From assembly GCF_003034965.1 (NCBI RefSeq), contig NZ_PZKE01000004.1, forward strand, positions 186,001 through 250,000: DNA of 64,000 bases. The letters run 5' to 3'. The notes under the pieces are model-generated. The model did not search any database and was not told where the DNA came from. It saw nothing but the letters and a program-made list of their open reading frames with translations. Source of the DNA: Fuscovulum blasticum DSM 2131. GTDB taxonomy: Bacteria > Pseudomonadota > Alphaproteobacteria > Rhodobacterales > Rhodobacteraceae. This document shows positions 1 through 64,000 of this stretch, piece by piece. Each line of letters starts with the position of its first letter. Position 1 is the first letter of the stretch. Position numbers and translations under genes: made by a program.

Positions 1-324
1 CTGGGGGTGAACACGGTGAACATCGCGCTGCCCGGTGCGATGGCGGGGCTGGTGCTGGGGCCGGTGATCCGGCGGCAGGTGCGGCCCGTGGTGGCCGGGG
101 CGCTGGCGGGCATCGGCTCGGCGCTGGCGGTGCTGGCCACGGGCGGGGCGGTGGCGCTGTCGCTGTGGCTGTCGTCATCCGATTATGTGCCGGTCGCGCG
201 GGTGCTGCTGGCAACCTATCTGCCGCTGGCCCTGGCCGAGGCGGTGGTGGCCGCGGTGGTGGTGGGCTTTCTGGCCCGGGTCGAGCCGGGGGCGCTGCGG
301 CCTGTGGCGGCTGCAGGGGCATGA
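1..324 (+). CDS. CbiM/NikM, ECF transporter substrate-specific membrane component (C-terminal part)
   Basis: The gene enters from before base 1, so only about the last 107 residues are visible. They show two long hydrophobic segments and the CbiM/NikM C-terminal pattern (GALAGIGSALAVL, then a helix, then LPLALAEAVVAAVVVGFL and RVEPGALRP). CbiM/NikM is the integral membrane component that binds Ni2+ or Co2+ in energy-coupling-factor uptake systems. The stop codon overlaps the next start as ATGA, and cbiL-, cbiQ- and cbiO-type genes follow in the same tight operon, which supports the call. Whether the metal is nickel or cobalt cannot be decided, because the metal-binding N-terminus lies outside the window. 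Confidence 0.8.
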   Translation: MGVNTVNIALPGAMAGLVLGPVIRRQVRPVVAGALAGIGSALAVLATGGAVALSLWLSSSDYVPVARVLLATYLPLALAEAVVAAVVVGFLARVEPGALRPVAAAGA

Positions 325-872
325 TCTTGCGGCGGTTCCTGATCCTGCTTTGCGCGCTGCTGCTGGCAGGGCCTGCGGCGGCGCACAGCCTGCGGGTGTT
401 TGCCAAGGTCGAGGGGGGGCAGGTCAGCGGCTATGGCTTTTTCATCGGCGGTGGCCGTCCGCAGGGCGTGGACTGGCTTGCGCAGATGGGGGCAGAGACG
501 ATTGCCAAGGGGCAGACCGATGCCAGGGGCAGCTTTGGCTTTCCCGCCCCCGCCACGGTGACGGCTGATGTCGTGGTGACGGTGAACACGGGTGAGGGGC
601 ACGTTGCCAGCACCACGCTGAAGCCCGAACGCTTTGGCGGCGCGCCGATGCCGGGGTCGGCTGTGACCGAACCGGCGGCGATGCCGGACGGGACCGGGGC
701 GGCGTTGACCCGCGCCGAAGTCGAGGCGGCGGTTGCGGCGCAGGTGGCCCCGCTGATGGAGCGGATCGAGCAGATGGATGCGCGGATGCGGCTGACCGAC
801 GTGCTGTCGGGCGTCTTCCTGATCCTGGGGCTGGCGGGTATGGCGCTTTGGGCGCGTGGCCGGCGCGGATGA
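321..872 (+). CDS. CbiL/NikL-like periplasmic accessory component of Ni/Co ECF transporter
   Basis: This 183-residue protein has a signal peptide (FLILLCALLLAGPAAAHS), a small extracytoplasmic beta-type domain, a short coiled-coil-like stretch (about 130-155), and one C-terminal membrane segment (GVFLILGLAGMALWA) followed by Arg-rich residues. This matches the NikL/CbiL auxiliary components that occur with CbiM/NikM in proteobacteria. ATG 321 is chosen because it overlaps the cbiM stop and directly precedes the signal peptide; a longer upstream reading is low-complexity. The gene ends inside the cbiQ start (ATGATG). No separate CbiN/NikN gene is visible, so this protein may take that accessory role. 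Its exact function is not established from sequence. Confidence 0.7.
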   Translation: MILRRFLILLCALLLAGPAAAHSLRVFAKVEGGQVSGYGFFIGGGRPQGVDWLAQMGAETIAKGQTDARGSFGFPAPATVTADVVVTVNTGEGHVASTTLKPERFGGAPMPGSAVTEPAAMPDGTGAALTRAEVEAAVAAQVAPLMERIEQMDARMRLTDVLSGVFLILGLAGMALWARGRRG

Positions 873-1579
873 TGCTGCCGGGCGATCTGCGGCTGCGGAT
901 GCTGGCCGGGTTCGGCGCGCTGGTGCTGATTGCGCCCTTGTCGCGTCAGGGACCGGCGGCGGCGGCTTTGGCGGCCGTGCTGGCGCTGTTCGCTGTACAG
1001 CGCCAGCCGCTGCCTTGGCGGCGGCTGTGGCACCTTGAGGCGTTCCTTGTGCTGCTGCTGGTCACGTTGCCCTTCACCCTGCCGGGAACGCCGCTGCTGC
1101 GGATCGGGCCGCTGGTGGCCAGCCATGAGGGGCTGGAACGCGCCGGGGTGGTGGCGGCCAAGGTTGCGGCGTCGGTCCTGCTGGTGACGCTGGTCTTTGC
1201 CGCGACCGAGCCCGAGCGGGTGGGGGCCGCACTGCGGGCGCTGCGCCTGCCCGAGCCGCTGGTGCGCATCTTTCTGGGTGTCGTGCGCTATCTGGCCCTG
1301 ATCCGGGCCGAGATGCAGCGCCTGCAGGATGCGATGCGGATGCGGTCGTTCCGTCCCGGATCGAACCGCCACACCTGGCGCAGCTATGGCCACCTTCTGG
1401 GCATGATGCTGCTGCGGGCCATGCAGCGGGCCGACCGGGTGGAGGAAGCGATGCGGATGCGCGGCTATGCCGGGCGGTTTCTGGCGGAAACACCGGCACG
1501 GCCGGCGGGGCGGGACTGGCTGGCTGGCCTCCTGCTGCTGGCCGGGGCGGCGGCGTTGCTGGCATGGGACATGGCATGA
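869..1579 (+). CDS. cbiQ: CbiQ, ECF transporter transmembrane (T) component
   Basis: This 236-residue membrane protein has the CbiQ layout: an N-terminal pair of hydrophobic segments, a central pair (LLLVTLPFTLP and VVAAKVAASVLLVTLVFAAT), and a cytoplasmic part holding two Ala-Arg-type coupling motifs. The motifs are seen as MRMRSFRPG and MRMRGYAGRF at about 155-205 and contact the ATPase. CbiQ joins the metal-binding CbiM to CbiO and transmits ATP-driven movement. ATG 869 overlaps the upstream stop, and the 3' end overlaps the cbiO start as ATGA, so the operon is translationally coupled. A second in-frame ATG directly follows at 872 and could be used instead. Confidence 0.88.
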   Translation: MMLPGDLRLRMLAGFGALVLIAPLSRQGPAAAALAAVLALFAVQRQPLPWRRLWHLEAFLVLLLVTLPFTLPGTPLLRIGPLVASHEGLERAGVVAAKVAASVLLVTLVFAATEPERVGAALRALRLPEPLVRIFLGVVRYLALIRAEMQRLQDAMRMRSFRPGSNRHTWRSYGHLLGMMLLRAMQRADRVEEAMRMRGYAGRFLAETPARPAGRDWLAGLLLLAGAAALLAWDMA

Positions 1580-2277
1580 CCGCACCTGTGGTGATCGAGG
1601 AGGTGCAGGTGCTGCGCGACGGGCGCGCGGTGCTGGATGGCGCCACGCTGCGGCTGGGGCCGGGCGAGCGGCTGGCCATCGTCGGGCCGAACGGGGCGGG
1701 CAAGACCACGCTCTTGCGCGCGCTGGTGGGGCTTGAACCGCCCGCGCGTGGCCAGGTGGCGCTGTTCGGAGCCGACTGCCGGACCGAGGCCGATTTCCGC
1801 AAGGCCCGGCGCCGGATCGGCTTTCTGTTTCAGGACAGCGATGACCAGTTGTTCTGCCCCAGCGTGATCGAGGATGTGGCCTTCGGCCCGCTGAACCTTG
1901 GCGCGCCGCCCGCAGCGGCGCGGGCGGCCGCACAGGCGGCGCTGGACCGGCTGGAACTGGGCCATCTGGCGGACCGCTTCACCCACCGGCTTTCCGGTGG
2001 GGAAAAGCGGCTGGTCTGTCTGGCCGGGTTGCTGGCGATGCAGCCCGAGGTGCTGTTGCTGGATGAGCCGACCAACGGGGTGGATCTGGCCAACGGTCAG
2101 CGCCTGCGCGAGGCGCTGCTGGGTTTTGCCGGGGCGATGATCCTGGTGTCACATGATGACGGTTTCGTCGCCGACATCGCGACGCGGGCCATGGTTCTGG
2201 GCCAGGGGCGGCTGCGTGCGGCGCAGGTACACAGCCACCCGCATACCCACAGCCACCGGCATATTCACGAAAGCTGA
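1576..2277 (+). CDS. cbiO: CbiO, ECF transporter ATP-binding protein with His-rich tail
   Basis: This 233-residue ABC ATPase energises Ni/Co uptake from the cytoplasmic face. Walker A (GPNGAGKTT, residues 37-45), the Q-loop region (GFLFQDSDDQLF), the signature (LSGGEKR), Walker B (VLLLDEPTNG) and the switch His (LVSHDD) are all present. The ATG overlaps the cbiQ stop as ATGA. Unusually, the C-terminus is a His-rich tail (HSHPHTHSHRHIH, seven His in thirteen residues) that could bind Ni2+ or Co2+. The gene is convergent with zapE, and the two coding ends overlap by 13 bp, leaving no room for a dedicated terminator. Confidence 0.92.
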   Translation: MTAPVVIEEVQVLRDGRAVLDGATLRLGPGERLAIVGPNGAGKTTLLRALVGLEPPARGQVALFGADCRTEADFRKARRRIGFLFQDSDDQLFCPSVIEDVAFGPLNLGAPPAAARAAAQAALDRLELGHLADRFTHRLSGGEKRLVCLAGLLAMQPEVLLLDEPTNGVDLANGQRLREALLGFAGAMILVSHDDGFVADIATRAMVLGQGRLRAAQVHSHPHTHSHRHIHES

Positions 2278-3359
2278 GCCGTCGCCCCCCAGTCGGCCCC
2301 CTGCATTTCGCGCAGCCGGCTGGCGGTGCGTTCGAATTCGAACGCGCCTTCGCCTTCGGTATACAGTCGCTCTGGCACATCGGCGGCAGAGCATATCAGC
2401 AGCACCTTCGCCTCATACAGCGCGTCGATCAGGGTGACGAACCGTTTGGCTTCGTTGTAGTTCGAGCTGCCCAGATGCGGGATGTCTTCCAGGATCAGCA
2501 CCCGGCAGGCCCCGGCAATGGCCAGATAGTCGGCCGGGCCCAGGGGGCGGCCGCACAATTCCCAGAACCCTGCGCGACCAACGCCCGAGGCAAAATGCGG
2601 CACCACCGTTTCCCGCCCGTTCACCGGCAAGACAAGCGGTTCGCCCTTGGCGCACCCGGTCAGATCCTGCCAGATTTCCCTGATCTTGCCTTGCGAGGCG
2701 CCCGCGGGGTGGAAATAGACCTGCGCCCCCGCCAGCCGGTGCTGGCGGTAATCGGTGGGGCTTTCCAGTTCGACGATATGCAGGCGGTCGCGCAGCATGG
2801 CGATGAAGGGCAGGAACAGCGCCCGGTTCAGACCGTTGTGATACAGGCCCTCGGGCGGGCGGTTCGAGGTGGTGACGATCACCACACCGGCGGCCAGCAG
2901 CTTTTCGAACAGGCGCCCGACGATCATCGCATCGGTGATGTCGGTGATCTGCATCTCGTCAAAGGCCAGAAGGCGGGCATCGCGGATCACCGCTTCGGCC
3001 ACCGGCTCCAGCGGGTCTTCGATGCCGGTCTTGCGCGCCGCGTGCATACCGCGATGGATTTCCTGCATGAAGGCGTGGAAATGCACCCGGCGTTTCTGGC
3101 CGATGTCGGTGGCCTGAAAGAACAGGTCCATCAGCATCGACTTGCCGCGCCCGACGCCGCCCCAGAGATACAGCCCCTTGGGCGGGGTAACCGGCTTGGC
3201 GAACAACCCGGCGAACAGGCCGACCTTGCGGGTCGGGTTCGCCTCAAGCCAGGCGCGCAGGTCTTCCAGCAGCGGCAGAACGGCATACTGGCCCGGATCG
3301 GGGCGCAGGCTGCCCTCGGCGATGCGGGTTTCGTAGATCTCGGTCAGGGTTGTTCGCAT
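2265..3359 (-). CDS. zapE: ZapE/AFG1-family cell-division ATPase
   Basis: This 364-residue protein has the AFG1/ZapE fold: an N-terminal DPGQYAVLPLLEDL segment, Walker A (WGGVGRGKSMLMD, about 66-78), a FHAFMQEIH motif, Walker B (RLLAFDEMQITDITDAM) and a sensor segment (TTSNRPPEGLY). ZapE is a cytoplasmic ATPase that associates with FtsZ in Escherichia coli; mitochondrial AFG1 acts in inner-membrane protein quality control. The length is normal for the family. It is transcribed on its own, convergent with cbiO. A palindrome inside the gene (around 2328-2345) is explained by Phe-Glu-Phe-Glu codons and is not treated as a site. Confidence 0.93.
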   Translation of the reverse strand: MRTTLTEIYETRIAEGSLRPDPGQYAVLPLLEDLRAWLEANPTRKVGLFAGLFAKPVTPPKGLYLWGGVGRGKSMLMDLFFQATDIGQKRRVHFHAFMQEIHRGMHAARKTGIEDPLEPVAEAVIRDARLLAFDEMQITDITDAMIVGRLFEKLLAAGVVIVTTSNRPPEGLYHNGLNRALFLPFIAMLRDRLHIVELESPTDYRQHRLAGAQVYFHPAGASQGKIREIWQDLTGCAKGEPLVLPVNGRETVVPHFASGVGRAGFWELCGRPLGPADYLAIAGACRVLILEDIPHLGSSNYNEAKRFVTLIDALYEAKVLLICSAADVPERLYTEGEGAFEFERTASRLREMQGADWGATAQLS

Positions 3360-3381
3360 ACCTTCGTATACCGTTCTTGCC

Positions 3382-4035
3382 TCAGGCTGGAAAGCCGGCC
3401 TCGACAGGGGCCACGCTCAGGCCGCCGGGGCCGGTTCGCGCCGCAGCACCAGCGATCAGCAACCGCCGCCACAGGCCCTGTGGTGCGGGTGCGGGCGGCA
3501 CGGGCGGCTGGTACAGTTCCAACATACTGCGGCCAAGGGTCAGGAAACGCACCTCGGTCACCCCCTCGGGGCGTTGCAGCTGGACCGAAGCCGCCGGCCG
3601 CGCCCCAAGCTCGGTGAAGAAGTCCAGCGTTGCGGCAAGATCGGCGCAGGGCAGACCGATATGGTCATGCCCCGGCCCGACCGGGGTGGCCCGGCGCTCG
3701 ATCAACTCGATCCGTGCGCCTTCGGGGCCCTGCAGGAACAGATAGCGCACACCACCCCAGAATTCGGCAATGGTCTGCGGGCCGTCGGGCGTGATGGCGA
3801 GGTCGACCTGCGCGCCCCGGGCAAGCGCGTCGCGGGCGGCGGCGTCAAGATCGGGGACGGCCAGCGCCAGATGGTCGATGGCGCCATGACCTTCGGGGGT
3901 GCCACGCGACAGCACGATCTGCTGGTCATGAAAGATCAACCGTCCCTGACCGGCCTCGACAAAGCCGAAGGTGCCGCACAGCAGGCGCCGCCCGGCCTCG
4001 GGGTCACGCAATTGAAGCTCGGGGATCACGGTCAT
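3382..4035 (-). CDS. VOC-family protein with two glyoxalase-like domains
   Basis: This 217-residue protein has two vicinal-oxygen-chelate type betaalphabetabetabeta units. The first (about 1-110) contains IDHLALAVPDLDAAARDALARG and ends with GARIELIE. The second (about 110-190) contains GHDHIGLPCADLAATLDFF and SMLELYQPP. Possible metal-ligand residues are the His in IDHLAL, the Glu in RIELIE and the matching His and Glu in the second unit. Members include glyoxalases, dioxygenases and resistance proteins; the reaction here cannot be named. ATG at 4035 is preferred, although a GTG nine bases upstream is also in frame. It lies 22 bp upstream of zapE on the same strand and may be cotranscribed with it. 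Confidence 0.75.
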   Translation of the reverse strand: MTVIPELQLRDPEAGRRLLCGTFGFVEAGQGRLIFHDQQIVLSRGTPEGHGAIDHLALAVPDLDAAARDALARGAQVDLAITPDGPQTIAEFWGGVRYLFLQGPEGARIELIERRATPVGPGHDHIGLPCADLAATLDFFTELGARPAASVQLQRPEGVTEVRFLTLGRSMLELYQPPVPPAPAPQGLWRRLLIAGAAARTGPGGLSVAPVEAGFPA

Positions 4036-4163
4036 GGGCGGCACCAGGGTTCAGGGCTGGTGCGCAGGAAACCACGCCCGGAGGGCGGCGAAAAGGCGAT
4101 AACCGAATCTGCACCTTTTGCCGTGAACCTGCCGGTGAACCGCCTGCCATTCCGGGGAAGAAG

Positions 4164-6098
4164 ATGAACCGCCTGCGCTCTCTGGGTCTCGTGTCGCGCC
4201 TGACCGGCCTTTCCGTCCTGTTCTTCCTGATTGTCGGGGGGGTCGGCTTTGTCATCGCCGACCACAGTCTGCGGGAATTCGAACAAAGGTCATTGTCCGA
4301 CACGATGCAAACCGCGGCGCGGGTTTCGGCGGAACTGGTGCAGGATGTCTATCCCGACCTGACCTATTCGGTGGATGCGCAGGGACAGGTGGTGAATGTC
4401 ATCTGGCCGGCCATACCCGAACATCCCGATGACCGGATCGTTGATCAGTTGCACGCGATCACCGGCACGGAACTGACGATCCTGCGGTGGGACGCGGCGC
4501 GCAATGATTTCATCCGCGCCTCGACCAGCCTGCGCGATGCCGACGGGCAGCGGATGGATGGCACGCAACTGGGGGCCGATCATCCGGCGCGGGCGGCCCT
4601 GCTGCGGGGCGAACCCTATCTGGGTGAGGCTGAAATCCTTGGCCAGCCCCATTTGCTGAACCTGCGACCGGTCAAGGCGCCGGATGGGCGTGTGATCGGT
4701 AGCCTGGGCAACTTTGTCCCGCAATCGGCGCTTGCCGATGTGCTGGGTGCTACCCAGCGTGAGATCGTGATCGGTGTGGCGGTTGTCTCGGTCCTGGGGG
4801 CGCTGGTGCTGTTTCTGGTGAACCGGGCCTTGCTGCGGCCGCTGTCGGGCTTGTCCGCCGTGATGGGCCGGATCTCCGCCGGTGACACCACGGTCGAGGT
4901 GCCCGCGCTGAACCGGCGCGATGAGATCGGAACCTTCGCCCGTGGCTTTGAGGCCTGGCGCGAGGCGACGGCGGAAGCGGCGGCGCTGTCCCGGCTGGCG
5001 CGCGAGGCCGAGGCCGAACAGGCGCGGGTGGTGGGCGATCTGTCGCTGGGCCTGTCGCGGCTGGCCGGTCTTGACCTGACCGCCAGCATCGCCAGCCCGC
5101 CCGAAGCGCCGTTCCCGGCCCGATACGAAGAGGTGCGCTGCAACTTCAACGCCGTGGTCGACACCCTGTCCGAAACCCTGCTGATGGTGCAGCAGATCGC
5201 CCGGTCGATCGACGCCGGCGCGACCGAGTTCAACGGTATCGCACAAGACATGTCGAACCGGACCGAGACGCAGGCCGCCACGCTGGAGGAAACGGCGGCG
5301 GCACTGGACGAACTGACCGCCTCGGTCCAGTCGACGGCGCAGAACGCGGCCGAGGTGGACAGCGCCATGGCCGAGAACGGCCGCCAGGCCGAAGAGGGCG
5401 GGCAGGTTGTTCGGCGGGCGATTTCGGCAATGGAGCAGATCGAACAATCCTCGCGCCAGATCACCCGCATCACCGATGTGATCGACGACATCGCCTTCCA
5501 GACCAACCTTCTGGCGCTGAACGCCGGGGTTGAGGCCGCCCGCGCGGGCGAGGCCGGCAAGGGCTTTGCTGTGGTGGCCAGCGAGGTGCGGTCGCTGGCG
5601 CAGCGCGCCTCGGACTCGGCCAAGGAGATCAAGCGGCTGATCAGCCAGTCGACCGAGCAGGTCGAGGCCGGCAGCACACTGGTGAACGCCACCGGCTCGG
5701 CCCTTGGCGTGATGATCGAGCGGATACGTTCTGTCACCACCATGATCGCGGACATCGCAAATTCGGCGCGCGAACAGTCGCTGGGACTGTCCGAGATCAA
5801 CACCGGCGTGAAACAGCTTGACGAGGTGACACAGCGCAACGCGGCGGTGGTCGTGCAATCGACCACCTCGAGCGAAGTGCTGCATCAGGACGCCGCCCGC
5901 CTGACGGAAAGCCTGTCGCGGTTCCGCCTGCCCGAGGTGGCGGCGACGGGGATGCCGCGCCCTGCCATGGCTGCGGTTCCCTATGCCGTGAACCTGACCT
6001 CTGCCGCGTCGCCCCCGCCCGCCCGGCCCGAGGAGTTCCGGCCGGTTCCCTTGCCACGGACCGGGACCGATGCGGGGGGCGGTTGGGAGGATTTCTGA
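4164..6098 (+). CDS. Methyl-accepting chemotaxis protein (transmembrane chemoreceptor)
   Basis: This 644-residue receptor has a first membrane segment (about 13-33), a periplasmic Cache-type sensor region (about 34-198, with CheA-independent ligand binding expected there), a second membrane segment (about 199-220), a HAMP domain (about 220-275) and a long cytoplasmic signalling domain. The strongly conserved signalling tip is clear (DIAFQTNLLALNAGVEAARA, then GKGFAVVASEVRSLA). The protein ends in GGWEDF, resembling the W-E-x-F tether that recruits CheR/CheB methylation enzymes in other receptors. A GGGGAAGAAG ribosome-binding site precedes ATG 4164. The ligand is unknown. No che genes are nearby, so this is an orphan receptor using signalling genes elsewhere. 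Confidence 0.93.
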   Translation: MNRLRSLGLVSRLTGLSVLFFLIVGGVGFVIADHSLREFEQRSLSDTMQTAARVSAELVQDVYPDLTYSVDAQGQVVNVIWPAIPEHPDDRIVDQLHAITGTELTILRWDAARNDFIRASTSLRDADGQRMDGTQLGADHPARAALLRGEPYLGEAEILGQPHLLNLRPVKAPDGRVIGSLGNFVPQSALADVLGATQREIVIGVAVVSVLGALVLFLVNRALLRPLSGLSAVMGRISAGDTTVEVPALNRRDEIGTFARGFEAWREATAEAAALSRLAREAEAEQARVVGDLSLGLSRLAGLDLTASIASPPEAPFPARYEEVRCNFNAVVDTLSETLLMVQQIARSIDAGATEFNGIAQDMSNRTETQAATLEETAAALDELTASVQSTAQNAAEVDSAMAENGRQAEEGGQVVRRAISAMEQIEQSSRQITRITDVIDDIAFQTNLLALNAGVEAARAGEAGKGFAVVASEVRSLAQRASDSAKEIKRLISQSTEQVEAGSTLVNATGSALGVMIERIRSVTTMIADIANSAREQSLGLSEINTGVKQLDEVTQRNAAVVVQSTTSSEVLHQDAARLTESLSRFRLPEVAATGMPRPAMAAVPYAVNLTSAASPPPARPEEFRPVPLPRTGTDAGGGWEDF

Positions 6099-6142
6099 TC
6101 CCGTGGCCCACAGCGCCCGCGCGGCTGGCCACGCTCCGCAGC

Positions 6143-6154
6143 GCCTTGCAAGGC
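6143..6154. repeat. 12-bp perfect palindrome in the gap after the chemoreceptor
   Basis: GCCTTGCAAGGC is a perfect inverted repeat in the 262-bp gap (6099-6360) between the chemoreceptor and the convergent thioesterase. It shares the TTGCAA centre with the longer palindrome at 17341-17360. It lacks a T tract, so it is not a clear intrinsic terminator. I see no convincing gene in this gap. Confidence 0.4.
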
Positions 6155-6360
6155 CTGTCCCGATGGCTTTGACCGGCGTTCTGTCTGGTTGAATGTATGG
6201 TTTTCGCCGACGATGCCCCGGCATCAGGGGGCCAGTGCCTTGACGCGTAGCGGCAGAGCGGTTGGCAGGGCAACATTGACCGGACTGTTGCGGGCCTGTC
6301 TGGCGTTCTGGAAGGAGGCATCGGCCATCGCTGCCCGGCAGACGGCCGCTGCGATAGGGA

Positions 6361-6780
6361 TCAGTCGGCGCCCGCGAAGGCGGCAATCCTGTCACGCACC
6401 GCTGGCGGCCAGGGTTGCGGGCGCAGGTCGCCATCCAGGCCGCCGCCGACAAAGACCAGCGTCAGGTCGACGGTGACGCGCAGCAGGCCGACGCAATGCG
6501 CCTCGTTCCGCAGTCCGATTGAACTGGTGCCCAGCCGCGTGACGGACAGGCGCCAGTCGATCACCTCTCCCAGCCGCGTCGGGGCGTGATAGCTGACCTC
6601 GGCCCGCACGGTGGGGGTGCCTTGATGCGCCGCCATCATCTCGGCATAGGGATAGCCCGCCACCTCGCGGAAGAAGTTTTCGCAGACCGAGTTCGTCATC
6701 TCGAGATAGCGCGGATAGAAGACGATCCCGGCCGGGTCGCAGTGGTTGAACTCGATACGGATGTCGCGGTGGTAGATCAT
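6361..6780 (-). CDS. Hotdog-fold acyl-CoA thioesterase (4-hydroxybenzoyl-CoA thioesterase family)
   Basis: This 139-residue protein starts with the family hallmark (EFNHCDPAGIVFYPRYLEM, about 10-28), where the Asp of CDPAG is the catalytic acid in YbgC and 4-hydroxybenzoyl-CoA thioesterases. The long central helix (NSVCENFFREVAGYPYAEM) and the beta-strand pattern (VRAEVSYHAPTRLGEVIDW) complete a single hotdog domain of normal length. It hydrolyses an acyl-CoA thioester in the cytoplasm; the acyl group is not known. It is divergent, across a 458-bp gap, from a kynureninase-like enzyme. That neighbour would be consistent with aromatic or anthranilate-type acyl-CoAs, but this is only inference. 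Confidence 0.85.
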   Translation of the reverse strand: MIYHRDIRIEFNHCDPAGIVFYPRYLEMTNSVCENFFREVAGYPYAEMMAAHQGTPTVRAEVSYHAPTRLGEVIDWRLSVTRLGTSSIGLRNEAHCVGLLRVTVDLTLVFVGGGLDGDLRPQPWPPAVRDRIAAFAGAD

Positions 6781-7238
6781 CAGGCGGCCCTTGCAGCGCG
6801 CGGCACCCCTTTGCCGCCGCGACCAGATGGGCAGGGGCAGGGGGTATGGTCAAGGCCAGAAGGCGGGTGAACCAGACGGCGGGGCGGGCCTGAGGGGCAT
6901 GGGCGCGGCGGCCCATCTGGCAATCGCAGGGCAGGTCGGGGATCAGCCGCCGGTTGCGGCGCGCCGGTTGCGCTGTTGTGCGCCAGAGGGGGGCGGGCCA
7001 AGTCGGCCCTGCCAAGGCGCGTCCGGCCACCGGATGCGAGGTGTTGGCCCATGCAGGAAGCCGCTGCGGTTCAGACCGTGCGGTCAGGCCCGGGCGTGCG
7101 GCGATCCGGCGAAGGGGCGATATGCCTGCGCGACGGGCCTGTTGCTGGCCGGGCGCCGGTTTGCCGCGATGCGCGGCACGGAACGCCTTGCCCATGGCTG
7201 CCCCGGCATGGCAGCAAGGCGCAAGCAGGGAGAAACCG
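6781..7238. other. 458-bp divergent gap with no convincing gene
   Basis: This stretch separates the start of the thioesterase (minus strand) from the kynureninase-like gene (plus strand) and must hold their promoters. All open frames here give Pro/Arg/Gly/Ala-rich translations without recognisable domains, as expected from chance open frames in GC-rich DNA. The only clear signal is a ribosome-binding site (AGGGAGAAACCG) just before ATG 7239. I could not pick out a confident promoter or operator. Confidence 0.5.
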
Positions 7239-8363
7239 ATGGACGGCGCCTATTTCCTTTACCACTCGATCGGCATGTATCCGGGCAAGAGTGCCGATCT
7301 GGCGGCCGCACTGTCGGATTTCGCCGCTGTCTGGGGGCGGGCTGATGATGTGCAATGGGGCTGGGTTCTGCCGCGTCGGCAGCGGTTCATTGACCGCTGG
7401 CGCGCGATCCTCAACGCCCCGCCGGGCAGCGTGACGACATGCGAGAACGTCACCTCGGGCTTTCATGCGCTGTTGGCGGCGCTGCCCGAAGGCCATCTGC
7501 GCGGGCGCAGCGTGCTGGTGGGGGCGGACTGTTTTCCGTCAAACCATTTCCTGCTGCAATCGCTGGCGCCGCGGCTGGGGTTCACGCTGAAGACGGTGTC
7601 CTTCCGGCAGGGGGCAGCCCATGTCGAGGATGAGGATTTCATCGAGGCCTGGACGCCGGATGTTGGTTTGGCGCTGCTGACATGGGTGTCCTCGACCACC
7701 TCGGCGCGGATTGACCTTCAGGCGCTGGTGGCGCAGGGGCGGCGGATGGGGTCGCTGGTGGGCGTTGACATCACGCAGGGCGCGGGGCTCTTGCCGTTTG
7801 ATGTGGCCGCGCCCGAGGTGGATTTCGCGCTGTCCACCAGCCTGAAATGGATGTGCGGCACGCCGGGGGCAGGTGTGCTGTATCTGGCGCCGCGGCTGAT
7901 TGGCCACTGCCGGCCCGAGGTGGCGGGCTGGTTCAGCCAGGACAACCCGTTCAACTGGGACATCACCCGCTTCGAATACGCGCCCGACATCCGCCGCTTT
8001 GACAATGGCACGCCGGGCTGCGTGGCGGCGCTGGCCTCTCTGCCGGCGCTGGACTGGCACGCGGGCCAGGATCATGCGCGGATACTGGCGCAGAACCGCC
8101 GGCTGACAGCAGGGCTGATCGAGATGGCCGACGCGCTGGGGCTGCCGGTGCTGACCCCGCGGCCCGAGGCGCGGCGCGGCGGGTCGGTGATGCTGCGCCT
8201 GCCCGACAGCCGCCCCGCGCCGCAGGTTCTGGCCGCGCTGCGCGAGGCCGGGGTGACCGCCGACACCCGTGGCCAGACGCTGCGGCTGTCGCCTGGCATC
8301 CTGACCACAGAGGCGGGGCTGGACCTGCTGGTGCATCATCTGGGCCTGCTGCTGCGGGGCTGA
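7239..8363 (+). CDS. Kynureninase-like class V aminotransferase-fold PLP enzyme
   Basis: This 374-residue protein has the fold-type I PLP signatures of the kynureninase / class V aminotransferase group: a phosphate-binding start (CENVTSGFHALL), the Asp pairing with the PLP pyridine (GVDITQGAGLLPFD), and the presumed Schiff-base Lys in STSLKWMCGTPGAG followed by a GxGxLYL-like turn. Kynureninases cleave kynurenine to anthranilate and alanine. This protein is slightly short and its substrate-binding residues could not be verified, so substrate is open. ATG 7239 follows a good AGGGAG ribosome-binding site; a longer reading upstream is low-complexity. It sits upstream of a flavin reductase in the same direction. 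Confidence 0.78.
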   Translation: MDGAYFLYHSIGMYPGKSADLAAALSDFAAVWGRADDVQWGWVLPRRQRFIDRWRAILNAPPGSVTTCENVTSGFHALLAALPEGHLRGRSVLVGADCFPSNHFLLQSLAPRLGFTLKTVSFRQGAAHVEDEDFIEAWTPDVGLALLTWVSSTTSARIDLQALVAQGRRMGSLVGVDITQGAGLLPFDVAAPEVDFALSTSLKWMCGTPGAGVLYLAPRLIGHCRPEVAGWFSQDNPFNWDITRFEYAPDIRRFDNGTPGCVAALASLPALDWHAGQDHARILAQNRRLTAGLIEMADALGLPVLTPRPEARRGGSVMLRLPDSRPAPQVLAALREAGVTADTRGQTLRLSPGILTTEAGLDLLVHHLGLLLRG

Positions 8364-8507
8364 TGCGGGCAGCGCAACCGGGGCGCGACAGCGACGCAAC
8401 CGCGCTGCGACACGTCTGTCATGGAAACCGGGGGGAACATGGCCTATCTCGCAACCGGAAGGCCTTGCCCCGCAGGGACAGGCCGCAGGGCTGCCGAAGG
8501 AACCGCC

Positions 8508-9020
8508 ATGACCAACCCCGTTCCCGCCGACGCAGAAGTGACGCCGCAGGATTTCCGTCTGGGGATGCGGGGGCTGGTCGGCAATTGCAGCATCATCACC
8601 GTGGGCGAGGGCGAGCGCGCCTCGGGGTTGGTGGTCACTTCGGCGATCTCGCTTTCGGTCGAGCCGCCGCTTCTGCTGGTCTGCGTGAACCGGAAGGCGT
8701 CGCCGCACCCCCTGCTGGTGGAATTCGGCTGTTTTGGCGTTTCATCGCTGGGGGCGGCGCATCAGCCGGTGGCCGAACGGTTTTCCGGCGTGGCGGGGGT
8801 GCGGGGGGCCGCGCGTTATGAAGGGGCCGAATGGGAAACCGCGGTGACCGGGGCGCGGCTTCTGAAAGGCGCGCCTTCGGCCTTTGATTGCAGCCTGGAA
8901 GAGGTGATCGACCGCGCGACGCATTCCATCGTGATCGGTCGGGTGCGGGCGATGCGCACGACCGAAGGGGCGGGGGCGCTGGTCTATTGGAACGGTGCCT
9001 ATCAGGCTCTTGGTGCCTGA
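8508..9020 (+). CDS. Flavin reductase-like, FMN-binding split-barrel protein
   Basis: This 170-residue protein matches the flavin reductase domain: an N-terminal DFRLGMRGLVGNCSIITVG segment, then GLVVTSAISLSVEPPLLLVCVN, the classic loop in which the T/S residues bind FMN and the P-P-L strand follows. The C-terminal part (FDCSLEEVIDRATHSIVIGRV) is also typical. These enzymes pass NAD(P)H electrons to FMN or FAD for a partner two-component monooxygenase in the cytoplasm. No oxygenase partner is adjacent. The start at ATG 8508 follows a GAAGGA site; an alternative ATG upstream (8421) has a poor leader. It lies 145 bp after the kynureninase-like gene, so cotranscription is possible. Confidence 0.88.
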   Translation: MTNPVPADAEVTPQDFRLGMRGLVGNCSIITVGEGERASGLVVTSAISLSVEPPLLLVCVNRKASPHPLLVEFGCFGVSSLGAAHQPVAERFSGVAGVRGAARYEGAEWETAVTGARLLKGAPSAFDCSLEEVIDRATHSIVIGRVRAMRTTEGAGALVYWNGAYQALGA

Positions 9021-9096
9021 CGCGACAGGACGGCGCCTTGCCAGCGCGCCGGCGGCAGGGATATTGCGCCGGTCTGGTGCGGGGGACTTTGGGCGC

Positions 9097-10341
9097 ATGG
9101 GTGTGGTGAAGCGGCTGTTCTCGGAAGGCTATCGCGTCTTCTTTCTGGCGGGCTGTCTGTTCGCGCTGCTGGCCATGCTGGTGTGGGAGGTCTGGCTGGC
9201 CGCGCAGGCGCAGGGCGGGGGGCTGGACCTGCCTATGGCGTGGCCGGCGAACCTGTGGCACGGGCATGAGATGATCATCGGCTATGCCGGGGCGACGCTG
9301 GGGGGGTTCCTGCTGACCTCGGCCTCGGGGTTGACGGGGCCTTCGGGCCTGCCGCGTCGCTTTATAGCGGTGGTGTTCGGGCTGTGGCTGCTGGGGCGGG
9401 TGGCCGTGTGGAATGCGGCCCTGCTGCCGGCCACGCTGGTGGCGCTGGCGGATCTGTCCTATCTGCCGGTGCTGGCGACCAAGATCGCGCTGCAACTGGT
9501 GGCGCGGCCCAAGCTGCAACAGGCGCTGCTGCTGGCGATTGTTGCGCTGGTCTGGACTTCGAACCTGAGTTTCCATCTGGAGGGGTTTGGCCTGCTGACC
9601 GATGGCGCCAGCCGGGGTGTGCGCGGCGCGCTGCTGGCCCATTCCGCGATGCTGCTGATCATTGGCGGGCGGCTGGTGCCGGGCTTCACCCGCAATGCTA
9701 TGATGCAGGCCGGGCAAGAGCAGGGCCATCCGCAGAACCCAGCCGCCCTGGCGGTGCTGTCCATCGCGCCGGGGCTGGCGCTGGTGCCGGCGGTTCTGGC
9801 GGGGGCGCCGGCCGGGGCGATTGCCGCACTGGCGCTGATGGCGGGCGGGGCGGCGCTGGTGCGGCTGCTGTTCTGGCGCGGCTGGTGGGCGTGGTCACGG
9901 CCGATCCTCTGGACGCTGCACATGGCGTTCCTGCTGAACGGTCTGGGGCTGGTGGCCTTTGGTATGGCGGCGGTCGGGGTGGGCGACGAACTGGCGGCGC
10001 TGCACCTGATTGGCATCGGCGGCATCGGCGGGATCACGATCTCCATCCTGACAAGGCTGACATTGGGCCTGACGGGCCGGCCGCTGGTGGCGCCGTGGCC
10101 GGTGGCGGTGGCCTATGCGCTGATCCCGCTGGCAGCGCTGATCCGCTTCGCCGCCTCGACCTGGCCCGAAATCTACTATCCGGCTAGCCTAGCGGCCGGG
10201 GCGTTGTGGCTGCTGGCCTTCGGTCTGGTGCTGGTGGCGCTGGCGCCCGTCTTTCTGGGGCCGCGGCTTGCGCGGGCGCCGGTGCTGCGGCAGCCGGGGG
10301 ACAAGGCCGCTCAGATCCGGCGCGACGGGACGAAGGCATAG
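9097..10341 (+). CDS. nnrS: NnrS-family haem/copper membrane protein
   Basis: This 414-residue polytopic protein has about twelve hydrophobic segments and the NnrS features: an N-terminal FSEGYRVFFLAGCLFALLAM segment, the conserved LWHGHEMIIGYAGA motif with candidate metal or haem His residues (about 57-70), and later LTLGLTGRPL. NnrS is a haem- and copper-containing integral membrane protein linked to nitric oxide stress or denitrification in Rhodobacter relatives; its biochemical role is not settled. ATG 9097 is preferred over an earlier start because the upstream translation lacks NnrS similarity. The 3' end overlaps the convergent VOC gene by 31 bp. No other denitrification gene is in the window. 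Confidence 0.9.
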   Translation: MGVVKRLFSEGYRVFFLAGCLFALLAMLVWEVWLAAQAQGGGLDLPMAWPANLWHGHEMIIGYAGATLGGFLLTSASGLTGPSGLPRRFIAVVFGLWLLGRVAVWNAALLPATLVALADLSYLPVLATKIALQLVARPKLQQALLLAIVALVWTSNLSFHLEGFGLLTDGASRGVRGALLAHSAMLLIIGGRLVPGFTRNAMMQAGQEQGHPQNPAALAVLSIAPGLALVPAVLAGAPAGAIAALALMAGGAALVRLLFWRGWWAWSRPILWTLHMAFLLNGLGLVAFGMAAVGVGDELAALHLIGIGGIGGITISILTRLTLGLTGRPLVAPWPVAVAYALIPLAALIRFAASTWPEIYYPASLAAGALWLLAFGLVLVALAPVFLGPRLARAPVLRQPGDKAAQIRRDGTKA

Positions 10342-10733
10342 CCCGAGGGTGACAGGATCACCGCCTCGCGCAGGCCATGGGCGGGCTTGTCGCGCGGTGC
10401 CTGCAGGACAATGCCGCCTGCCGCCCCGGCCCGCGCGGCGGCAAGGTCCGGGTCTGCCTCGTGCAGACGGATTTCCAGACCGGCGCCAAGCGGGCCGGAT
10501 TCGGGCAACAGGGCAAGCAGCGGATGGCTGGCATAGGTTCCGTCGCCATGCAGTTGCAGCGGCTGACCGGCATGCAGAAGGATTGCGAAATCGCGGCTGA
10601 CGCGATGCGCGGTCAGACCGAAGACCGTGGTCAGGAATGCCGCTTCGGCCGGCACATCGCGGCACAGCAGGTTGACACTGACTGCCGTCAGCGAATGGCC
10701 GAACGTGGCGGCGGGAACCGTTTCGTAATCCAT
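10311..10733 (-). CDS. Small VOC-family (glyoxalase-like) protein
   Basis: This single-domain 140-residue VOC-fold protein shows the alternating pattern LTAVSVNLLCRDVPAEAAFLTTVFGLTAHRVSRDFAILLH, followed by a second half with LGAGLEIRLHEADPDLAAARA and a C-terminal LSPSGYAFV strand. Clear metal-binding His and Glu ligands are not obvious in the first strand, so it may be a binding protein rather than a glyoxalase. ATG at 10733 follows an AGAGGTG ribosome-binding site on the minus strand. It is convergent with nnrS, with overlapping ends, and divergent from the homocysteine methyltransferase-like gene. Confidence 0.7.
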   Translation of the reverse strand: MDYETVPAATFGHSLTAVSVNLLCRDVPAEAAFLTTVFGLTAHRVSRDFAILLHAGQPLQLHGDGTYASHPLLALLPESGPLGAGLEIRLHEADPDLAAARAGAAGGIVLQAPRDKPAHGLREAVILSPSGYAFVPSRRI

Positions 10734-10842
10734 GGGCGCACCTCTGACGGCCACCCTGCCTTGGCATAGGGTCGGGGTCAAATCAGCTTCTTGATCTTGG
10801 GCCGCACGGGGCGCTACCTGCCACAAGGACAAGGAGAGAGCG

Positions 10843-11739
10843 ATGGCGACGATCACCCTTCTGGATGGCGGCATGGGGCAGGAACTGGTGGCGCGGGCAA
10901 CGCGCGATCCGGGGCCGCTGTGGGCGACGCGCGTGATGATTGATCACCCCGGGCTGGTGAAGGCGATCCACGACGATTACTTCGCCGCCGGGGCCAGCGT
11001 GGCCACGACCAACACCTACAACATCCTGCATGACCGCCTGCAACGCGACGGGCTGGATGCGCTGTATCACGCGCTGCATCTGCGCGCGCTGGCCGAGGCG
11101 CATGAAGCCCGTGCGCAGGCCGGGCGGGGGATCATCGCCGGGTCGATGGGGCCGCTTGGCGAAAGCTACCGCCCCGACCTGACCCCGCCGGTCGCGGAAT
11201 CGGCGGCGCTTTATGCCGAAAAGGCGCGGATTCTGGCCGCGCATGTCGATGTGATCCTGATCGAGACGATCTCTTCGCTTGATCTGGCCCGGGGCGCGCT
11301 GCGCGGCGCGCAGGTGGCGGGGCGGCCGGTCTGGCTGTCGGTCTCGGTCGATGACCGCGACGGATCACGCCTGCGCTCGGGCGAGGCGGTGGCGGATCTG
11401 GCGGAGGTGATTGCCGAGGCCCCGACCGCAGCGGTTCTGGCAAACTGCTCCATGCCCGAGGCGATGGTCGCCGCGATGGCGGCGCTGAAACCGCTGGGCC
11501 TGCCGTTCGGTGCCTATGCCAACGGGTTCTCCGAGATCACCGGCCTGCCGCTGCCGGAAACGCAGGCGCCGCCGGCCTATTGCGGCCGCCATGACCTGAC
11601 GCCCGAGAAATACGCCGATTTCGCCATGTCCTGGGTCGGGATGGGGGCCACCATCGTGGGCGGCTGCTGCGAGGTGGGGCCGGCCCATATCCGCCATCTG
11701 GCGCAGCGGCTGCGCGACGCGGGCCACCAGATCGCATGA
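10843..11739 (+). CDS. Homocysteine S-methyltransferase family protein (BHMT/MHT-like)
   Basis: This 298-residue single-domain (beta/alpha)8 protein begins with LLDGGMGQEL, typical of Zn-dependent homocysteine methyltransferases. It has the expected zinc-binding cysteines: one in VLANCSMPEAM (about 205) and the pair in IVGGCCEVGP near residue 275. Family members move a methyl group from betaine, S-methylmethionine or a related donor to homocysteine or another thiol. The donor cannot be told from sequence; closeness to a quaternary-amine transporter and DMGDH-like enzyme makes a betaine-type donor attractive, as inference. An AAGGAGAGA site precedes ATG 10843. It overlaps the next gene as ATGA. 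Confidence 0.87.
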   Translation: MATITLLDGGMGQELVARATRDPGPLWATRVMIDHPGLVKAIHDDYFAAGASVATTNTYNILHDRLQRDGLDALYHALHLRALAEAHEARAQAGRGIIAGSMGPLGESYRPDLTPPVAESAALYAEKARILAAHVDVILIETISSLDLARGALRGAQVAGRPVWLSVSVDDRDGSRLRSGEAVADLAEVIAEAPTAAVLANCSMPEAMVAAMAALKPLGLPFGAYANGFSEITGLPLPETQAPPAYCGRHDLTPEKYADFAMSWVGMGATIVGGCCEVGPAHIRHLAQRLRDAGHQIA

Positions 11740-12389
11740 TCCCCGATTTCGTCTATGCCCCGCCCGATGTGCCGCTGACGATCCTGCATGAGGACCGGCA
11801 CATTCTGGTGCTGGACAAGCCGGCGGGCCTTTTGTCGGTGCCGGGCAAGCTGGAGGGGCGGCAGGATTGCCTGCTGTCGCGGCTGCAGGCGGCGCGGTGG
11901 GATGCGCTGCTGGTGCACCGGCTGGATTGTGACACTTCGGGCGTGATGATCTTTGCCCGCACCAAAGCGGCGCAGGGTTTTCTGGGGCAGGAATTCGAAC
12001 AGCGCCGCGCGCAGAAGACCTATGTCGCGCGGGTCTGGGGTGAGGTGCCGGGCGACAGCGGCCATATCGACCTGCCGCTTTGCGCCGACTGGCCGAACCG
12101 GCCGCGGCAGATGGTCAGCCATGAACATGGCCGCCCGGCGCAGACCGACTGGCAGGTGATCGGCCGCAGCCCCGGCGAAACGCGGGTCCGGCTGACGCCC
12201 CATACCGGGCGCAGCCATCAGTTGCGGGTGCATATGCTGGCGCTGGGGCACCCTATTCTGGGCGACCCGATCTATGCGGAAGGCCCGGCGCGTGACGCGC
12301 CCCGGCTGATGCTACATGCCGAAACCCTGTCGCTGCATCACCCCGCCACGCAGGACCGGGTGACGTTCAGCGCCCCGGTTCCCTTCTGA
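11736..12389 (+). CDS. RluA-family pseudouridine synthase
   Basis: This 217-residue protein has the catalytic RluA motif HRLDCDTSG (about 66-74), whose Asp attacks the target uridine, plus ILHEDRHILVLDKPAGLLSVPG at the N-terminus and the later HTGRSHQLRVHMLALGHPILGD block. No S4 RNA-binding domain is present. The short length and lack of S4 make it most like RluA, which modifies 23S rRNA U746 and tRNA U32, but the RNA target is inferred. Translation appears coupled to the upstream methyltransferase through an ATGA overlap, although the two functions are not obviously related. It is convergent with the DeoR-type regulator. Confidence 0.9.
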   Translation: MIPDFVYAPPDVPLTILHEDRHILVLDKPAGLLSVPGKLEGRQDCLLSRLQAARWDALLVHRLDCDTSGVMIFARTKAAQGFLGQEFEQRRAQKTYVARVWGEVPGDSGHIDLPLCADWPNRPRQMVSHEHGRPAQTDWQVIGRSPGETRVRLTPHTGRSHQLRVHMLALGHPILGDPIYAEGPARDAPRLMLHAETLSLHHPATQDRVTFSAPVPF

Positions 12390-12395
12390 ACCGTC

Positions 12396-13154
12396 TCAGG
12401 CGACCGTCACGCGCAGGCCGTTGTCTGCCAGAAATCGGGCCAGGGCCGCGTCGGGCGGGGCATCGGTGACAAGGTGGTGAAACCGCCCCGGCGGGGCAAC
12501 GGCGATCGGGGCGCCGTGACCGAATTTCGAGGCGTCTGCTGCCACGATCACCTGATCGGCCTGGCCGATCATGGTCCGGCTGAACTCGGCCTCGCGCAGA
12601 TCCTGCAACAGGAAGCCGCTGGTGGCGTTGACAGCCGCAACCGACAGGATGGCATGGCCCACGCGGAACTGGCGCAGGAAATCCAGCGCCTCGGCGCCGA
12701 AGGCCCCGCCGTCATGGGCGCGCAATTCGCCCCCCGCCATGAAAACGCGGTTGCCGTTCACCCCGGCCAGCGCCTGCGCAACCGGCAGCGAATTGGTCAC
12801 GACCAGCAGTTCGCGCCGCACCCGCAGCGCCTGTGCGACATAGGCGGTGGTCGAGCCGACATCGAGAAAGACCGACGCCCCGTCAGGCAGCATCCGCGCC
12901 ACGGCTTCGGCGATCCGGCGCTTGGCGCCGGGGTTCACCTGCATCCGCTGGCCGAAGCTGGGTTCCGTCCCCCAGTCCTTGAGATGCGCGCCGCCATGCA
13001 CACGGGCAACCCGTCCCGCGGCTTCAAGCCGTTTCAGCGCGCGGCGCACGGTTTCGCCGGTGACGCCCAGCCGGCGGGCCAGATCATCCACCCGGCCGGT
13101 GCCGGTTTCTTCAAGCAGCCCAAGAATTGCGCGTTCGCGCGGGGAAGACAGCAT
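12396..13154 (-). CDS. DeoR-family transcriptional regulator
   Basis: This 252-residue regulator has an N-terminal winged helix-turn-helix (SSPRERAILGLLEETGTGRVDDLARRLGVTGETVRRALKRLE, read over about residues 2-45, ending in the typical RVHGGAHL). A DeoR sugar-phosphate-sensing domain follows, with VFLDVGSTTAYVAQAL and ADASKFGHG. DeoR proteins usually repress a divergent or downstream catabolic operon and respond to a phosphorylated intermediate. ATG 13154 is chosen because it has an AGG-containing leader; an in-frame GTG at 13205 lacks one and would overlap the operator-like repeats. It is divergent from the transporter operon, which also encodes a kinase, a plausible source of the inducer. 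Confidence 0.88.
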   Translation of the reverse strand: MLSSPRERAILGLLEETGTGRVDDLARRLGVTGETVRRALKRLEAAGRVARVHGGAHLKDWGTEPSFGQRMQVNPGAKRRIAEAVARMLPDGASVFLDVGSTTAYVAQALRVRRELLVVTNSLPVAQALAGVNGNRVFMAGGELRAHDGGAFGAEALDFLRQFRVGHAILSVAAVNATSGFLLQDLREAEFSRTMIGQADQVIVAADASKFGHGAPIAVAPPGRFHHLVTDAPPDAALARFLADNGLRVTVA

Positions 13155-13334
13155 TTTGCCTGCGATTGTGGTGGGTTCTTGGCAGTCCTGTTTGTGAATA
13201 TCCACTAAATTTCAACATAACTCCACAGTTTTCAACATTGGATTTGACAGGTGCGGGGATTCGGCCGCAGCTTTTGCACAGCGACCTCCGGGGAAAACCG
13301 GCGGCGGACACATGACAACAGGAGAGGAATACAG
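13155..13334. promoter_or_regulatory. Divergent control region with two phased TTCAACAT direct repeats
   Basis: The gap between the DeoR regulator and the binding-protein gene is AT-richer than its surroundings. It holds a direct repeat, TCCAC-N4/5-TTCAACAT, at 13201-13218 and 13222-13238, so the TTCAACAT cores (13211 and 13231) are 20 bp apart, about two helical turns. A TTGACA-like hexamer lies at 13244-13249 on the plus strand just after them, but no strong matching -10 box is evident. Repressor bound to the repeats could block this promoter. A GGAGAGG ribosome-binding site precedes ATG 13335. That this is the DeoR operator is inferred from position and phasing. Confidence 0.55.
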
Positions 13335-14288
13335 ATGACCCGGATGTGCCTTGCACGCGCCGCCGCCACGGCCACTGCCCTTGTCCTTTTTGGTGGTATG
13401 GCCCTGGCCGAAGTGGAAAGCGAAGACCCGATCAAGCTGACCCTGCACGACTGGACCGGGCAGTTGATCACCACGAACATCATGGCCGCCGTGCTGGAGG
13501 AAGCTGGCTACAACGTCGAACTGGTGCAGGCCGATTACCTGGCGCAGTTCGCCGGGCTGGAAACCGGCGACCTGCATGTCGCCATGGAGATCTGGGAAAC
13601 CACCGGGCGCGAGGCGATGGATGCCGCCGTGGCCAAGGGGGGCGTGGTCAACATGGGCGAAACCGGGATGCTGGCCAAGGAAGAGTGGTGGTATCCGCTG
13701 TACATGAAGGAAAAGTGCCCCGGCCTGCCTGACTGGAAGGCGCTGAACGACTGTGCCGCGGCCTTCGCCACCGCTGAAACCGGCGCCAAGGGCCGTTATC
13801 TGGGTGGCCCGGTCACCTGGGGCGGATTCGATGAGGAACGGATCGCAGCGCTGGGGCTGAACTATGAGGTGATCCACGCCGGCACCGATGCGGCGATGTT
13901 CGCCGAACTGGAATCGGCGTATCAGCGCAAGGATCCCATTCTTCTGTGGGTTTATGCCCCGCATTGGGCGCCGCAGAAATATGAAGGCGAATGGGTGGAA
14001 TTCCCGCCCTATGAGGCCGCCTGCTATACCGATCCCGCCTGGGGGTCGAACCCGACCGCCACGCATGATTGCGGCAAGCCCTTCGGCCCGATCTGGAAGG
14101 TGGGTTGGGCGGGTCTGCCCGAGAAATGGCCGGGCGCCGACAAGGCCATCCGCGCCTTCCACATCGAGAATGATGCGATGGGGGCGATGATCGCCAAGGT
14201 CGATCTGGACGGCCAGACGGTCGAGGATGTGGTCAACGAATGGATGGACGCGAATGAGGCCACCTGGTCGGCCTGGATCGCCAAATGA
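13335..14288 (+). CDS. Periplasmic glycine-betaine/choline-type substrate-binding protein of ABC transporter
   Basis: This 317-residue protein has a signal peptide (ATATALVLFGGMALAE) and an OpuAC/ProX-type binding domain starting with IKLTLHDWTGQLITTNIMAAVLEEAGYNVELVQ. Trp and Tyr residues suited to an aromatic cage for a quaternary ammonium group are frequent (for example EIWETTG, EEWWYPLYM, VTWGG, LWVYAPHW). It delivers substrate to the ATPase and permease encoded next. The exact ligand (glycine betaine, choline, proline betaine, carnitine or other) cannot be read from sequence. The pair of Cys residues in KEKCPGL and LNDCAAAF may form a disulfide. It is the first gene of the operon and is followed by a stable hairpin. 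Confidence 0.88.
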   Translation: MTRMCLARAAATATALVLFGGMALAEVESEDPIKLTLHDWTGQLITTNIMAAVLEEAGYNVELVQADYLAQFAGLETGDLHVAMEIWETTGREAMDAAVAKGGVVNMGETGMLAKEEWWYPLYMKEKCPGLPDWKALNDCAAAFATAETGAKGRYLGGPVTWGGFDEERIAALGLNYEVIHAGTDAAMFAELESAYQRKDPILLWVYAPHWAPQKYEGEWVEFPPYEAACYTDPAWGSNPTATHDCGKPFGPIWKVGWAGLPEKWPGADKAIRAFHIENDAMGAMIAKVDLDGQTVEDVVNEWMDANEATWSAWIAK

Positions 14289-14303
14289 CCCTGTGATCCT
14301 TGC

Positions 14304-14332
14304 GGCGGGGCGCCCGTGACGGCCGCCCCGCC
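14304..14332 (+). other. Stable GC-rich hairpin between binding-protein and ATPase genes
   Basis: GGCGGGGCG (14304-14312) pairs with CGCCCCGCC (14324-14332) around an 11-base loop. There is no T run after it, so it is not a standard intrinsic terminator. In many ABC operons such a hairpin after the binding-protein gene protects that part of the message from 3' decay, giving more binding protein than membrane components. That role here is inferred. Confidence 0.5.
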
Positions 14333-14355
14333 CCTGTGCCCGGACCGGACCCGAG

Positions 14356-15366
14356 ATGACCCGACCTGTCAAACTGGCTTGCCGCCATGTGTGGAAGCTG
14401 TACGGCCCGCATCCCGAACGCTTGGTTGGCAAGAGCCCCTCGCTTGACGAGATCCGGGCGTCGGGCCATGTCGGCGCTGTCCGCGATGTCAGCCTGAACA
14501 TCGGCGAGGGCGAGATCTTCGTCATCATGGGGCTGTCCGGGTCGGGGAAATCGACGCTGGTGCGCTGCCTGTCGCGGCTGATCGAACCGACGGCGGGGGA
14601 AATCCTGTATGACGGCGAAGACCTGCTGAAGGCCAGCCCGGCCCGGATGATCGAGATCCGGCGGCATCACATGGGTATGGTGTTCCAGCATTTCGCCCTG
14701 CTGCCGCATCTGACCGTGCTGGAAAACGTGGCCTTCCCGCTGGAGGTGCAGGGCATGGCCCGCCCGGCGCGCGAGGCGCGGGCGCGCGAGGTGATCGCGC
14801 TGGTGGGGTTGCAGGGCCGCGAGGGGCATTATCCCCGGCAATTGTCGGGCGGCCAGCAGCAGCGGGTTGGCATCGCCCGGTCGCTGGCGGTCGAGCCTGA
14901 CCTGTGGTTCCTGGACGAACCCTTCAGCGCGCTGGACCCGCTGATCCGGCGCGAGATGCAGGAGGAATTCCTGCGCATCCAGAAGCAGTTGAAGAAGACC
15001 ATCGTCTTCATCACCCATGATTTCGACGAGGCGATCCGCCTGGCCGATCACATTGCCATCATGAAGGATGGCGCGGTGGTGCAGGTGGCCAGCCCCGAGG
15101 AACTGGTGCTGGCCCCGGCGGATGATTACGTCCGCGCCTTCACCGCCCATGTCAGCCGCGCAAAGGTGATCACGCTGGGGCGCATTGCGGTGCCGGGCGT
15201 GCCCGCCGATGTGGCCGGCACCCTGCCCGCCGAGGCGCGGGTGGAAGCCGTGGCCGAGCAGGTGGTGACCGCCGGCCGCCCCTTCGCGGTGGAACGCGAA
15301 GGCGCGGTGATCGGCCATGTCACCCCGCAGGCGGTGATCGACGTGCTGATCGGGCGGGGCGGATGA
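14356..15366 (+). CDS. Quaternary-amine ABC transporter ATP-binding protein (ProV/OpuAA-like)
   Basis: This 336-residue ABC ATPase has the long N-terminal extension typical of ProV (KLYGPHPERL, LDEIRASGHVGAVRDVSL), Walker A (GLSGSGKST), Q-loop (MVFQHFALLPH), signature (LSGGQQQR), Walker B (LWFLDEPFSALDP) and the switch His (FITHDFDEA). A C-terminal regulatory region of about 90 residues follows, where CBS domains sit in osmoregulated OpuA proteins, but a clear CBS pair is not evident. This suggests a catabolic importer rather than an osmosensor. It powers uptake with the fused permease next door, whose ATG overlaps this gene's stop (ATGA). Confidence 0.92.
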   Translation: MTRPVKLACRHVWKLYGPHPERLVGKSPSLDEIRASGHVGAVRDVSLNIGEGEIFVIMGLSGSGKSTLVRCLSRLIEPTAGEILYDGEDLLKASPARMIEIRRHHMGMVFQHFALLPHLTVLENVAFPLEVQGMARPAREARAREVIALVGLQGREGHYPRQLSGGQQQRVGIARSLAVEPDLWFLDEPFSALDPLIRREMQEEFLRIQKQLKKTIVFITHDFDEAIRLADHIAIMKDGAVVQVASPEELVLAPADDYVRAFTAHVSRAKVITLGRIAVPGVPADVAGTLPAEARVEAVAEQVVTAGRPFAVEREGAVIGHVTPQAVIDVLIGRGG

Positions 15367-17324
15367 AGACCTGGCCGCTGATATGGGCCGGGCTGGCCGT
15401 GGTGGCGCTGGTGCTGGCGCGGGCCGTTGCGGTGCCGGACGGCTGGCTTTGGCCGCCGCAGGCCATGCACCTGCCGCTGGCGCGCTGGATCAGCGCCGGC
15501 ATGGCCTGGCTGACCGACAGCGCCGCCATCGGGCCGGTCACGGTGAAGGATCTGACGCGTGGCTTCGCCCGGTTGATCGAGGCCCCGTATGAGGCGGCGC
15601 GGGTGCTTTTGGTGGAGGGCATCACCGAGGGGCGCGGGCGGCGGGCCACCACCATTGTTCCGCCGCTGTCCTGGGTGGCGGTCACGGTTGCGGCCGTGGC
15701 GCTGGGGCACTATGCGCGCGACATCTGGCTGGGCCTGATCGCCGGGGCGCTGATGCTGTATCTGGCCGTCTTCGGCCAGTGGGACAGCGCGATGATCACG
15801 CTGGCCTCGATCGTGATCGCGGTGCCCCTGGGCGTGGCGGGCGGCCTTGGCCTTGGCATTGCCGCGCTGCACTGGCGCCCGTTCGAGCGGGTGCTGTCCC
15901 CCGTGCTGGACCTGATGCAGACGGTGCCGACCTTTGCCTATCTGGTGCCGGTGCTGGTGCTGTTCGGCTTTGGCCCTGTGGCGGCGCTGCTGGCCACGGT
16001 GATCTATGCGATGCCGCCGATGGTGCGGGTGACGCTGGTCGCGCTGCGCGGGGTGCCGCCCGAGATTGTCGATTTCGCGAATATGGCCGGCTGCACGCCG
16101 GGCCAGCGGATGCGCAAGGTGATGCTGCCGGTGGCCCTGCCGGACCTGATGGTCGGCGTCAACCAGGTGATCATGCTGAGCCTGAACATGGTGATCATCG
16201 CGTCCATGATCGGGGCCGGGGGGCTGGGCGCGGATGTGCTGGAAAGCCTGCGGCGGCTGAACATCGGCGGCGGCATCGAAGCGGGGCTGGCGATCACCGC
16301 GCTGGCGGTGGTGCTGGACCGCCTGGGTCAGGCACTGGCCACCCGCGCGGGCGGCGGGCGCGGCGCCAAGGGCAACTGGCTGCGGCGGCATCCGCGCACC
16401 GTTCTGGTGCTGGCGGTGACCCTGATCAGTGCGGCGGCGGGCTACCTGATCCCGGCGGTGCAGGACTGGCCGAAGGAGTGGACGGTCACGACCAAGGGGT
16501 TCTGGGCCGACCTGATGCAGTGGATCAACGTCAATTACTATGACCAGCTTGAGGCGCTGCGGAACTGGACGCTGGTCAACCTGCTGATCCCGGTCAAGGA
16601 TTTCCTGCTGGCCCTGCCCTGGCCCTTTGTCCTGGGCACGGTGGCGCTGGCCGGCTGGGCACTTGGGGGCTGGCGTCTGGCCGCGCTGACCGGGGCGTTG
16701 GGGCTGTTCCTGGCGGCCACCGGCCTGTGGGAACAGGCGATGATCACGCTGTATCTTTGCGGCGTGTCAGTGCTGATCGCCATGTGCATCGGCGTGCCGC
16801 TGGGCATCTGGGCCGCCTCGGGCGAGACGGCGGGCAAGGTCATCGGTGCGGTGATCGACACGCTGCAGACGCTGCCGAGCTTCGTCTATCTGATCCCGGT
16901 GGTGATGCTGTTCCGGGTGGGCGATTTCAGCGCCATGATCGCGGTGGTGCTCTACGCGCTGGTGCCGGCGGTGCGCTACACGGCGCATGGGCTGCGGTCG
17001 GTCCCGGAAGAGCTGATCGAGGCCGGTATCGTCAGCGGGGCCACGCGTGGCCAGATCCTGCGCAAGATCCGGCTGCCGATGGCGGTGCCGATGATGCTGC
17101 TGGGGCTGAACCAGACCATCCTTCTGGCCCTGTCGATGCTGGTCATCACCGCGCTGGTCGGCACCCGCGACCTGGGGCAAGAGGTCTATATCGCGCTGAC
17201 CAAGGCCGATGTGGGCCGCGGGCTGGTGGCGGGCCTGTCGGTGGCGGCCATCGCCATTATCGCCGACCGGCTGATCGGGGCCGCCGCCAAAGGCGCGCGG
17301 GAGCGGCTGGAGGGCGGGGCATGA
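15363..17324 (+). CDS. Fused double permease of quaternary-amine ABC transporter (ProW-ProW)
   Basis: This 653-residue protein contains two ProW-like permease units in one chain. The first (about 100-320) carries LDLMQTVPTFAYLVPVLVLFGFGP and the coupling segment MAGCTPGQRMRKVMLPVALP. The second (about 440-640) carries IDTLQTLPSFVYLIPVVMLFRVGD and SGATRGQILRKIRLPMAVP. Each unit ends with the usual EAA-type loop contacting the ATPase. Most ProW/OpuAB permeases are single-unit homodimers, so this is an internal duplication and fusion giving a pseudo-dimer. It completes the transporter with the upstream binding protein and ATPase. A cluster of palindromes follows before the kinase gene. Confidence 0.92.
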   Translation: MKTWPLIWAGLAVVALVLARAVAVPDGWLWPPQAMHLPLARWISAGMAWLTDSAAIGPVTVKDLTRGFARLIEAPYEAARVLLVEGITEGRGRRATTIVPPLSWVAVTVAAVALGHYARDIWLGLIAGALMLYLAVFGQWDSAMITLASIVIAVPLGVAGGLGLGIAALHWRPFERVLSPVLDLMQTVPTFAYLVPVLVLFGFGPVAALLATVIYAMPPMVRVTLVALRGVPPEIVDFANMAGCTPGQRMRKVMLPVALPDLMVGVNQVIMLSLNMVIIASMIGAGGLGADVLESLRRLNIGGGIEAGLAITALAVVLDRLGQALATRAGGGRGAKGNWLRRHPRTVLVLAVTLISAAAGYLIPAVQDWPKEWTVTTKGFWADLMQWINVNYYDQLEALRNWTLVNLLIPVKDFLLALPWPFVLGTVALAGWALGGWRLAALTGALGLFLAATGLWEQAMITLYLCGVSVLIAMCIGVPLGIWAASGETAGKVIGAVIDTLQTLPSFVYLIPVVMLFRVGDFSAMIAVVLYALVPAVRYTAHGLRSVPEELIEAGIVSGATRGQILRKIRLPMAVPMMLLGLNQTILLALSMLVITALVGTRDLGQEVYIALTKADVGRGLVAGLSVAAIAIIADRLIGAAAKGARERLEGGA

Positions 17325-17340
17325 TTGCGGTCTGCGCGGA

Positions 17341-17407
17341 CGATTTCTTGCAAGAAATCGTGCCGGAGCCTTTGAAGGCTCCGCCCCGGAGTTTTCAAAA
17401 ACTCCGG
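17341..17407. repeat. Cluster of three palindromes inside the quaternary-amine operon
   Basis: Three inverted repeats are packed into 67 bp between the permease and kinase genes. The first, at 17341-17360, is a perfect 20-bp palindrome (CGATTTCTTG and its complement). The second pairs GGAGCCTT (17365-17372) with AAGGCTCC (17375-17382). The third pairs CCGGAGTTTT (17386-17395) with AAAACTCCGG (17398-17407). Each has a two-base or no loop and a TTGCAA, TTTGAA or TTTTCAAAA centre. A similar two-palindrome cluster lies at 53081-53122. They look like small dispersed palindromic elements that could act as RNA processing or stabilising hairpins. Confidence 0.75.
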
Positions 17408-17442
17408 CACCTGACGCGGCGTGCTGCGCAAGGGGGAAGGGC

Positions 17443-18321
17443 ATGAGGGCAGAAGACAAGGTGCGCGGCCTGTCCTGCTGGGCCGGGCCGGTGACGGTGG
17501 AACCGCTGGGGGGCGGCATCACCAACCGCAATTTCGTGGTGACCGATGCCACCCGCCGCGCCGTGGTTCGGATCGGGGATGACATTCCGGTGCATCAGAT
17601 CATGCGGTTCAACGAACTGGCCGCGTCGAAGGCGGCGTTTGCGGCGGGCGTGTCGCCGGCGGTGCTGCATCACGAACCCGGCGCGCTGGTGATTGATTTC
17701 GTGGAAGGCCGCACTCTGGCGGCGGAAGACCTGCAACAGCGCCCGATGCTGGAACAGGCGCTGGCGCTGGTGGCGCGGGCGCATCGCGAGGTGCCCCGTT
17801 TCCTGCGCGGGCCGGCGCTGGTGTTCTGGGTGTTCCATGTGCTGCGCGACTATGCCGGCACCTTGCATGACGGCAACAGCCGCCATGCGCCGCTGCTGCC
17901 CGGCCTGCTGGACGATGCCGCCCGGCTGGAGGCGGCCGTGGGGCCGATTGACCTGATCTTCGGGCATAATGACCTGCTGCCGGCGAATTTCCTGCATGAC
18001 GGGCAACGCCTCTGGCTGATCGACTGGGACTATGCCGGCTTCAACTCCCCCCTTTTCGATCTGGGCGGGCTGGCGGCCAACAACGGGCTGACCGCCGGGG
18101 ATGAGGACTGGATGTTGCAGGCCTATTTCGGGCGGGTGCCCGATGCCGCGCTGTGGCGGCGCTACCGGGCCATGAAGGCGGCCAGCGCCCTGCGTGAGAC
18201 GCTATGGAGCATGGTTTCGGAAATACACTCCGAACTGGACTTCGATTTCGCGGCCTACACGGCCACCAACCTGACCACCTATCGCGCGGCGCTGGCCGCC
18301 TTCGAGGAGAGCCATGGCTGA
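17443..18321 (+). CDS. Choline/ethanolamine kinase-like phosphotransferase
   Basis: This 292-residue protein has the aminoglycoside-phosphotransferase / choline kinase fold. It shows a nucleotide loop (LGGGITNRNFVV, about 22-33), the catalytic Brenner motif GHNDLLPANF (His175, Asp177, Asn182) and the Mg-binding LIDWDYAG (Asp194). The wording of these motifs is closest to choline/ethanolamine kinases and LicA. It should use ATP to phosphorylate a small alcohol in the cytoplasm. Within this operon the alcohol may be the imported quaternary amine or a breakdown product. A GGGGGAAGG site precedes ATG 17443, and its end overlaps the next gene by 8 bp. Confidence 0.85.
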   Translation: MRAEDKVRGLSCWAGPVTVEPLGGGITNRNFVVTDATRRAVVRIGDDIPVHQIMRFNELAASKAAFAAGVSPAVLHHEPGALVIDFVEGRTLAAEDLQQRPMLEQALALVARAHREVPRFLRGPALVFWVFHVLRDYAGTLHDGNSRHAPLLPGLLDDAARLEAAVGPIDLIFGHNDLLPANFLHDGQRLWLIDWDYAGFNSPLFDLGGLAANNGLTAGDEDWMLQAYFGRVPDAALWRRYRAMKAASALRETLWSMVSEIHSELDFDFAAYTATNLTTYRAALAAFEESHG

Positions 18322-20755
18322 CCTTCCTTCCACCGCCAAGGCGGTTGTCATCGGCGGCGGCATCGTCGGATGCTCGGTCGCCTATCATCTGGGCAAGCTG
18401 GGCTGGACCGACACTGTGCTGCTGGAGCGCAAGAAGCTGACCAGCGGCACCACCTTCCACGCGGCGGGGCTGGTGGGGCAGTTGCGCACATCCGCCAACA
18501 TCACCCAGTTGCTGGGCCATTCGGTGGCGCTGTACCGCACGCTGGAACAGGAAACCGGCTTGCAGACCGGGTGGAAGATGAACGGCGGGCTGCGGCTGGC
18601 CTGCAACGCCGAACGCTGGACCGAGGTGAAGCGGCAGGCCACTACGGCGCATTCCTTCGGGCTGGAAATGCACCTGCTGACCCCGAAGGAGGCGCAGGAG
18701 CTGTGGCCGCTGATGACCATCGACGATGTGGTCGGCGCGGCCTATCTGCCGACCGACGGGCAGGCGAACCCGTCCGACATCACGCAATCGCTGGCGCGCG
18801 GTGCCCGGATGGCGGGGGTGAAGATCTTCGAGGATACGCCGGTGACGCGGGTGATCGTCGAGGATGGCCGTATTCGCGGGGTGGAAACCCCCTTCGGCAT
18901 CATCGAATGCGAAAAGGTGGTGGTCTGCGCCGGCCAATGGACGCGCGATCTGGCGGCCACGGTGGGGGTGAACGTGCCGCTGGTCAGCGTGGAACACCAG
19001 TACATGATCACCGAGCGGATCGAGGGTGTCACCCCCGGCCTGCCCACGCTGCGCGACCCCGACCGGCTGACCTACTGGAAGGAAGAGGTCGGCGGGCTGG
19101 TCTGGGGTGGCTATGAGCCGAACCCCAAGCCCTGGGCGGTAAAGGGTATTCCCGAGGGGTTCCACTTTGAAACCCTGACGCCGGACTGGGACCATTACGA
19201 ACAGTTCATGGAGAATGCCATCGCCCGGGTTCCGGCCCTTGCCGGGGCGGGCGTGAAGCAGTTGCTGAACGGGCCAGAGAGTTTCACCCCCGATGGCAAC
19301 TTCATTCTGGGCGAGGCGCCGGAATTGCGGAACTTCTACGTCGGGGCCGGGTTCAACGCCTTTGGCATCGCCTCGGGCGGCGGGGCGGGGATGGCGCTGG
19401 CGGAATGGGTGGCCAAGGGCGAGCCGCCGTTCGACCTGTGGCCGGTGGACATTCGCCGGTTCGGCGGGGTGCATCGGTCGGTGGACTGGGTGCGCAACCG
19501 CACGATGGAGGCCTATGGCAAGCATTACACCATTGCCTGGCCGTCCGAGGAAATGCGGTCCTGCCGGCCGACGCGCCGGTCACCGCTTTACGCCCATCTG
19601 CAGGCCGCCGGGGCCTGTTTCGGCGAAAAGCTGGGGTGGGAACGGCCCAATTGGTTTGCCGATCTGGCCGGCGGGGAACAGCCGGTGGACCGCTATTCCT
19701 ATCAGCGGCCCGGCTGGTGGGGGGCGGTGCGGCGCGAACATCAGGCGGCGCGTTCGGCCGCGGTGCTGATCGACCAGACCTCCTTCGCCAAGTTCACACT
19801 GAAGGGGCCGGACGCGGCGGCGGCGCTGAACCGTATTGCCGCGGGCAATGTGGACCGGGCTATCGGCAGCCTGACCTATACCCAGATGCTGAACCGCAAG
19901 GGGGGCATCGAATGTGATCTGACGGTGGTGCGGCGCGCGGCGGATGAATTCTACATCGTCACCGGCACCGGCTTTGCCACCCATGATTTCGACTGGATTT
20001 CCCGTAACTTGCAGGGCAACTGCCAGTTGGTCGATGTCACCTCGGGCGGGGCGGTGCTGTCGCTGATGGGGCCGAAGGCGCGCGAGATTCTGGGCCGCGT
20101 CTGCCCGGATGACCTGTCGAATGACGGGTTCCGCTTCGGCACGGCGAAGGCGATCTCGGTCGCCGGCTGCCCGGTGCTGGCGCTGCGGGTGACCTATGTG
20201 GGCGAATTGGGCTGGGAGCTGCACATGCCTACCGAGGTGGCGGTGACGGTCTATGAGGCGCTGATGGGCGCCGGGGCCGGGCTGGGGCTGGTGAATGCGG
20301 GCTATCGCGCGATTGAAACGCTGCGGCTGGAAAAGGGGTATCGCGCCTGGGGATCGGACATCGGGCCGGATCACACCCCGGTCGAGGCTGGGCTGGCCTG
20401 GGCCTGCAAGATGAAATCGAACGTCGATTTCATTGGCCGGGCGGCGGTTGAGGCGCAGCTTGCGGGGGGCGTGAAGAAGCGGCTGGCAACCTTCACCGCC
20501 TCGCCCGATGTGGTGCTGCTGGGGCGCGAAACCATCTATCGCAACGGCGAAAGGGTGGGCTGGCTGTCATCCGGCGGCTATGGCCATACGGTCGACCGGG
20601 CCATCGGCCTGGGCTATGTGCGCCAGGCCGGGGGGGTGAGCGACTACTTCGTCCTGTCCGGCGACTATGAGCTGGAGGTTGCGAGCGAACGGGTGCCGGC
20701 GACCGTCAGCCTGGAGCCGCTGCATGACCCGAAGGGGCTGCGGGTGAAGGGCTGA
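18314..20755 (+). CDS. DMGDH/sarcosine dehydrogenase-like FAD oxidoreductase with GcvT domain
   Basis: This 813-residue enzyme starts with an FAD Rossmann motif (VVIGGGIVGCSVAYHLGKLG) and the flavinylation-type segment SGTTFHAAGL, where His49 matches the His that binds FAD covalently in dimethylglycine and sarcosine dehydrogenases. An amine-oxidase fold runs to about residue 400, a linker follows, and a GcvT/aminomethyltransferase domain (about 440-800) takes the released one-carbon unit onto tetrahydrofolate. It oxidatively removes an N-methyl group from a secondary or tertiary amine. It is the last gene of the transporter-kinase operon. The exact N-methyl substrate is unknown; length and order match family members. 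Confidence 0.9.
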   Translation: MADLPSTAKAVVIGGGIVGCSVAYHLGKLGWTDTVLLERKKLTSGTTFHAAGLVGQLRTSANITQLLGHSVALYRTLEQETGLQTGWKMNGGLRLACNAERWTEVKRQATTAHSFGLEMHLLTPKEAQELWPLMTIDDVVGAAYLPTDGQANPSDITQSLARGARMAGVKIFEDTPVTRVIVEDGRIRGVETPFGIIECEKVVVCAGQWTRDLAATVGVNVPLVSVEHQYMITERIEGVTPGLPTLRDPDRLTYWKEEVGGLVWGGYEPNPKPWAVKGIPEGFHFETLTPDWDHYEQFMENAIARVPALAGAGVKQLLNGPESFTPDGNFILGEAPELRNFYVGAGFNAFGIASGGGAGMALAEWVAKGEPPFDLWPVDIRRFGGVHRSVDWVRNRTMEAYGKHYTIAWPSEEMRSCRPTRRSPLYAHLQAAGACFGEKLGWERPNWFADLAGGEQPVDRYSYQRPGWWGAVRREHQAARSAAVLIDQTSFAKFTLKGPDAAAALNRIAAGNVDRAIGSLTYTQMLNRKGGIECDLTVVRRAADEFYIVTGTGFATHDFDWISRNLQGNCQLVDVTSGGAVLSLMGPKAREILGRVCPDDLSNDGFRFGTAKAISVAGCPVLALRVTYVGELGWELHMPTEVAVTVYEALMGAGAGLGLVNAGYRAIETLRLEKGYRAWGSDIGPDHTPVEAGLAWACKMKSNVDFIGRAAVEAQLAGGVKKRLATFTASPDVVLLGRETIYRNGERVGWLSSGGYGHTVDRAIGLGYVRQAGGVSDYFVLSGDYELEVASERVPATVSLEPLHDPKGLRVKG

Positions 20756-20758
20756 GGG

Positions 20759-20777
20759 GCGGGGGTCAGCCCCCCGC
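20759..20777. terminator. GC hairpin between convergent genes, possible bidirectional terminator
   Basis: GCGGGGG (20759-20765) pairs with CCCCCGC (20771-20777) with a five-base loop. It sits exactly where the amine-oxidoreductase operon meets the convergent FMN reductase and overlaps that gene's stop codon. It lacks T runs, so termination is only suggested by position. Confidence 0.35.
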
Positions 20778-21302
20778 TGCCTTGCGCAGCGCCTGCATCA
20801 GCTCATCCAGAACCTTCTGATAACGCGGGTCTTTCAGGCGGCCATCGGCATCGAAAGCATTGCCGCTGTCGGCCACCAGAACCTCGGGGCCGGTCAGAAG
20901 GTGGGGCTGGAACGGTGTCAGCATCAGCCGCAGGGCGAATTGCGACCTGTCCCCGCCACCACGGCCGCCGGCGGCGGAGATGATGGCGACGGGCTTTTCC
21001 TTCCACGGCCCGCCCTTGGTGCGGCTGACCCAGTCAAGCGCGTTCTTCAACACGCCGGGGGGCGCCTTGTTGTATTCCGGCGTAGCGATCACGATGGCAT
21101 CCGCCGCGGCGATCTGGCCGGCAAGTGTTTGCACGGGTTCGGGAATTCCCTCCCGATCCTCCAGATCGCCGTCATAGAGCGGAAGCCGCAGGTCGGCCTC
21201 GGTGTAATGGGCCGCGCCAAAGGCCAGGCGGGCCTGTGCCAGCAGAAGGCGGTTGGTCGAGCCGGAGCGCAGGGCGCCAGGGATGCCGAGAAGGGTGAGC
21301 AT
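20766..21302 (-). CDS. NADPH-dependent FMN reductase (flavodoxin-like)
   Basis: This 178-residue flavodoxin-fold reductase has the FMN phosphate-binding loop (PGALRSGSTNRLLL, about 8-21) and the conserved ATPEYNKAPPGVLKNALDWVSR block (about 74-95), as in ChrR/azoreductase-like quinone and chromate reductases. It transfers two electrons from NAD(P)H via FMN to quinones, azo dyes or metal oxyanions; the physiological acceptor is unknown. It is followed, in transcription order, by no close gene on the minus strand, and is preceded upstream (32 bp) by the GNAT gene, so it is probably the third gene of a GFA-GNAT-reductase operon. Confidence 0.9.
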   Translation of the reverse strand: MLTLLGIPGALRSGSTNRLLLAQARLAFGAAHYTEADLRLPLYDGDLEDREGIPEPVQTLAGQIAAADAIVIATPEYNKAPPGVLKNALDWVSRTKGGPWKEKPVAIISAAGGRGGGDRSQFALRLMLTPFQPHLLTGPEVLVADSGNAFDADGRLKDPRYQKVLDELMQALRKAAGG

Positions 21303-21334
21303 GAGGGGCTCCTTTCCCGGCTCAAGCTAGACTG

Positions 21335-21805
21335 TCAGGCGGTTGGCGCAAGGGGGCGGCGGAAGGTGACAGAGGTGGGCCTGGCGTAGCCCGCATGGGC
21401 GGTGCGGCGGGTTTCGACAAAGTCAAGGGCGCGGAATGTGGCCTGATTTTCAACCAGTTCCACCCGCGTCTGCAATTCCAGCGCCGGCAGGCCCAGGGCG
21501 CGGGCACGCCTTTCGGCAAGGTCGATCAGGCGGCGGGCAAGGCCCTGGCCGCGATGCGGGGCGGCGACGGCGAGCTTGCCGATGTAAAGGGCGCCCGGCT
21601 TTGCGGTCAGGAAAACGCAGGCGGCCGGCGGGGTGCCGATCGCCCAGACCTCAGCCTTCGCCGCCTGTTCGGCGATGGCGGCGGCGGTCAGCCGGTGCAT
21701 CGAGGAGAGCGGGTCGATCCGACCTTCCATGAAGGCGAATTCGGTCTGGATCAGGGTCAGGAGGGCCGACCAATCAAAGGGCGCAAGGCATTGATACGGC
21801 GTCAT
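21335..21805 (-). CDS. GNAT-family N-acetyltransferase
   Basis: This 156-residue single-domain acetyltransferase has the acetyl-CoA pyrophosphate-binding motif A (LAVAAPHRGQGLARRLIDLAE, read as VAAPHRGQGLARR) and the following LGLPALELQTRVELVENQATFRALDF segment, common in GNAT proteins acting on small molecules. The acceptor is unknown. It begins in an ATGA overlap with the upstream GFA-family gene, so translation of the two is coupled. Confidence 0.85.
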   Translation of the reverse strand: MTPYQCLAPFDWSALLTLIQTEFAFMEGRIDPLSSMHRLTAAAIAEQAAKAEVWAIGTPPAACVFLTAKPGALYIGKLAVAAPHRGQGLARRLIDLAERRARALGLPALELQTRVELVENQATFRALDFVETRRTAHAGYARPTSVTFRRPLAPTA

Positions 21806-22188
21806 TTCAGGGGAAGCCCGTCACAAAGGTGAAGCCAGGGCAGCTTTTCGATGCTGTTGACATGTTCGGTCGGGGCATAGGCCGCGGGATCGTCCAGCGT
21901 GGCGGCGTAGAAGTGGGTTTCCCCCGGGAAACGGGTGGACCGATAGGCCATCTGGGTGCCGCAGACCGGGCAGAAGTCACGCCAGGTTCCGGGGGAGGAG
22001 GGGTAGGTCGCAGGGGCGGTGCCGGTCCAGCTCCAGGCGCCGTTGGCGATGCCGAAGAACGAGGTGAAGGGAGAGGCGGTGGCGCGGCGGCAGCTTTCGC
22101 AATGGCAATGCGCCTGCCAGAGCGGGGTGGCGGTGCAGCGGTAGGTGACGGCGCCACACAGGCAGCGGCCGGTGAAAGGCGGGATCAT
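21802..22188 (-). CDS. GFA-family (Mss4-like fold) zinc protein
   Basis: This 128-residue protein has the Zn-binding cysteines of the glutathione-dependent-formaldehyde-activating family: FTGRCLCGAVTYRC near the N-terminus, HCHCESCRRAT at about 37-46, and the second pair in DFCPVCGTQMAY near residue 85. Most members have no proven enzymatic role; many are annotated as glutathione-adduct binding proteins. ATG 22188 follows an AAAGAGG ribosome-binding site, and the longer upstream reading has none. It heads a small operon with the GNAT and FMN-reductase genes. Confidence 0.88.
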   Translation of the reverse strand: MIPPFTGRCLCGAVTYRCTATPLWQAHCHCESCRRATASPFTSFFGIANGAWSWTGTAPATYPSSPGTWRDFCPVCGTQMAYRSTRFPGETHFYAATLDDPAAYAPTEHVNSIEKLPWLHLCDGLPLK

Positions 22189-22381
22189 GGCGGCCTCTTT
22201 TCCGGGCATCGGACGGTGGTTTGCGATGCGATGCAACGGGCGGCAGCGTGCGTTGGGTTAACCTGCTGAAATGGCGTCATATTTTTGGTGCAGGCAAGGT
22301 ATGGCCGACGTATGATCTGCGTATGGTTCATGTGCATAAGGCGCCGGCGGACCTGCGCCGTTAACCATTTTCCGCGAATCA

Positions 22382-22434
22382 GGGGGGCGGGCGTCGGAAC
22401 CCGCCCCCCCCGGTTGGCCGGTCTTCAAAGACCG
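22382..22434. other. Two hairpins at the 3' end of the alpha/beta hydrolase gene
   Basis: A 10-bp stem (GGGGGGCGGG at 22382-22391 with CCCGCCCCCC at 22400-22409) lies just past the hydrolase stop. A second palindrome, CGGTCTT/AAGACCG with a CA loop (22419-22434), spans the stop codon itself and resembles the TTC-centred palindromes at 17341 and 53081. On the minus strand they could form the end of the hydrolase message. No T run follows, so this is a termination region only by position. Confidence 0.45.
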
Positions 22435-23432
22435 ACCGCTGCGGCCACATCTTCGATGATCTGCGCGTGGACGGCGGCGCGGTCCGAGCCTGCCGGATTG
22501 TCGCAGACCGGATCATCCCCTTCGTCGGCCAGCAGGGCGGGGCCCTGCGCGGTGCAGAGGCCGAGGAAGGAGAAATGCCAGGCGGGATTGATCACGGTGC
22601 GACTGGCATCGGGCAGGCGGGCGATGAAATTCGAGCCGTCGGGGCCAATATCGACCGCGGGCCAGACATGATCGGGGCCGCCGAGGGTGACGAGGTGCAC
22701 CGGAGGCAGGCGGGAGAGGCTGTCGTCGATGACCGCATAGGTAAAGGCGGGATCGACGGCGACGATGCGGGAGAGGCCATCTATCCGCATGTCGGCCTGA
22801 AATTCGGGCGGCAGGGCATGTGGATCGACGCCGCCCTTGGCCATGAACAGGCAGTCAGGGGCATCGGTGCCGAAGCGGTCACAATAGGCGGCATAGGCCT
22901 TGGCATCGAACAGCGCGCCGCCTGCGGCCAGCACGGTGGCGCCGCCGAGTGAGAAGCCGAGGGCGGTGACATTTCCGGCGTCGATCCGGGGGCCGAAGGC
23001 CGGGTCGGCCTTGAGGGTTGCCAGAAGGGCGGAAAGGTCGCGGGTGCGGTCAATGGTCATCGGCAACTGGCGGGGGCTGCTGTCGCCGGAGGTTGCGCCG
23101 GGATGGTTGACACCGGCCACGATGGCGCCGCGGGCGACCAGCCCTTCGGCCAGCCAGCCAAGGTTTTCGATGTTGCCGCCCGAGCCGTGCGAGAGGATGA
23201 CCAGCGGGTGCGCGCCTGCCGCGATGGCGGGGCCGACCTGAACCCTGGTCCCGGCAAAGGCGGGGTTGGCGCCGAGGGGGACCGTGTAGGTTTCGGATGC
23301 GGCCGGATACCAGATGGCGGCCTGCAGCGGGCGGGGCCGGTGGGGGGCGTCGATGGTGAGGTGATCGAAACCGGGAAGGGATTCGGCACTGGCAGCGGTG
23401 GAGAGCAGGAGGAGGGCGAGCACGGTTTTCAT
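22425..23432 (-). CDS. Secreted alpha/beta hydrolase (dienelactone hydrolase/PAF-acetylhydrolase-like)
   Basis: This 335-residue protein has a cleavable signal peptide (VLALLLLSTAASAE), an oxyanion-type segment (HPLVILSHGSGGNIENLGWLAEGL), the nucleophile elbow GFSLGG (Ser161) and a late His in NPAWHFSFL as a plausible catalytic base. An ester hydrolase of the periplasm or outside is expected. Several Cys residues (YCDRFGTDAPDCLF, LCTAQ, VCDNP) suggest disulfides, in keeping with export. It is divergent from the membrane-embedded AraC regulator at 23566, with a perfect 18-bp palindrome between them, so control by that regulator is likely. The substrate is unknown. Confidence 0.85.
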   Translation of the reverse strand: MKTVLALLLLSTAASAESLPGFDHLTIDAPHRPRPLQAAIWYPAASETYTVPLGANPAFAGTRVQVGPAIAAGAHPLVILSHGSGGNIENLGWLAEGLVARGAIVAGVNHPGATSGDSSPRQLPMTIDRTRDLSALLATLKADPAFGPRIDAGNVTALGFSLGGATVLAAGGALFDAKAYAAYCDRFGTDAPDCLFMAKGGVDPHALPPEFQADMRIDGLSRIVAVDPAFTYAVIDDSLSRLPPVHLVTLGGPDHVWPAVDIGPDGSNFIARLPDASRTVINPAWHFSFLGLCTAQGPALLADEGDDPVCDNPAGSDRAAVHAQIIEDVAAAVGL

Positions 23433-23565
23433 CGGATCTGGCCTTTCTGAGGAGGTTGCGATGAGGCTCTGATGCGGCAGGTGAGGTGGTTTGGCGTCCT
23501 GAAACCGGTTTCAGGTCGCGCGGGACGGGTTCAAGGACGTATGAGAGCAGTGAAAGGAGATGCCG
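23433..23565. promoter_or_regulatory. Divergent control region with an 18-bp perfect palindrome
   Basis: The gap between the secreted hydrolase and the membrane AraC regulator carries CCTGAAACCGGTTTCAGG at 23498-23515, a perfect 18-bp palindrome. It is the best candidate operator for the regulator, but binding is inferred from position only. The ribosome-binding site GAAAGGAG at 23552-23559 is better spaced for ATG 23566 than for the in-frame ATG 23560. Confidence 0.6.
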
Positions 23566-24537
23566 ATGCCGACCTTGCCTGTTCCGATCTTCGTGGCGCT
23601 TGTGCTGGGGTTTCTGGGGCTGCGCGCCTGGGCCAAGGGGGAAACGCCGCCGCCGCTGCTGGTTCTGATTGCGGCCTGCGCGGTGCAGGCGGCCGTAGTG
23701 GCGGGGCGGCTGCATTATGGGATCGAGGCCTTGAGCTGGGTGCAGCCCGTTCTGGCACTGGCCTTGCCGCCGCTGGCCTGGGTGGCCTTTGTTTCGGCCA
23801 CGCGTCGGCCCTTGCGGCTGGGCGATCTGTGGCATCTGGCAGGGCCGGGGTTCGGGCTGTTCGCCCGGATCTTTGCGCGCGAGGTGCTGGATGCCGCGAT
23901 CCTGCTGTCGTTCCTGGCCTATGGCGCGGCGGTGCTGCTGGCGCTGCGTGGGGCGGGCGAGATGGCCCATGCGCGGCTGGGCGCGGGCGAGCGGCCGCTG
24001 CGCCTGTGGCGCTGGCTGGGCTGGGCGCTGGTGGTGTCAGGGCTGACGGATGGGGTGATGATGGGCGCGGCGGTGCTGGGACATCAGGCCTGGCTGGGCT
24101 GGATGGTGACGGTGTTTTCAACCGCCTCGCTGCTTGCGCTGGGGGCGCTGATGCTGGCCGACGAGGTGGCGACGGTGGCCGAGCCGGAGGAGCCGCCGCG
24201 CGCAACCGCGGGCGACGCGGACCTGGTGCAGGCGCTGGACAGGCTGATGGCCGAGAAACGGCTGTGGCTGGACCCGGATCTGACGCTGGCGCGGATTGCG
24301 CGGCGGCTGGGGGTGCCGGCCAAGGCCTTGTCCGCTGCGGTGAACCGGGTGAAGGGCGAGAACATCAGCCGGGTGGTGAACGGCTGGCGGGTGGCCCACG
24401 CAGCCGAGTTGCTGCGCGGAGGGGCAACGGTGACCGAGGCGATGCTGGCCAGCGGCTTTGCCACCAAATCCAACTTCAACCGCGAGTTCCTGCGGGTGAC
24501 CGGCAAGGCGCCGAGCGGCTGGCGGAGCGAAGGGTAA
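23566..24537 (+). CDS. Membrane-embedded AraC-family transcriptional regulator
   Basis: This 323-residue protein has about six hydrophobic helices in its first 205 residues (for example FVALVLGFLGLRAW, LLVLIAACAVQAAVVAG, VLDAAILLSFLAYGAAVLLAL, WLGWMVTVFSTASLLALGALML), followed by a cytoplasmic AraC/XylS DNA-binding domain (about 220-320). In that domain LTLARIARRLGVPAKALSAAVNRV is the first helix-turn-helix and VTEAMLASGFATKSNFNREFLRVTGKAPSGWR the second. This gives a one-component membrane sensor with no cytoplasmic effector domain. It is divergent from a secreted hydrolase, which suggests that it senses a substrate or product of that enzyme at the membrane. The signal is unknown. Confidence 0.85.
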   Translation: MPTLPVPIFVALVLGFLGLRAWAKGETPPPLLVLIAACAVQAAVVAGRLHYGIEALSWVQPVLALALPPLAWVAFVSATRRPLRLGDLWHLAGPGFGLFARIFAREVLDAAILLSFLAYGAAVLLALRGAGEMAHARLGAGERPLRLWRWLGWALVVSGLTDGVMMGAAVLGHQAWLGWMVTVFSTASLLALGALMLADEVATVAEPEEPPRATAGDADLVQALDRLMAEKRLWLDPDLTLARIARRLGVPAKALSAAVNRVKGENISRVVNGWRVAHAAELLRGGATVTEAMLASGFATKSNFNREFLRVTGKAPSGWRSEG

Positions 24538-24667
24538 CCGCCAGCCGACAGGGGTGGCGCGAGATGTTGTGGATAAGGCGGGCGGGGGACGCCATTGATT
24601 GCGGGCTGCGGTTGACTCGTCGCGGGAAAGCGAGAGGATCGGGGGTTGGGCGAGTCGAGAGGGACAG

Positions 24668-27600
24668 GTGCGTTTCACCAAGCTGCGGCTGAACGGGTTC
24701 AAGAGCTTTGTGGACCCCACGGATCTGGTGATCCATGAGGGGCTGACCGGCGTGGTCGGCCCGAACGGCTGTGGCAAGTCGAACCTGCTGGAGGCGCTGC
24801 GCTGGGTGATGGGCGAGAACCGCCCCACGGCGATGCGCGGCGGCGGCATGGAAGACGTGATCTTCAACGGGGCGGCCACCCGGACGGCGCGGAACTTTGC
24901 CGAGGTGGCGCTGATGATCGACAACGCCGACCGGCTGGCGCCGAGCGGCTTCAACGACAGCGACATGATCGAGATCGTCCGGCGGATCACCCGCGATGCC
25001 GGCAGCGCCTATCGGGCGAACAGCAAGGAAGTGCGGGCGCGCGATGTGCAGATGCTGTTCGCGGATGCCTCGACCGGCAGCCACAGCCCGGCACTGGTGC
25101 GGCAGGGGCAGATTTCCGAGCTGATCAACGCCAAGCCGAAGGCGCGGCGGCGGGTGCTGGAAGAGGCGGCGGGGATCTCGGGCCTGTATGCGCGGCGGCA
25201 CGAGGCCGAGCTGAAGTTGCAGGGCACCGAGCAGAACCTGACGCGGGTGGACGACGTGCTGGAGCAGTTGGCCCAGCAGTTGAGTGTGCTGACGCGGCAG
25301 GCCCGGCAGGCGGCGCGGTATCGCGAGATTTCCGAAGAGCTGCGGCTGGCGGAAGGCATGTTGCTGTATCGCCGCTGGCGCGAGGCGGACGAGGCGCGGG
25401 GGCTGGCCGAGGCGGGTCTGCGTGAGCGGCTGATCGCGGCGGGGCAGGCCGAGGCGGCGGCCCGCGCGGCGGGCAAGGCGCGCGAGGCGGCCGAGGATGC
25501 GCTGCCGCCGAAGCGCGAGGAAGAGGCGATTGCGGGCGCGATCCTGCAACGGCTGATCCTGCAGCGCGAGGCGCTGGGCGATCAGGAAGCGCGCGCGATG
25601 GCGCTGATCGAGACGCTGCGGGGGCGGATCGCCCAGCTTGGCGCCGATATGGAGCGCGAGGCCGGGCTGAACCGCGACGCGGGCGAGGTGATCGGCCGGC
25701 TGGACTGGGAGATTGAACAGATTTCCCGCGCGCATGAGGGGCATGACGAGCGGCTGGCCGAGGCGGTGGAAGCCGCGCGCGAGGCGGGCGCCATCCTGAC
25801 CGACCGCGAGACGCTGCTGAGCGAGGCGACCGAGGATTCGGCGCGGCTGGCGGCGCGGCACCAGTCGGCGGCGCGGCTGCTGGCGGAAACGCAGGCCGGG
25901 GTGGACCGGGCCGAGGCCGAGGCGGTGCGCGCGCGCGAGGCGGTTGCGGCGGCGGAAACGGCGGTGGCCGACGGCGGAAGAGGCGCAGGCAGCCGCCGAG
26001 GAAGCGCGCGAGGTGGCGGCGGAACTGGCGGAACAGTCCGAGGCGGCGCTGGAGGCGGCCGAGGCGGCGCGGGCCGAGGTGCAGGGCCGCGAGGCCGAGG
26101 CGCGGGCGGCGCGCAGCGAGGCCGAAGGCGAGGCCAGCGCCCTGCGGGCCGAGGCGGGCGCGCTGGCGCGGCTGGTGGACCGCGAGGCGCAGGCGGGGCA
26201 TCAGATCCTGGACCGGCTGGTGGTGGAGCCGGGTTATGAGGCGGCGCTGGGCGCGGCACTGGCCGATGACCTGCGCGCCCCCGAGGTTGCGGCGGGCGAA
26301 CGGTCGGGCTGGGGGCTGCTGGAACCCTATATCGCGCCCCAGCCGCTGCCCGAAGGGGTGGAGCCGCTGGCCGACCGGGTTGAGGCGCCGGGGGTGCTGG
26401 CGCGGCGGCTGTCGCAGATTGGCGTCGTCAGCCGTGAAAAAGGTTTTCATCTGCAAGAGGCGCTGAAGCCGGGGCAGCGGCTGGTCAGCCTGGAGGGCGA
26501 CCTGTGGCGCTGGGACGGCTTCCGTTCCGGGGCCGAGGACGCGCCCAGTGCGGCGGCGCTGCGGTTGCAGCAGTTGAACCGGCTGCAGCGCCTGAAGGGC
26601 GAGCTGAGCGAGGCCGAGGCGCGGGCCGAGGGCGCGCGCGCGGCGCATGAGGCGTTGCAGGCGCGGCTGGCCGAACTGGCGCGGGCCGACCAGATGGCGC
26701 GCGATGCGCGGCGGGCGGCGGATCAGCGGGTGTCCGAGGCGGACCGGGCGCTGAGCCGGGCCGAGGCCGACCGGGCGCTGGCGGGCGGCAAGCTGGAAGC
26801 GGCGCGGTCGGCGGTGGCGCGGTTCGAGGATGAGGCGATGTCGGCCCGTGGCCGGGCGCGCGAGGCCGAGGCGGCGGCGAAGGAGCTGCCCGACCTTGAG
26901 GCGGCGCGCAACGCGGTGGAGGCGGCGAAGATCACCGTCGAGGCGGCGCGGATCGCCATGCTGACGCGGCGCAGCGCGCATGACGAGGTGCGCCGCGAGG
27001 GCGAGGCGCGGGTGCGGCGCCGGCAGGAGGCGATGAAGGAACTGTCGGGCTGGAAGCACCGGCTGGAGACCGCAGAGCGCCGCAGCGCCGAACTGGCCGA
27101 GCGCCGGGCCGAGGCCGAGGCCGAGCTGGACGATGCCAGCGCGGCGCCCGAGGAGATTGCCGCCAAGCGCGAGGAACTGGACGAGGCGATTGAAACCGCC
27201 GAGGCGCGGCGGCGCGTGGCGGCCGAGGCGCTGGCCGAAGCCGAGACGGCCCTGCGCGAGGCGCAGATGGCCGAACGCGAGGCCGAGCGCATGGCGGGCG
27301 AGGCGCGCGAAGGCAAGGCACGGGCCGAGGCGCGGCTGGATGCGGCGCGCGAGGCGGTGGCGCTGGCGGCCGAGCGGATTGCCGAGGAGGCGGACCGCAC
27401 GCCGCAGGAACTGCTGGTTTCGCTGCGCAGCGATCCCGACAAGATGCCGGCGGCCGATGTGCTGGATCAGGACGTGGCGCGGCTGAAACGCCAGCGCGAG
27501 GCGCTGGGGGCGGTGAACCTGCGCGCCGAAGAGGATGCCGCCACGGTTTCGGCGGAATATGACGCGCTGGCCAAGGAAAAGGGCGATCTGGAAGAGGCGG

Positions 27601-28124
27601 TCAAGAAGCTGCGCGCCGGGATTGCCGGGCTGAACCGCGAAGGGCGCGAACGGCTGCTGACGGCGTTTGAACAGGTGAACGCCAGTTTCGGCGCGCTGTT
27701 CACCCATCTGTTCGGTGGCGGCGAGGCGCGGCTGGTGCTGGTGGAAAGCGACGATCCGCTGGAGGCGGGGCTGGAGATCATGTGCCAGCCGCCCGGCAAG
27801 CGGCTGGCAACGCTGAGCCTGCTGTCCGGCGGTGAGCAGACGCTGACCGCGCTGGCGCTGATCTTCGGCGTGTTCCTGGCGAACCCCGCGCCGATCTGCG
27901 TGCTGGACGAGGTGGACGCCCCGCTGGACGATGCCAACGTGACGCGGTTCTGCGACATGCTGGACGAGATGACCCGGCGCACCGAGACGCGGTTCCTGGT
28001 CATCACCCACCATGCGGTGACGATGGCGCGGATGGACCGGCTGTTCGGCGTGACCATGCAGGAACAGGGCGTCAGCCAGTTGGTCAGCGTTGACCTGAAG
28101 AAGGCCGAGGCGCTGGTCGCCTGA
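24668..28124 (+). pseudogene. smc: Chromosome segregation protein SMC, interrupted by an apparent 1-bp insertion
   Basis: The two halves of a full SMC are present in different frames. The first half starts at GTG 24668 (GAGAGGGA site) with the N-terminal ATPase: Walker A GPNGCGKSN (31-39) and the Q-loop region. The second half holds the hinge (about LVDREAQAGHQILDRLVVEPGY), the return coiled coil, the C-loop LLSGGEQTLTALAL and Walker B CVLDEVDAPLDD. Reading is lost at about 25971-25974: dropping one base (for example C25972) restores AVAEAEEAQ, and the whole gene becomes 1151 residues, normal for SMC. SMC organises and segregates the chromosome and is usually important, so sequencing error is as likely as real loss. 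Confidence 0.9.
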
Positions 28125-29360
28125 TCAGGTGGCATCCATCGCTGCGCGGACGGTGGCGAAATGCGCCTGCCAGGTGGGAATGGGCGGCGGGGCCAGGCGG
28201 CGCGGCGGGCCGGTGAAGGACAGGATTCGGGTGATCCAGTCCTCGGGCGCGTCGGGCGGGCAATAGGCCGGATAGGTGCCGGCGATTTCGCGATAGACCG
28301 GCAGATCAGAGGCGATGACCGGAATCCCGTCGCGGGCGACCTCCATCAGGGGCAGGCCATAGCCTTCGGCAAAGCTGGGCATCAGCAGGGCGTTGACTGC
28401 GCGCAGAAGCGCCTGGACGGTGGCATCATCGGGCCGGTCCAGCACATGAATTGCGGTGCCCCGCAGCGGCGAACGGTCAAGCCGGGCGCGAAGTTCCTCG
28501 ACCTTCCAGCCCCAGCTTCCGGCGATCACCAGTTGCGGCAGGTGCTGGGGCGGAATGCGGGTGGCCATCCGATCCCAGGCCTCGACCAGAAGGCCAAGGT
28601 TCTTGCGCGGCTGGATGGTGCCAAGGGCCATGAACAGGGGCCGGTCGGGTGCAATGCCGGGGGGCAGCGGGCCGGGCGGCACGGCGGGGCGGTCATGCAG
28701 GCCGAGATGGGCCACCACGGCGGGCGGCGGCGGCAGGTTTGGGGCCAGCATCCGGGCATTGCGCAGATAATCGGCCCGGGTCACCGCCGAGTTGCAGAGG
28801 ATCAGATCGGCGTCGCGCAGGGTTTCGCGGACAAGGGCGGCGGCGGCGGTCGAATCCTCGAAATGCCATTCGGGATGGTCCAGCGGCAGCGTGTCATGAA
28901 TGAGGATGGCCGTTTTCACCCCGGCGGCGCGGAAGGTGCGGAACCGCGCTTCGGGCATGGGGCGGTGGCTGACGCCAAGAAACCAGGCCCCGGCGGGGAA
29001 CAGCCTGCGCAGGCCCGGAAGCAGGCGATCATTCTCGCCGGCGGGAACCCGTCGCAGCAGCGCGTGGCGCATGACGGCGAAGCGCAGCGCGGCGCGGGTG
29101 CGGCCCAGCCGCAGCAGAAGCCGCGACAGCGGCGGCAGATCGGCCGGGTCGCGCCGGGCGATCCAGTTTGCCAGCACCTGCCCTGCCCCGGGGCCAAGGA
29201 CCGAGACGGTGCCGCGATGTTCCAGAAAGAAATAGGCAGGCTCGGGTGCCGAGGCGAGCAGGGCAAGCCAGGCCCGTTCAACCCGGCCGATGCCGGTGGT
29301 GAAGGGATCAACCGCGTGGGGCAGCGGCATCGTGATGTCGAAAAGGATGGGTTTTCGCAT
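28125..29360 (-). CDS. Glycosyltransferase family 4 protein (GT-B fold)
   Basis: This 411-residue protein has the GT-B layout, with the C-terminal donor-binding half carrying FMALGTIQPRKNLGLLVEAWD and the EX7E-type segment SFAEGYGLPLMEVARDGIPVIASDLPVYREIAG, typical of family 4 retaining transferases. The N-terminal half includes TAILIHDTLPLDHPEW and LILCNSAVTRADYL, also common in this family. It transfers a sugar from a nucleotide donor to an unidentified acceptor, probably a cell-surface glycan. Its stop codon abuts the smc stop with no gap. A second glycosyltransferase (29980) is transcribed towards it, separated by a MOSC gene. Confidence 0.9.
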   Translation of the reverse strand: MRKPILFDITMPLPHAVDPFTTGIGRVERAWLALLASAPEPAYFFLEHRGTVSVLGPGAGQVLANWIARRDPADLPPLSRLLLRLGRTRAALRFAVMRHALLRRVPAGENDRLLPGLRRLFPAGAWFLGVSHRPMPEARFRTFRAAGVKTAILIHDTLPLDHPEWHFEDSTAAAALVRETLRDADLILCNSAVTRADYLRNARMLAPNLPPPPAVVAHLGLHDRPAVPPGPLPPGIAPDRPLFMALGTIQPRKNLGLLVEAWDRMATRIPPQHLPQLVIAGSWGWKVEELRARLDRSPLRGTAIHVLDRPDDATVQALLRAVNALLMPSFAEGYGLPLMEVARDGIPVIASDLPVYREIAGTYPAYCPPDAPEDWITRILSFTGPPRRLAPPPIPTWQAHFATVRAAMDAT

Positions 29361-29414
29361 CGGCAGCCCCGTTATGGCGAGGGCGCGCGGTTGCCGTGCG
29401 CCGTTCAGACGGTT

Positions 29415-29954
29415 CTAGAGCCTTGCGATTGTATCGCCTACGGCAATTTCGCCATCGGCGACAATGGCGCAGAGGATGCCGCGCAGGCGCAGCGGCGGGT
29501 GGCCGGGCATCGTGATCCAGTCTTTCGCGGCGGCGCCGTAGCGGGCCTTCCACTTGACGCAGCCATCGTTGAACAGGCCCGAGACGCGCAGCGTTGCGGT
29601 GCCGGCGCGCAGCAGGGTGCCTTCGGGCAGGTTCGCCTCGGTCGTGTCAAGATCGGCAAGGATGGTGTCGCCGGGATGCGGCTGGTCGGGGTGGATGCGG
29701 ACAAGATCATGCACGCGGCTGGGCAGGATCGAGACCTGGATCGCCGGATCGGGGCGGCCGTCGGGCAGCCGCGCCCAGGGGGCGGTCAGCCAGCGTTCGC
29801 CGGGCACGCCTTCGGCCACGGTCAGGCGCAGCCGGTCAGGGTGGGTGCGCTGGTTGTAGCCGGGGCGGAAGGTCAGTTGGCGCGCAACGGTCGCCTGTTT
29901 CGGCGCGGCCAGCACCTGCGGCAAGGCCGCCATCAGCGCATCCATGGTGATCAT
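29415..29954 (-). CDS. MOSC-domain protein
   Basis: This 179-residue protein is a small stand-alone MOSC domain. The beta-rich body contains HPDRLRLTVAEGVPGERWLTAP and GDTILADLDTTEANLPEGTLLRAG, and the conserved Cys appears in LFNDGCVKWKARYG. MOSC domains bind molybdenum cofactor sulphur or handle activated sulphur, as in YiiM and mARC. ATG 29954 is chosen for its AAAGG leader; an upstream in-frame start runs into the neighbouring glycosyltransferase. The catalytic function is unknown. Confidence 0.85.
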   Translation of the reverse strand: MITMDALMAALPQVLAAPKQATVARQLTFRPGYNQRTHPDRLRLTVAEGVPGERWLTAPWARLPDGRPDPAIQVSILPSRVHDLVRIHPDQPHPGDTILADLDTTEANLPEGTLLRAGTATLRVSGLFNDGCVKWKARYGAAAKDWITMPGHPPLRLRGILCAIVADGEIAVGDTIARL

Positions 29955-29979
29955 CGGCGGGGCCTTTCGCAAAGCGGCA

Positions 29980-30918
29980 TCAGGATTGCGCCAGAAGGTC
30001 GGCCACCTTGCGGCGCAGATCAAGGTTCACCTCGACCAGACGCCCTTCCTGCCACAGGATTTCGGCCATCTCCGGGGTCAGCATCTGGGTGGCGGTATAG
30101 AAGGCGTCGATCTGGTCCGGTGTGGCCCCGGACAGGGCCTGCAACAGGGCTTCGTTCTTCTGATAGGCGCCGCGCGCCAGACGGAAGGGCAGGGCCGCCG
30201 TCCACTTGGCGCGGTCCTGGGCGTGGAAATGCAGAAGTTTCACCCGGCGGTCCATCGGGGGGCCGTCCATGCGGACACCGTTCATCGAGCCGCCATGCAG
30301 GCGCGGGGTGAAGCCGGGCACGCCGGTGCGGAAGAAGGCCTTGCCGACGGAATGGGACAACATGCCGTTGGGCATGGCCGGGGCGTAACGCCCGAAGATG
30401 ATGTCGCGCAGAAAGGCGCGCGGGCCTTTCAGGGGGCCGCGGAAGAGGCGGGCGGTGAAGATGTCATCGGGAAGCGACGGGTCGTGCATCGCCTCGAACG
30501 GTTCCAGCCGCACCATGGGGTGATGGGCCGGGGCCGAGGCGAGGATTTCGCCCATCGGCCGGTCAGGCAGCAGGAATTCATCCACGTCGATATGGCCGAT
30601 CCACGGCAAGGGGCAGAGGCGCCAGGCGCGCAGCGCGTTGCGGGCCTGCCGGTTCTGGTGCCGGTCGGGGCGGATGCCGTTGCCGACCCGGGCCCAGTAT
30701 TCAGGGGTGCAGCGCAGCACGGAAACGCGCGGAATATCCTGCACGGCGGCGATGGCCGGATCATCGGGATCGTCAAAGCACAGGGTAATGGCGGCGGCGC
30801 CCAGATCAAGGTGATGGGCCAGGAAGGCAAGAACCTGGTCCTGCGGGGCCTTGATCGTGGCGACCAGCGCCCAGTCGATGCAGGCGGGCGGATCTTCTGG
30901 CGGCAGGTCTTCTGTCAT
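29980..30918 (-). CDS. Glycosyltransferase family 2-like protein
   Basis: This 312-residue protein resembles the Glyco_tranf_2_4 group: an N-terminal WALVATIKAPQDQVLAFLAHHLDLGAAAITLCFDDPDDP segment starting the GT-A nucleotide-binding fold, and HIDVDEFLLPD, where the D-V-D is the metal-binding DxD. The C-terminus includes LLHFHAQDRAKW and a helical tail. It likely glycosylates a surface polysaccharide or other acceptor. No flippase, polymerase or other export genes are adjacent, so the glycan is unknown. It lies between cbiB and the MOSC gene on the same strand, with short gaps. Confidence 0.82.
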   Translation of the reverse strand: MTEDLPPEDPPACIDWALVATIKAPQDQVLAFLAHHLDLGAAAITLCFDDPDDPAIAAVQDIPRVSVLRCTPEYWARVGNGIRPDRHQNRQARNALRAWRLCPLPWIGHIDVDEFLLPDRPMGEILASAPAHHPMVRLEPFEAMHDPSLPDDIFTARLFRGPLKGPRAFLRDIIFGRYAPAMPNGMLSHSVGKAFFRTGVPGFTPRLHGGSMNGVRMDGPPMDRRVKLLHFHAQDRAKWTAALPFRLARGAYQKNEALLQALSGATPDQIDAFYTATQMLTPEMAEILWQEGRLVEVNLDLRRKVADLLAQS

Positions 30919-30925
30919 GTGAAAC

Positions 30926-31825
30926 CTAAACCAGGGCGAACAGCAGGACGAGGGCCAGCATCCCGGCCCAGGCCCGCCAGAGCGCGGCGCAGGCGGCGTC
31001 GATGTCGTCGGGGCCGGGGTCGCGGCGGCCTTCGGGCCAGACCCAGGGGAAATCTGTCATCTTGCCGACATAGCTGCGCGGGCCGGCCAGCGCAACGTCC
31101 AGCACCGGGGCCAGAACGGATTCGGGCCAGCCCGCATTGGGGCTGCGGTGCTTGGGCGCGTCGCGCAGCACGGGGGCCGGGTCGAACCAGCCGGAGGTGA
31201 GCGCGATGAGCAGCGCGGTCAGCCGGGCGGGGATGAGGTTCAGAAGATCGTCAAGGCGGGCTGCGGCCCAGCCGAATTCGCGGTAGCGCGGGGTCATGTG
31301 GCCGATCATGCTGTCGGCGGTGTTGGCCATCTTGTAGGCCAGAAGGCCGGGCAGGCCGCCGACAAGGAACCAGAAGGCCGGGGCGATGACGCCATCGGAA
31401 AGGTTTTCCGCCGCACTTTCGATGGCGGCGCGGGCGACATCGGGTTCGGCCATCGGGGCGGTGTCGCGGCCGACGATCATGGAGACGGCACGCTTGCCAT
31501 CCTCAAGACTGCGACGCAGCGCGGTGGCGACGGCGCGGACGTGATCGACCAGCGAACGCTGCGCCAGAATGATTGCGGCGACAATCACTTCGATCACGCC
31601 ATGATCGGGCAGGATGTGGATCAGCCAGCCGGTCAGGGCGGCCAGTGCCACCAGAACGGCAATGACCAGAACGCCTGCCGCACGGCGGCCCGGGCCGCGG
31701 TTGAAACGGGTTTCCGCCGCCGCGATCAGGCGGCCCATCAGCACCGCGGGATGGGGCAGGCGACGCCAGAGCCAGTCGGGTTCACCGAAGAGCGCGTCGA
31801 GGATCATGGCAAGGACAAGGGTCAT
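30926..31825 (-). CDS. cbiB: CbiB/CobD, adenosylcobinamide-phosphate synthase
   Basis: This 299-residue multi-pass membrane protein has the CbiB motifs [58 protein letters not shown] (the conserved ESxxENxSDGxxAP core) and [13 protein letters not shown]. It joins cobyric acid with (R)-1-aminopropan-2-ol or its phosphate in cobalamin synthesis. ATG 31825 begins at [18 protein letters not shown]; the longer reading upstream is Pro/Arg-rich and unlikely. It is the only B12-synthesis gene in this window, but it fits the cobalt-type transporter at the left end. Confidence 0.93.
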
Positions 31826-32049
31826 GGGGTGAACCGGGGCAAATCGGGGGGCGAATCGGGCTGGGGCAGGGATGCCCCGGTTGGACCGGATTGGCGGGGG
31901 TGCCGCAAGGGAAAGATCGCCCGGACGGGGGGCAGGGTGCGGCAATGCTGCAACTGGGGCTTCACATTCCTGCAACAGAGAGGGTGCAGAAAGAAGCAGG
32001 CTTGATTTTGGCGCGCGGCGACACAGAGTTGAGTCAGAGGAGAGAGACC

Positions 32050-32403
32050 ATGCTGGAATTCCTGCCGACCCATGTGAGAGACGGTCTTGAGGCGGCGCGC
32101 AAGCGCGAGCTTCGCAAGCGGTCGCGGCTGCGGGTGCAGGTGGGCGATGCGGTCTATCCGGTGCTGCGGTTCTGGCACGACGGCTTTGCGCTGGATGCCG
32201 ATCTGGCCCCGGGCAAGCTGCGCGGTCTGGTCGATGTGTTCGACGGATCGCGGCATGTGTTCCAGTGCCTGATCGTGGCCTCGGCCAATGAGGACGGCGA
32301 ATTGCTGTGCGAATTCAAGCGCGCGACGGCCGTGACCGACCGCCCTGCGCTGGACTATCTGCGCGACGAGAACGCGCCGGTGGGCTATCTGCCCCGGGCC
32401 TGA
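32050..32403 (+). CDS. Conserved-looking small cytoplasmic protein of unknown function
   Basis: This 117-residue protein has no signal peptide or membrane segment. It starts [29 protein letters not shown], continues with a beta-strand pattern ([46 protein letters not shown]) and ends with [15 protein letters not shown]. The basic start followed by a short beta barrel is somewhat like PilZ domains, but the RxxxR and DxSxxG PilZ motifs are not clear, so I do not assign that family. A strong GAGGAGAGA ribosome-binding site precedes ATG 32050. It stands alone, divergent from cbiB and convergent with the L,D-transpeptidase. Confidence 0.7.
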
Positions 32404-32409
32404 GCGGGC

Positions 32410-32949
32410 CTAGGGCCGGATCTCGACCGGGGTGCCGGTCGGGGTGGCGGCCCAGATTTCCCGCATTTCGGCATTGGTCACGGCGATGCAGCCGGCCGTC
32501 CAGTCCCCCTTGACGATATAGCCTTCGGGCAGGCTGTTCGGCTGGCCGTGGATCATGATGTCACCGCCGGGATCATAGCCGCCCGCACGCGCGCGGGCGC
32601 GGTCTTCTGCCTGCGGGTAATCCAGGCCCAGCGACAGGTGATAGGCCGATTTGTCGTTGCGGCGGTTGATGGTGAACACGCCTTCGGGCGTGCGGCCATC
32701 ACCCTGGCGCGCCTTGTCGCCGGCGGGGGTGAAGCCAAGGGCGATGCGGTAGCTGCGCACCGCCTGACCGGCCTGCATCAGCACCATGCGGCGGGCGGCC
32801 TTTTCGATGACGATGCGGTCAACGGTGCCAACCAGCGGCGGCAGGGGCTGCGGCACCGGCGCCGGGGCCGGGCGCACCCAGAGGAGCGCCGCGGCACCGA
32901 TCACCGCCAGCAGGACAAGAAGGGCAAACAGCCGGGCAATCGTCTTCAT
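32410..32949 (-). CDS. L,D-transpeptidase (YkuD domain), membrane-anchored
   Basis: This 179-residue protein has one N-terminal membrane anchor (LFALLVLLAVIGAAALLWV), a Pro-rich linker and a YkuD catalytic domain. His134 lies in DIMIHGQPNSLPEG and the catalytic Cys154 in GDWTAGCIAVTNAEM. These enzymes make 3-3 peptidoglycan cross-links or attach lipoproteins in the periplasm and resist most beta-lactams. The length is short but complete for single-domain members. It is transcribed alone, convergent with the small unknown gene. Confidence 0.92.
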   Translation of the reverse strand: MKTIARLFALLVLLAVIGAAALLWVRPAPAPVPQPLPPLVGTVDRIVIEKAARRMVLMQAGQAVRSYRIALGFTPAGDKARQGDGRTPEGVFTINRRNDKSAYHLSLGLDYPQAEDRARARAGGYDPGGDIMIHGQPNSLPEGYIVKGDWTAGCIAVTNAEMREIWAATPTGTPVEIRP

Positions 32950-33004
32950 GGCCGGGAAACTAGCGCAGCAGGTGCTGCGGTGCCATCACGATGCTGCGAC
33001 ACCC

Positions 33005-34177
33005 TTATTGCAAGTCGGCGAACACCTTTTGCAGCCGGTCAACCGCCTCGGCCACCTGGGCGCGGGGGGCGGCAAGGTTCAGCCGCAGGAAGGTTTCGCC
33101 GCCGGGACCGAAGCTGTCGCCGTGGTTCGGGGCGATCTGTGCCTGTTTCTGCACCCGGTTCAGGATTTCCGCCTTGGTCATGCCGGTGCCGGCGAAATCG
33201 ACCCAGGCCAGATAGGTGGCCTCAAGCGGCATCGAGCGCAGGCCGGGAATGGCGTTCACGCCCGCGTCGAACAGGCGGCGGTTGCCGTCCAGATAGGCCA
33301 CCAGCGCATCGACCCATTCGGCCCCTTCGGGTGAATAGGCGGCGGTGACCATGTGCATCCCGAAACTGTTGGACGAGATGCCAAGCGCCATCATCCGGTC
33401 TGCGAATCTCTGGCGCAGGGCCGGATCCGCGATGATGACATTGCCGGTATGGGCGCCGGCGATGTTGAAGGTCTTGGTGGCGGCGGTCATCATCACCAGA
33501 CGGTCGGCAATTTCAGGCACGGCCTTGGCCATGACGTGATGTGTCTGGCCGGGGAACACCAGATCGTGGTGGATCTCGTCCGAGACCAGAATCAGGTTGT
33601 GACGGCGGCAGAAATCGGCGGTGGCCTGCAGTTCGGCCAGGGTCCAGACGCGGCCGCCGGGATTGTGCGGGGAACACAGGATCAGCATCTTCTCGGCGCC
33701 GGTCATCTGGGCATCCCAGGCGTCGAAGTCCATCTCGTAGCGGCCATTGACGGTTTTCAGATGGCAATCCACCACGCGGCGGCCGGCGGCCCGGATGGTG
33801 CGGGCGAAGGCGTGATAGACCGGCGTCATCAGCACCACCCCGTCACCGGGCTGGGTGAAGGCGTCGATGCACAGCCCGGTGCCGTTCACCAGCCCGTGTG
33901 TGGTGAAGATGTGCGAGGGATCGACCTGCCAGCCGTGGCGGCTGTCCATCCACCAGCGAATCGCCTCAAGATAGGGGCGGTCATCGCCGAAATAGCCGTA
34001 GACGCCGTGCGACAGCATCTTTTCCAGCGCCCGCTGCACCGATTGCGGGGGGCGGAACTCCATGTCCGCGACCCACATGGCGATGCCGGTGTCGGCCGAA
34101 ACGCCATAGAGGGATTCCATCATGTCCCACTTCACGCAGTGGGTGCCCTTGCGGTTGATCGGGGTGTCGAAGTTCAT
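33005..34177 (-). CDS. PatB/MalY-family PLP C-S lyase (cystathionine beta-lyase type)
   Basis: This 390-residue fold-type I PLP protein has the PatB/MalY start (FDTPINRKGTHCVKWD), the MWVADMEFRPP segment, CSPHNPGGRVWT, the PLP-contact Asp and Tyr context in LILVSDEIHHDL, and the Schiff-base Lys in TAATKTFNIAG. These enzymes cleave C-S bonds of cystathionine, cysteine conjugates or methionine derivatives. Physiological substrate is not clear from sequence. It is divergent from def across a 207-bp, AT-richer gap. Confidence 0.92.
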   Translation of the reverse strand: MNFDTPINRKGTHCVKWDMMESLYGVSADTGIAMWVADMEFRPPQSVQRALEKMLSHGVYGYFGDDRPYLEAIRWWMDSRHGWQVDPSHIFTTHGLVNGTGLCIDAFTQPGDGVVLMTPVYHAFARTIRAAGRRVVDCHLKTVNGRYEMDFDAWDAQMTGAEKMLILCSPHNPGGRVWTLAELQATADFCRRHNLILVSDEIHHDLVFPGQTHHVMAKAVPEIADRLVMMTAATKTFNIAGAHTGNVIIADPALRQRFADRMMALGISSNSFGMHMVTAAYSPEGAEWVDALVAYLDGNRRLFDAGVNAIPGLRSMPLEATYLAWVDFAGTGMTKAEILNRVQKQAQIAPNHGDSFGPGGETFLRLNLAAPRAQVAEAVDRLQKVFADLQ

Positions 34178-34384
34178 GCTGGCTTGCCGTGGTTGTGTCT
34201 GTTGTTCCTGATAATCCGGCCTTGGTGGGATGTCATTCTGATTTTACCGGAACATTTGGTAATTTGATCCAAAAGTGGCAAATAAACCGGGAAATCATAC
34301 CCGGTGCGACCGATGCGCGCCCCGGGCGCGGGGGTGATGCGGCCCTCTTGCAAGGGGGGGCTTGGTTCCCCTAGATCAGGGGCC
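34178..34384. promoter_or_regulatory. AT-richer divergent region with two inverted repeats
   Basis: This gap between the PatB-like lyase and def is less GC-rich than the coding DNA around it and should hold both promoters. It contains two inverted repeats: TTACC with GGTAA around TTTACC-N9-GGTAA near 34244-34263, and ACCGGG/CCCGGT with an eight-base spacer at 34286-34305. Either could be an operator. No -10/-35 pair with good spacing stood out. Confidence 0.4.
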
Positions 34385-34900
34385 ATGATCCGCAACATCC
34401 TCATCCATCCCGATCCCAGGCTCAAGAAGGTATGCGAGCCGGTCCGCGACATCACCCCCGAGGTGAAGGCGCTGGCCGCCGACATGCTGGAAACCATGTA
34501 TGTCGCGCCCGGCATCGGGCTGGCCGCGCCGCAGGTGGGCGCGATGATCCGGCTTCTGGTGATGGATTGCATCAAGGACGGCCCGGCCGAGCCGATGGTG
34601 CTGATCAACCCGGAACTGGTCTGGGCGTCGGAAGATGTGTCGATCTTCGAGGAAGGCTGCCTGTCGCTGCCGGAACAATATGCCGAGGTGAAGCGCCCCT
34701 CGATCGTGACGGTGCGCTGGATGGATCTGGACGGCGCCCCGCAGGAGCGCACCTTTGACGGGCTGTGGGCGACCTGCGTGCAGCACGAGATGGACCATCT
34801 GGATGGCAAGCTGTTCATTGACTATCTGGGGCCGATGAAGCGGCAGATGGTGCTGCGCAAGCTGGAAAAGGTGAAGCGCGAGCGCGCCCGCATGGGGTGA
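34385..34900 (+). CDS. def: Peptide deformylase
   Basis: This 171-residue enzyme carries all three deformylase motifs: GIGLAAPQVG (43-52), EGCLSLP (Cys92 as metal ligand) and QHEMDHLDG (His134, Glu135, His138). It removes the formyl group from N-terminal Met of nascent proteins, normally with Fe2+. The long C-terminal helix ends with KLEKVKRERARMG. It is the first of three consecutive deformylase-type genes and the one most likely to be the housekeeping enzyme, followed by fmt in the same direction. ATG 34385 gives the usual N-terminus MIRNILIHPDPRL. Confidence 0.96.
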   Translation: MIRNILIHPDPRLKKVCEPVRDITPEVKALAADMLETMYVAPGIGLAAPQVGAMIRLLVMDCIKDGPAEPMVLINPELVWASEDVSIFEEGCLSLPEQYAEVKRPSIVTVRWMDLDGAPQERTFDGLWATCVQHEMDHLDGKLFIDYLGPMKRQMVLRKLEKVKRERARMG

Positions 34901-34950
34901 CCTTGCGGCGCTGATCGGTTATGGCGCGGGCAGACAAGGAAGGTGATCCG

Positions 34951-35439
34951 ATGATCCTGCCCATTCTGCGCTGGCCCGACCCGGTTCTGACAACGCCCTG
35001 CGCCCCCGCCGTGCTGTCTGATGACCTGCGGGCGCTGGCGGACGACATGCTGGACACGATGTATGCCGCGCCGGGGCGCGGGCTGGCGGCGCCGCAGGTG
35101 GGGCGGCTGCTGCGGCTGTTCGTGATGGATGCGGGCTGGAAGGACGGCCCGCGCACGCCGCGCGTGCTGGTGAACCCCGAGGTGGTGGAACTGATGGGCG
35201 CGCGGGTGGTGGGGCCGGAGGGCTGTTTGTCGATTCCGGGGCCGGTGACGCAGGTCGAACGGGCCGAGGCGGTGCGGATGCGCTGGACCGATCTGGACGG
35301 CGGGCCGCAGGAGGCGGTGCTGACCGGGTTCGAGGCGATCTGTGCCCAGCATGAGTATGACCATCTGGACGGCATCCTGACGCTGGACCGGCTGTCGCCG
35401 CAGGCGCGGGCCGAGGCGGAAGCGGCGGTGCTGGCATGA
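34951..35439 (+). CDS. Second peptide deformylase
   Basis: This 162-residue paralogue keeps every catalytic element: GRGLAAPQVG (42-51), EGCLSIPG with Cys92, and QHEYDHLDG with His134, Glu135 and His138. It is therefore probably an active deformylase. The first gene's GIG becomes GRG and the C-terminal helix is shorter. ATG 34951 is preferred because AAGGAAGGTG lies at good spacing; an in-frame ATG at 34921 is less likely. It overlaps the third deformylase-like gene as ATGA, suggesting coupled synthesis. Confidence 0.93.
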   Translation: MILPILRWPDPVLTTPCAPAVLSDDLRALADDMLDTMYAAPGRGLAAPQVGRLLRLFVMDAGWKDGPRTPRVLVNPEVVELMGARVVGPEGCLSIPGPVTQVERAEAVRMRWTDLDGGPQEAVLTGFEAICAQHEYDHLDGILTLDRLSPQARAEAEAAVLA

Positions 35440-35936
35440 GCGTGCGCCCCTGCCTGCCCTGGCCGCATCCGGCGCTGAAGACCCCGGCGCGGGATGTGGA
35501 GGCGATCACCGACGAGATCCGCGCGATCTGGGAGGACATGATCGAGACCATGGACGCGATGCCCGGCGTGGGGCTGGCGGCGGTGCAGATCGGTGTGCCG
35601 CTGCGGCTGGCCGTGGTGGACTGTTCCGACAGGCGCGGGCAGGCGATCCGTATGGCCAACCCCGAGGTGCTTCATGCCAGCGTGCAGTTGCGCGAGCATG
35701 AGGAAGCCTCGCCCAACCTGCCGGGGGTTTCGGCGGTGATCGCGCGGCCGCGCGCGGTGACGGTGCGGTTCCTGAACGACCGGGGCGAGACCGAGGAGCG
35801 GGATTTCGTCGATCTCTGGGCGACCAGCGTGCAGCACCAGATCGACCATCTGGCGGGCCGGATGTATTTTGACCGGCTGTCGGCGCTGAAGCGGAAGATG
35901 CTGATTGCCAAGGCCGACAAGCTGCGGAGGCGGTAA
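35436..35936 (+). CDS. Deformylase-like protein with changed active site
   Basis: This 166-residue paralogue aligns end to end with the first Def, with the same residue numbers, but it lacks the key groups. The EGCLSLP motif is EASPNLP, so metal ligand Cys92 is Ser. The HExxH motif is HQIDH, so catalytic Glu135 is Gln; only His134 and His138 remain. GVGLAAVQIG keeps the overall fold. Deformylase activity is not expected. The reading frame is intact, so it is probably maintained for another role, such as binding formyl-peptide ends or ribosomes, or partnering another Def. It directly abuts fmt. Confidence 0.88.
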   Translation: MSVRPCLPWPHPALKTPARDVEAITDEIRAIWEDMIETMDAMPGVGLAAVQIGVPLRLAVVDCSDRRGQAIRMANPEVLHASVQLREHEEASPNLPGVSAVIARPRAVTVRFLNDRGETEERDFVDLWATSVQHQIDHLAGRMYFDRLSALKRKMLIAKADKLRRR

Positions 35937-36833
35937 GTGAAAATCATTTTCATGGGAACGCCCGAGTTCAGCGTGCCGGTGCTGGAGGCGCTGGCGCAAC
36001 AGCATGAAATCCTGTGCGTTTACAGCCAGCCGCCCCGCCCTGCCGGGCGCGGGAAAGAGCTGCGGAAAACTCCGGTTCATGCCCGGGCCGAGGCGCTGGG
36101 CCTGAGCGTGCGCACGCCGGTTTCGCTGCGCAGCGAAGAGGCGGCGAAAGCGGTGGCCGATCTGGGGGCGGATGTGGCGGTGGTGGTGGCCTATGGGCTG
36201 ATCCTGCCGCAAGCGGTGCTGGATGCGCCGCGCCTTGGCTGCCTGAACATCCACGCCTCGCTGTTGCCGCGCTGGCGCGGGGCGGCGCCGATCCACCGCG
36301 CGATTCTGGCGGGCGATGTGGAAACCGGCATCTGCATCATGCAGATGGAGGCAGGCCTGGACACCGGGCCGGTGCTGCTGCGCGAGGCGACCGCGATCGG
36401 GGCGGGCGAAACCACCGCCGAGCTGCACGACCGGCTGAGCGGGATGGGCGCGCGGCTGATCGGGGTGGCGCTGGACCGGCTGGGCGAACTGACGCCCGTG
36501 CCGCAGCCCGAGGACGGCGTGACCTATGCCGCCAAGATCGACAAGGCCGAGGCGCGGGTGGACTGGACGCGCCCGGCGGTGCAGGTGGACCGGCAGATCC
36601 GGGGGCTGTCGCCGTTCCCCGGCGCCTGGGTGCCGGTGGGCGGGGAACGGGTGAAACTGCTGCGGTCGCGGCTGGCGGCGGGGACGGGCACGCCGGGACA
36701 GGTGCTGGGCGGGTTCACCATTGCCTGCGGCGAGGGCGCGGTCGAGGTGCTGGAGGCGCAGCGCGAGGGCAAGCGGCCGATGCCGGCGGCCGAGGTTCTG
36801 AAAGGGCTGGTGCTGCCGCCGCATCTGGGCTGA
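35937..36833 (+). CDS. fmt: Methionyl-tRNA formyltransferase
   Basis: This 298-residue enzyme formylates Met-tRNAfMet with 10-formyl-tetrahydrofolate to start translation. The N-terminal formyltransferase domain has [15 protein letters not shown], the catalytic [21 protein letters not shown] (Asn and His) and GLDTGPVLL. The C-terminal OB-like tRNA-binding domain follows (about 205-298). It begins with GTG at 35937, immediately after the previous stop, so translation likely depends on coupling. It matches the deformylases upstream as the opposite step of the same N-terminal formyl cycle. Confidence 0.96.
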
Positions 36834-36860
36834 CGCGGCGTCTGGTGCCGGGGCGGTGCA

Positions 36861-36877
36861 GCCCCCATATTGGGGGC
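36861..36877 (+). other. Short hairpin between fmt and the small membrane gene
   Basis: GCCCCCA (36861-36867) and TGGGGGC (36871-36877) form a 7-bp stem with a three-base loop between fmt and the next gene. It has no following T run. It could end or trim the fmt message. Confidence 0.4.
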
Positions 36878-36898
36878 ACGGAACGCGCGGAGGCTGCG

Positions 36899-37132
36899 AT
36901 GCCCTTTTTCATGCTGATGATCATCGGTGCGGCGGCCGGGTTTCTGGCCACCCGGCTGATGAGGCTGGAGACCGATGTGCCGACCACGGTGGCCATCGGC
37001 GTGTTCGGCGCGCTGATCGGCGGCTTCATCCTGCGGGCGCTGGTGGCGATGCTGGGGGCGGTGGCCGGCTTTGTGGGCGCCTTTCTGGGCGCGCTGGCGC
37101 TGATCTGGCTGTGGAAGACTTATATCAGGTAA
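36899..37132 (+). CDS. GlsB/YeaQ/YmgE-family small membrane protein
   Basis: This 77-residue protein is nearly all membrane-embedded: MPFFMLMIIGAAAGFLATRLMRLETDV is followed by two more hydrophobic stretches (VAIGVFGALIGGFILRALVAML and VAGFVGAFLGALALIWLW), with Gly-rich packing as in transglycosylase-associated / YeaQ proteins. They are often linked to stress or stationary phase, but the activity is not known. A GCGGAGG ribosome-binding site precedes ATG 36899. It is convergent with the TetR gene, and the two ends overlap by 8 bp. Confidence 0.8.
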   Translation: MPFFMLMIIGAAAGFLATRLMRLETDVPTTVAIGVFGALIGGFILRALVAMLGAVAGFVGAFLGALALIWLWKTYIR

Positions 37133-37625
37133 GCCGGCGCGCCAGATCCTTGATGCGGATTTCGGGATCTTCCCACAGGATCTGGCCCTGCCAGACCGCA
37201 AACAGCACCTGCGCGGCGCTGCGGGCCTTTTCGCCGCTGCCGATGCGGCGGGCCAGCGCGGCCTCGATCTGGGCACGCCAGACGGCGCCGGCTTCGCGGG
37301 CGACCGGATCGCGGGTGCCCAGCGACAAGAGCAGCGGCGCCTTGCGGGCGGTGGGGTCCAGCGCCTTGAGAAACCCTTGCGGACCCTTGCCGGTGGTGGC
37401 GGCATCGGCGGCGGTGGCGGCTTCGGTCAGCACGGCCCAGCCATCGCGGGCGGCGGCGGAGAGCATCCCTTCGACGCTGCCATAGCGTTGCGCAAGGGTT
37501 GATCCGGCCAGTCCGGTGGCACGGGCCACGCTGCCGAAGGAAACCGATTTTTCGCCCCCTTGCGCGTAAAGACGGCGCGCGGCGGCAAGAACCTGACTGT
37601 CGGGAAGGGTTTTCTGGCGTGGCAT
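37125..37625 (-). CDS. TetR-family transcriptional regulator
   Basis: This 166-residue protein has an N-terminal TetR-type helix-turn-helix (LAAARRLYAQGGEKSVSFGSVARATGLAGSTLAQRYGSVEGML, about 12-55) and an all-helical C-terminal ligand domain. It is slightly short for TetR (usually about 190). Its target is unclear, as it is neither divergent from nor next to an obvious efflux gene; a TRIC-type channel gene lies upstream in the same direction (48 bp). Confidence 0.8.
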   Translation of the reverse strand: MPRQKTLPDSQVLAAARRLYAQGGEKSVSFGSVARATGLAGSTLAQRYGSVEGMLSAAARDGWAVLTEAATAADAATTGKGPQGFLKALDPTARKAPLLLSLGTRDPVAREAGAVWRAQIEAALARRIGSGEKARSAAQVLFAVWQGQILWEDPEIRIKDLARRLT

Positions 37626-37673
37626 GGGGCCAGAATGGGCGAACCCGTGTTCGGTTTCAAGGGAAAGCTGTGG

Positions 37674-38324
37674 TCACGGTCCGCGCTTGGGCTGGTCGGG
37701 CTGGGGCGGGCGGGTGCGATAGACCGGCAGGCGCCAGCCGAAGGCCAGGCTGCCCGCGCGCAGCACCAGCACCACAAGGGCGCAGGCGGCCAGCGCGCCC
37801 ATCTCGGGCGCGCCGGCAACGCCGGCCAGCACGGCTGTGCCTGCGCCGGCAAAGGCACAGGTGACGTAAAGTTCGCCCTGTTTCAGAACCAGCGGCACCT
37901 CGTTGCAGACGACATCGCGCATCAGCCCGCCCAGGCAGCCGGTGACCATGCCCATGACAATGACGATGGGCCAGTCCTGCCCCGAGGCCTGGGCCGCGGC
38001 GACGCCGGCCGGAACGGCGGCGGCCAGGGCGAAGGCGTCAATCCACAGCAGGGCGCGGTAGCGGCTTTCCAGCAGATGCGCGGTGAAGAACACCAGGATG
38101 GCCGCGGCGGTGGCGACGGCCAGGATCACCGGATCGGCCACCCAGAACACGGTGCGGTCAAGGATCGCATCGCGGGTGGTGCCCCCGCCGGTGGCGGTGA
38201 GGCAGGCGATGAAGATGAAGCCGACGACATCAAGCTGCGAGCGCGAGGCGACCAGCGCGCCGGTGACGGCAAAGACCGCCACGGCGGCGTAATCCAGCAG
38301 TTGGAGCGCCGTTTCGGGCGTCAT
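37674..38324 (-). CDS. Trimeric intracellular cation (TRIC) channel-like membrane protein (UPF0126)
   Basis: This 216-residue protein is two repeats of a three-helix unit with the UPF0126/YicG-TRIC signature [16 protein letters not shown] in the first repeat and [22 protein letters not shown] in the second. Bacterial members form K+-selective trimeric channels; some relatives are tied to glycine uptake. It has seven hydrophobic segments as expected and overlaps the start of rnhA-side genes by 4 bp (rnhA ends at 38321). Confidence 0.88.
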
Positions 38325-38782
38325 GCGGCAGAGGGTTTGTAGGGGGCCATTCCGGCCCGGGCCAGCGCGTCGGCGCGTTCGTTTTCGGCATGGCCGGCGT
38401 GGCCCTTGATCCAGCGCCAGGTGACGGAATGGCGGGCCTGCGCGGCATCAAGCCTTTGCCACAGTTCGGCGTTCTTGACCGGCTTCTTGTCGGCGGTTTT
38501 CCAGCCGTTGCGTTTCCAGCCGTGAATCCATTCGGTGACGCCGTTCTTCACATAGGCGCTGTCGGTGACGATGGTCAGGGCCGAGGGGCGGGTCAGGCTT
38601 TCCAGCGCGGAAATCGCCGCCATCAGCTCCATCCGGTTGTTGGTGGTCTGCGGCTCGCCTCCCGAAAGTTCGCGTTCCTTGAGGACGGCACCGTTTTCGC
38701 GCGCAAGGAGCAGGACGCCCCAGCCACCGGGGCCGGGATTGCCGGAGCAGGCTCCGTCTGTATAGGCGAAAAGATCGGGCAT
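38321..38782 (-). CDS. rnhA: Ribonuclease HI
   Basis: This 153-residue enzyme cuts RNA in RNA-DNA hybrids. The four catalytic acids are seen in [17 protein letters not shown] (Asp9), [10 protein letters not shown] (Glu52), [11 protein letters not shown] (Asp73) and [12 protein letters not shown] (last Asp), along with [11 protein letters not shown]. The length and fold match E. coli RNase HI. It shares its first bases with the end of the DUF3429 gene, and its last bases overlap the TRIC-type gene, so this is a compact operon. Confidence 0.96.
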
Positions 38783-39237
38783 CAGAGCAGCGCCACGGAA
38801 AGGCAGGCGACCACGACCGCGGTAAGCAGAAGGCGCAGCTTCATCCACCAGCGCGGGGCAAGGCCCTGGGCGGCGAAGGTGGCGTCCAGCAGCAGCAGGC
38901 CGACGAAGCCGGCGATCAGGAAGATCGACGAGGTGTCGCTGGCATCGGTGACGGTGAAGAACACCCAGAGCGCGGGGATGACCGCCAGCGCATAGGGCAG
39001 CGGGCCGGCCTCGGGCGCGCGGGCGGCAAAGCCCCAGAGCGCGCCGGACATGAAGGACAGGATCACCGTGCCATAGGTGAGGCCGACGTACGACCCCAGG
39101 AACATGGGCGGCAGCCAGGTGGCGCCAAAGGCGGCCACGGCGGGGAAAAGCTGGGTGGCGGCGGACCAAAGGAACGGGAGTAGCCCGGCCAGGCCAAGCG
39201 CCAGCGCGGCGGGGGGGATGCGGCGGTCGTCGGTCAC
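38782..39237 (-). CDS. DUF3429-type membrane protein
   Basis: This 151-residue protein has about five hydrophobic helices ([94 protein letters not shown]) and the YGxxILSFMSGxLWG pattern of the DUF3429 family. Its function is unknown. It begins with GTG at 39237, overlapping the LysE-type exporter stop as GTGA, and its end touches the rnhA start, so it is inside one compact operon. Confidence 0.78.
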
Positions 39238-39851
39238 GGGGCACGCTCCAGCGCGAGGCGGGCGCCAAGCGCCGCGAAAGACGCCGCGAAGGCGCGTTTC
39301 ATCCAGGTCAGCACCGAGGGCGAGGACAGGATGGCCTTGCGCCCCGAGGCCGCGACGACGGCATAGAGGAGGAAGGTGAGGAAGGTCATCACCGTGAAGC
39401 CGGTGCCCAGTTCCAGCAGCGGGCCAAGGCCGGCGGCATGGGCGGGCAGGAATTGCGGCAGGAAGGCCACGAAGAACAGCGGCAGCTTGGGGTTGAGGAT
39501 GTTCAGCAGGATGCCGCGGGCAACCAGCCTGCGGGGCGACCCGCCGTCCGACGCCTCGACCGCAAGCGAGCCGGTGGATTGCAGCACGGCCCAGGCCATC
39601 CACAGCAGATAGGCGACGCCGGCGTATTTGATGGTCTGGAACAGCACGGCCGAGGTGTGCAGCACGGCCGCCAGCCCTGCCATGGCCACCACCATGTGCA
39701 GGACAGTGGCGATGGTGCAGCCGATGGTAGCCCAGAAGCCGGCCCGGAAGCCGCCGCCAAGGGTGACCGACAGGGTATAGACCACGCCGATGCCCGGCGT
39801 GATGCAGACGATGAAGGCGGTCAGCAGGAATTCCGGGGAAAGCGCTGTCAT
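39234..39851 (-). CDS. LysE/RhtB-family amino-acid exporter
   Basis: This 205-residue transporter has five to six hydrophobic segments and the LysE start ([38 protein letters not shown]) with the conserved Pro-Gly in [23 protein letters not shown] is also characteristic. These proteins export amino acids or related small molecules, reducing their level in the cytoplasm. The specific solute is not predictable. It lies in the rnhA-side minus-strand operon. Confidence 0.9.
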
Positions 39852-39873
39852 GGGGATCCTTGGGCGGGAAGGG

Positions 39874-40353
39874 TCAGGTGTCTTTGAGGAAGCGGTTGCG
39901 CAGGCGTTGCGGGATGGCGGCGGTGATGGCGGTCAGCACGGCGTTGACGCGCGGGATGTCGGCTTTCGCGGGAAAGGCCGGCAGGTTGATCTTCTGGCCG
40001 TCCAGATAAACCGCACCGCCGCTTGCGCCCCCGCCTACGGGAATGTCTTCTTCCTTGCGGGCGGGCTTGCGGTCAAGACCCTGTTCGGTGACGGCGGCGC
40101 GGATGCCGGCCAGCGCATCGGCGCCGACGGTGGCTTTGCGCGTCTTGCAGGCGGGGCCTTCGGTTTCATAGCCCTTGCAATGTTTCAGGGTAAGGTGGCC
40201 GTCAGCCAGGATGGTGACCGAGACATCCCAGGCGTATTCCGGCGGCAGGCTGCCCGAATTGGCCCAGTAGGTGGCCAGAACGGGGGCGTCTTCGGCCTGG
40301 CCGGCCAGCGGCACGGACAGCAGCGTCAGCGTCAGGGCAAGACGGCGCAGCAT
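39874..40353 (-). CDS. Periplasmic protein of unknown function
   Basis: This 159-residue protein has a signal peptide (LALTLTLLSVPLAGQAE) and then a small soluble domain with WANSGSLPPEYAWDVSVTILADGHLTLKHCKG, a Cys pair (KHCKG and GPACKTRKA) that may form a disulfide, and a C-terminal helix. I recognise no domain family. It lies between ispH and the LysE-type gene, 9 bp after the ispH stop, so it is likely cotranscribed with ispH. Confidence 0.75.
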   Translation of the reverse strand: MLRRLALTLTLLSVPLAGQAEDAPVLATYWANSGSLPPEYAWDVSVTILADGHLTLKHCKGYETEGPACKTRKATVGADALAGIRAAVTEQGLDRKPARKEEDIPVGGGASGGAVYLDGQKINLPAFPAKADIPRVNAVLTAITAAIPQRLRNRFLKDT

Positions 40354-40362
40354 GACGACCCC

Positions 40363-41310
40363 CTAGTCGCGCAGGACTTTCGGAACCTTGAACTCGACCC
40401 GCTCGACCGTGGTTTCCACCGGCTCGACCGTCAGGTCATAGCGGGCGCGGAAGGCGTCGATCACTTCGTTCACCAGCACTTCGGGCGCGCTGGCCCCGGC
40501 CGTCAGGCCAACCGAGCGGGCCTCTGCCAGCGCGGGCCAGTCGATTTCGGACGCGCGCTGCACCAGCATGGAATAGGCGCAGCCGGCGTTGCGGCCCACC
40601 TCGACCAGACGTTTCGAGTTCGAGGAATTGGGCGCCCCGATCACCAGAAGCGCGTCGATCCTGGGCGCCACGGCCTTGACCGCCGCCTGCCGGTTGGTGG
40701 TGGCATAGCAGATGTCTTCGCGGCTTTGCGATTCGATGCCGGGGAAGCGGCGGATCAGCGCGGCGATGATGTCTTTCGTATCGTCCACCGACAGGGTGGT
40801 CTGGCTGATATAGGCCAGTTTCGCGGGATCGCGGACCTGAAGCGTGGCCACATCTTCAACCGTTTCGATCAGCAGCACCTCGCCCTCGGGCAACTGGCCA
40901 AGGGTTCCCACCGCCTCGGGGTGGCCGCGGTGGCCGATGTAGATCATCTGCAAGCCCGCCTCGGCATGGCGGGCGGCTTCCAGATGGACCTTGGTCACCA
41001 GCGGGCAGGTGGCATCGACGGCAATCATGTTGCGGCGCCCGGCCTCGGCCGGAACGGATTTCGGCACGCCATGGGCGGAAAACACCACCGGCCGGTCATC
41101 GGGACATTCGTCCAGTTCCTCGACGAAGACGGCGCCCTTGGCGCGCAGGTCATCGACCACATATTTGTTGTGGACGATCTCATGCCGGACATAGACCGGG
41201 GCGCCCCATTTCTGCAGCGACATCTCGACGATCTTGATGGCGCGATCGACACCGGCGCAGAAGCCGCGCGGCGCGGCAAGATAAAGCGTGAGGGCGGGCT
41301 TGTCGGTCAT
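40363..41310 (-). CDS. ispH: 4-hydroxy-3-methylbut-2-enyl diphosphate reductase
   Basis: This 315-residue enzyme makes IPP and DMAPP in the last step of the MEP isoprenoid pathway. The three Fe-S cysteines are in [11 protein letters not shown] (Cys18), [12 protein letters not shown] and [10 protein letters not shown]. The substrate-binding [17 protein letters not shown], and [11 protein letters not shown] motifs are also present. It heads a minus-strand operon running through the periplasmic unknown towards LysE. Length and motifs are standard. Confidence 0.97.
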
Positions 41311-41382
41311 TCGCGGCCTCGGGCGATGGGCAGGGATGGGGCCAGAGGTAAGGCCAAAGGGCGGGCGGGTCCAGTGGGGGCG

Positions 41383-41820
41383 TCAGGAGGCCGCGCCGAT
41401 GACCCCGGCGGCGACCAGCGCCAGAACGATGTAGCGGGCGGTCTTGGCCAGCGCGACAAGGGCCAGGAACAGGGGCAGGGGCACCCGCATCAGGCCCGCC
41501 ATCGCGACCAGAAGATCGCCCCCCGGCGCCCAGGACAGCAGCAGCGACCACAGCCCCCAGCGATTCCACCAGCCCTGCGCGCGGGCCAGCCGGTCGGGTG
41601 TCAGCGGAAACCAGCGCCGGTCGCGGAAGGATTCGGCACCGCGCCCCGCCGCATAGGTGACGCAGGAGCCCAGCGTGTTGCCGACCGAGGCGACGAGGAC
41701 CAGCCAGACGGCCGGCCAGCCCGCCGCCTGTAGGGCGAGGAACACGATTTCGGACTGGGCGGGAAACGGGGTGGCGGCCAGGAAGGCGGCCGCGAACAGG
41801 GCAAGAAGGCCGCTGGTCAT
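41383..41820 (-). CDS. YqaA-like DedA-related membrane protein
   Basis: This 145-residue protein has three to four hydrophobic segments and the short DedA/SNARE-associated signature (ATPFPAQSEIVFLALQAAGWPA, VASVGNTLGSCVTYAAGRG, WNRWGLWSLLLSWAPGGDLLVAMAGLMRVPL). DedA relatives include polyprenyl-phosphate and lipid carriers. YqaA members themselves are of unknown function. ATG 41820 is used; upstream reading is unlikely to be coding. It lies 72 bp upstream of ispH on the same strand. Confidence 0.82.
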   Translation of the reverse strand: MTSGLLALFAAAFLAATPFPAQSEIVFLALQAAGWPAVWLVLVASVGNTLGSCVTYAAGRGAESFRDRRWFPLTPDRLARAQGWWNRWGLWSLLLSWAPGGDLLVAMAGLMRVPLPLFLALVALAKTARYIVLALVAAGVIGAAS

Positions 41821-41879
41821 ACCGCGGTCATTCCGGGCGCAACGGTCGGGCACCGGGGAAAACCCGGCGCCCGGACCCA

Positions 41880-42455
41880 TCACTTCGCGTCAAGCGTGGC
41901 ATCCTCGGGATGCGCAGCGCGCGGTTCGCGCGGCGGGCGACCGATCACGTCGCGCAACTCGTCCAGTTCGATGAAATTGTCGGCCTGGCGGCGCAGTTCG
42001 TCGGCGATCATCGGCGGTTGGCTGCGGATGGTCGAAACGACCGAAACCCGCACACCCTGCCGTTGCAGGCTTTCGATCAGCGGGCGGAAATCGCCGTCGC
42101 CCGAGAACAAGACAATGTGATCAAGACGGGGGGCGAGTTCCATGGCATCGACGGCAAGTTCGATGTCCATGTTGCCCTTCACCTTCCGGCGGCCCTGGCT
42201 GTCGGTGTATTCCTTGGCGGGCTTGGTGCGCATGGTGAAGCCGTTGTAGTGCAGCCAGTCGACCAGCGGACGGATCGGGGAATAGTCGTCGTTTTCCAGA
42301 AGGGCCGTGTAGTAGAAAGCGCGCAGCAATTTGCCGCGACGCATGAACTCCATGCGCAACAGTTTGTAATCAATGTCAAATCCCAGGGCCTTGGCGGCCG
42401 CATAGAGGTTTGACCCGTCGATGAACAGCGCAAGCCGCTCGTCCTTGTAGAACAT
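41880..42455 (-). CDS. NYN-domain (LabA/DUF88) protein, putative RNase
   Basis: This 191-residue protein has the PIN-like NYN domain: ALFIDGSNLYAAAKALG near the start (first Asp), a central MDIELAVDAMELA (second Asp) and HIVLFSGDGDFRPLIESLQRQG (third acid pair). NYN domains are predicted or shown metal-dependent RNases. The length matches LabA-type proteins. ATG 42455 follows GAAGGGAAG on the minus strand. It is divergent from folK, an order often seen in this family of bacteria. Confidence 0.9.
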   Translation of the reverse strand: MFYKDERLALFIDGSNLYAAAKALGFDIDYKLLRMEFMRRGKLLRAFYYTALLENDDYSPIRPLVDWLHYNGFTMRTKPAKEYTDSQGRRKVKGNMDIELAVDAMELAPRLDHIVLFSGDGDFRPLIESLQRQGVRVSVVSTIRSQPPMIADELRRQADNFIELDELRDVIGRPPREPRAAHPEDATLDAK

Positions 42456-42586
42456 CAGTGACTTCCCTTCGAAATACGCCCCCGGCGAGCAACTTCCTGG
42501 ATGGGTGGAACTGGAGTATCGAGACCCGGTGGGGAACAAAAGGCAGATAACGCCGGGCGGGCGGGGCGACAAGGGAACTATAGGAT

Positions 42587-43183
42587 ATGAATTTGACGCG
42601 AGATAGCGAAGCCATGCACGCCTTGATTGCCTTCGGCGCCAATCTGCCACTGGGGGGGCAGAGCCCGGCGGCAACGCTGCTTCTTGCGGCAGAGCGGCTG
42701 CGGGCGCCCGGCATGACCCTTGTCGCGATGAGCCGGCTTTACCGGACGCCCTGCTTTCCGGCCGGGGCGGGGCCTGACTATGTGAACGCGGCGGCCGTGC
42801 TGCGGGTTGCGGGCGATGTGACGCCCGAGGCGGTGCTGGCGCATCTGCACAGCGTCGAGGCCGAGTTCGGCCGGCAGCGCGAGGTGCGCTGGGGGATGCG
42901 GACGCTGGACATCGACCTGCTGGCGATGGGCGGGCTGGTGCTGCCCGATGCTGCCACCGCGGACCGCTGGCGCAGCCTGCCGCCCGAGGAGCAGGTGGGG
43001 CGCGCGCCGGACCGGCTGATCCTGCCGCATCCGCGGTTGCAGGACCGGGCCTTCGTTCTGGTGCCGCTGGCCGAGGTGGCGCCGGACTGGGTGCATCCGC
43101 GCAGCGGGCAGAGCGTTGCCGCGATGCTGGCCGCGCTGCCGCAGGCCGACCGAGACGCGGTGGTGCCGCTTGAAGCGGGGTGA
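42587..43183 (+). CDS. folK: 2-amino-4-hydroxy-6-hydroxymethyldihydropteridine diphosphokinase
   Basis: This 198-residue enzyme transfers pyrophosphate from ATP to hydroxymethyl-dihydropterin in folate synthesis. It has IAFGANLPLGG, SRLYRTPCFPAGAGPDYVNAA, the ATP/Mg motif RWGMRTLDIDLLAMG (two Asp) and LPHPRLQDRAFVLVPLAEVAPDW. The start is uncertain: ATG 42587 gives a nine-residue leader and ATG 42614 would start at MHALIAFGAN; neither has a strong ribosome-binding site. It precedes rpoZ and rel in the conserved order. Confidence 0.95.
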   Translation: MNLTRDSEAMHALIAFGANLPLGGQSPAATLLLAAERLRAPGMTLVAMSRLYRTPCFPAGAGPDYVNAAAVLRVAGDVTPEAVLAHLHSVEAEFGRQREVRWGMRTLDIDLLAMGGLVLPDAATADRWRSLPPEEQVGRAPDRLILPHPRLQDRAFVLVPLAEVAPDWVHPRSGQSVAAMLAALPQADRDAVVPLEAG

Positions 43184-43274
43184 AACCCCCGTGATCCGGG
43201 CGATTCCACGCTTGTCAACGGGCGGCTTCCGGCGTAAGGAGGCAGCTTCCTAGCCCAAGAGACTGAGGTGTCCG

Positions 43275-43628
43275 ATGGCCCGCGTGACGGTCGAAGATTG
43301 CGTTGACAAGGTGCCGAACCGGTTTGAACTGGTGCTGCTGGCCGCCCATCGGGCGCGCGAAGTGGCGTCGGGCGCCCCGCTTACCATCGACCGCGACAAC
43401 GACAAGAACCCCGTCGTTGCCCTGCGCGAGATTGCCGAGGAAACCCAGGGCGCCGACGTGCTGCGCGAGCGCATGATCGAAAGCTATCAGACGCAGATCG
43501 AAGTGGACGAGCCGGAAGAGGACCAGATGGCCCTGCTGATGGCCGGCGAGATCGACCGCCCGGTGGTGGACGACATGTCGGAAGAGAAACTTCTTCGCGC
43601 GCTGATGGAAGCCCAGGGCGAGAACTGA
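43275..43628 (+). CDS. rpoZ: RNA polymerase omega subunit
   Basis: This 117-residue protein starts [33 protein letters not shown] and carries the typical [17 protein letters not shown] block. Omega helps fold the beta-prime subunit and forms part of the ppGpp site in proteobacteria, which fits its place directly upstream of rel. The C-terminal acidic tail ([15 protein letters not shown]) is typical of alphaproteobacteria. A GAGGTG site precedes ATG 43275. Confidence 0.97.
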
Positions 43629-43671
43629 GGCGGCACCAGATCGGGAGAAAATCCCGGCAGGCAGGGCGTGA

Positions 43672-45789
43672 ATGATCGACGTTGAAGACCTGATCGCCCT
43701 GGTTCGCAACTACAATCCGCGCTGCAACGGCGATCTGATCCGCCGGGCCTATGCTTATGGGCTGAAGATGCACGAGGGGCAGACCCGCAAGTCGGGCGAG
43801 CCCTATTTCACGCATCCCGTGGCCGTGGCCGCCATCCTGACCGAACAGCGGCTGGATGATGCGACGATTGTCACCGCGCTGTTGCACGACACGATCGAGG
43901 ATACCCGGTCCACCTTTTCCGACATTGCCACCCAGTTCGGCGAGGAAGTGGCCGAGCTGGTCGATGGCGTTACCAAGCTGACCAACCTGCAACTGGGCAG
44001 CGCCCAGACCCAGCAGGCGGAAAACTTCCGCAAGCTGTTCATGGCGATGTCCAAGGACCTGCGGGTGATCCTGGTCAAGCTGGCCGACCGGCTGCACAAC
44101 ATGCGCACCATCCGCAGCATGAAGCCGGAAAAACAGGCCCAGAAGGCCCGCGAGACCATGGAGATCTTCGCGCCGCTGGCCGGGCGGATGGGGATGCAGT
44201 GGATGCGCGAGGAACTGGAGGATCTGTCCTTCAAGGTTCTGAACCCCGAGGCGCGCAATTCCATCATCCGCCGCTTCCTGACGCTGCAACGCGAGACCGG
44301 CGATGTGGTGCACAAGATCACCGGCGACATCCGGCATGAGCTGGAGAAGGCGCAGATCGAGGCCGATGTCTATGGCCGGGCGAAGAAGCCCTATTCGATC
44401 TGGCGCAAGATGCAGGAAAAGGATCTGGCGTTCAGCCGGCTGTCCGACATCTATGGTTTCCGGGTGATCTGCGACAGCGTGGCCGACTGCTATCGCATCC
44501 TTGGCGTGATCCACCAGCGCTGGCGCGCGGTGCCGGGGCGGTTCAAGGATTACATCAGCCAGCCGAAATCGAACGGCTACCGATCCATCCACACCACGGT
44601 TTCGGGGCGCGACGGCAAGCGGGTGGAGGTGCAGATCCGCACCCGGCAGATGCACGAAGTGGCCGAGGCCGGCGTTGCGGCGCACTGGTCCTATCGTGAA
44701 GGCGTGCGGGCGCAGAACCCCTTTGCCGTGGACCCGGCCAAGTGGATTGCCAGCCTGACCGAACGTCTGGACGAAGAGGACCATGACGAGTTTCTCGAAA
44801 ACGTGAAACTTGAGATGTATTCCGACCAGGTGTTCTGCTTCACCCCCAAGGGCGATGTGGTGCAACTGCCGCGCGGCGCGACGCCGCTGGATTTCGCCTA
44901 TGCGATCCATACGCGCATTGGCAACGGCACGGTGTCCGCCAAGGTGGACGGCATCCGGGTGCCGCTGTGGACGCGGCTGAAGAACGGCCAGTCGGTCGAG
45001 ATCATCACCGCCGAGGGCCAGCGCCCGCAGGCAAGCTGGATCGACATCGTGACGACGGGCCGCGCCAAGGCCGCGATCCGGCGGTCCTTGCGCGAGGAAG
45101 ACCGCGGGCGCTTCGTCAAGCTGGGGATGGAGCTGGCGCGGGCGGCCTTTGACCATGTGGGCAAGAAGGCCACCGACAAGGCGCTGCGGACGGCGGCCAA
45201 GACCATGGGGCTGGCCGACGAGACCGATCTTCTGGCGCGCATCGGCAGCGCCGAGGTGGCGGCGCGGCGCGTGGTTGAAACGCTGTACCCCGAACTGGCG
45301 ATGGCCACGACCGAAGTGGTGGATGCCAAGCGCCCGGTGGTGGGGATGGAGAACGACCAGTCGATCCGCCGCGCGCCCTGCTGCCAGCCGCTGCCGGGGG
45401 AACGGATCGTCGGCATCACCTATCGCGGGCAGGGCGTGGTGATGCACGCGATCGACTGCCCCGCGCTGGAAGAGTTCGAGACCCAGACCGAACGCTGGGT
45501 GGACCTGCACTGGAAGGCGGGCCGCCATGCGCCGGTGAACACCGTGTCGCTGGAGCTGACGATTTCCAACGATGCCGGCGTGCTGGGCCGGATCTGCACC
45601 CTGATCGGCGAGCAGAAGGCGAATATCTCGGATCTGCGGTTCACGGATCGCAAACCGGATTTTTACCGGGTGATCGTTGACGTGGACCTGCGGGATGTCG
45701 AACATCTGCACATGATCATGACCGCGCTCGAAGCCGAGACGGATGTGGCGCAGGTGTCCCGCCACAGGGATGCCACGCGCAAGCCCTGA
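43672..45789 (+). CDS. rel: Bifunctional (p)ppGpp synthetase/hydrolase (Rel/SpoT)
   Basis: This 705-residue protein contains an intact HD hydrolase (FTHPVAVAAIL, LLHDTIEDT with His72-Asp73), the synthetase region (GRAKKPYSIWRKMQEK, VRFSxIYGFRVI-like FSRLSDIYGFRVI, KSNGYRSIHTTV), a TGS domain (about 385-445, VFCFTPKGDVVQLPRGATPLDFAYAIHT) and a C-terminal ACT domain (about 630-700). Since both catalytic parts look intact, it should both make and break (p)ppGpp, as the sole long RSH of alphaproteobacteria usually does. It follows rpoZ. Confidence 0.97.
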   Translation: MIDVEDLIALVRNYNPRCNGDLIRRAYAYGLKMHEGQTRKSGEPYFTHPVAVAAILTEQRLDDATIVTALLHDTIEDTRSTFSDIATQFGEEVAELVDGVTKLTNLQLGSAQTQQAENFRKLFMAMSKDLRVILVKLADRLHNMRTIRSMKPEKQAQKARETMEIFAPLAGRMGMQWMREELEDLSFKVLNPEARNSIIRRFLTLQRETGDVVHKITGDIRHELEKAQIEADVYGRAKKPYSIWRKMQEKDLAFSRLSDIYGFRVICDSVADCYRILGVIHQRWRAVPGRFKDYISQPKSNGYRSIHTTVSGRDGKRVEVQIRTRQMHEVAEAGVAAHWSYREGVRAQNPFAVDPAKWIASLTERLDEEDHDEFLENVKLEMYSDQVFCFTPKGDVVQLPRGATPLDFAYAIHTRIGNGTVSAKVDGIRVPLWTRLKNGQSVEIITAEGQRPQASWIDIVTTGRAKAAIRRSLREEDRGRFVKLGMELARAAFDHVGKKATDKALRTAAKTMGLADETDLLARIGSAEVAARRVVETLYPELAMATTEVVDAKRPVVGMENDQSIRRAPCCQPLPGERIVGITYRGQGVVMHAIDCPALEEFETQTERWVDLHWKAGRHAPVNTVSLELTISNDAGVLGRICTLIGEQKANISDLRFTDRKPDFYRVIVDVDLRDVEHLHMIMTALEAETDVAQVSRHRDATRKP

Positions 45790-45806
45790 GGCCCTTTCGG
45801 GCCTTT
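45789..45806 (+). terminator. Weak hairpin after rel, possible terminator or attenuator
   Basis: AGGCCC (45789-45794) and GGGCCT (45799-45804) form a 6-bp stem with a TTTC loop, followed by only a short TT. It overlaps the last base of the rel stop. It may partly separate rel from the DUF2062 genes. Confidence 0.35.
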
Positions 45807-45827
45807 GACGCCTGGAAAGGACACCGC

Positions 45828-46487
45828 TTGATTTTCCGACGCCGCGACAAACCGGCCCTTGCCGAACGGCTGCGCGCCCTTGTCTGGCCGCGCGGGGGCT
45901 GGGGGCGGGGCATCCGCTATGTCTGGGCGCGGATGACGCGGCTGCCCGATCCGCCGCACCGGATTGCGCGGGGCATCTGGGCGGGGGTCTTCGCGTCGTT
46001 CACGCCGCTGTTCGGGGCGCATCTGGGGCTGGCGGCCGTGCTGGCCTGGGTCTTGCGCGGAAACGTGATCGCCGCGCTGCTGGCGACGCTGGTGGGCAAT
46101 CCGCTGACCTTTCCGCTGATCGCGGTGGCCTCGATCCAGTTGGGGCACATGATCCTTGGAAATGCGGTGGATGCGCCGCCGACGGCGGACATCCTGTTCG
46201 TCTTTGGCCAGGCGGGGGCCGAGTTCTGGGCCAATGTGCGGGCGATGGTCACGTCCGAGCCAACGCAATGGGGCCGGCTTTACAGCTTTTATCACTGGTA
46301 TTTCCTGCCCTATCTGGTGGGCGGTCTGGCACCGGGTCTGTTTCTGGCGACCGCCGGCTATCTGGTCAGCCTGCCGATGATCACCGCGTTTCGTGCCCTG
46401 CGCGACCGCCGCCGCCGCGAGCGGGCGGAGCTGAAGCGGGCAAGGCCGGTGCCGCTGCCGGGGCAGAGCCCAACCCGGCCGGTGTAA
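45828..46487 (+). CDS. DUF2062 membrane protein, TTG start
   Basis: This 219-residue protein has the DUF2062 features: an N-terminal basic region, PPHRIARGIWAGVFASFTPLFGAHLGLAAVLAWVLRGNVIAALLATLVGNPLTFPLIAVAS with the conserved GN-P-T-P element, and further hydrophobic helices (YFLPYLVGGLAPGLFLATAGYLVSLPMI). Function is unknown; related proteins occur with cell-wall and lipid A genes. It begins with TTG at 45828, which has an AAAGGA site at good spacing. A paralogue lies at 46764. Confidence 0.85.
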   Translation: MIFRRRDKPALAERLRALVWPRGGWGRGIRYVWARMTRLPDPPHRIARGIWAGVFASFTPLFGAHLGLAAVLAWVLRGNVIAALLATLVGNPLTFPLIAVASIQLGHMILGNAVDAPPTADILFVFGQAGAEFWANVRAMVTSEPTQWGRLYSFYHWYFLPYLVGGLAPGLFLATAGYLVSLPMITAFRALRDRRRRERAELKRARPVPLPGQSPTRPV

Positions 46488-46763
46488 GGGGGCGCCGGGT
46501 CAGGGATTGCCGATCCCGCGCATTTGTTCGTTGATCGGCGGGCCGAAGGCCAATATCCCCGGACAGCGCGCCTTGCGACGGCAAACCGGAACTTTACCGG
46601 CGGGCCATTGACGCAGGCGCGGGCGATGTCGATCTTGGGCAGGGGCCCTGACCGCAATCCGGGCGGGGCCGGCGGATATGCCCCTGGCCGGCGCCGCGTT
46701 TGTGATGTGCAGGCCCCGAACGGGCGGGCCGGTCCCTGCGGGCCGGAGAGGAAGGACGAAAGA

Positions 46764-47483
46764 TTGGTCTTCAAGCGCAGAGATCCCTTGGGTTGGGGCG
46801 CGTGGCTGCGCGAGCAGGTCTATCCGCGCAGCGGCATCCGGCGCGCGGTCCTGTATGTGATCTACCGTATGCGGCGGCTGCCCGATCAGCCGCATCGGGT
46901 GGCGCGCGGGGTGTTCGCCGGATCTCTGATCGGGTTCCTGCCCTTGCCGGGGATGCAGTTCCTGGCCGCCTGGGGCGCGGCGCGGCTGATCCGGGGCAAT
47001 GTGCTGGCGGCGCTGCTGGCCACGTTCAACACCAACCCGCTGACGACGCCCTTCTTCGCGGTGCTGGCCATGTCGCTGGGCCACTGGATCATGGGGATCG
47101 AAAAGCCGCTGTCGGCCGAATACATCGGCATGGCCTTTGCCAATGCCGGGGCCGACCTGTGGTACAACATCAAGGCGGCCTTCGGCCCGGCCCATGCCCA
47201 GTGGGAAGGGCTGATCCAGTTCTGGCATGAAATCTATGTGCCCTATTTCATTGGCGCCCTTGGCCCCGGCATCGTGCTGAGCGCGGTGGGCTATTTCGTC
47301 ACCATCCCGCTGGTGGAAGCCTATCAGAAGGCCCGCGCCGCCAAGGCAAGCGAGCGGAGCGAGCGGCGGATCAGCCTGCGCAAGGCGCTGGCCGAGGCGG
47401 CCGCGCGGGTGGCCCATCGCGACCGGCCCGGCGCGGCTGACGCGCCGCCGCCGGGCGAAGCGGGATCGAAGGCGCCCGATTAA
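46764..47483 (+). CDS. Second DUF2062 membrane protein, TTG start
   Basis: This 239-residue paralogue of the preceding protein shows the same layout (RRDPLGWGAWLREQVYPRSGIRRAVLYVIYRMRRLPDQPHRVARGVFAGSLIGFLPLPGMQ, then NVLAALLATFNTNPLTTPFF) with helices near the C-terminus and a hydrophilic 50-residue tail. It also begins with TTG (46764), preceded by GAAGGACGAAAGA. The pair probably arose by duplication. The 276-bp gap between them (46488-46763) shows no convincing gene. Confidence 0.85.
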   Translation: MVFKRRDPLGWGAWLREQVYPRSGIRRAVLYVIYRMRRLPDQPHRVARGVFAGSLIGFLPLPGMQFLAAWGAARLIRGNVLAALLATFNTNPLTTPFFAVLAMSLGHWIMGIEKPLSAEYIGMAFANAGADLWYNIKAAFGPAHAQWEGLIQFWHEIYVPYFIGALGPGIVLSAVGYFVTIPLVEAYQKARAAKASERSERRISLRKALAEAAARVAHRDRPGAADAPPPGEAGSKAPD

Positions 47484-47687
47484 GCAATATTAACGAATTC
47501 TGTTCCGAATCTGCGCAACAAATGGTAGATGTTGTCCGCTGTGGGGCGGGGATCCGTACATTTTGAGTCAAGAGCTTTGGTTGCCGGCGCCGGGTGCGCC
47601 ATGCGGGCAGGTGGGATTCGGGCAGAACATGCGGGCGGAGCGGGCGACAGCCGCTGACGCCAGCCCCTTGGTTTCAGGGGGGCCGGC

Positions 47688-49310
47688 ATGGCGGTAACCG
47701 GCACGGCCAATGACAGCAACAACACGCTGTCCAGCAACGCGGCGTCAGACAGTATCCAGGGGCTGGGCGGGAACGATTCGCTTGTCGGCAACGGCGGCGA
47801 TGACACGCTTTATGGCGACCGGAACGTCCTGAGCAACGGCGCGCTGGATTCCAACCAGGGCGCGGGCGGTTGGTCGCTTGGAACCGTGAACGGCTGGACC
47901 AATGCGGGGTCGGGCGGCCAGATCGAACGCTGGGGGGCGGGGTTCCAGGGCCTGACGCCCGCCGACGGGACAAGTTTCATCGAGCTTGATGTCAATTCCG
48001 GCGGTGCGGTCGATTACATCACCACGACGGCCGCGCTGGCGACCGGCACGACCTATGTCCTCAGCTTTGACAGCGCGGCCCGGGCCGAAGCGGCGGGCGA
48101 TTCCTTTCAGGTGGTGGTCAACGGCACGGTGGTGGCCACCGTCACCCCGTCTTCGACCAGCCAGTTCACCACGACATCGGTCACGATCACGGGGGGCAGC
48201 GGCACCGACACCATCGGGTTCCGCGAACTTTCGGGCGAGAACAACTCCTATGGCGTGCTGCTGGACAATGTGCGCGTCACGCTGACGCCGGCCTCGGCGG
48301 CGGCCAGCGGGCTGAGTTACAACGATACGCTGGATGGCGGCACCGGCAATGACCGGATCTATGGCCAGGAAGGCGATGACCGGCTGATCGGCGGCACCGG
48401 CAACGATTACATGGAAGGCGGCATCGGCAACGATGTCTTTGCCCTGGGCGACGGGTCGGGCAACGATGTGGTTGGCGATTTCGTCATCGGGCAGGATCTG
48501 CTGGATGTCTCGGCCCTGCATGATGCCGGCAATGCGCCGGTGAATTATCAGGATGTCACCATCACCTCTGACGGGCAGGGCGGTTCGATCCTGACCTTCC
48601 CGAATGGCGAGCGGGTCACGCTGCGCGGCATCCAGCCCGCCCAGGTGACCGGCAAGCCCAATCTGGCGGCGATCGGGATTCCCTGTTTCGCCGGCGGCAC
48701 CCTGATCGACACGCCGAAGGGGCCGGTCGCGGTTGAGGCGCTGGGTCCGGGCGACGAGGTGCTGGCCGCGCCCGAGGGGCCGGGCGGCCCGCCGCGCGCG
48801 GTGCGGGTTGCGCGCGTGTTCCGGCGCGAGGTGGACGAGGGCTGGCTTGCCACCGAGCCGAAGCTGCGGCCGGTCCGCATTGCCGCAGGGGCGCTGGGCA
48901 AGGGGTTGCCCCGGCGCGATCTGCGGGTGTCGCGCCAGCACCGGATGCTGGTATCCTCGACGATCGCGCAGCGCATGTTGGGCTGCGACGAGGTGCTGCT
49001 GCCTGCCGTTCGCCTGCTGGGACTGCCCGGAATCGCGGTTGAGGATGGGCTGTCGCCGGTGGTCTATCATCACATCCTGCTGGAGCGGCACGAGGTCATC
49101 TTTGCCGAGGGCGCCCCGACCGAAAGCCTGCATATTGGCGCCGAGGCGCTGCGCCTGCTGGGGGTTGAGGCGATGCTGGAAATCGCGCGGCTGTTCCCCG
49201 AACTGCTGGGCGACGGGCCGGGGCAAACCGCGCGGCCGGTGCCCGGGGGGCGGCAGCAGCGCCGGCTGGTTGCGCGGCATCTGCGCACGGGCCGGCCGGT
49301 GCTGGCCTGA
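47688..49310 (+). CDS. RTX-repeat protein with jelly-roll module and C-terminal Hint domain
   Basis: This 540-residue protein has no signal peptide. Its order is: RTX Ca2+-binding nonapeptides (GLGGNDSLVGNGGDDTLYGD, 26-45), a jelly-roll-like module (about 50-200), further RTX repeats (LDGGTGNDRIYGQEGDD, GGTGNDYMEGGIGND; 214-250) and a Hint_2 domain (about 333-475) beginning CFAGGTLIDT with VSRQHRM at 415-421. RTX repeats point to type I secretion. Hint domains perform intein-like autocleavage or self-attachment; here Cys333 is the expected nucleophile. A conserved tail (RRLVARHLRTGRPVLA) resembles that of the Hint protein at 57088. No secretion genes are near. Confidence 0.85.
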   Translation: MAVTGTANDSNNTLSSNAASDSIQGLGGNDSLVGNGGDDTLYGDRNVLSNGALDSNQGAGGWSLGTVNGWTNAGSGGQIERWGAGFQGLTPADGTSFIELDVNSGGAVDYITTTAALATGTTYVLSFDSAARAEAAGDSFQVVVNGTVVATVTPSSTSQFTTTSVTITGGSGTDTIGFRELSGENNSYGVLLDNVRVTLTPASAAASGLSYNDTLDGGTGNDRIYGQEGDDRLIGGTGNDYMEGGIGNDVFALGDGSGNDVVGDFVIGQDLLDVSALHDAGNAPVNYQDVTITSDGQGGSILTFPNGERVTLRGIQPAQVTGKPNLAAIGIPCFAGGTLIDTPKGPVAVEALGPGDEVLAAPEGPGGPPRAVRVARVFRREVDEGWLATEPKLRPVRIAAGALGKGLPRRDLRVSRQHRMLVSSTIAQRMLGCDEVLLPAVRLLGLPGIAVEDGLSPVVYHHILLERHEVIFAEGAPTESLHIGAEALRLLGVEAMLEIARLFPELLGDGPGQTARPVPGGRQQRRLVARHLRTGRPVLA

Positions 49311-49332
49311 CCGTCAGGCGGTCTGCGCACCG

Positions 49333-49360
49333 GCATCGGGGAACGGGCATCGGGGAACGG
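49333..49360. repeat. 14-bp tandem duplication upstream of pdxJ
   Basis: The 14-base unit GCATCGGGGAACGG occurs twice in exact tandem (49333-49346 and 49347-49360) in the gap between the RTX/Hint gene and pdxJ. It is short and could change copy number by slippage, altering the pdxJ leader spacing. Confidence 0.75.
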
Positions 49361-49429
49361 GTTGCGGTTGGGCCGCCCGCTGGCCTAGTCTGCCGGGGAT
49401 GCGTGTGGCATCGCAACGCGGGGGCGGTC

Positions 49430-50185
49430 ATGGTGACGGGCGGCAGACTGAGGCTGGGTGTGAACATCGACCATGTGGCCACCGTGCGTAACGCGCGGGG
49501 CAGCGCCTGGCCTGACCCGCTGCGCGCCGCGATCCTGGCCGAAGCGTCGGGGGCCGATGGCATTACCGCGCATCTGCGTGAAGACCGCCGCCACATCCGC
49601 GATGCCGATATGGAGGCACTGCGGGCCGGGATCGGGATTCCGCTGAACTTCGAATGTGCGGCGACCGACGAGATGCAGGCCATTCTGCTGCGGCTGAAGC
49701 CCCATGCCGCCTGTCTGGTGCCCGAAAAGCGCGAGGAACGCACCACCGAGGGCGGGCTGGACGTGGCGGGCGACGTGGAGCGGCTGACGGCCTATCTGAG
49801 ACCGCTGCGCGAGGCGGGCATCCGGGTCAGCATGTTCATCGGCCATGATGCGCGCCAGATCGAGGCCAGCGCCCGGATCGGCGCGGCGGTGGTGGAGCTG
49901 CACACGGGGCATTATTCCGACCTGCTGGCCGAAGGCCGCTGCGACGAGGCCGAAGAAGAACTGGCCGCGCTGCGCCGGGGGGCGGCACAGGCGGCGGCGC
50001 TGGGGCTTGAGGTGCACGCCGGCCATGGCCTGACCTATGAGAATGTCGAACCCGTTGCCGCCATTCCCGAGGTGATGGAGCTGAACATCGGTCATTTCCT
50101 GGTGGGCGAGGCGATCTTCCGCGGCCTTGGCCCGGCGATCGAGGAGATGCGCCGCCGGATGGACGTGGCGCGGGGCCGGGCGTGA
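49430..50185 (+). CDS. pdxJ: Pyridoxine 5'-phosphate synthase
   Basis: This 251-residue (beta/alpha)8 enzyme joins 1-deoxyxylulose-5-phosphate with 3-amino-2-oxopropyl phosphate to make vitamin B6. It shows [66 protein letters not shown] and [13 protein letters not shown] 49430 is chosen; ATG 49403 would add a short, unlikely leader. It begins the pdxJ-acpS-lepB-rnc-era-recO block conserved in proteobacteria. Confidence 0.96.
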
Positions 50186-50204
50186 CCGGACGGATGGCCG
50201 CGGC

Positions 50205-50624
50205 ATGATCCTGGGCATCGGCAGCGATCTGGCCAATATCGACCGGATCGAAGGCGCGCTGGCGCGGTTCGGCGACCGCTTTCGCAACCGGGTGTTCACC
50301 GAGGCCGAGCAGCGCAAGGCCGAAGGCCGCCAACAGGTGGCTGCCACCTATGCGAAACGCTGGGCGGCGAAGGAGGCCTGTTCCAAGGCGCTGGGCACCG
50401 GGCTGCGCATGGGCATTGCCTGGAAGGACATGGCCGTCACCAACCTGCGGTCGGGGCAGCCGGTGATGCATGTCACCGGCTGGGCGGCCGAGCGGCTGGC
50501 GCAGATGACGCCCGCCGGACACGAAGCGGTGATCCATGTCACCCTGACCGACGACCACCCCTGGGCGCAGGCCTTCGTGGTGATCGAAGCCCGCCCCCTT
50601 GGGCCGCCTGCGGCGGGCGGTTGA
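50205..50624 (+). CDS. acpS: Holo-(acyl-carrier-protein) synthase
   Basis: This 139-residue enzyme moves the 4'-phosphopantetheine group from CoA to acyl carrier protein. It has the start [19 protein letters not shown] (Asp8 as metal ligand) and the second signature [19 protein letters not shown] (Glu), with the C-terminal [19 protein letters not shown]. It follows pdxJ by 19 bp and precedes lepB. Confidence 0.96.
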
Positions 50625-50687
50625 CTTGACTCCACCCCCCGCGCGGCGCAATGACGCCGCAAAGACCGAGGCAGAGGCAGCACAGAC

Positions 50688-51476
50688 ATGGCATCGAAGA
50701 CCAAGGGCGAAGGCGGGATCGTCGAGACGATCAAGACGGTATTCTGGGCACTGGTGATTGCCGGCCTGTTCCGCACCCTGTTCTTCCAGCCGTTCTGGAT
50801 TCCGTCGGAATCCATGAAGGACACGCTGCTGATCGGCGACTTCCTGTTCGTCAACAAGATGGCCTATGGCTATTCCAAATACTCCTGCCCCTTCGCGCTG
50901 TGCCCGATCACCGGCCGCATCCTGGGGTCTGAGCCGGAGCGGGGCGATGTGGTGGTGTTCCGCCACCCGGTCAACGGCACCGATTTCATCAAGCGGCTGA
51001 TCGGCCTGCCGGGCGACAAGATCCAGATGAAGGATGGTATCCTTTACATCAACGGCACCGCCGCGCCGCAGCAGCCCGATGGCATCTTCGAGGAAGTGTT
51101 CGAGCCGCAGGGCCCGATGCGCAACCGCCCGCGCTGCGAAAACGGCGCCGTGGCCGAAGGCGGCATCTGCCAGAAGTCGCGCTTCATCGAGACGCTGCCG
51201 AACGGGCGCAGCCATGACGTGCTGAACATCGACGCCAACGGCTATGCCGACAACACCGATGTGTTCACCGTGCCGGACGGCCATTACTTCTTCATGGGCG
51301 ACAACCGCGACAACAGCCAGGACAGCCGCTATTCGCAGGCCTCGGGCGGGGTGGGCATGGTGCCGGCCGAATATCTGATCGGCCGCGCCGACCGGATCAT
51401 CTTCTCCTCGGCCGGGGCCCGGATGTGGTATTTCTGGACCTGGCGCGCCGACCGCTTCTTCAAGGCCGTCGAGTGA
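50688..51476 (+). CDS. lepB: Signal peptidase I
   Basis: This 262-residue membrane protease removes signal peptides on the periplasmic side. After one N-terminal membrane segment ([22 protein letters not shown]), the catalytic Ser42 is in [14 protein letters not shown] and the general-base Lys102 in [13 protein letters not shown]. The later [14 protein letters not shown] box is also conserved. Extra Cys residues in [13 protein letters not shown] may form a disulfide. Its stop overlaps the rnc GTG (GTGA), so rnc translation is coupled. Confidence 0.97.
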
Positions 51477-52162
51477 GGCTTGCGGCCGATCTTCAGGCCT
51501 TTCAGGGCCGCATCGGGCATGTCTTCCGCCGCTCGGATCTGCTGATCCGTGCGGTGACTCATGCCTCGCTGTCCTCGGCCACGCGACCGCATAACGAACG
51601 GCTGGAATTCCTGGGCGACCGGGTGCTGGGGCTGGCGATGGCCGACGCGCTGTTCGCCGCCGACCCGACCGCGACCGAAGGCCAGATGGCGCCGCGCTTC
51701 AACGCGCTGGTGCGCAAGGAAACCTGCGCCGAGGTGGCGCGGGAGCTGGGCCTGGGCGATGTGCTGAAGCTGGGGCGCAGCGAGATGCTGTCGGGGGGGC
51801 GCCGGAAAGAGGCGCTTCTGGCCGATGCGATGGAGGCGGTGATCGCCGCCGTCTATCTGGACGCCGGGTTCGAGGCGGCGCGCGCGCTGGTGCTGCGGCT
51901 GTGGGGGCCGCGCATCGGCGCGGTGGAGCCCGATGCGCGCGACGCCAAGACCGCCTTGCAGGAATGGGCACAGGCGCGCGGTATGCCGCCGCCCGCCTAT
52001 GTGGAAACCGGCCGCACCGGGCCGGACCACCAGCCGGTGTTCACCGTGCGGGTGACACTGGAAAACGGCGCGGGCGAAACGGCGCAGGCCGGATCGAAAC
52101 GCGCGGCAGAACACCTTGCAGCCAAGGCGCTGCTCACGCGGATGGAGGCGGGACATGACTGA
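51473..52162 (+). CDS. rnc: Ribonuclease III
   Basis: This 229-residue endonuclease cuts double-stranded RNA in rRNA processing and mRNA decay. The signature [14 protein letters not shown] (41-54) and the second catalytic segment [16 protein letters not shown] are clear, and a C-terminal dsRNA-binding domain (about 152-229) ends [19 protein letters not shown]. Translation starts at GTG 51473, inside the lepB stop overlap (GTGA); it overlaps era by 8 bp. Confidence 0.96.
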
Positions 52163-53072
52163 AACCACACGCGCGGGCTTCGTGGCCCTGATCGGTGAGC
52201 CGAATGCCGGCAAGAGCACGCTGCTGAACCGGATGGTGGGGGCGAAGGTCAGTATTGTCACCCACAAGGTGCAGACCACGCGCACCCGGATTCGCGGGGT
52301 GTGCATGGAGGGGCAGGCGCAGATCGTGTTTGTCGATACGCCGGGCCTGTTCCGGCCGCGCCGCCGGCTGGACCGGGCCATGGTCAAGGCGGCCTGGGGG
52401 GGGGCGGCGGATGCCGATATCGTGGTGCTGCTGGTCGAGGCGCATCGCGGCCTGACCGAGGGCGCGCAGGCGATCATCGACCGGATGGCCGATCAGTTGC
52501 CGCGCGACCGGCCGGTGGCGCTGGCGATCAACAAGATCGACCGGGTAAAGGCGGAAACCCTGCTGGCGCTGGCCGAGGAAATGAACGGCGCCTATCCCTT
52601 TGCCAAGACCTTCATGATCAGCGCCGAAAAGGGCTATGGCGTGGCGGACCTGCGGGAATGGCTGGCGGCGGAACTGCCGGAAGGGCCGTGGTTCTATCCC
52701 GAGGACCAGTTGGCCGATGTGCCGATGCGGATGATCGCGGCCGAGATGACGCGCGAGAAGCTGACGCTGCGGCTGCATGAGGAGCTGCCCTATCAACTGA
52801 CCGTGGAAACCGAGAAATGGGAGGACCGGGCGGATGGCACCACCCGGATCGACCAGGTGGTCTATGTGGCGCGCGACGGGCACAAGGGCATTGTGCTGGG
52901 CAACCGGGGCGAGACGATCAAGGCCATCGGCGCGGCGTCGCGGGCCGAGATTTCCGAATTCCTGGGGCGCACGGTGCATCTGTTCCTGACGGTGAAGGTG
53001 CGGCCGAACTGGCTGGAAGAGGCCGAGCGCTATTCCGAGATGGGGCTTGAGTTCAAGGATGGCGATGCCTGA
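52155..53072 (+). CDS. era: GTPase Era
   Basis: This 305-residue ribosome-assembly GTPase has G1 GEPNAGKST (14-22), G3 [11 protein letters not shown]4 NKIDRV and a C-terminal KH RNA-binding domain with [18 protein letters not shown]. It helps 16S rRNA maturation and 30S assembly. The ATG overlaps the rnc end. Palindromes follow its stop before DUF1491. Confidence 0.97.
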
Positions 53073-53080
53073 GGGCGCGC

Positions 53081-53125
53081 GCAAAATTCTTCGAAGAATT
53101 TTGCAGGTTCCTTCGAAGGAACTTG
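53081..53125. repeat. Two adjacent perfect palindromes between era and DUF1491
   Basis: The first is a 24-bp perfect palindrome at 53081-53104 (half-site GCAAAATTCTTC). The second is a 16-bp perfect palindrome, GTTCCTTCGAAGGAAC, at 53107-53122. Both have a TTCGAA centre, like related elements at 17341-17407 and 22419-22434. The right arm of the second (GAAGGAAC) is also the only ribosome-binding-like sequence before the DUF1491 GTG at 53130, so hairpin formation could hide it. Confidence 0.75.
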
Positions 53126-53129
53126 CCTC

Positions 53130-53468
53130 GTGACGCCCCGGCTGGCGTCGGGGCTGTGGGTTTCGGCCTATATGGCGCGGTTGCAGGCGGCGGCGATCCC
53201 GGCCTATCTGGCCCGGCGCGGCGATGCCACGGCGGGGGCGGTGATCGTCAAGCTGGCCACGCTGGACGGGCAGGCGCGGGCCTATGTGCGGCGCTGGGAC
53301 TTTGCCAGCGATACCCGGCTGTGGGCCGTGCTGGCCGAAGGCGACGAGGCGGCGGTGGATGCCGCCCTGGCGCGCGAGGGGGCGCGCGACCCCGACCTGT
53401 GGGTGGTCGAGATCGAGGACCGCGCCGGCCGCACCCTGCTGGACCAGGACGGTCTGGCCGAGGGCTGA
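53130..53468 (+). CDS. DUF1491-family protein
   Basis: This 112-residue protein shows the DUF1491 pattern: LASGLWVSAYMARLQAAAIPAYLARRGDATAGAVIVKLATLDGQA, with WDFASDTRLWAVLAEGDEAAVDAALA and a C-terminal acidic DPDLWVVEIEDRAGRTLLDQDG. Function unknown; the family is largely alphaproteobacterial. The start is GTG at 53130, with the AAGGA needed for initiation inside the palindrome just upstream. Confidence 0.85.
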   Translation: MTPRLASGLWVSAYMARLQAAAIPAYLARRGDATAGAVIVKLATLDGQARAYVRRWDFASDTRLWAVLAEGDEAAVDAALAREGARDPDLWVVEIEDRAGRTLLDQDGLAEG

Positions 53469-53562
53469 GCGGCATAACACCTGCGTTACATTGCCGGTGC
53501 AGGATCGGGGCGGCATTGTGCCCAAGGCCCGGCCTTCCGATCTGGGGGGCAGAGGAACCCCG

Positions 53563-53913
53563 ATGACCGATCCGCTTCGCCCGCAGCCTTCGCCTTCGCG
53601 CGCCACGCCGCGGCAGCGCCGCCATGCCCGGCTGATGCGCCAGTTCGACAAGCTGCGCCGCATGTTGCCCTGGCTGAATGGCTGGATCCGGCATCTGCAA
53701 TCCGACCGGGCGGCGCTGATCCGTCTGCCCATCGCGATTCTGCTGACGCTGGGCGGGATGCTGTGGTTCCTGCCGGTGCTGGGCCTGTGGATGCTGCCGG
53801 CCGGGCTGATGCTGCTGGCCATCGACATTCCGGCCTTGCAGGGGCCGGTGGCCGTGGGGTTCATCCGGGTCCGCCGCTGGTGGGCGCGCAAGCGGCGGCA
53901 GTGGCGGTCCTGA
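53563..53913 (+). CDS. Small membrane protein of unknown function
   Basis: This 116-residue protein has a basic N-terminal region (RATPRQRRHARLMRQFDKLRRML), two hydrophobic stretches (LIRLPIAILLTLGGMLWFLPVLGLW and MLPAGLMLLAIDIPALQGPVAV) and a basic end (RRWWARKRRQWRS), so it should sit in the inner membrane with both ends in the cytoplasm. The P-x-L-GLWMLPAGL core loosely resembles PGPGW-type small membrane proteins. An AGAGGA site precedes ATG 53563. It lies between DUF1491 and recO. Confidence 0.72.
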   Translation: MTDPLRPQPSPSRATPRQRRHARLMRQFDKLRRMLPWLNGWIRHLQSDRAALIRLPIAILLTLGGMLWFLPVLGLWMLPAGLMLLAIDIPALQGPVAVGFIRVRRWWARKRRQWRS

Positions 53914-53971
53914 AGCGGGCCTGACCCTGCCGGCCCTTGCGGGGGCGCGGTGCGGCGCCGATAGTTGCGGC

Positions 53972-54691
53972 ATGGAGTGGCGTGAGGAAGGGCTGCTGAT
54001 CGCGATGCGCCCGCATGGCGAGACGGCGGCGATCATCGAGGTGTTCACCCGCGGCCATGGCCGCCATGCGGGGGTGGTGCGGGGCGGGGCCTCGCGCCGG
54101 ATGGCGGCGCATCTGCAACCGGGCACCCAGGTCATGGCCGACTGGCACGCCCGTCTGGGCGAACATATCGGCACCTTCACCATCGAGCCGCTGAAAAGCC
54201 GCGCCCATGTGCTGGGCGACCGGCTGGCGCTGGCGGGCCTGTCGGCGGTCTGCGCCCTGCTGCACACCACCCTGCCGGAGCGCGCGCCCTGCCCGGCGCT
54301 GTGGCTGGCCACCATGCCGCTGATGGATGCGCTGGGCGAGACGGACTGGGCCAGCGCCTATCTGCGCTGGGAGTTGCGGCTGCTGGAGGAGCTGGGCTAC
54401 GGGCTGGACCTTTCGTCCTGTGCGGTGACGGGGGCGACCGAGGGGCTGGCCTTCGTCAGCCCGCGCACGGGGCGGGCCGTCACGCAGGCCGGGGCGGGCG
54501 ACTGGGCCGAAAAACTTTTCCCCTTGCCCGAGGGGATGGCGGGGCAGGGGCCGCTGGCGCCGCAGGCCGTGGTGCAGGGGCTGGCGATCACCGGCCATTT
54601 CCTGACCCGCGAACTGGTGGAAACCCACCACGGCCGCCCCCTGCCCGAGGCGCGCGGGCGGCTTCTGGACCTGCTGGCGCGCGCCGGCTGA
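53972..54691 (+). CDS. recO: DNA repair protein RecO
   Basis: This 239-residue protein has the N-terminal OB fold (REEGLLIAMRPHGETAAIIEVFTRGHGRHAGVVRGGASRR) and the helical C-terminal domain, including RWELRLLEELGYGLDLSSCAVTG. RecO works with RecR to load RecA onto SSB-coated DNA in the RecF pathway. The zinc-binding cysteines of some RecO proteins are mostly missing, as in many proteobacteria. It ends the conserved rnc-era-recO block. Confidence 0.95.
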   Translation: MEWREEGLLIAMRPHGETAAIIEVFTRGHGRHAGVVRGGASRRMAAHLQPGTQVMADWHARLGEHIGTFTIEPLKSRAHVLGDRLALAGLSAVCALLHTTLPERAPCPALWLATMPLMDALGETDWASAYLRWELRLLEELGYGLDLSSCAVTGATEGLAFVSPRTGRAVTQAGAGDWAEKLFPLPEGMAGQGPLAPQAVVQGLAITGHFLTRELVETHHGRPLPEARGRLLDLLARAG

Positions 54692-54769
54692 AGGGATTTT
54701 CCGCAGCGACGGGAAATGTCGGTTTCGTGACAGACGCGACATGGCGCCGCAGGGCTGGATGGCATCATC

Positions 54770-55990
54770 ATGGCCGTCCGCTATATCCCCCTGGCGCTGA
54801 AGCACAGCGCACCCCCCCGGATCGAAAACTTCGCGCTGCTGGCGGGGCTTGAGGCGGCGGTGCGCGGCACCCTGATCAGCGCCATGCCGATTGCCGTCTA
54901 CAAGGCGCTGGGCGATGATGCGCAGGCCACCTCGGCCGCCTATTTCGCCGCCGGAATCGTGGCGCTGGTCTGGGGGCTGATGGTGCCCTGGGCGACGCGC
55001 TGGATTCCGCGGCGATGGACCTATAGCGCGGGCTGCGGGCTGTATGTGCTGGGCATGGCGCTGGCGGTGATCGGCACGCCGCTGGCCATTCACGCGGCGC
55101 TGATCTGCAACGCCATGGCCACGGCCACCACCTTTGTCTGTTTCAACGCCTATGTGCTGGATTATGTGGACCGGGTGAACCTGGGGCGCAGCCAGTCGGT
55201 GCAGATGGTCTATGCGGCGCTGCCCTGGTCGCTGGGGCCTATGACGGGCGTCTGGCTGCTGGGTGAATGGCACGCGGCGCCATTCCTGCTGGCGGGCACC
55301 TTCGCGCTGTTGCTGCTGGCGGTGTTCTGGGTGCTGCGGCTGGGCAACGGCAAGCAGATCACCCGCGCCAAGGGGCCGGCGGTGAACCCGCTGGGCTATC
55401 TGGGCCGGTTCTTCCATCAGCCCCGGCTGATTGCCGGCTGGTTCTTCGCGGTGATGCGGTCCTGCGGCTGGTGGGTCTATGTCGTCTATCTGCCGATCTT
55501 CTGTGTCGAGGCGGGCCTGGGCGACCATGTTGGCGGCATCGCGCTGTCGCTGTCGAACGCCTTTCTGTTCGCGGCGCCGGCGGTCAACCGCTGGGCGCGG
55601 CGGCTGTCGGTGCGCCGGTCGGTGCGGCTGGCCTTTCTGGGTTGCGGCACGCTGATGCTGTCGGCGGCGCTGCTGTCGGTGCTGCCCTGGGCCACTGTGG
55701 TGCTGGTGTTCGGATCGTCGTTCTTTCTGGTCATGCTGGATGTGGTGGGCGGCCTGCCCTTCCTGATGTCGGTCAAGCCGTCCGAGCGGACCGAGATGAG
55801 CGCGGTCTATTCCAGCTTCCGCGATGTGTCGGGGATACTGACGCCCGGCGCGGCCTGGCTGGTGCTGTTCATCCTGCCGCTGCCCGGCATCTTTGCCGCC
55901 AGCGCGGCGGGGCTGTTCGCAAGCTGGGCGATTGCGGGGCGGCTGCATCCACGGCTGGGCGCGGCCCGGCCGTCGCGCGGCGGGGCCTGA
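54770..55990 (+). CDS. MFS transporter
   Basis: This 406-residue protein has about twelve hydrophobic helices in two halves joined by a hydrophilic loop (NGKQITRAKGPAVNPLGYLGRF, about 200-220). Features include RGTLISAMPIAVYKALGD, VDRVNLGRSQSVQMVYAALPWSLGP and SVKPSERTEMSAVYSSFRDVSGILTPG, fitting a drug or metabolite MFS carrier. The substrate is unknown. It is convergent with an SDR gene. Confidence 0.85.
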   Translation: MAVRYIPLALKHSAPPRIENFALLAGLEAAVRGTLISAMPIAVYKALGDDAQATSAAYFAAGIVALVWGLMVPWATRWIPRRWTYSAGCGLYVLGMALAVIGTPLAIHAALICNAMATATTFVCFNAYVLDYVDRVNLGRSQSVQMVYAALPWSLGPMTGVWLLGEWHAAPFLLAGTFALLLLAVFWVLRLGNGKQITRAKGPAVNPLGYLGRFFHQPRLIAGWFFAVMRSCGWWVYVVYLPIFCVEAGLGDHVGGIALSLSNAFLFAAPAVNRWARRLSVRRSVRLAFLGCGTLMLSAALLSVLPWATVVLVFGSSFFLVMLDVVGGLPFLMSVKPSERTEMSAVYSSFRDVSGILTPGAAWLVLFILPLPGIFAASAAGLFASWAIAGRLHPRLGAARPSRGGA

Positions 55991-55999
55991 GAGGCGGCG

Positions 56000-57016
56000 T
56001 CAGGCCCAGATGCGGCCCGATGTCACCAGCCAGTCGGCGCTGGCCTTCAGGGCCTGCGAGACGGGGATGAAGGTCATGCCCATTTCCTGCACGGCGCGCA
56101 GGTTGGACACCCGTTCCAGCCGCCCCAGCTTGGGCAGAAGCGCGCGGATCGACGGATCGAAGGGCGCCATCAGCCGCAGCAGGAACCCCGGCGCTTCGCG
56201 CGTGGGGATGCGGCGGGTGGGATAGGCGGCCTTGAACAATTGCCCGATTCCCGCCAGCGGGATTGACCCGGCGGCCGAGATATAGCGTTTGCCGGCGGTT
56301 TCGGGCCGGTCCAGCGCGCGCAGGTGCATTTCGGCCACGTCGCGCACATCAACCACCGGCAGGCCATAGGGCGGCAGCATCGGATCGCGGCCCTTGAGGA
56401 TGCGTTCGATCAGCCCGAGAGACGATCCGAAATGGCCATCCAGCGGTGGGCCGGCGACAAGGCCGGGGTTGATGGTGGTCAGGCCAAGACCGTTGGCGCG
56501 GGCAAAATCCCACGCGGCCTTTTCCGCCAGTGTCTTTGACTTGGCATAGGCCGTGGTGCCGGGGGCGGCCAGATCGCACCAGTCGTCTTCATCCTGCAGG
56601 GCATCCTTGCCGTCGTTCAGCACCGCCACGCAGGAGGAGGTGAGGATCACCCGCGTCACGCCCGCCGCCTGCGCCGCGCGCAGCACGCGCAGGGTGCCTT
56701 CGACTGCGGGGCGGATCAGCGCCTGTTCATCCTTTGGCTGCACCAGCGGAAAGGGCGAGGCGCAGTGGATCACCGCCGTTACCCCGACCATCGCCTCGGG
56801 CCAGCCTTCGTCCCGCTCCAGATCGGCGACGGCAAAGCTCAGCCTGTCCAGCGCCGAAGCATCGGGCAGGTGGGGGCGCAGGGCGGCGCGCACTTCCTCG
56901 GCCCGGTCGGGGCTGCGCAGGGTGCCGCGCAGGCTGTGGCCCCGCAGCAGGGCGGCAAGGGCGATATGCTTGGCGATGAAGCCTGACACCCCGGTCAGCA
57001 GGATCGTTTCGGTCAT
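56000..57016 (-). CDS. Extended SDR oxidoreductase (dihydroflavonol reductase/aldehyde reductase-like)
   Basis: This 338-residue protein has the NAD(P)-binding TGVSGFIAKH (8-17), an ILTSSCVAVL strand, the active-site Tyr-Lys pair in TTAYAKSKTLAEKAAWDFA (YxxxK), and NPGLVAGPPLD. It most resembles dihydroflavonol-4-reductase-like carbonyl reductases, which reduce varied aldehydes or ketones. Substrate unknown. It is followed on the same strand by no close partner, and its upstream neighbour, the lamin-tail/Hint gene, is 71 bp away. Confidence 0.9.
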   Translation of the reverse strand: MTETILLTGVSGFIAKHIALAALLRGHSLRGTLRSPDRAEEVRAALRPHLPDASALDRLSFAVADLERDEGWPEAMVGVTAVIHCASPFPLVQPKDEQALIRPAVEGTLRVLRAAQAAGVTRVILTSSCVAVLNDGKDALQDEDDWCDLAAPGTTAYAKSKTLAEKAAWDFARANGLGLTTINPGLVAGPPLDGHFGSSLGLIERILKGRDPMLPPYGLPVVDVRDVAEMHLRALDRPETAGKRYISAAGSIPLAGIGQLFKAAYPTRRIPTREAPGFLLRLMAPFDPSIRALLPKLGRLERVSNLRAVQEMGMTFIPVSQALKASADWLVTSGRIWA

Positions 57017-57087
57017 GCGTGCTGTCCTCCGACCGCTTCCTTGCTAAAACCTGCGCGTTCGGGGCGGGTCTGGCAAGCAAAACCCGG

Positions 57088-58278
57088 TCAGGGGTGCAGC
57101 GGCCGGCCGTGGCGCAGGTGGCGCTGCACCAGGGCCCGCGCCTGCTGTGCGTTCAGGAAGGGATGCGCCGGTTCAGGCGGCGTATCGCCCAGAAGTCGGG
57201 CCAGTTCGGCCCGTGCCTCGGCATCAAGGGCTTCAAGCGCCTGCGGGCCGGGGTAGAAACTTTCGGCCGGCAGATCCTCGGCCAGCACGATGGCATGGCG
57301 CGGCAGCAGAAGGTGGTAATAGGTGATGTCGCCCGCCGGGCGCGACAGGGTGATGCCCGGCAGGCCCAGAAGCGCATGTGCCGGCACCAGCACATGCGGG
57401 GTGCCCGCCATCCGCTGCGCGATGGCCCCGCCCAGCCGAAGCCGGTGTTGCCGCGACAGCCGCAGATCGCGCGCCGGCAGGCCGGGGCCAAGGCAGCCCG
57501 CGGCCAGGGTGACGGGCCAAAGCCGCGGTTCCCGCCACAGCCTTGCGGCGGCAAAGCGGCTGCTGCCCAGCCAAAGCACGGGCATCGCCGTTTCGTCCGT
57601 GGTCAGGACCAGATCGCCGGGCCGCAGCGTTTCAACCGCGCGTGGCCCATTGGGCGTGGCGATCAGGGTGCCTTCGGCAAAGCAGATATTGTCATTGGCC
57701 GGGTTGGGTGGGCCGCTGGTGATGGTATCCCCACCATCCGGGTTGCGTTGCAACGAATATCCCGGGGTCGCGGTGCCGAAATTCTCGCCGCTGCCGATCT
57801 GGGTTGCGCCGGCGGGCAGGCCTGTGAAGGCCCCGCCCACGCCCGGCGTGGCCATGCCGGCGCCATTGAAGGCGACCTGCACATAGGTGTTCGTGGCCGG
57901 GTCGTAGAGAAGGGCGTTTTCCGCTGCGCTGTTGTTCAGGACCGAGGTTCCGCGCCCGGCATAGAAGGCCAGGTCGTTGGGGCCAAGGGCCGGCCCTGTG
58001 CCAAGATTCGACCCGACCATCACCATCGCATGGGCGCCGGGTTGCAGGATCGTGCCGGTCGGGAAGGTGAACCAGTTGCCGGTGGCCCGGTCCCAGAGTT
58101 GCAGGCCGGAGATGTTCACGGCGGTGGGGCCGGAGTTGTAGATTTCAACGAATTCGTCCAGCGCCGTTACGGTGCCGCTCTGGTCGGTGTCAAATCGCGG
58201 GCCGGTTCCGCCAATGGCGCTGTTGGGATCAGGCAGCACTTCGTTGATGACGATGCTACCCCGGACGGCGTCGGCCAT
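57088..58278 (-). CDS. Lamin-tail domain protein with C-terminal Hint domain
   Basis: This 396-residue protein has no signal peptide. Its N-terminal half (about 5-185) is a lamin-tail-type Ig fold (SIVINEVLPDPNSAIGG, LDEFVEIYNSGPTAVNISGLQL, TFPTGTILQPGAHAMVMV). A Hint_2 domain follows from Cys199 in NICFAEGTLIATPNG through LSRQHRLRL (about 275-283) and ITYYHLLLPRHAIVLAEDLPAES. The tail (ARALVQRHLRHGRPL) matches the tail of the RTX/Hint protein at 47688. It has no RTX repeats, so its export route is unclear. Self-processing or attachment by the Hint domain is possible but unproven. Confidence 0.85.
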   Translation of the reverse strand: MADAVRGSIVINEVLPDPNSAIGGTGPRFDTDQSGTVTALDEFVEIYNSGPTAVNISGLQLWDRATGNWFTFPTGTILQPGAHAMVMVGSNLGTGPALGPNDLAFYAGRGTSVLNNSAAENALLYDPATNTYVQVAFNGAGMATPGVGGAFTGLPAGATQIGSGENFGTATPGYSLQRNPDGGDTITSGPPNPANDNICFAEGTLIATPNGPRAVETLRPGDLVLTTDETAMPVLWLGSSRFAAARLWREPRLWPVTLAAGCLGPGLPARDLRLSRQHRLRLGGAIAQRMAGTPHVLVPAHALLGLPGITLSRPAGDITYYHLLLPRHAIVLAEDLPAESFYPGPQALEALDAEARAELARLLGDTPPEPAHPFLNAQQARALVQRHLRHGRPLHP

Positions 58279-58371
58279 TCAGCACCCAATCGTGATCGCA
58301 CCATGAAACGCCCGGTGTTTCCCGGACTTCGCTGTGACGAGTGTGATGCAAGATTTCCCTTCGGGCAAGCG

Positions 58372-60015
58372 TCAGTCCAGCAACCGCCGGGCAATCACCT
58401 GGGCCTGGATCTCGGCCGCGCCTTCAAAGATGTTCAGGATGCGCGCGTCGCACAGGATGCGGCTGATGCGGTATTCCAGCGCAAAGCCGTTGCCGCCGTG
58501 GATCTGCAACGCATTGTCGGCCGCCGCCCAGGCCACGCGGGCGCCCAGCAGTTTCGCCATGCCGGCTTCAAGATCGCAACGCTTGTCGTGATCCTTCTGC
58601 CAGGCGCTGAAATAGGTGAGTTGCCGGGCGATCATGATCTCGACCGCCATCATCGCCAGCTTGCCGGCGACGCGCGGGAATTCGACCAGCGATTTGCCGA
58701 ACTGCTTGCGGTCCTCGGCATATTGCAGGCCGGTTTCCAGCGCCGATTGTGCCACGCCGATGGCGCGGGCGGCGGTCTGGATGCGGGCGGATTCGAAGGT
58801 CTGCATCAACTGCTTGAAGCCCTGCCCGGGCTGGCCGCCCAGCAGGTTGTCGGCCCCGACCTTGAAGCCGTCGAAGGCCAGCTCGTATTCCTTCATGCCG
58901 CGATAGCCCAGCACCTCGATCTCGCCGCCGGTCATGCCGGGGGTGGGGAAGGGGGCGTCGTCGGTGCCGGGGGTCTTTTCGGCCAGGAACATCGACAGGC
59001 CACGGTAATCGGTGGTGTCGGGATCGGTCCGCGCCAGCAGCGTCATCACATGGGTGCGCGCGGCATGGGTGATCCAGGTCTTGTTGCCGGTGATTTCCCA
59101 GCCGTCTTCGGTGCGCACCGCGCGGGTGCGCAGGCTGCCGAGGTCCGACCCGGTGTTCGGTTCGGTGAAGACGGCGGTGGGCAGGATTTCCCCGCTGGCC
59201 AGCCCTGGCAGCCACTTCGCCTTCTGTTCGGGCGTGCCGCCGCAGAGGATGAGCTCGGCCGCGATCTCGGACCGGGTGCCCAGGCTGCCGACGCCGATAT
59301 AGCCGCGCGACAGTTCCTCGCTGACCACCACCATGCTGGCCTTGGACAGGCCGAAGCCGCCGAATTCTTCCGGGATGGTCAGGCCGAACACGCCCATTTC
59401 GGCCAGTTCGCCGATCACCTGCATCGGGATCAGCTCATCCTTCAGGTGCCAGTCATGCGCGACCGGGATCACCTTTTCATCGGCATAGCGGCGGAACTGG
59501 TCGCGGATCATCTCCAGCTCTTCGTCCAGCCCGGTGGCGCCAAAGGTGGCGCGGCCGTGATTGTCGCGCATCAGCGCGACCAGCCGCGCCCGCGCCGCGG
59601 CGGTGTTGCCGCCCGCGATCAGCGCCTGCGCGGCGGTGCCGGGGGCCCAGCTCAGCCCCAGATCCGACAGGCGGGCGGTTTCGCCCTGGCTCATCGGGAT
59701 GCCGCCGGCGATCTGGGCAAGGTATTCGCCAAAGCCGATCTGCAGGATCAGCGCCTCGATCTCGGAGAACTGCCCGGCGGTTTCCAGCCGCCCGGCCCAG
59801 GCATCAAGCTGTTGCAGCGCCTGCACATAGGTGGCCAGCCAGGACAGGGCATGGGCGGCGAACTGATGCGTCTCCATCGCCGCGTTCGACACCTTGCCGC
59901 CGCTGCTGACCAGATCGCGCAGGGCGGTGCGGCCCTGATCGGACAGGGCGGCCACTTCGGGCAGCGCGGCGGTGGTCAGGCTGCGAAGATCGGCAAGAAG
60001 GGGCGAGGGGGTCAT
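58372..60015 (-). CDS. mcd: (2S)-methylsuccinyl-CoA dehydrogenase, extended acyl-CoA dehydrogenase
   Basis: This 547-residue enzyme is longer than ordinary acyl-CoA dehydrogenases (about 380) because of an extra N-terminal domain of about 150 residues (ALSWLATYVQALQQLDAWA, IGFGEYLAQIAGGIPMSQGE), as in the Mcd enzyme of the ethylmalonyl-CoA pathway. The dehydrogenase core shows AVFTEPNTGSDLGSLRTRAV, ITGNKTWITHAARTHVMTLLAR, the catalytic-base region ALEYRISRILCDARILNIFEGAAEIQ and QIHGGNGFALEY. It oxidises methylsuccinyl-CoA to mesaconyl-CoA during acetate assimilation. ATG 60015 is favoured. The other pathway genes (ccr, ecm) are not in this window. Confidence 0.9.
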   Translation of the reverse strand: MTPSPLLADLRSLTTAALPEVAALSDQGRTALRDLVSSGGKVSNAAMETHQFAAHALSWLATYVQALQQLDAWAGRLETAGQFSEIEALILQIGFGEYLAQIAGGIPMSQGETARLSDLGLSWAPGTAAQALIAGGNTAAARARLVALMRDNHGRATFGATGLDEELEMIRDQFRRYADEKVIPVAHDWHLKDELIPMQVIGELAEMGVFGLTIPEEFGGFGLSKASMVVVSEELSRGYIGVGSLGTRSEIAAELILCGGTPEQKAKWLPGLASGEILPTAVFTEPNTGSDLGSLRTRAVRTEDGWEITGNKTWITHAARTHVMTLLARTDPDTTDYRGLSMFLAEKTPGTDDAPFPTPGMTGGEIEVLGYRGMKEYELAFDGFKVGADNLLGGQPGQGFKQLMQTFESARIQTAARAIGVAQSALETGLQYAEDRKQFGKSLVEFPRVAGKLAMMAVEIMIARQLTYFSAWQKDHDKRCDLEAGMAKLLGARVAWAAADNALQIHGGNGFALEYRISRILCDARILNIFEGAAEIQAQVIARRLLD

Positions 60016-60243
60016 CGGCTGTCCATCATGCGGCATGGCGGGATTCCGGCATAGATTCTGCGTCGGCGAAGCAATAGGCATTTCGCAGTTGCAGCGCAAT
60101 ATCCTTTCGCTGGAAATGTGCGTGGCGAATGAAAGTGTCGCCGCCGCTGTGCGCCGGTTCGGGCGCGGGGCGGGGCGGTCACGCCCCGGCTTTCCCTTTC
60201 CGCGCCCGCCTGCCAGAACAGGGGGCACGGGCAGGGGGGCGGT
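60016..60243. promoter_or_regulatory. Divergent control region of mcd and the TSUP gene
   Basis: The 228-bp gap between mcd and the TSUP permease includes TTGCAGCGCAA at 60089-60099, whose TTGC and GCAA arms form a short inverted repeat. TGC-rich sites of this kind are bound by regulators of acetyl-CoA and polyhydroxybutyrate metabolism in related bacteria, so it is a candidate site; no binding is shown. No clear promoter boxes were found. Confidence 0.35.
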
Positions 60244-61011
60244 ATGGATTGGGTGATGGCGGGGCTGCCGGCGGCGGCGGGGGCCGGCGCGGTGGCGGTG
60301 TCGCTGGTGGCGGGGTTCGTGAAGGGGGCGGTTGGCTTTGCCATGCCGTTGATCATGATCTCGGCCTTTTCCGCCTTTCTGCCGCCCGATCTGGCGCTGG
60401 CGGGAATGATCCTGCCGACGCTGGTGACCAACCTGTCACAGGCGTTCCGGCAGGGCTGGCAACCGGCGCGCGACAGTGCCTGGACCTACCGCCGGTTCCT
60501 GATTGCGACGGTGGTGTTCATCATCGTCTCGGCCCAGCTTTTCGACCTGATCCCGCGCATGGCCTATCTGCTGATCCTTGGCCTGCCGGTCACGGCCTTT
60601 GCCGCGGCGCAACTGGCCGGCCTGCCGCTGGCGCTGCCGCTGCATCACCGGAACCGGGCCGAATGGGCGCTGGGGGTGATCGGCGGGCTTTATGGCGGGA
60701 TTTCCGGCATCTGGGGGCCGCCACTTCTGGTGTTCCTGCTGTCCATCGGCGCCGAGAAGACCGAGATGGTGCGGGTGCAGGGCGTGATCTTCCTGATCGG
60801 GGCGGTCACGCTGCTGGGCGCGCATCTGGGCACCGGGCTGGCGAACCCGGCCAGCCTTGGTTTTTCGGCGCTGCTGGTGATTCCGGCGCAGATCGGCATG
60901 TGGGCCGGCTATCGGCTGCAGGACCGGCTGGATCAGGCCCGCTTCCGCCGCTGGACGCAGGGGCTGCTGGTGGTGACGGGGCTGAATCTGGTGCGGCAGG
61001 CGCTGATGTGA
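60244..61011 (+). CDS. TSUP-family (TauE/SafE) membrane transporter
   Basis: This 255-residue protein has eight hydrophobic segments in two similar halves, with GFVKGAVGFAMPLIMISAF and LYGGISGIWGPPLLVFLLSIG corresponding to the paired TauE/SafE signatures. Members export or import sulphur oxyanions, sulfoacetate or similar organic anions. The solute is unknown. It is divergent from mcd and convergent with pckA. Confidence 0.88.
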   Translation: MDWVMAGLPAAAGAGAVAVSLVAGFVKGAVGFAMPLIMISAFSAFLPPDLALAGMILPTLVTNLSQAFRQGWQPARDSAWTYRRFLIATVVFIIVSAQLFDLIPRMAYLLILGLPVTAFAAAQLAGLPLALPLHHRNRAEWALGVIGGLYGGISGIWGPPLLVFLLSIGAEKTEMVRVQGVIFLIGAVTLLGAHLGTGLANPASLGFSALLVIPAQIGMWAGYRLQDRLDQARFRRWTQGLLVVTGLNLVRQALM

Positions 61012-61061
61012 CCGTTCCGCCGCGGGGGCTGGCCCCCGCCCGGGCTGCGCGGCAAAGGAAA

Positions 61062-61087
61062 CGCCCGTGCAGGGGGCTGCACGGGCG
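61062..61087 (-). terminator. Rho-independent-type terminator of pckA
   Basis: CGCCCGTGCAG (61062-61072) pairs perfectly with CTGCACGGGCG (61077-61087) around a GGGG loop. On the minus strand the stem is followed by TTTCCTTTG, a T-rich tract, 26 bases past the pckA stop, so it should end the pckA message. It also sits in the gap after the convergent TSUP gene. Confidence 0.75.
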
Positions 61088-61112
61088 CGTCATCCGGTTT
61101 GTGGGCGAAGCG

Positions 61113-62711
61113 TTAGCCGATTGCGGCGGCTTTCACGTCTTCGTCGATATAGTGCACATACTGGCCGAAGTTCTTCGAGAACATGTCCACCAGCTTTTTC
61201 GCCTGCGCGTCATAGGCCGCCTTGTCGGCCCAGGTTTCGCGCGGGTTCAGCAGCGTGCTGTCCACGCCATGCGCGGCCACCGGCACATCGAAGCCGAAGT
61301 TCGGGTCGCGGCGGAATTCGGCGCGGTCAAGCGAGCCGTCCAGCGCCGCCGTCAGGAGCGCGCGGGTGGCCTTGATCGGCATCCGCTTGCCGGTGCCATA
61401 GGCGCCGCCGGTCCAGCCGGTGTTGACCAGCCAGCAGGTTGCGCCGTGCTTGGCGATCTGTGCCTGCAAGAGCTTGCCATAGACTTCCGGCCGGCGCGGC
61501 ATGAAGGGCGCGCCGAAGCAGGTGGAGAAGGTGGGTTGCGGTTCGGTGATGCCGCGTTCCGTGCCGGCCACCTTGGAGGTGAAGCCCGACAGGAAGTGAT
61601 ACATCGCCTGCGCCGGGGTCAGCCGCGCGATGGGCGGCAGCACACCGAAGGCGTCGCAGGTCAGCATCACCACGTTCTTCGGATGCCCGCCCAGGGCCGT
61701 GGCCGAGGCGTTCGAGATCGCCTCCAGCGGATAGGCGCAGCGGGTGTTGTCGGTCAGGCTGTTGTCGGCAAAGTCGATCACCAGGGTTTCCGGGTCATAG
61801 ACCATGTTTTCGACCACGGTGCCGAAGCGCGACATGGTGGAATAGATCTCGGGTTCGGCTTCCTTGGACAGGTTGATGGTCTTGGCGTAGCAGCCGCCTT
61901 CGAAGTTGAAGATGCCGCGGTCAGACCAGCCGTGTTCGTCATCGCCGATCAGCGTGCGGTCGGGGGCGGCGGAAAGCGTGGTCTTGCCGGTGCCCGACAG
62001 GCCGAAGAACACGGCCGCATCATCGGGGTTGCCAAGGGCGTGGTTGGCCGAGCAGTGCATCGCCATGACGCCCTTGCCGGGCAGCAGGTAGTTCAGAATG
62101 GTGAAGACCGATTTCTTGTTCTCGCCGGCGTAGCCGGTATTGGCGATCAGCACGGTCTTTTCGTCGAAGTTCAGCGCGATCACCGTATCGGTGCGGCAGC
62201 CGTGGCGGGCCGGGTCGGCCTTGAAGGACGGCATGTTCAGGATCGTCCATTCCGGCTCGAACGTATCAAGATCGGCGCGCGACGGGCGGCGCAGCATGTG
62301 GCGCATGAAGAGGCCATGCCAGGCCAGTTCCGTGACCACGCGCACATCGACGCGCAGCACCGGGTCGGCGCCGGCATAAAGGTCTTCCACGAAAAGTTCG
62401 CGGTCCTTCACATGGGCCAGCATGTCGGCCTTGAGCCGCGCCCAGGCTTCGGGGGCCATGGGGGCGTTGTTTTCCCACCAGATCGTGTCTTCCACCGAGG
62501 GCGTGCGGACGACGAACTTGTCCTTCGGCGAGCGGCCGGTGAATTGCCCGGTCGAGCAGAGGAAGGCGCCGCCAAGGCCAAGATGGCCCTCGCCGCGCGA
62601 CACGGCGGCCTCGACCAGGGCGGGTTCAAGCAGGTTGTAGTGGACGACCGACGCCCCTGCGATGCCCTGTTTGTCCAAGGTGCGATTGGGGTTCACGCGA
62701 CCGTTCATCAT
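61113..62711 (-). CDS. pckA: Phosphoenolpyruvate carboxykinase (ATP)
   Basis: This 532-residue enzyme converts oxaloacetate and ATP to phosphoenolpyruvate, the entry to gluconeogenesis. It shows [31 protein letters not shown], the kinase P-loop [11 protein letters not shown] (237-247), the metal-binding [24 protein letters not shown] and [17 protein letters not shown]-like [17 protein letters not shown]. Length is normal. Of two adjacent ATGs, 62711 is chosen because GGGAG lies seven bases before it. It is divergent from chvI, an arrangement found in many alphaproteobacteria. Confidence 0.97.
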
Positions 62712-63062
62712 CTGCAAGCTCCCGTTGCCGCGCGCTGCGCGGCCATGATCTGACGTTGATGGCGCGGCGCCCGGGCCAATTGGGCGCCGACAGAGGTGCC
62801 CCGACGAAGCACCTGTCCGCTGGCCTATAACATGCGGGATTTCCGATGGAATAGCACCGATTCGCATAGTTAGCGCAACCAGATCGGGGTTAGCGCAACC
62901 AATTGCGGTTGATCCGGCAGACAGGCATGAATTCGCCAAGGCTTGGGGATTTGGCAAATCCCTGACAGGATAGTGGCACGGGTGATTCGGTCTGTGCCGG
63001 CGCCTGCGTGCCTGTTCCCAGTATGTCAGAAAACAAATAACCCAGAGCAGGGACAAATAGAC
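62712..63062. promoter_or_regulatory. pckA-chvI divergent region with phased direct repeats
   Basis: This 351-bp gap has no gene. GTTAGCGCAACCA is exactly repeated at 62869-62881 and 62889-62901, 20 bp apart. Each copy resembles LacI-family operators with a central GCGC (TGGTAGCGCTACCA is one such known form), and LacI-type regulators of pckA exist in alphaproteobacteria. A separate dyad, GGGATTT/AAATCCC with a GGC spacer, is at 62946-62962. An AGGGAC ribosome-binding site serves chvI ATG 63063. The regulator identity is inference. Confidence 0.6.
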
Positions 63063-63764
63063 ATGTCGAGGATCGCCCTTGTCGACGACGACAGGAATAT
63101 TCTGACGTCGGTCTCGATCACGCTTGAAGCCGAGGGTTTCGAGGTGGAAACCTATAATGACGGCCAGTCGGCCTTTGAGGCCTTCAGCCGCCGGATGCCG
63201 GATATGGCGGTGCTGGATATAAAGATGCCGCGGATGGACGGAATGGATCTGTTGCAGCGGCTGCGACAGAAAACAGCCATCCCCATCATCTTCCTGACCT
63301 CGAAGGATGACGAGATCGACGAGGTTCTGGGCCTGCGCATGGGCGCGGACGATTATGTGAAAAAGCCGTTCTCGCAACGGCTTCTGGTCGAACGCATCCG
63401 CGCGCTGCTGCGCCGGCAGGAGGCGATTGCCTCGGGCGAGACGGCCACCACGGAAGAAAACAAGATCATGGAGCGGGGCAATCTGCGGATGGACCCGCTG
63501 CGCCATTCGGTAACCTGGAAAGGGCGCGACGTGGCCCTGACGGTGACGGAATTCCTGCTGTTGCAGGCGCTGGCGCAACGGCCCGGCTTCGTGAAAAGCC
63601 GCGATCAGTTGATGGATGTGGCCTATGACGACCAGGTTTATGTCGATGACCGCACCATCGACAGCCACATAAAGCGGCTGCGCAAGAAAATGCGGTCGGT
63701 CGATGATGATTTCACCGCCATCGAAACGCTTTATGGTATCGGCTACCGTTACAACGAGGAATGA
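63063..63764 (+). CDS. chvI: Two-component response regulator ChvI
   Basis: This 233-residue regulator has a receiver domain with the acidic pair (VDDD, residues 7-10), phosphoacceptor Asp52 ([10 protein letters not shown]), Thr79 (LTSKDD) and Lys101 (VKKPFS), then an OmpR/PhoB winged helix with [30 protein letters not shown] and [15 protein letters not shown]. The first residues [22 protein letters not shown] match ChvI. ChvI, with the sensor ChvG, controls acid, envelope and succinoglycan-type responses in alphaproteobacteria and is usually essential. Its stop overlaps the chvG ATG (ATGA). Confidence 0.96.
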
Positions 63765-64000
63765 GCGCCGCGCCGCGAATGGAGATGGAAGACCGGCCCC
63801 GCCCCAGAAACTCCGGCGAAGTGCTTCTGGGCGAGGACTGGGTTTCGCCCGATGCCACCGTCGAGACCCTGCGCGAGGTGCGCGGGCGGGGGGCTGGTCG
63901 CGCTGAACCGCAGCCCGCTGGCGCGCAAGATCATCATCTTCAACCTGATGGCGCTGGTGGTTCTGGTGGGCGGCGTGCTGTTCCTGAACCCGTTTCGCGA
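63761..64000 (+). pseudogene. chvG: Sensor histidine kinase ChvG, 5' end, with apparent 1-bp insertion
   Basis: The ATG overlaps the chvI stop. The first frame gives the ChvG-like cytoplasmic start ([28 protein letters not shown]). After the six-G run at 63888-63893 the open sense shifts by one: dropping one G restores [27 protein letters not shown] and the first membrane helix with LFLNPFR, exactly the expected ChvG sequence. As written, the protein continues into Gly/Ala/Pro-rich nonsense. The change could be a homopolymer sequencing error or a real slippage mutation. The rest of the gene is outside the window. Confidence 0.82.

Follow-up and report, generated by a model that had tools for sequence, protein, structure and literature searches.

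The window, by which we mean the whole 64,000-nucleotide stretch of Fuscovulum blasticum DSM 2131 DNA that was analysed, carries three deformylase-type genes in front of fmt (Table 1), as the initial annotation had claimed, and these three (Def1, Def2 and Def3) are exactly the PF01327 genes of the 3.59 Mb genome. Translations confirm that the first two peptide deformylases (PDFs) have the EGCLS and QHExDH motifs intact: Def1 combines EGCLS and QHEMDH with a basic C-terminal helix, Def2 combines EGCLS and QHEYDH with a short, non-basic tail. In the translation of Def3, motif II reads EEASPNLP and motif III reads QHQIDH, and the replacements of Cys92 by Ser and of Glu135 by Gln that had been noticed there are borne out by the codons (TCG at 35709-35711, as read in the DNA, and CAG). 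The tight packing described for the gene is also present, with an ATGA overlap between Def2 and Def3 at 35436-35439 and fmt directly behind. The alignment of Def3, said to be gapless, is not exactly so: motifs II and III do stand at 92 and 135 in both Def1 and Def3, motif I stands at 43 versus 44, and the two proteins show a compensated one-residue offset in a loop near residue 65. The closest named loci are from Tabrizicola, Rhodobacter and other Rhodobacteraceae. A promoter scan from 34100 to 37200 gave no sigma-70-type site, and PADLOC gave no match to Def2 or Def3 as anti-phage defence. Downstream of fmt, a small ORF (36899-37132, + strand) encodes a hydrophobic protein of 77 aa without a Pfam match.

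The cluster itself is published: clustered PDF genes occur in 98.1% of Rhodobacterales reference species, three of them in 62.5%, and their rationale has been called elusive (PMC12690207). The locus described here is a cluster of this same kind. As far as the account in PMC12690207 was covered, it makes no mention of one copy with fixed inactivating changes, and no report of those of Def3 was found in the literature searched.

Table 1. Genes and features of the three-deformylase locus (positions in the window)
Feature	Position	Strand	Description
Def1	34385..34900	+	Housekeeping peptide deformylase, 171 aa from ATG 34385; start chosen by homology
Def2	34921..35439	+	PDF paralogue; relatives suggest ATG 34951 as start, not 34921
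Def3	35436..35936	+	Conserved pseudo-deformylase, 166 aa (by translation, PF01327 match, family alignment and model)
Ser92 and Pro93 codons of Def3	35709..35714	+	Equivalent to E. coli Cys90 (metal ligand) and Leu91
Ser131 codon of Def3	35826..35828	+	Equivalent to E. coli Cys129
Gln135 codon of Def3 (CAG)	35838..35840	+	Equivalent to E. coli Glu133 (general base)
Basic C-terminal helix of Def3	35883..35933	+	Helix 150-165 of the model; Lys152, Lys159 and Lys162 equivalent to E. coli Lys150, Lys157 and Lys160
fmt	35937..36833	+	Methionyl-tRNA formyltransferase; GTG start adjoining the Def3 stop codon

Active-site substitutions in the predicted Def3 fold

The PDF fold is predicted to be kept in Def3. 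The protein scores 133.7 bits against PF01327 (cut-off 22.8) and 125.6 against TIGR00079 (cut-off 103.95); lying above this equivalog cut-off, it would be given the name peptide deformylase in annotation. Its AlphaFold2 model (pLDDT 96.1, pTM 0.91) matches the E. coli PDF structures 1xen and 1bsj with a Z of 27 and superposes on E. coli PDF with an rmsd of 1.2-1.4 Å over 161-164 residues.

In E. coli PDF, Cys90 is a metal ligand, Glu133 is the general base, and the NH of Leu91 forms the oxyanion hole together with Gln50. Docking to the E. coli enzyme likewise places the backbone of Leu91, the side chain of Gln50 and Glu133 in the active site (PMC4964514, in the part of that source covered). 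In a joint alignment, Def3 has Ser for Cys90, Pro for Leu91, Asn for Ser92 (nearly fixed), Ser for Cys129 and Gln for Glu133. These invariant or nearly invariant changes set it apart from the type 1 PDF of E. coli (PF01327/TIGR00079), which it otherwise resembles in predicted fold, motif I, metal-binding His, C-terminal helix and adjacency to fmt.

How widely these changes are shared was read from 198 family genomes, each of another genus by code (query P0001): 192 have some PDF match, which is of Def3 grade (E <= 1e-46) in 162 and weaker only in 30, and six have none. In the 160 of the 162 Def3-grade matches that were read, all from Rhodobacteraceae, Ser92, Pro93, Ser131 and Gln135 are invariant (160/160); the two substitutions are thus identical throughout, and no copy keeps the Cys and Glu that purely local decay would have left in the orthologues. 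Going through the motifs, (i) motif I (G-phi-G-phi-A-A-x-Q) is intact, with Gly44, Gly46 and Gln51 in 160/160; (ii) motif II, EGCLS with its metal-ligand Cys, is lost to Ser92 and Pro93; and (iii) motif III reads HQxDH instead of HExxH in 160/160, both metal-binding His being kept. Glu90, His134, Asp137, His138 and Gly141 are invariant in the same 160 copies. Residue 91 is Ala in 138, Gly in 21 and Val in 1; residue 94 is Asn in 145, Cys in 14 and His in 1. Of the other positions specific to Def3, Trp32, Met42, Ala59 and Ala74 are nearly fixed, Arg86 and His88 somewhat less so. The same substitutions, along with Gly44, Gly46, Gln51, Glu90, His134, Asp137 and His138, recur in 12/12 same-genus copies and in 59/59 named copies long enough to include motif III (one more named copy ends before it at a contig end), the named loci including Paracoccus, Roseovarius, Leisingera, Sulfitobacter, Loktanella, Jannaschia and Yoonia.

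Accessory PDFs with altered motifs have been described before: the type 3 PDFs, with changes in motifs I and II, comprise inactive accessory copies in S. aureus and S. pneumoniae as well as the T. brucei PDF (PMC12690207). Def3 is like them in being a motif-substituted accessory paralogue beside an active PDF and unlike them, going by their description in the covered part of that study, in that motif I is intact while motifs II and III are changed.

The conserved residues indicate that Def3 retains the floor of the fMet pocket and both metal-binding His. That it is inactive as a hydrolase is well supported by its sequence and, in our judgement, very probable. The initial annotation had expected both catalysis and metal binding to be lost; the fixed substitutions argue for the first, and the second goes too far. 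Because His134 and His138 are kept in every copy, metal binding may instead be weakened or altered, and Def3 could possibly hold some metal and have weak activity.

C-terminal tails of Def3 and Def2

In E. coli PDF, Lys150 and Lys157 contact uL22 and Lys160 contacts 23S rRNA (PMC12690207, as far as covered). Lys or Arg occupies all three places in 102/102 Def3 copies; in Def2 the equivalent positions are mostly absent or filled by Ala, Glu or Asp. The median net charge of the tail after motif III is +7 in Def3, +8 in Def1 and -1 in Def2, and it is at least +4 in 102/102 Def3 copies and 1/54 Def2 copies. One E. coli contact, that of Arg153 with uL22 Glu52, is not preserved, the place being taken by Met in 95/102 Def3 copies; this difference is not specific to Def3, because Def1 too has Met there (88/100).

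Def3 thus keeps the basic helix by which E. coli PDF docks to ribosomes, and Def2 has lost it. With the tail residues kept in Def3 and mostly replaced or missing in Def2, the two paralogues have undergone complementary losses, Def2 having catalysis without the docking residues and Def3 the docking residues without catalysis. Vibrio cholerae provides a parallel to the Def2 of Rhodobacteraceae: its own Def2 is an accessory PDF whose ribosome helix is altered and, in contrast to Def3, an active enzyme with all three motifs intact (PMC12690207, in the part covered). Taken with the fixed substitutions, the tail marks Def3, on sequence grounds, as a lineage-wide fixed pseudo-deformylase with its docking helix kept.

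Selection, distribution and loss

Cys92 and Glu135 are kept in 100/100 Def1 copies, and the corresponding Cys and Glu in 53/54 Def2 copies, the one exception (L019) having lost both, as has the named L158. The three genes were compared pairwise in 48 of the 53 family genomes that carry all of them, five from the same genus being set aside; identity averages 0.715 for Def1, 0.668 for Def3 and 0.495 for Def2, Def3 being more conserved than Def2 in 1116 of 1128 genome pairs. Purifying selection, suggested as a test for Def3, is found as well: median dN/dS (NG86, pairs with dS < 1.5) is 0.190, close to the 0.179 of Def1, and 0.352 for Def2, values that are rough given constrained synonymous sites at the gene overlaps, high GC and several pairs near saturation. 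Because both its identity and its dN/dS are close to those of Def1, Def3 is nearly as constrained as this housekeeping enzyme while lacking the catalytic residues.

Def2 is fast-evolving and otherwise mostly intact, with a non-basic tail of very variable length. In 54/54 copies the residue corresponding to E. coli Ile44 is Arg (GRGLAAPQ), a fixed change in the pocket. Catalytic residues were lost independently from Def2 at loci L019 and L158 (Pelagimonas) and at L178 (Paracoccus zeaxanthinifaciens), each beside an intact Def3 pattern; the motifs of the residue-losing copies are ENALS with QQVMDH, and QHLADH.

A PDF tree with 110 rows groups the Def3 copies into a single clade (SH-aLRT 100), whose stem measures 1.12 changes per column; the Def2 copies also make up a single clade (95), with long end branches. 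The pattern for Def3 looks like a single burst of change followed by constraint. Because the changes are fixed, the pocket and helix are kept, selection is purifying and the copies form one clade, we read Def3 as a maintained pseudo-deformylase and not as a gene in decay, in line with the argument against simple decay made in the initial annotation.

Nor is the gene frequently broken. Among the 30 family genomes with weaker matches only, two have a Def3 cut by contig ends (G147, G098) and a single one has broken frames (G157); the others simply lack the gene, two carrying Def1 and Def2 without Def3 (G118, G136) and 25 carrying Def1 only. At the locus of G157 (L256) the frames of both Def2 and Def3 are broken and Def1 is intact, which may be real decay or assembly errors in a genome that is 80% complete. 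An order-wide profile search found Def3-grade matches in 100 of 101 genomes, the remaining one (G636) having Def1 only.

In a tree of Fmt and Def1, genomes without Def3 lie partly near the base and are otherwise scattered among Def3 bearers, with at least 15 changes, a rough count because many forks are weak and some long branches meet. This tree used 84 of 90 Def3 bearers (Def1 and a well-scoring fmt frame being needed), with L233, L239 and L252 dropped; L191 was left out of A2, and Def3 starts are misassigned in some genes (L117, L135). Because the Def3-less genomes sit both near the base and scattered, Def3 appears to be an old trait of the family that can be lost. It has been lost several times and is therefore not universally essential; its role is dispensable in some lineages, since the gene is missing from about 25 of the family genomes sampled, and several of these are scattered across the tree.

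Beyond the family, PDFs with QHQ-x-DH, the one substitution pattern covered by this search, were found in 0/380 class genomes and 0/371 phylum genomes. In the class set of 385 genomes, a QHQ-x-DH-L DNA pattern matched 21 genomes, and its four family matches are Def3; a fifth family genome (G219) was missed since the pattern required Leu after DH, and was matched by a looser one. Of the 18 non-family matches, in 17 genomes, 15 fall in ORFs judged by eye not to encode PDFs and three in no ORF of 60 aa. In the phylum set of 398, the looser pattern matched 27/27 family genomes and 5/371 others, none of these five being a PDF by HMM scan and reading. A class- or phylum-wide Def3 family is rejected, the pattern matches beyond Rhodobacteraceae being no PDFs. 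One of the five phylum matches outside the family (L292) has a marginal Def3-profile score (12.7 bits), and its frame looks by eye like a peptidylprolyl isomerase.

Light-harvesting alpha chains can keep their formyl-Met. Phototrophy shows no association with Def3: PF00556 occurs in 84/198 family genomes, and 14 of the 30 that lack a full Def3 match have it.

Possible roles of Def3

Deformylation is essential, co-translational and a target of antibacterials, and is usually treated as one enzyme acting uncontrolled. Our best guess is that Def3 acts at the exit, as a brake on deformylation or a shield against it. Def3 would arise from the operon def1-(def2)-def3-fmt, where co-translation with an active PDF would fix the Def3:PDF ratio, and would dock by the tunnel exit (uL22 groove), as Def1 would. 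Its retained pocket would take the formyl-Met end and hold or shield it, leaving the formyl group unhydrolysed, and by competing with Def1 and methionine aminopeptidase Def3 would set the timing of formyl removal or the choice of chains for it. E. coli PDF binds the ribosome with an affinity of ~2 µM, has a cellular concentration of ~2 µM and faces competition from methionine aminopeptidase for its binding site (PMC8712518); on these values, taken from the covered part of that source, a non-cutting, co-produced paralogue could plausibly tune access.

Docking at the ribosome is likely in view of the helix, and from the retained pocket we infer that formyl-Met could be bound without being cut; the earlier suggestion that Def3 binds formylated N-termini or the ribosome fits both features. 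A regulatory partnership with the other two PDFs, raised at the same time, is conceivable too. Def3 probably works as a binding protein and not as a cutting enzyme. With middling confidence, we propose that it is a maintained pseudo-deformylase of the Rhodobacteraceae that is docked on the ribosome and holds or shields formyl-Met ends without hydrolysis. More tentatively, it might be a ribosome-docked 'anti-deformylase' pseudoenzyme, fixed in most of the family beside a Def2 with the complementary loss. If true, a paralogue that has a docking helix and does not cut, present in at least 160 genera, would regulate formyl removal at the ribosome, and the purpose of the clustered PDF genes that the covered part of PMC12690207 leaves elusive would be explained.

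A rather unlikely alternative is that Def3 is a subunit or stabiliser of active PDFs, forming a heteromer with Def1 or Def2 and, for example, lending its ribosome helix to Def2. The complementary losses are what such a partnership could produce, and gene order and co-occurrence speak for it too: in a sample of 102 Def3 genomes (54 with Def2, 47 without, and one locus showing neither gene), the ATGA overlap of Def2 and Def3 recurs in 48 of the 54, and Def2 is found in 54/102 genomes with Def3 versus 2/27 without (Fisher p 1.6e-5). Strong without phylogeny, this association is weak with it, only five independent pairs being left (median p 0.25), and since 48 of the 102 Def3 genomes lack Def2, carrying Def2 cannot be the sole role of Def3. 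Where Def2 is missing, Def3 overlaps or abuts Def1 at -4 or -1 in 32/47 genomes. The Def1-Def2-fmt clusters without Def3 in G118 (L246) and G136 (L235), the only two seen, would serve well as natural controls for a dependence of Def2 on Def3.

It is likewise improbable that Def3 is still a deformylase or related hydrolase that works with an altered metal or under special conditions, through a Ser/His/His site of low activity that is perhaps oxidation-tolerant. The invariance of His134, His138, Asp137, Gln51 and Glu90 would suit such an enzyme, as would the change of both active-site Cys to Ser in all copies, but Gln cannot serve as a general base, the changes are in every copy, and Pro93 lacks a backbone NH where E. 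coli Leu91 offers one to the oxyanion hole. In favour of residual activity, motif-altered PDFs may use other metals under oxidative stress, and T. brucei offers an example of active type 3 PDFs whose motifs are altered (PMC12690207 and work cited there, as far as covered).

We consider it quite unlikely that Def3 was recruited off the ribosome, either to recognise formyl-Met proteins that are to be degraded or to serve as a decoy for naturally occurring inhibitors of PDF. The fMet pocket is retained, and the covered part of PMC12690207 mentions such natural inhibitors as well as degradation signalled by the formyl group. The kept docking helix and the operon with fmt, whose frame opens within 100 nt of the Def3 stop in 91/102 genomes, nevertheless point to the ribosome, and hydroxamates such as actinonin would be expected to bind poorly to a pocket that lacks Cys and Glu. 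That Def3 is a redundant copy undergoing local decay, for which the broken frames of G157 and the lineages that lost Def3 might be cited, is rejected as highly improbable, given invariant substitutions in intact copies (160/160) and a Def1-like dN/dS.

A separate observation concerns Def1: across 100 Rhodobacteraceae copies, the residue aligned with E. coli Arg97 is Tyr in 83% and Phe in 17%. Exchange of Arg97 for Tyr has been linked to weaker actinonin binding (PMC12690207, in the part covered). Because of this Tyr or Phe, the housekeeping PDF of Rhodobacteraceae may be naturally less sensitive to actinonin.
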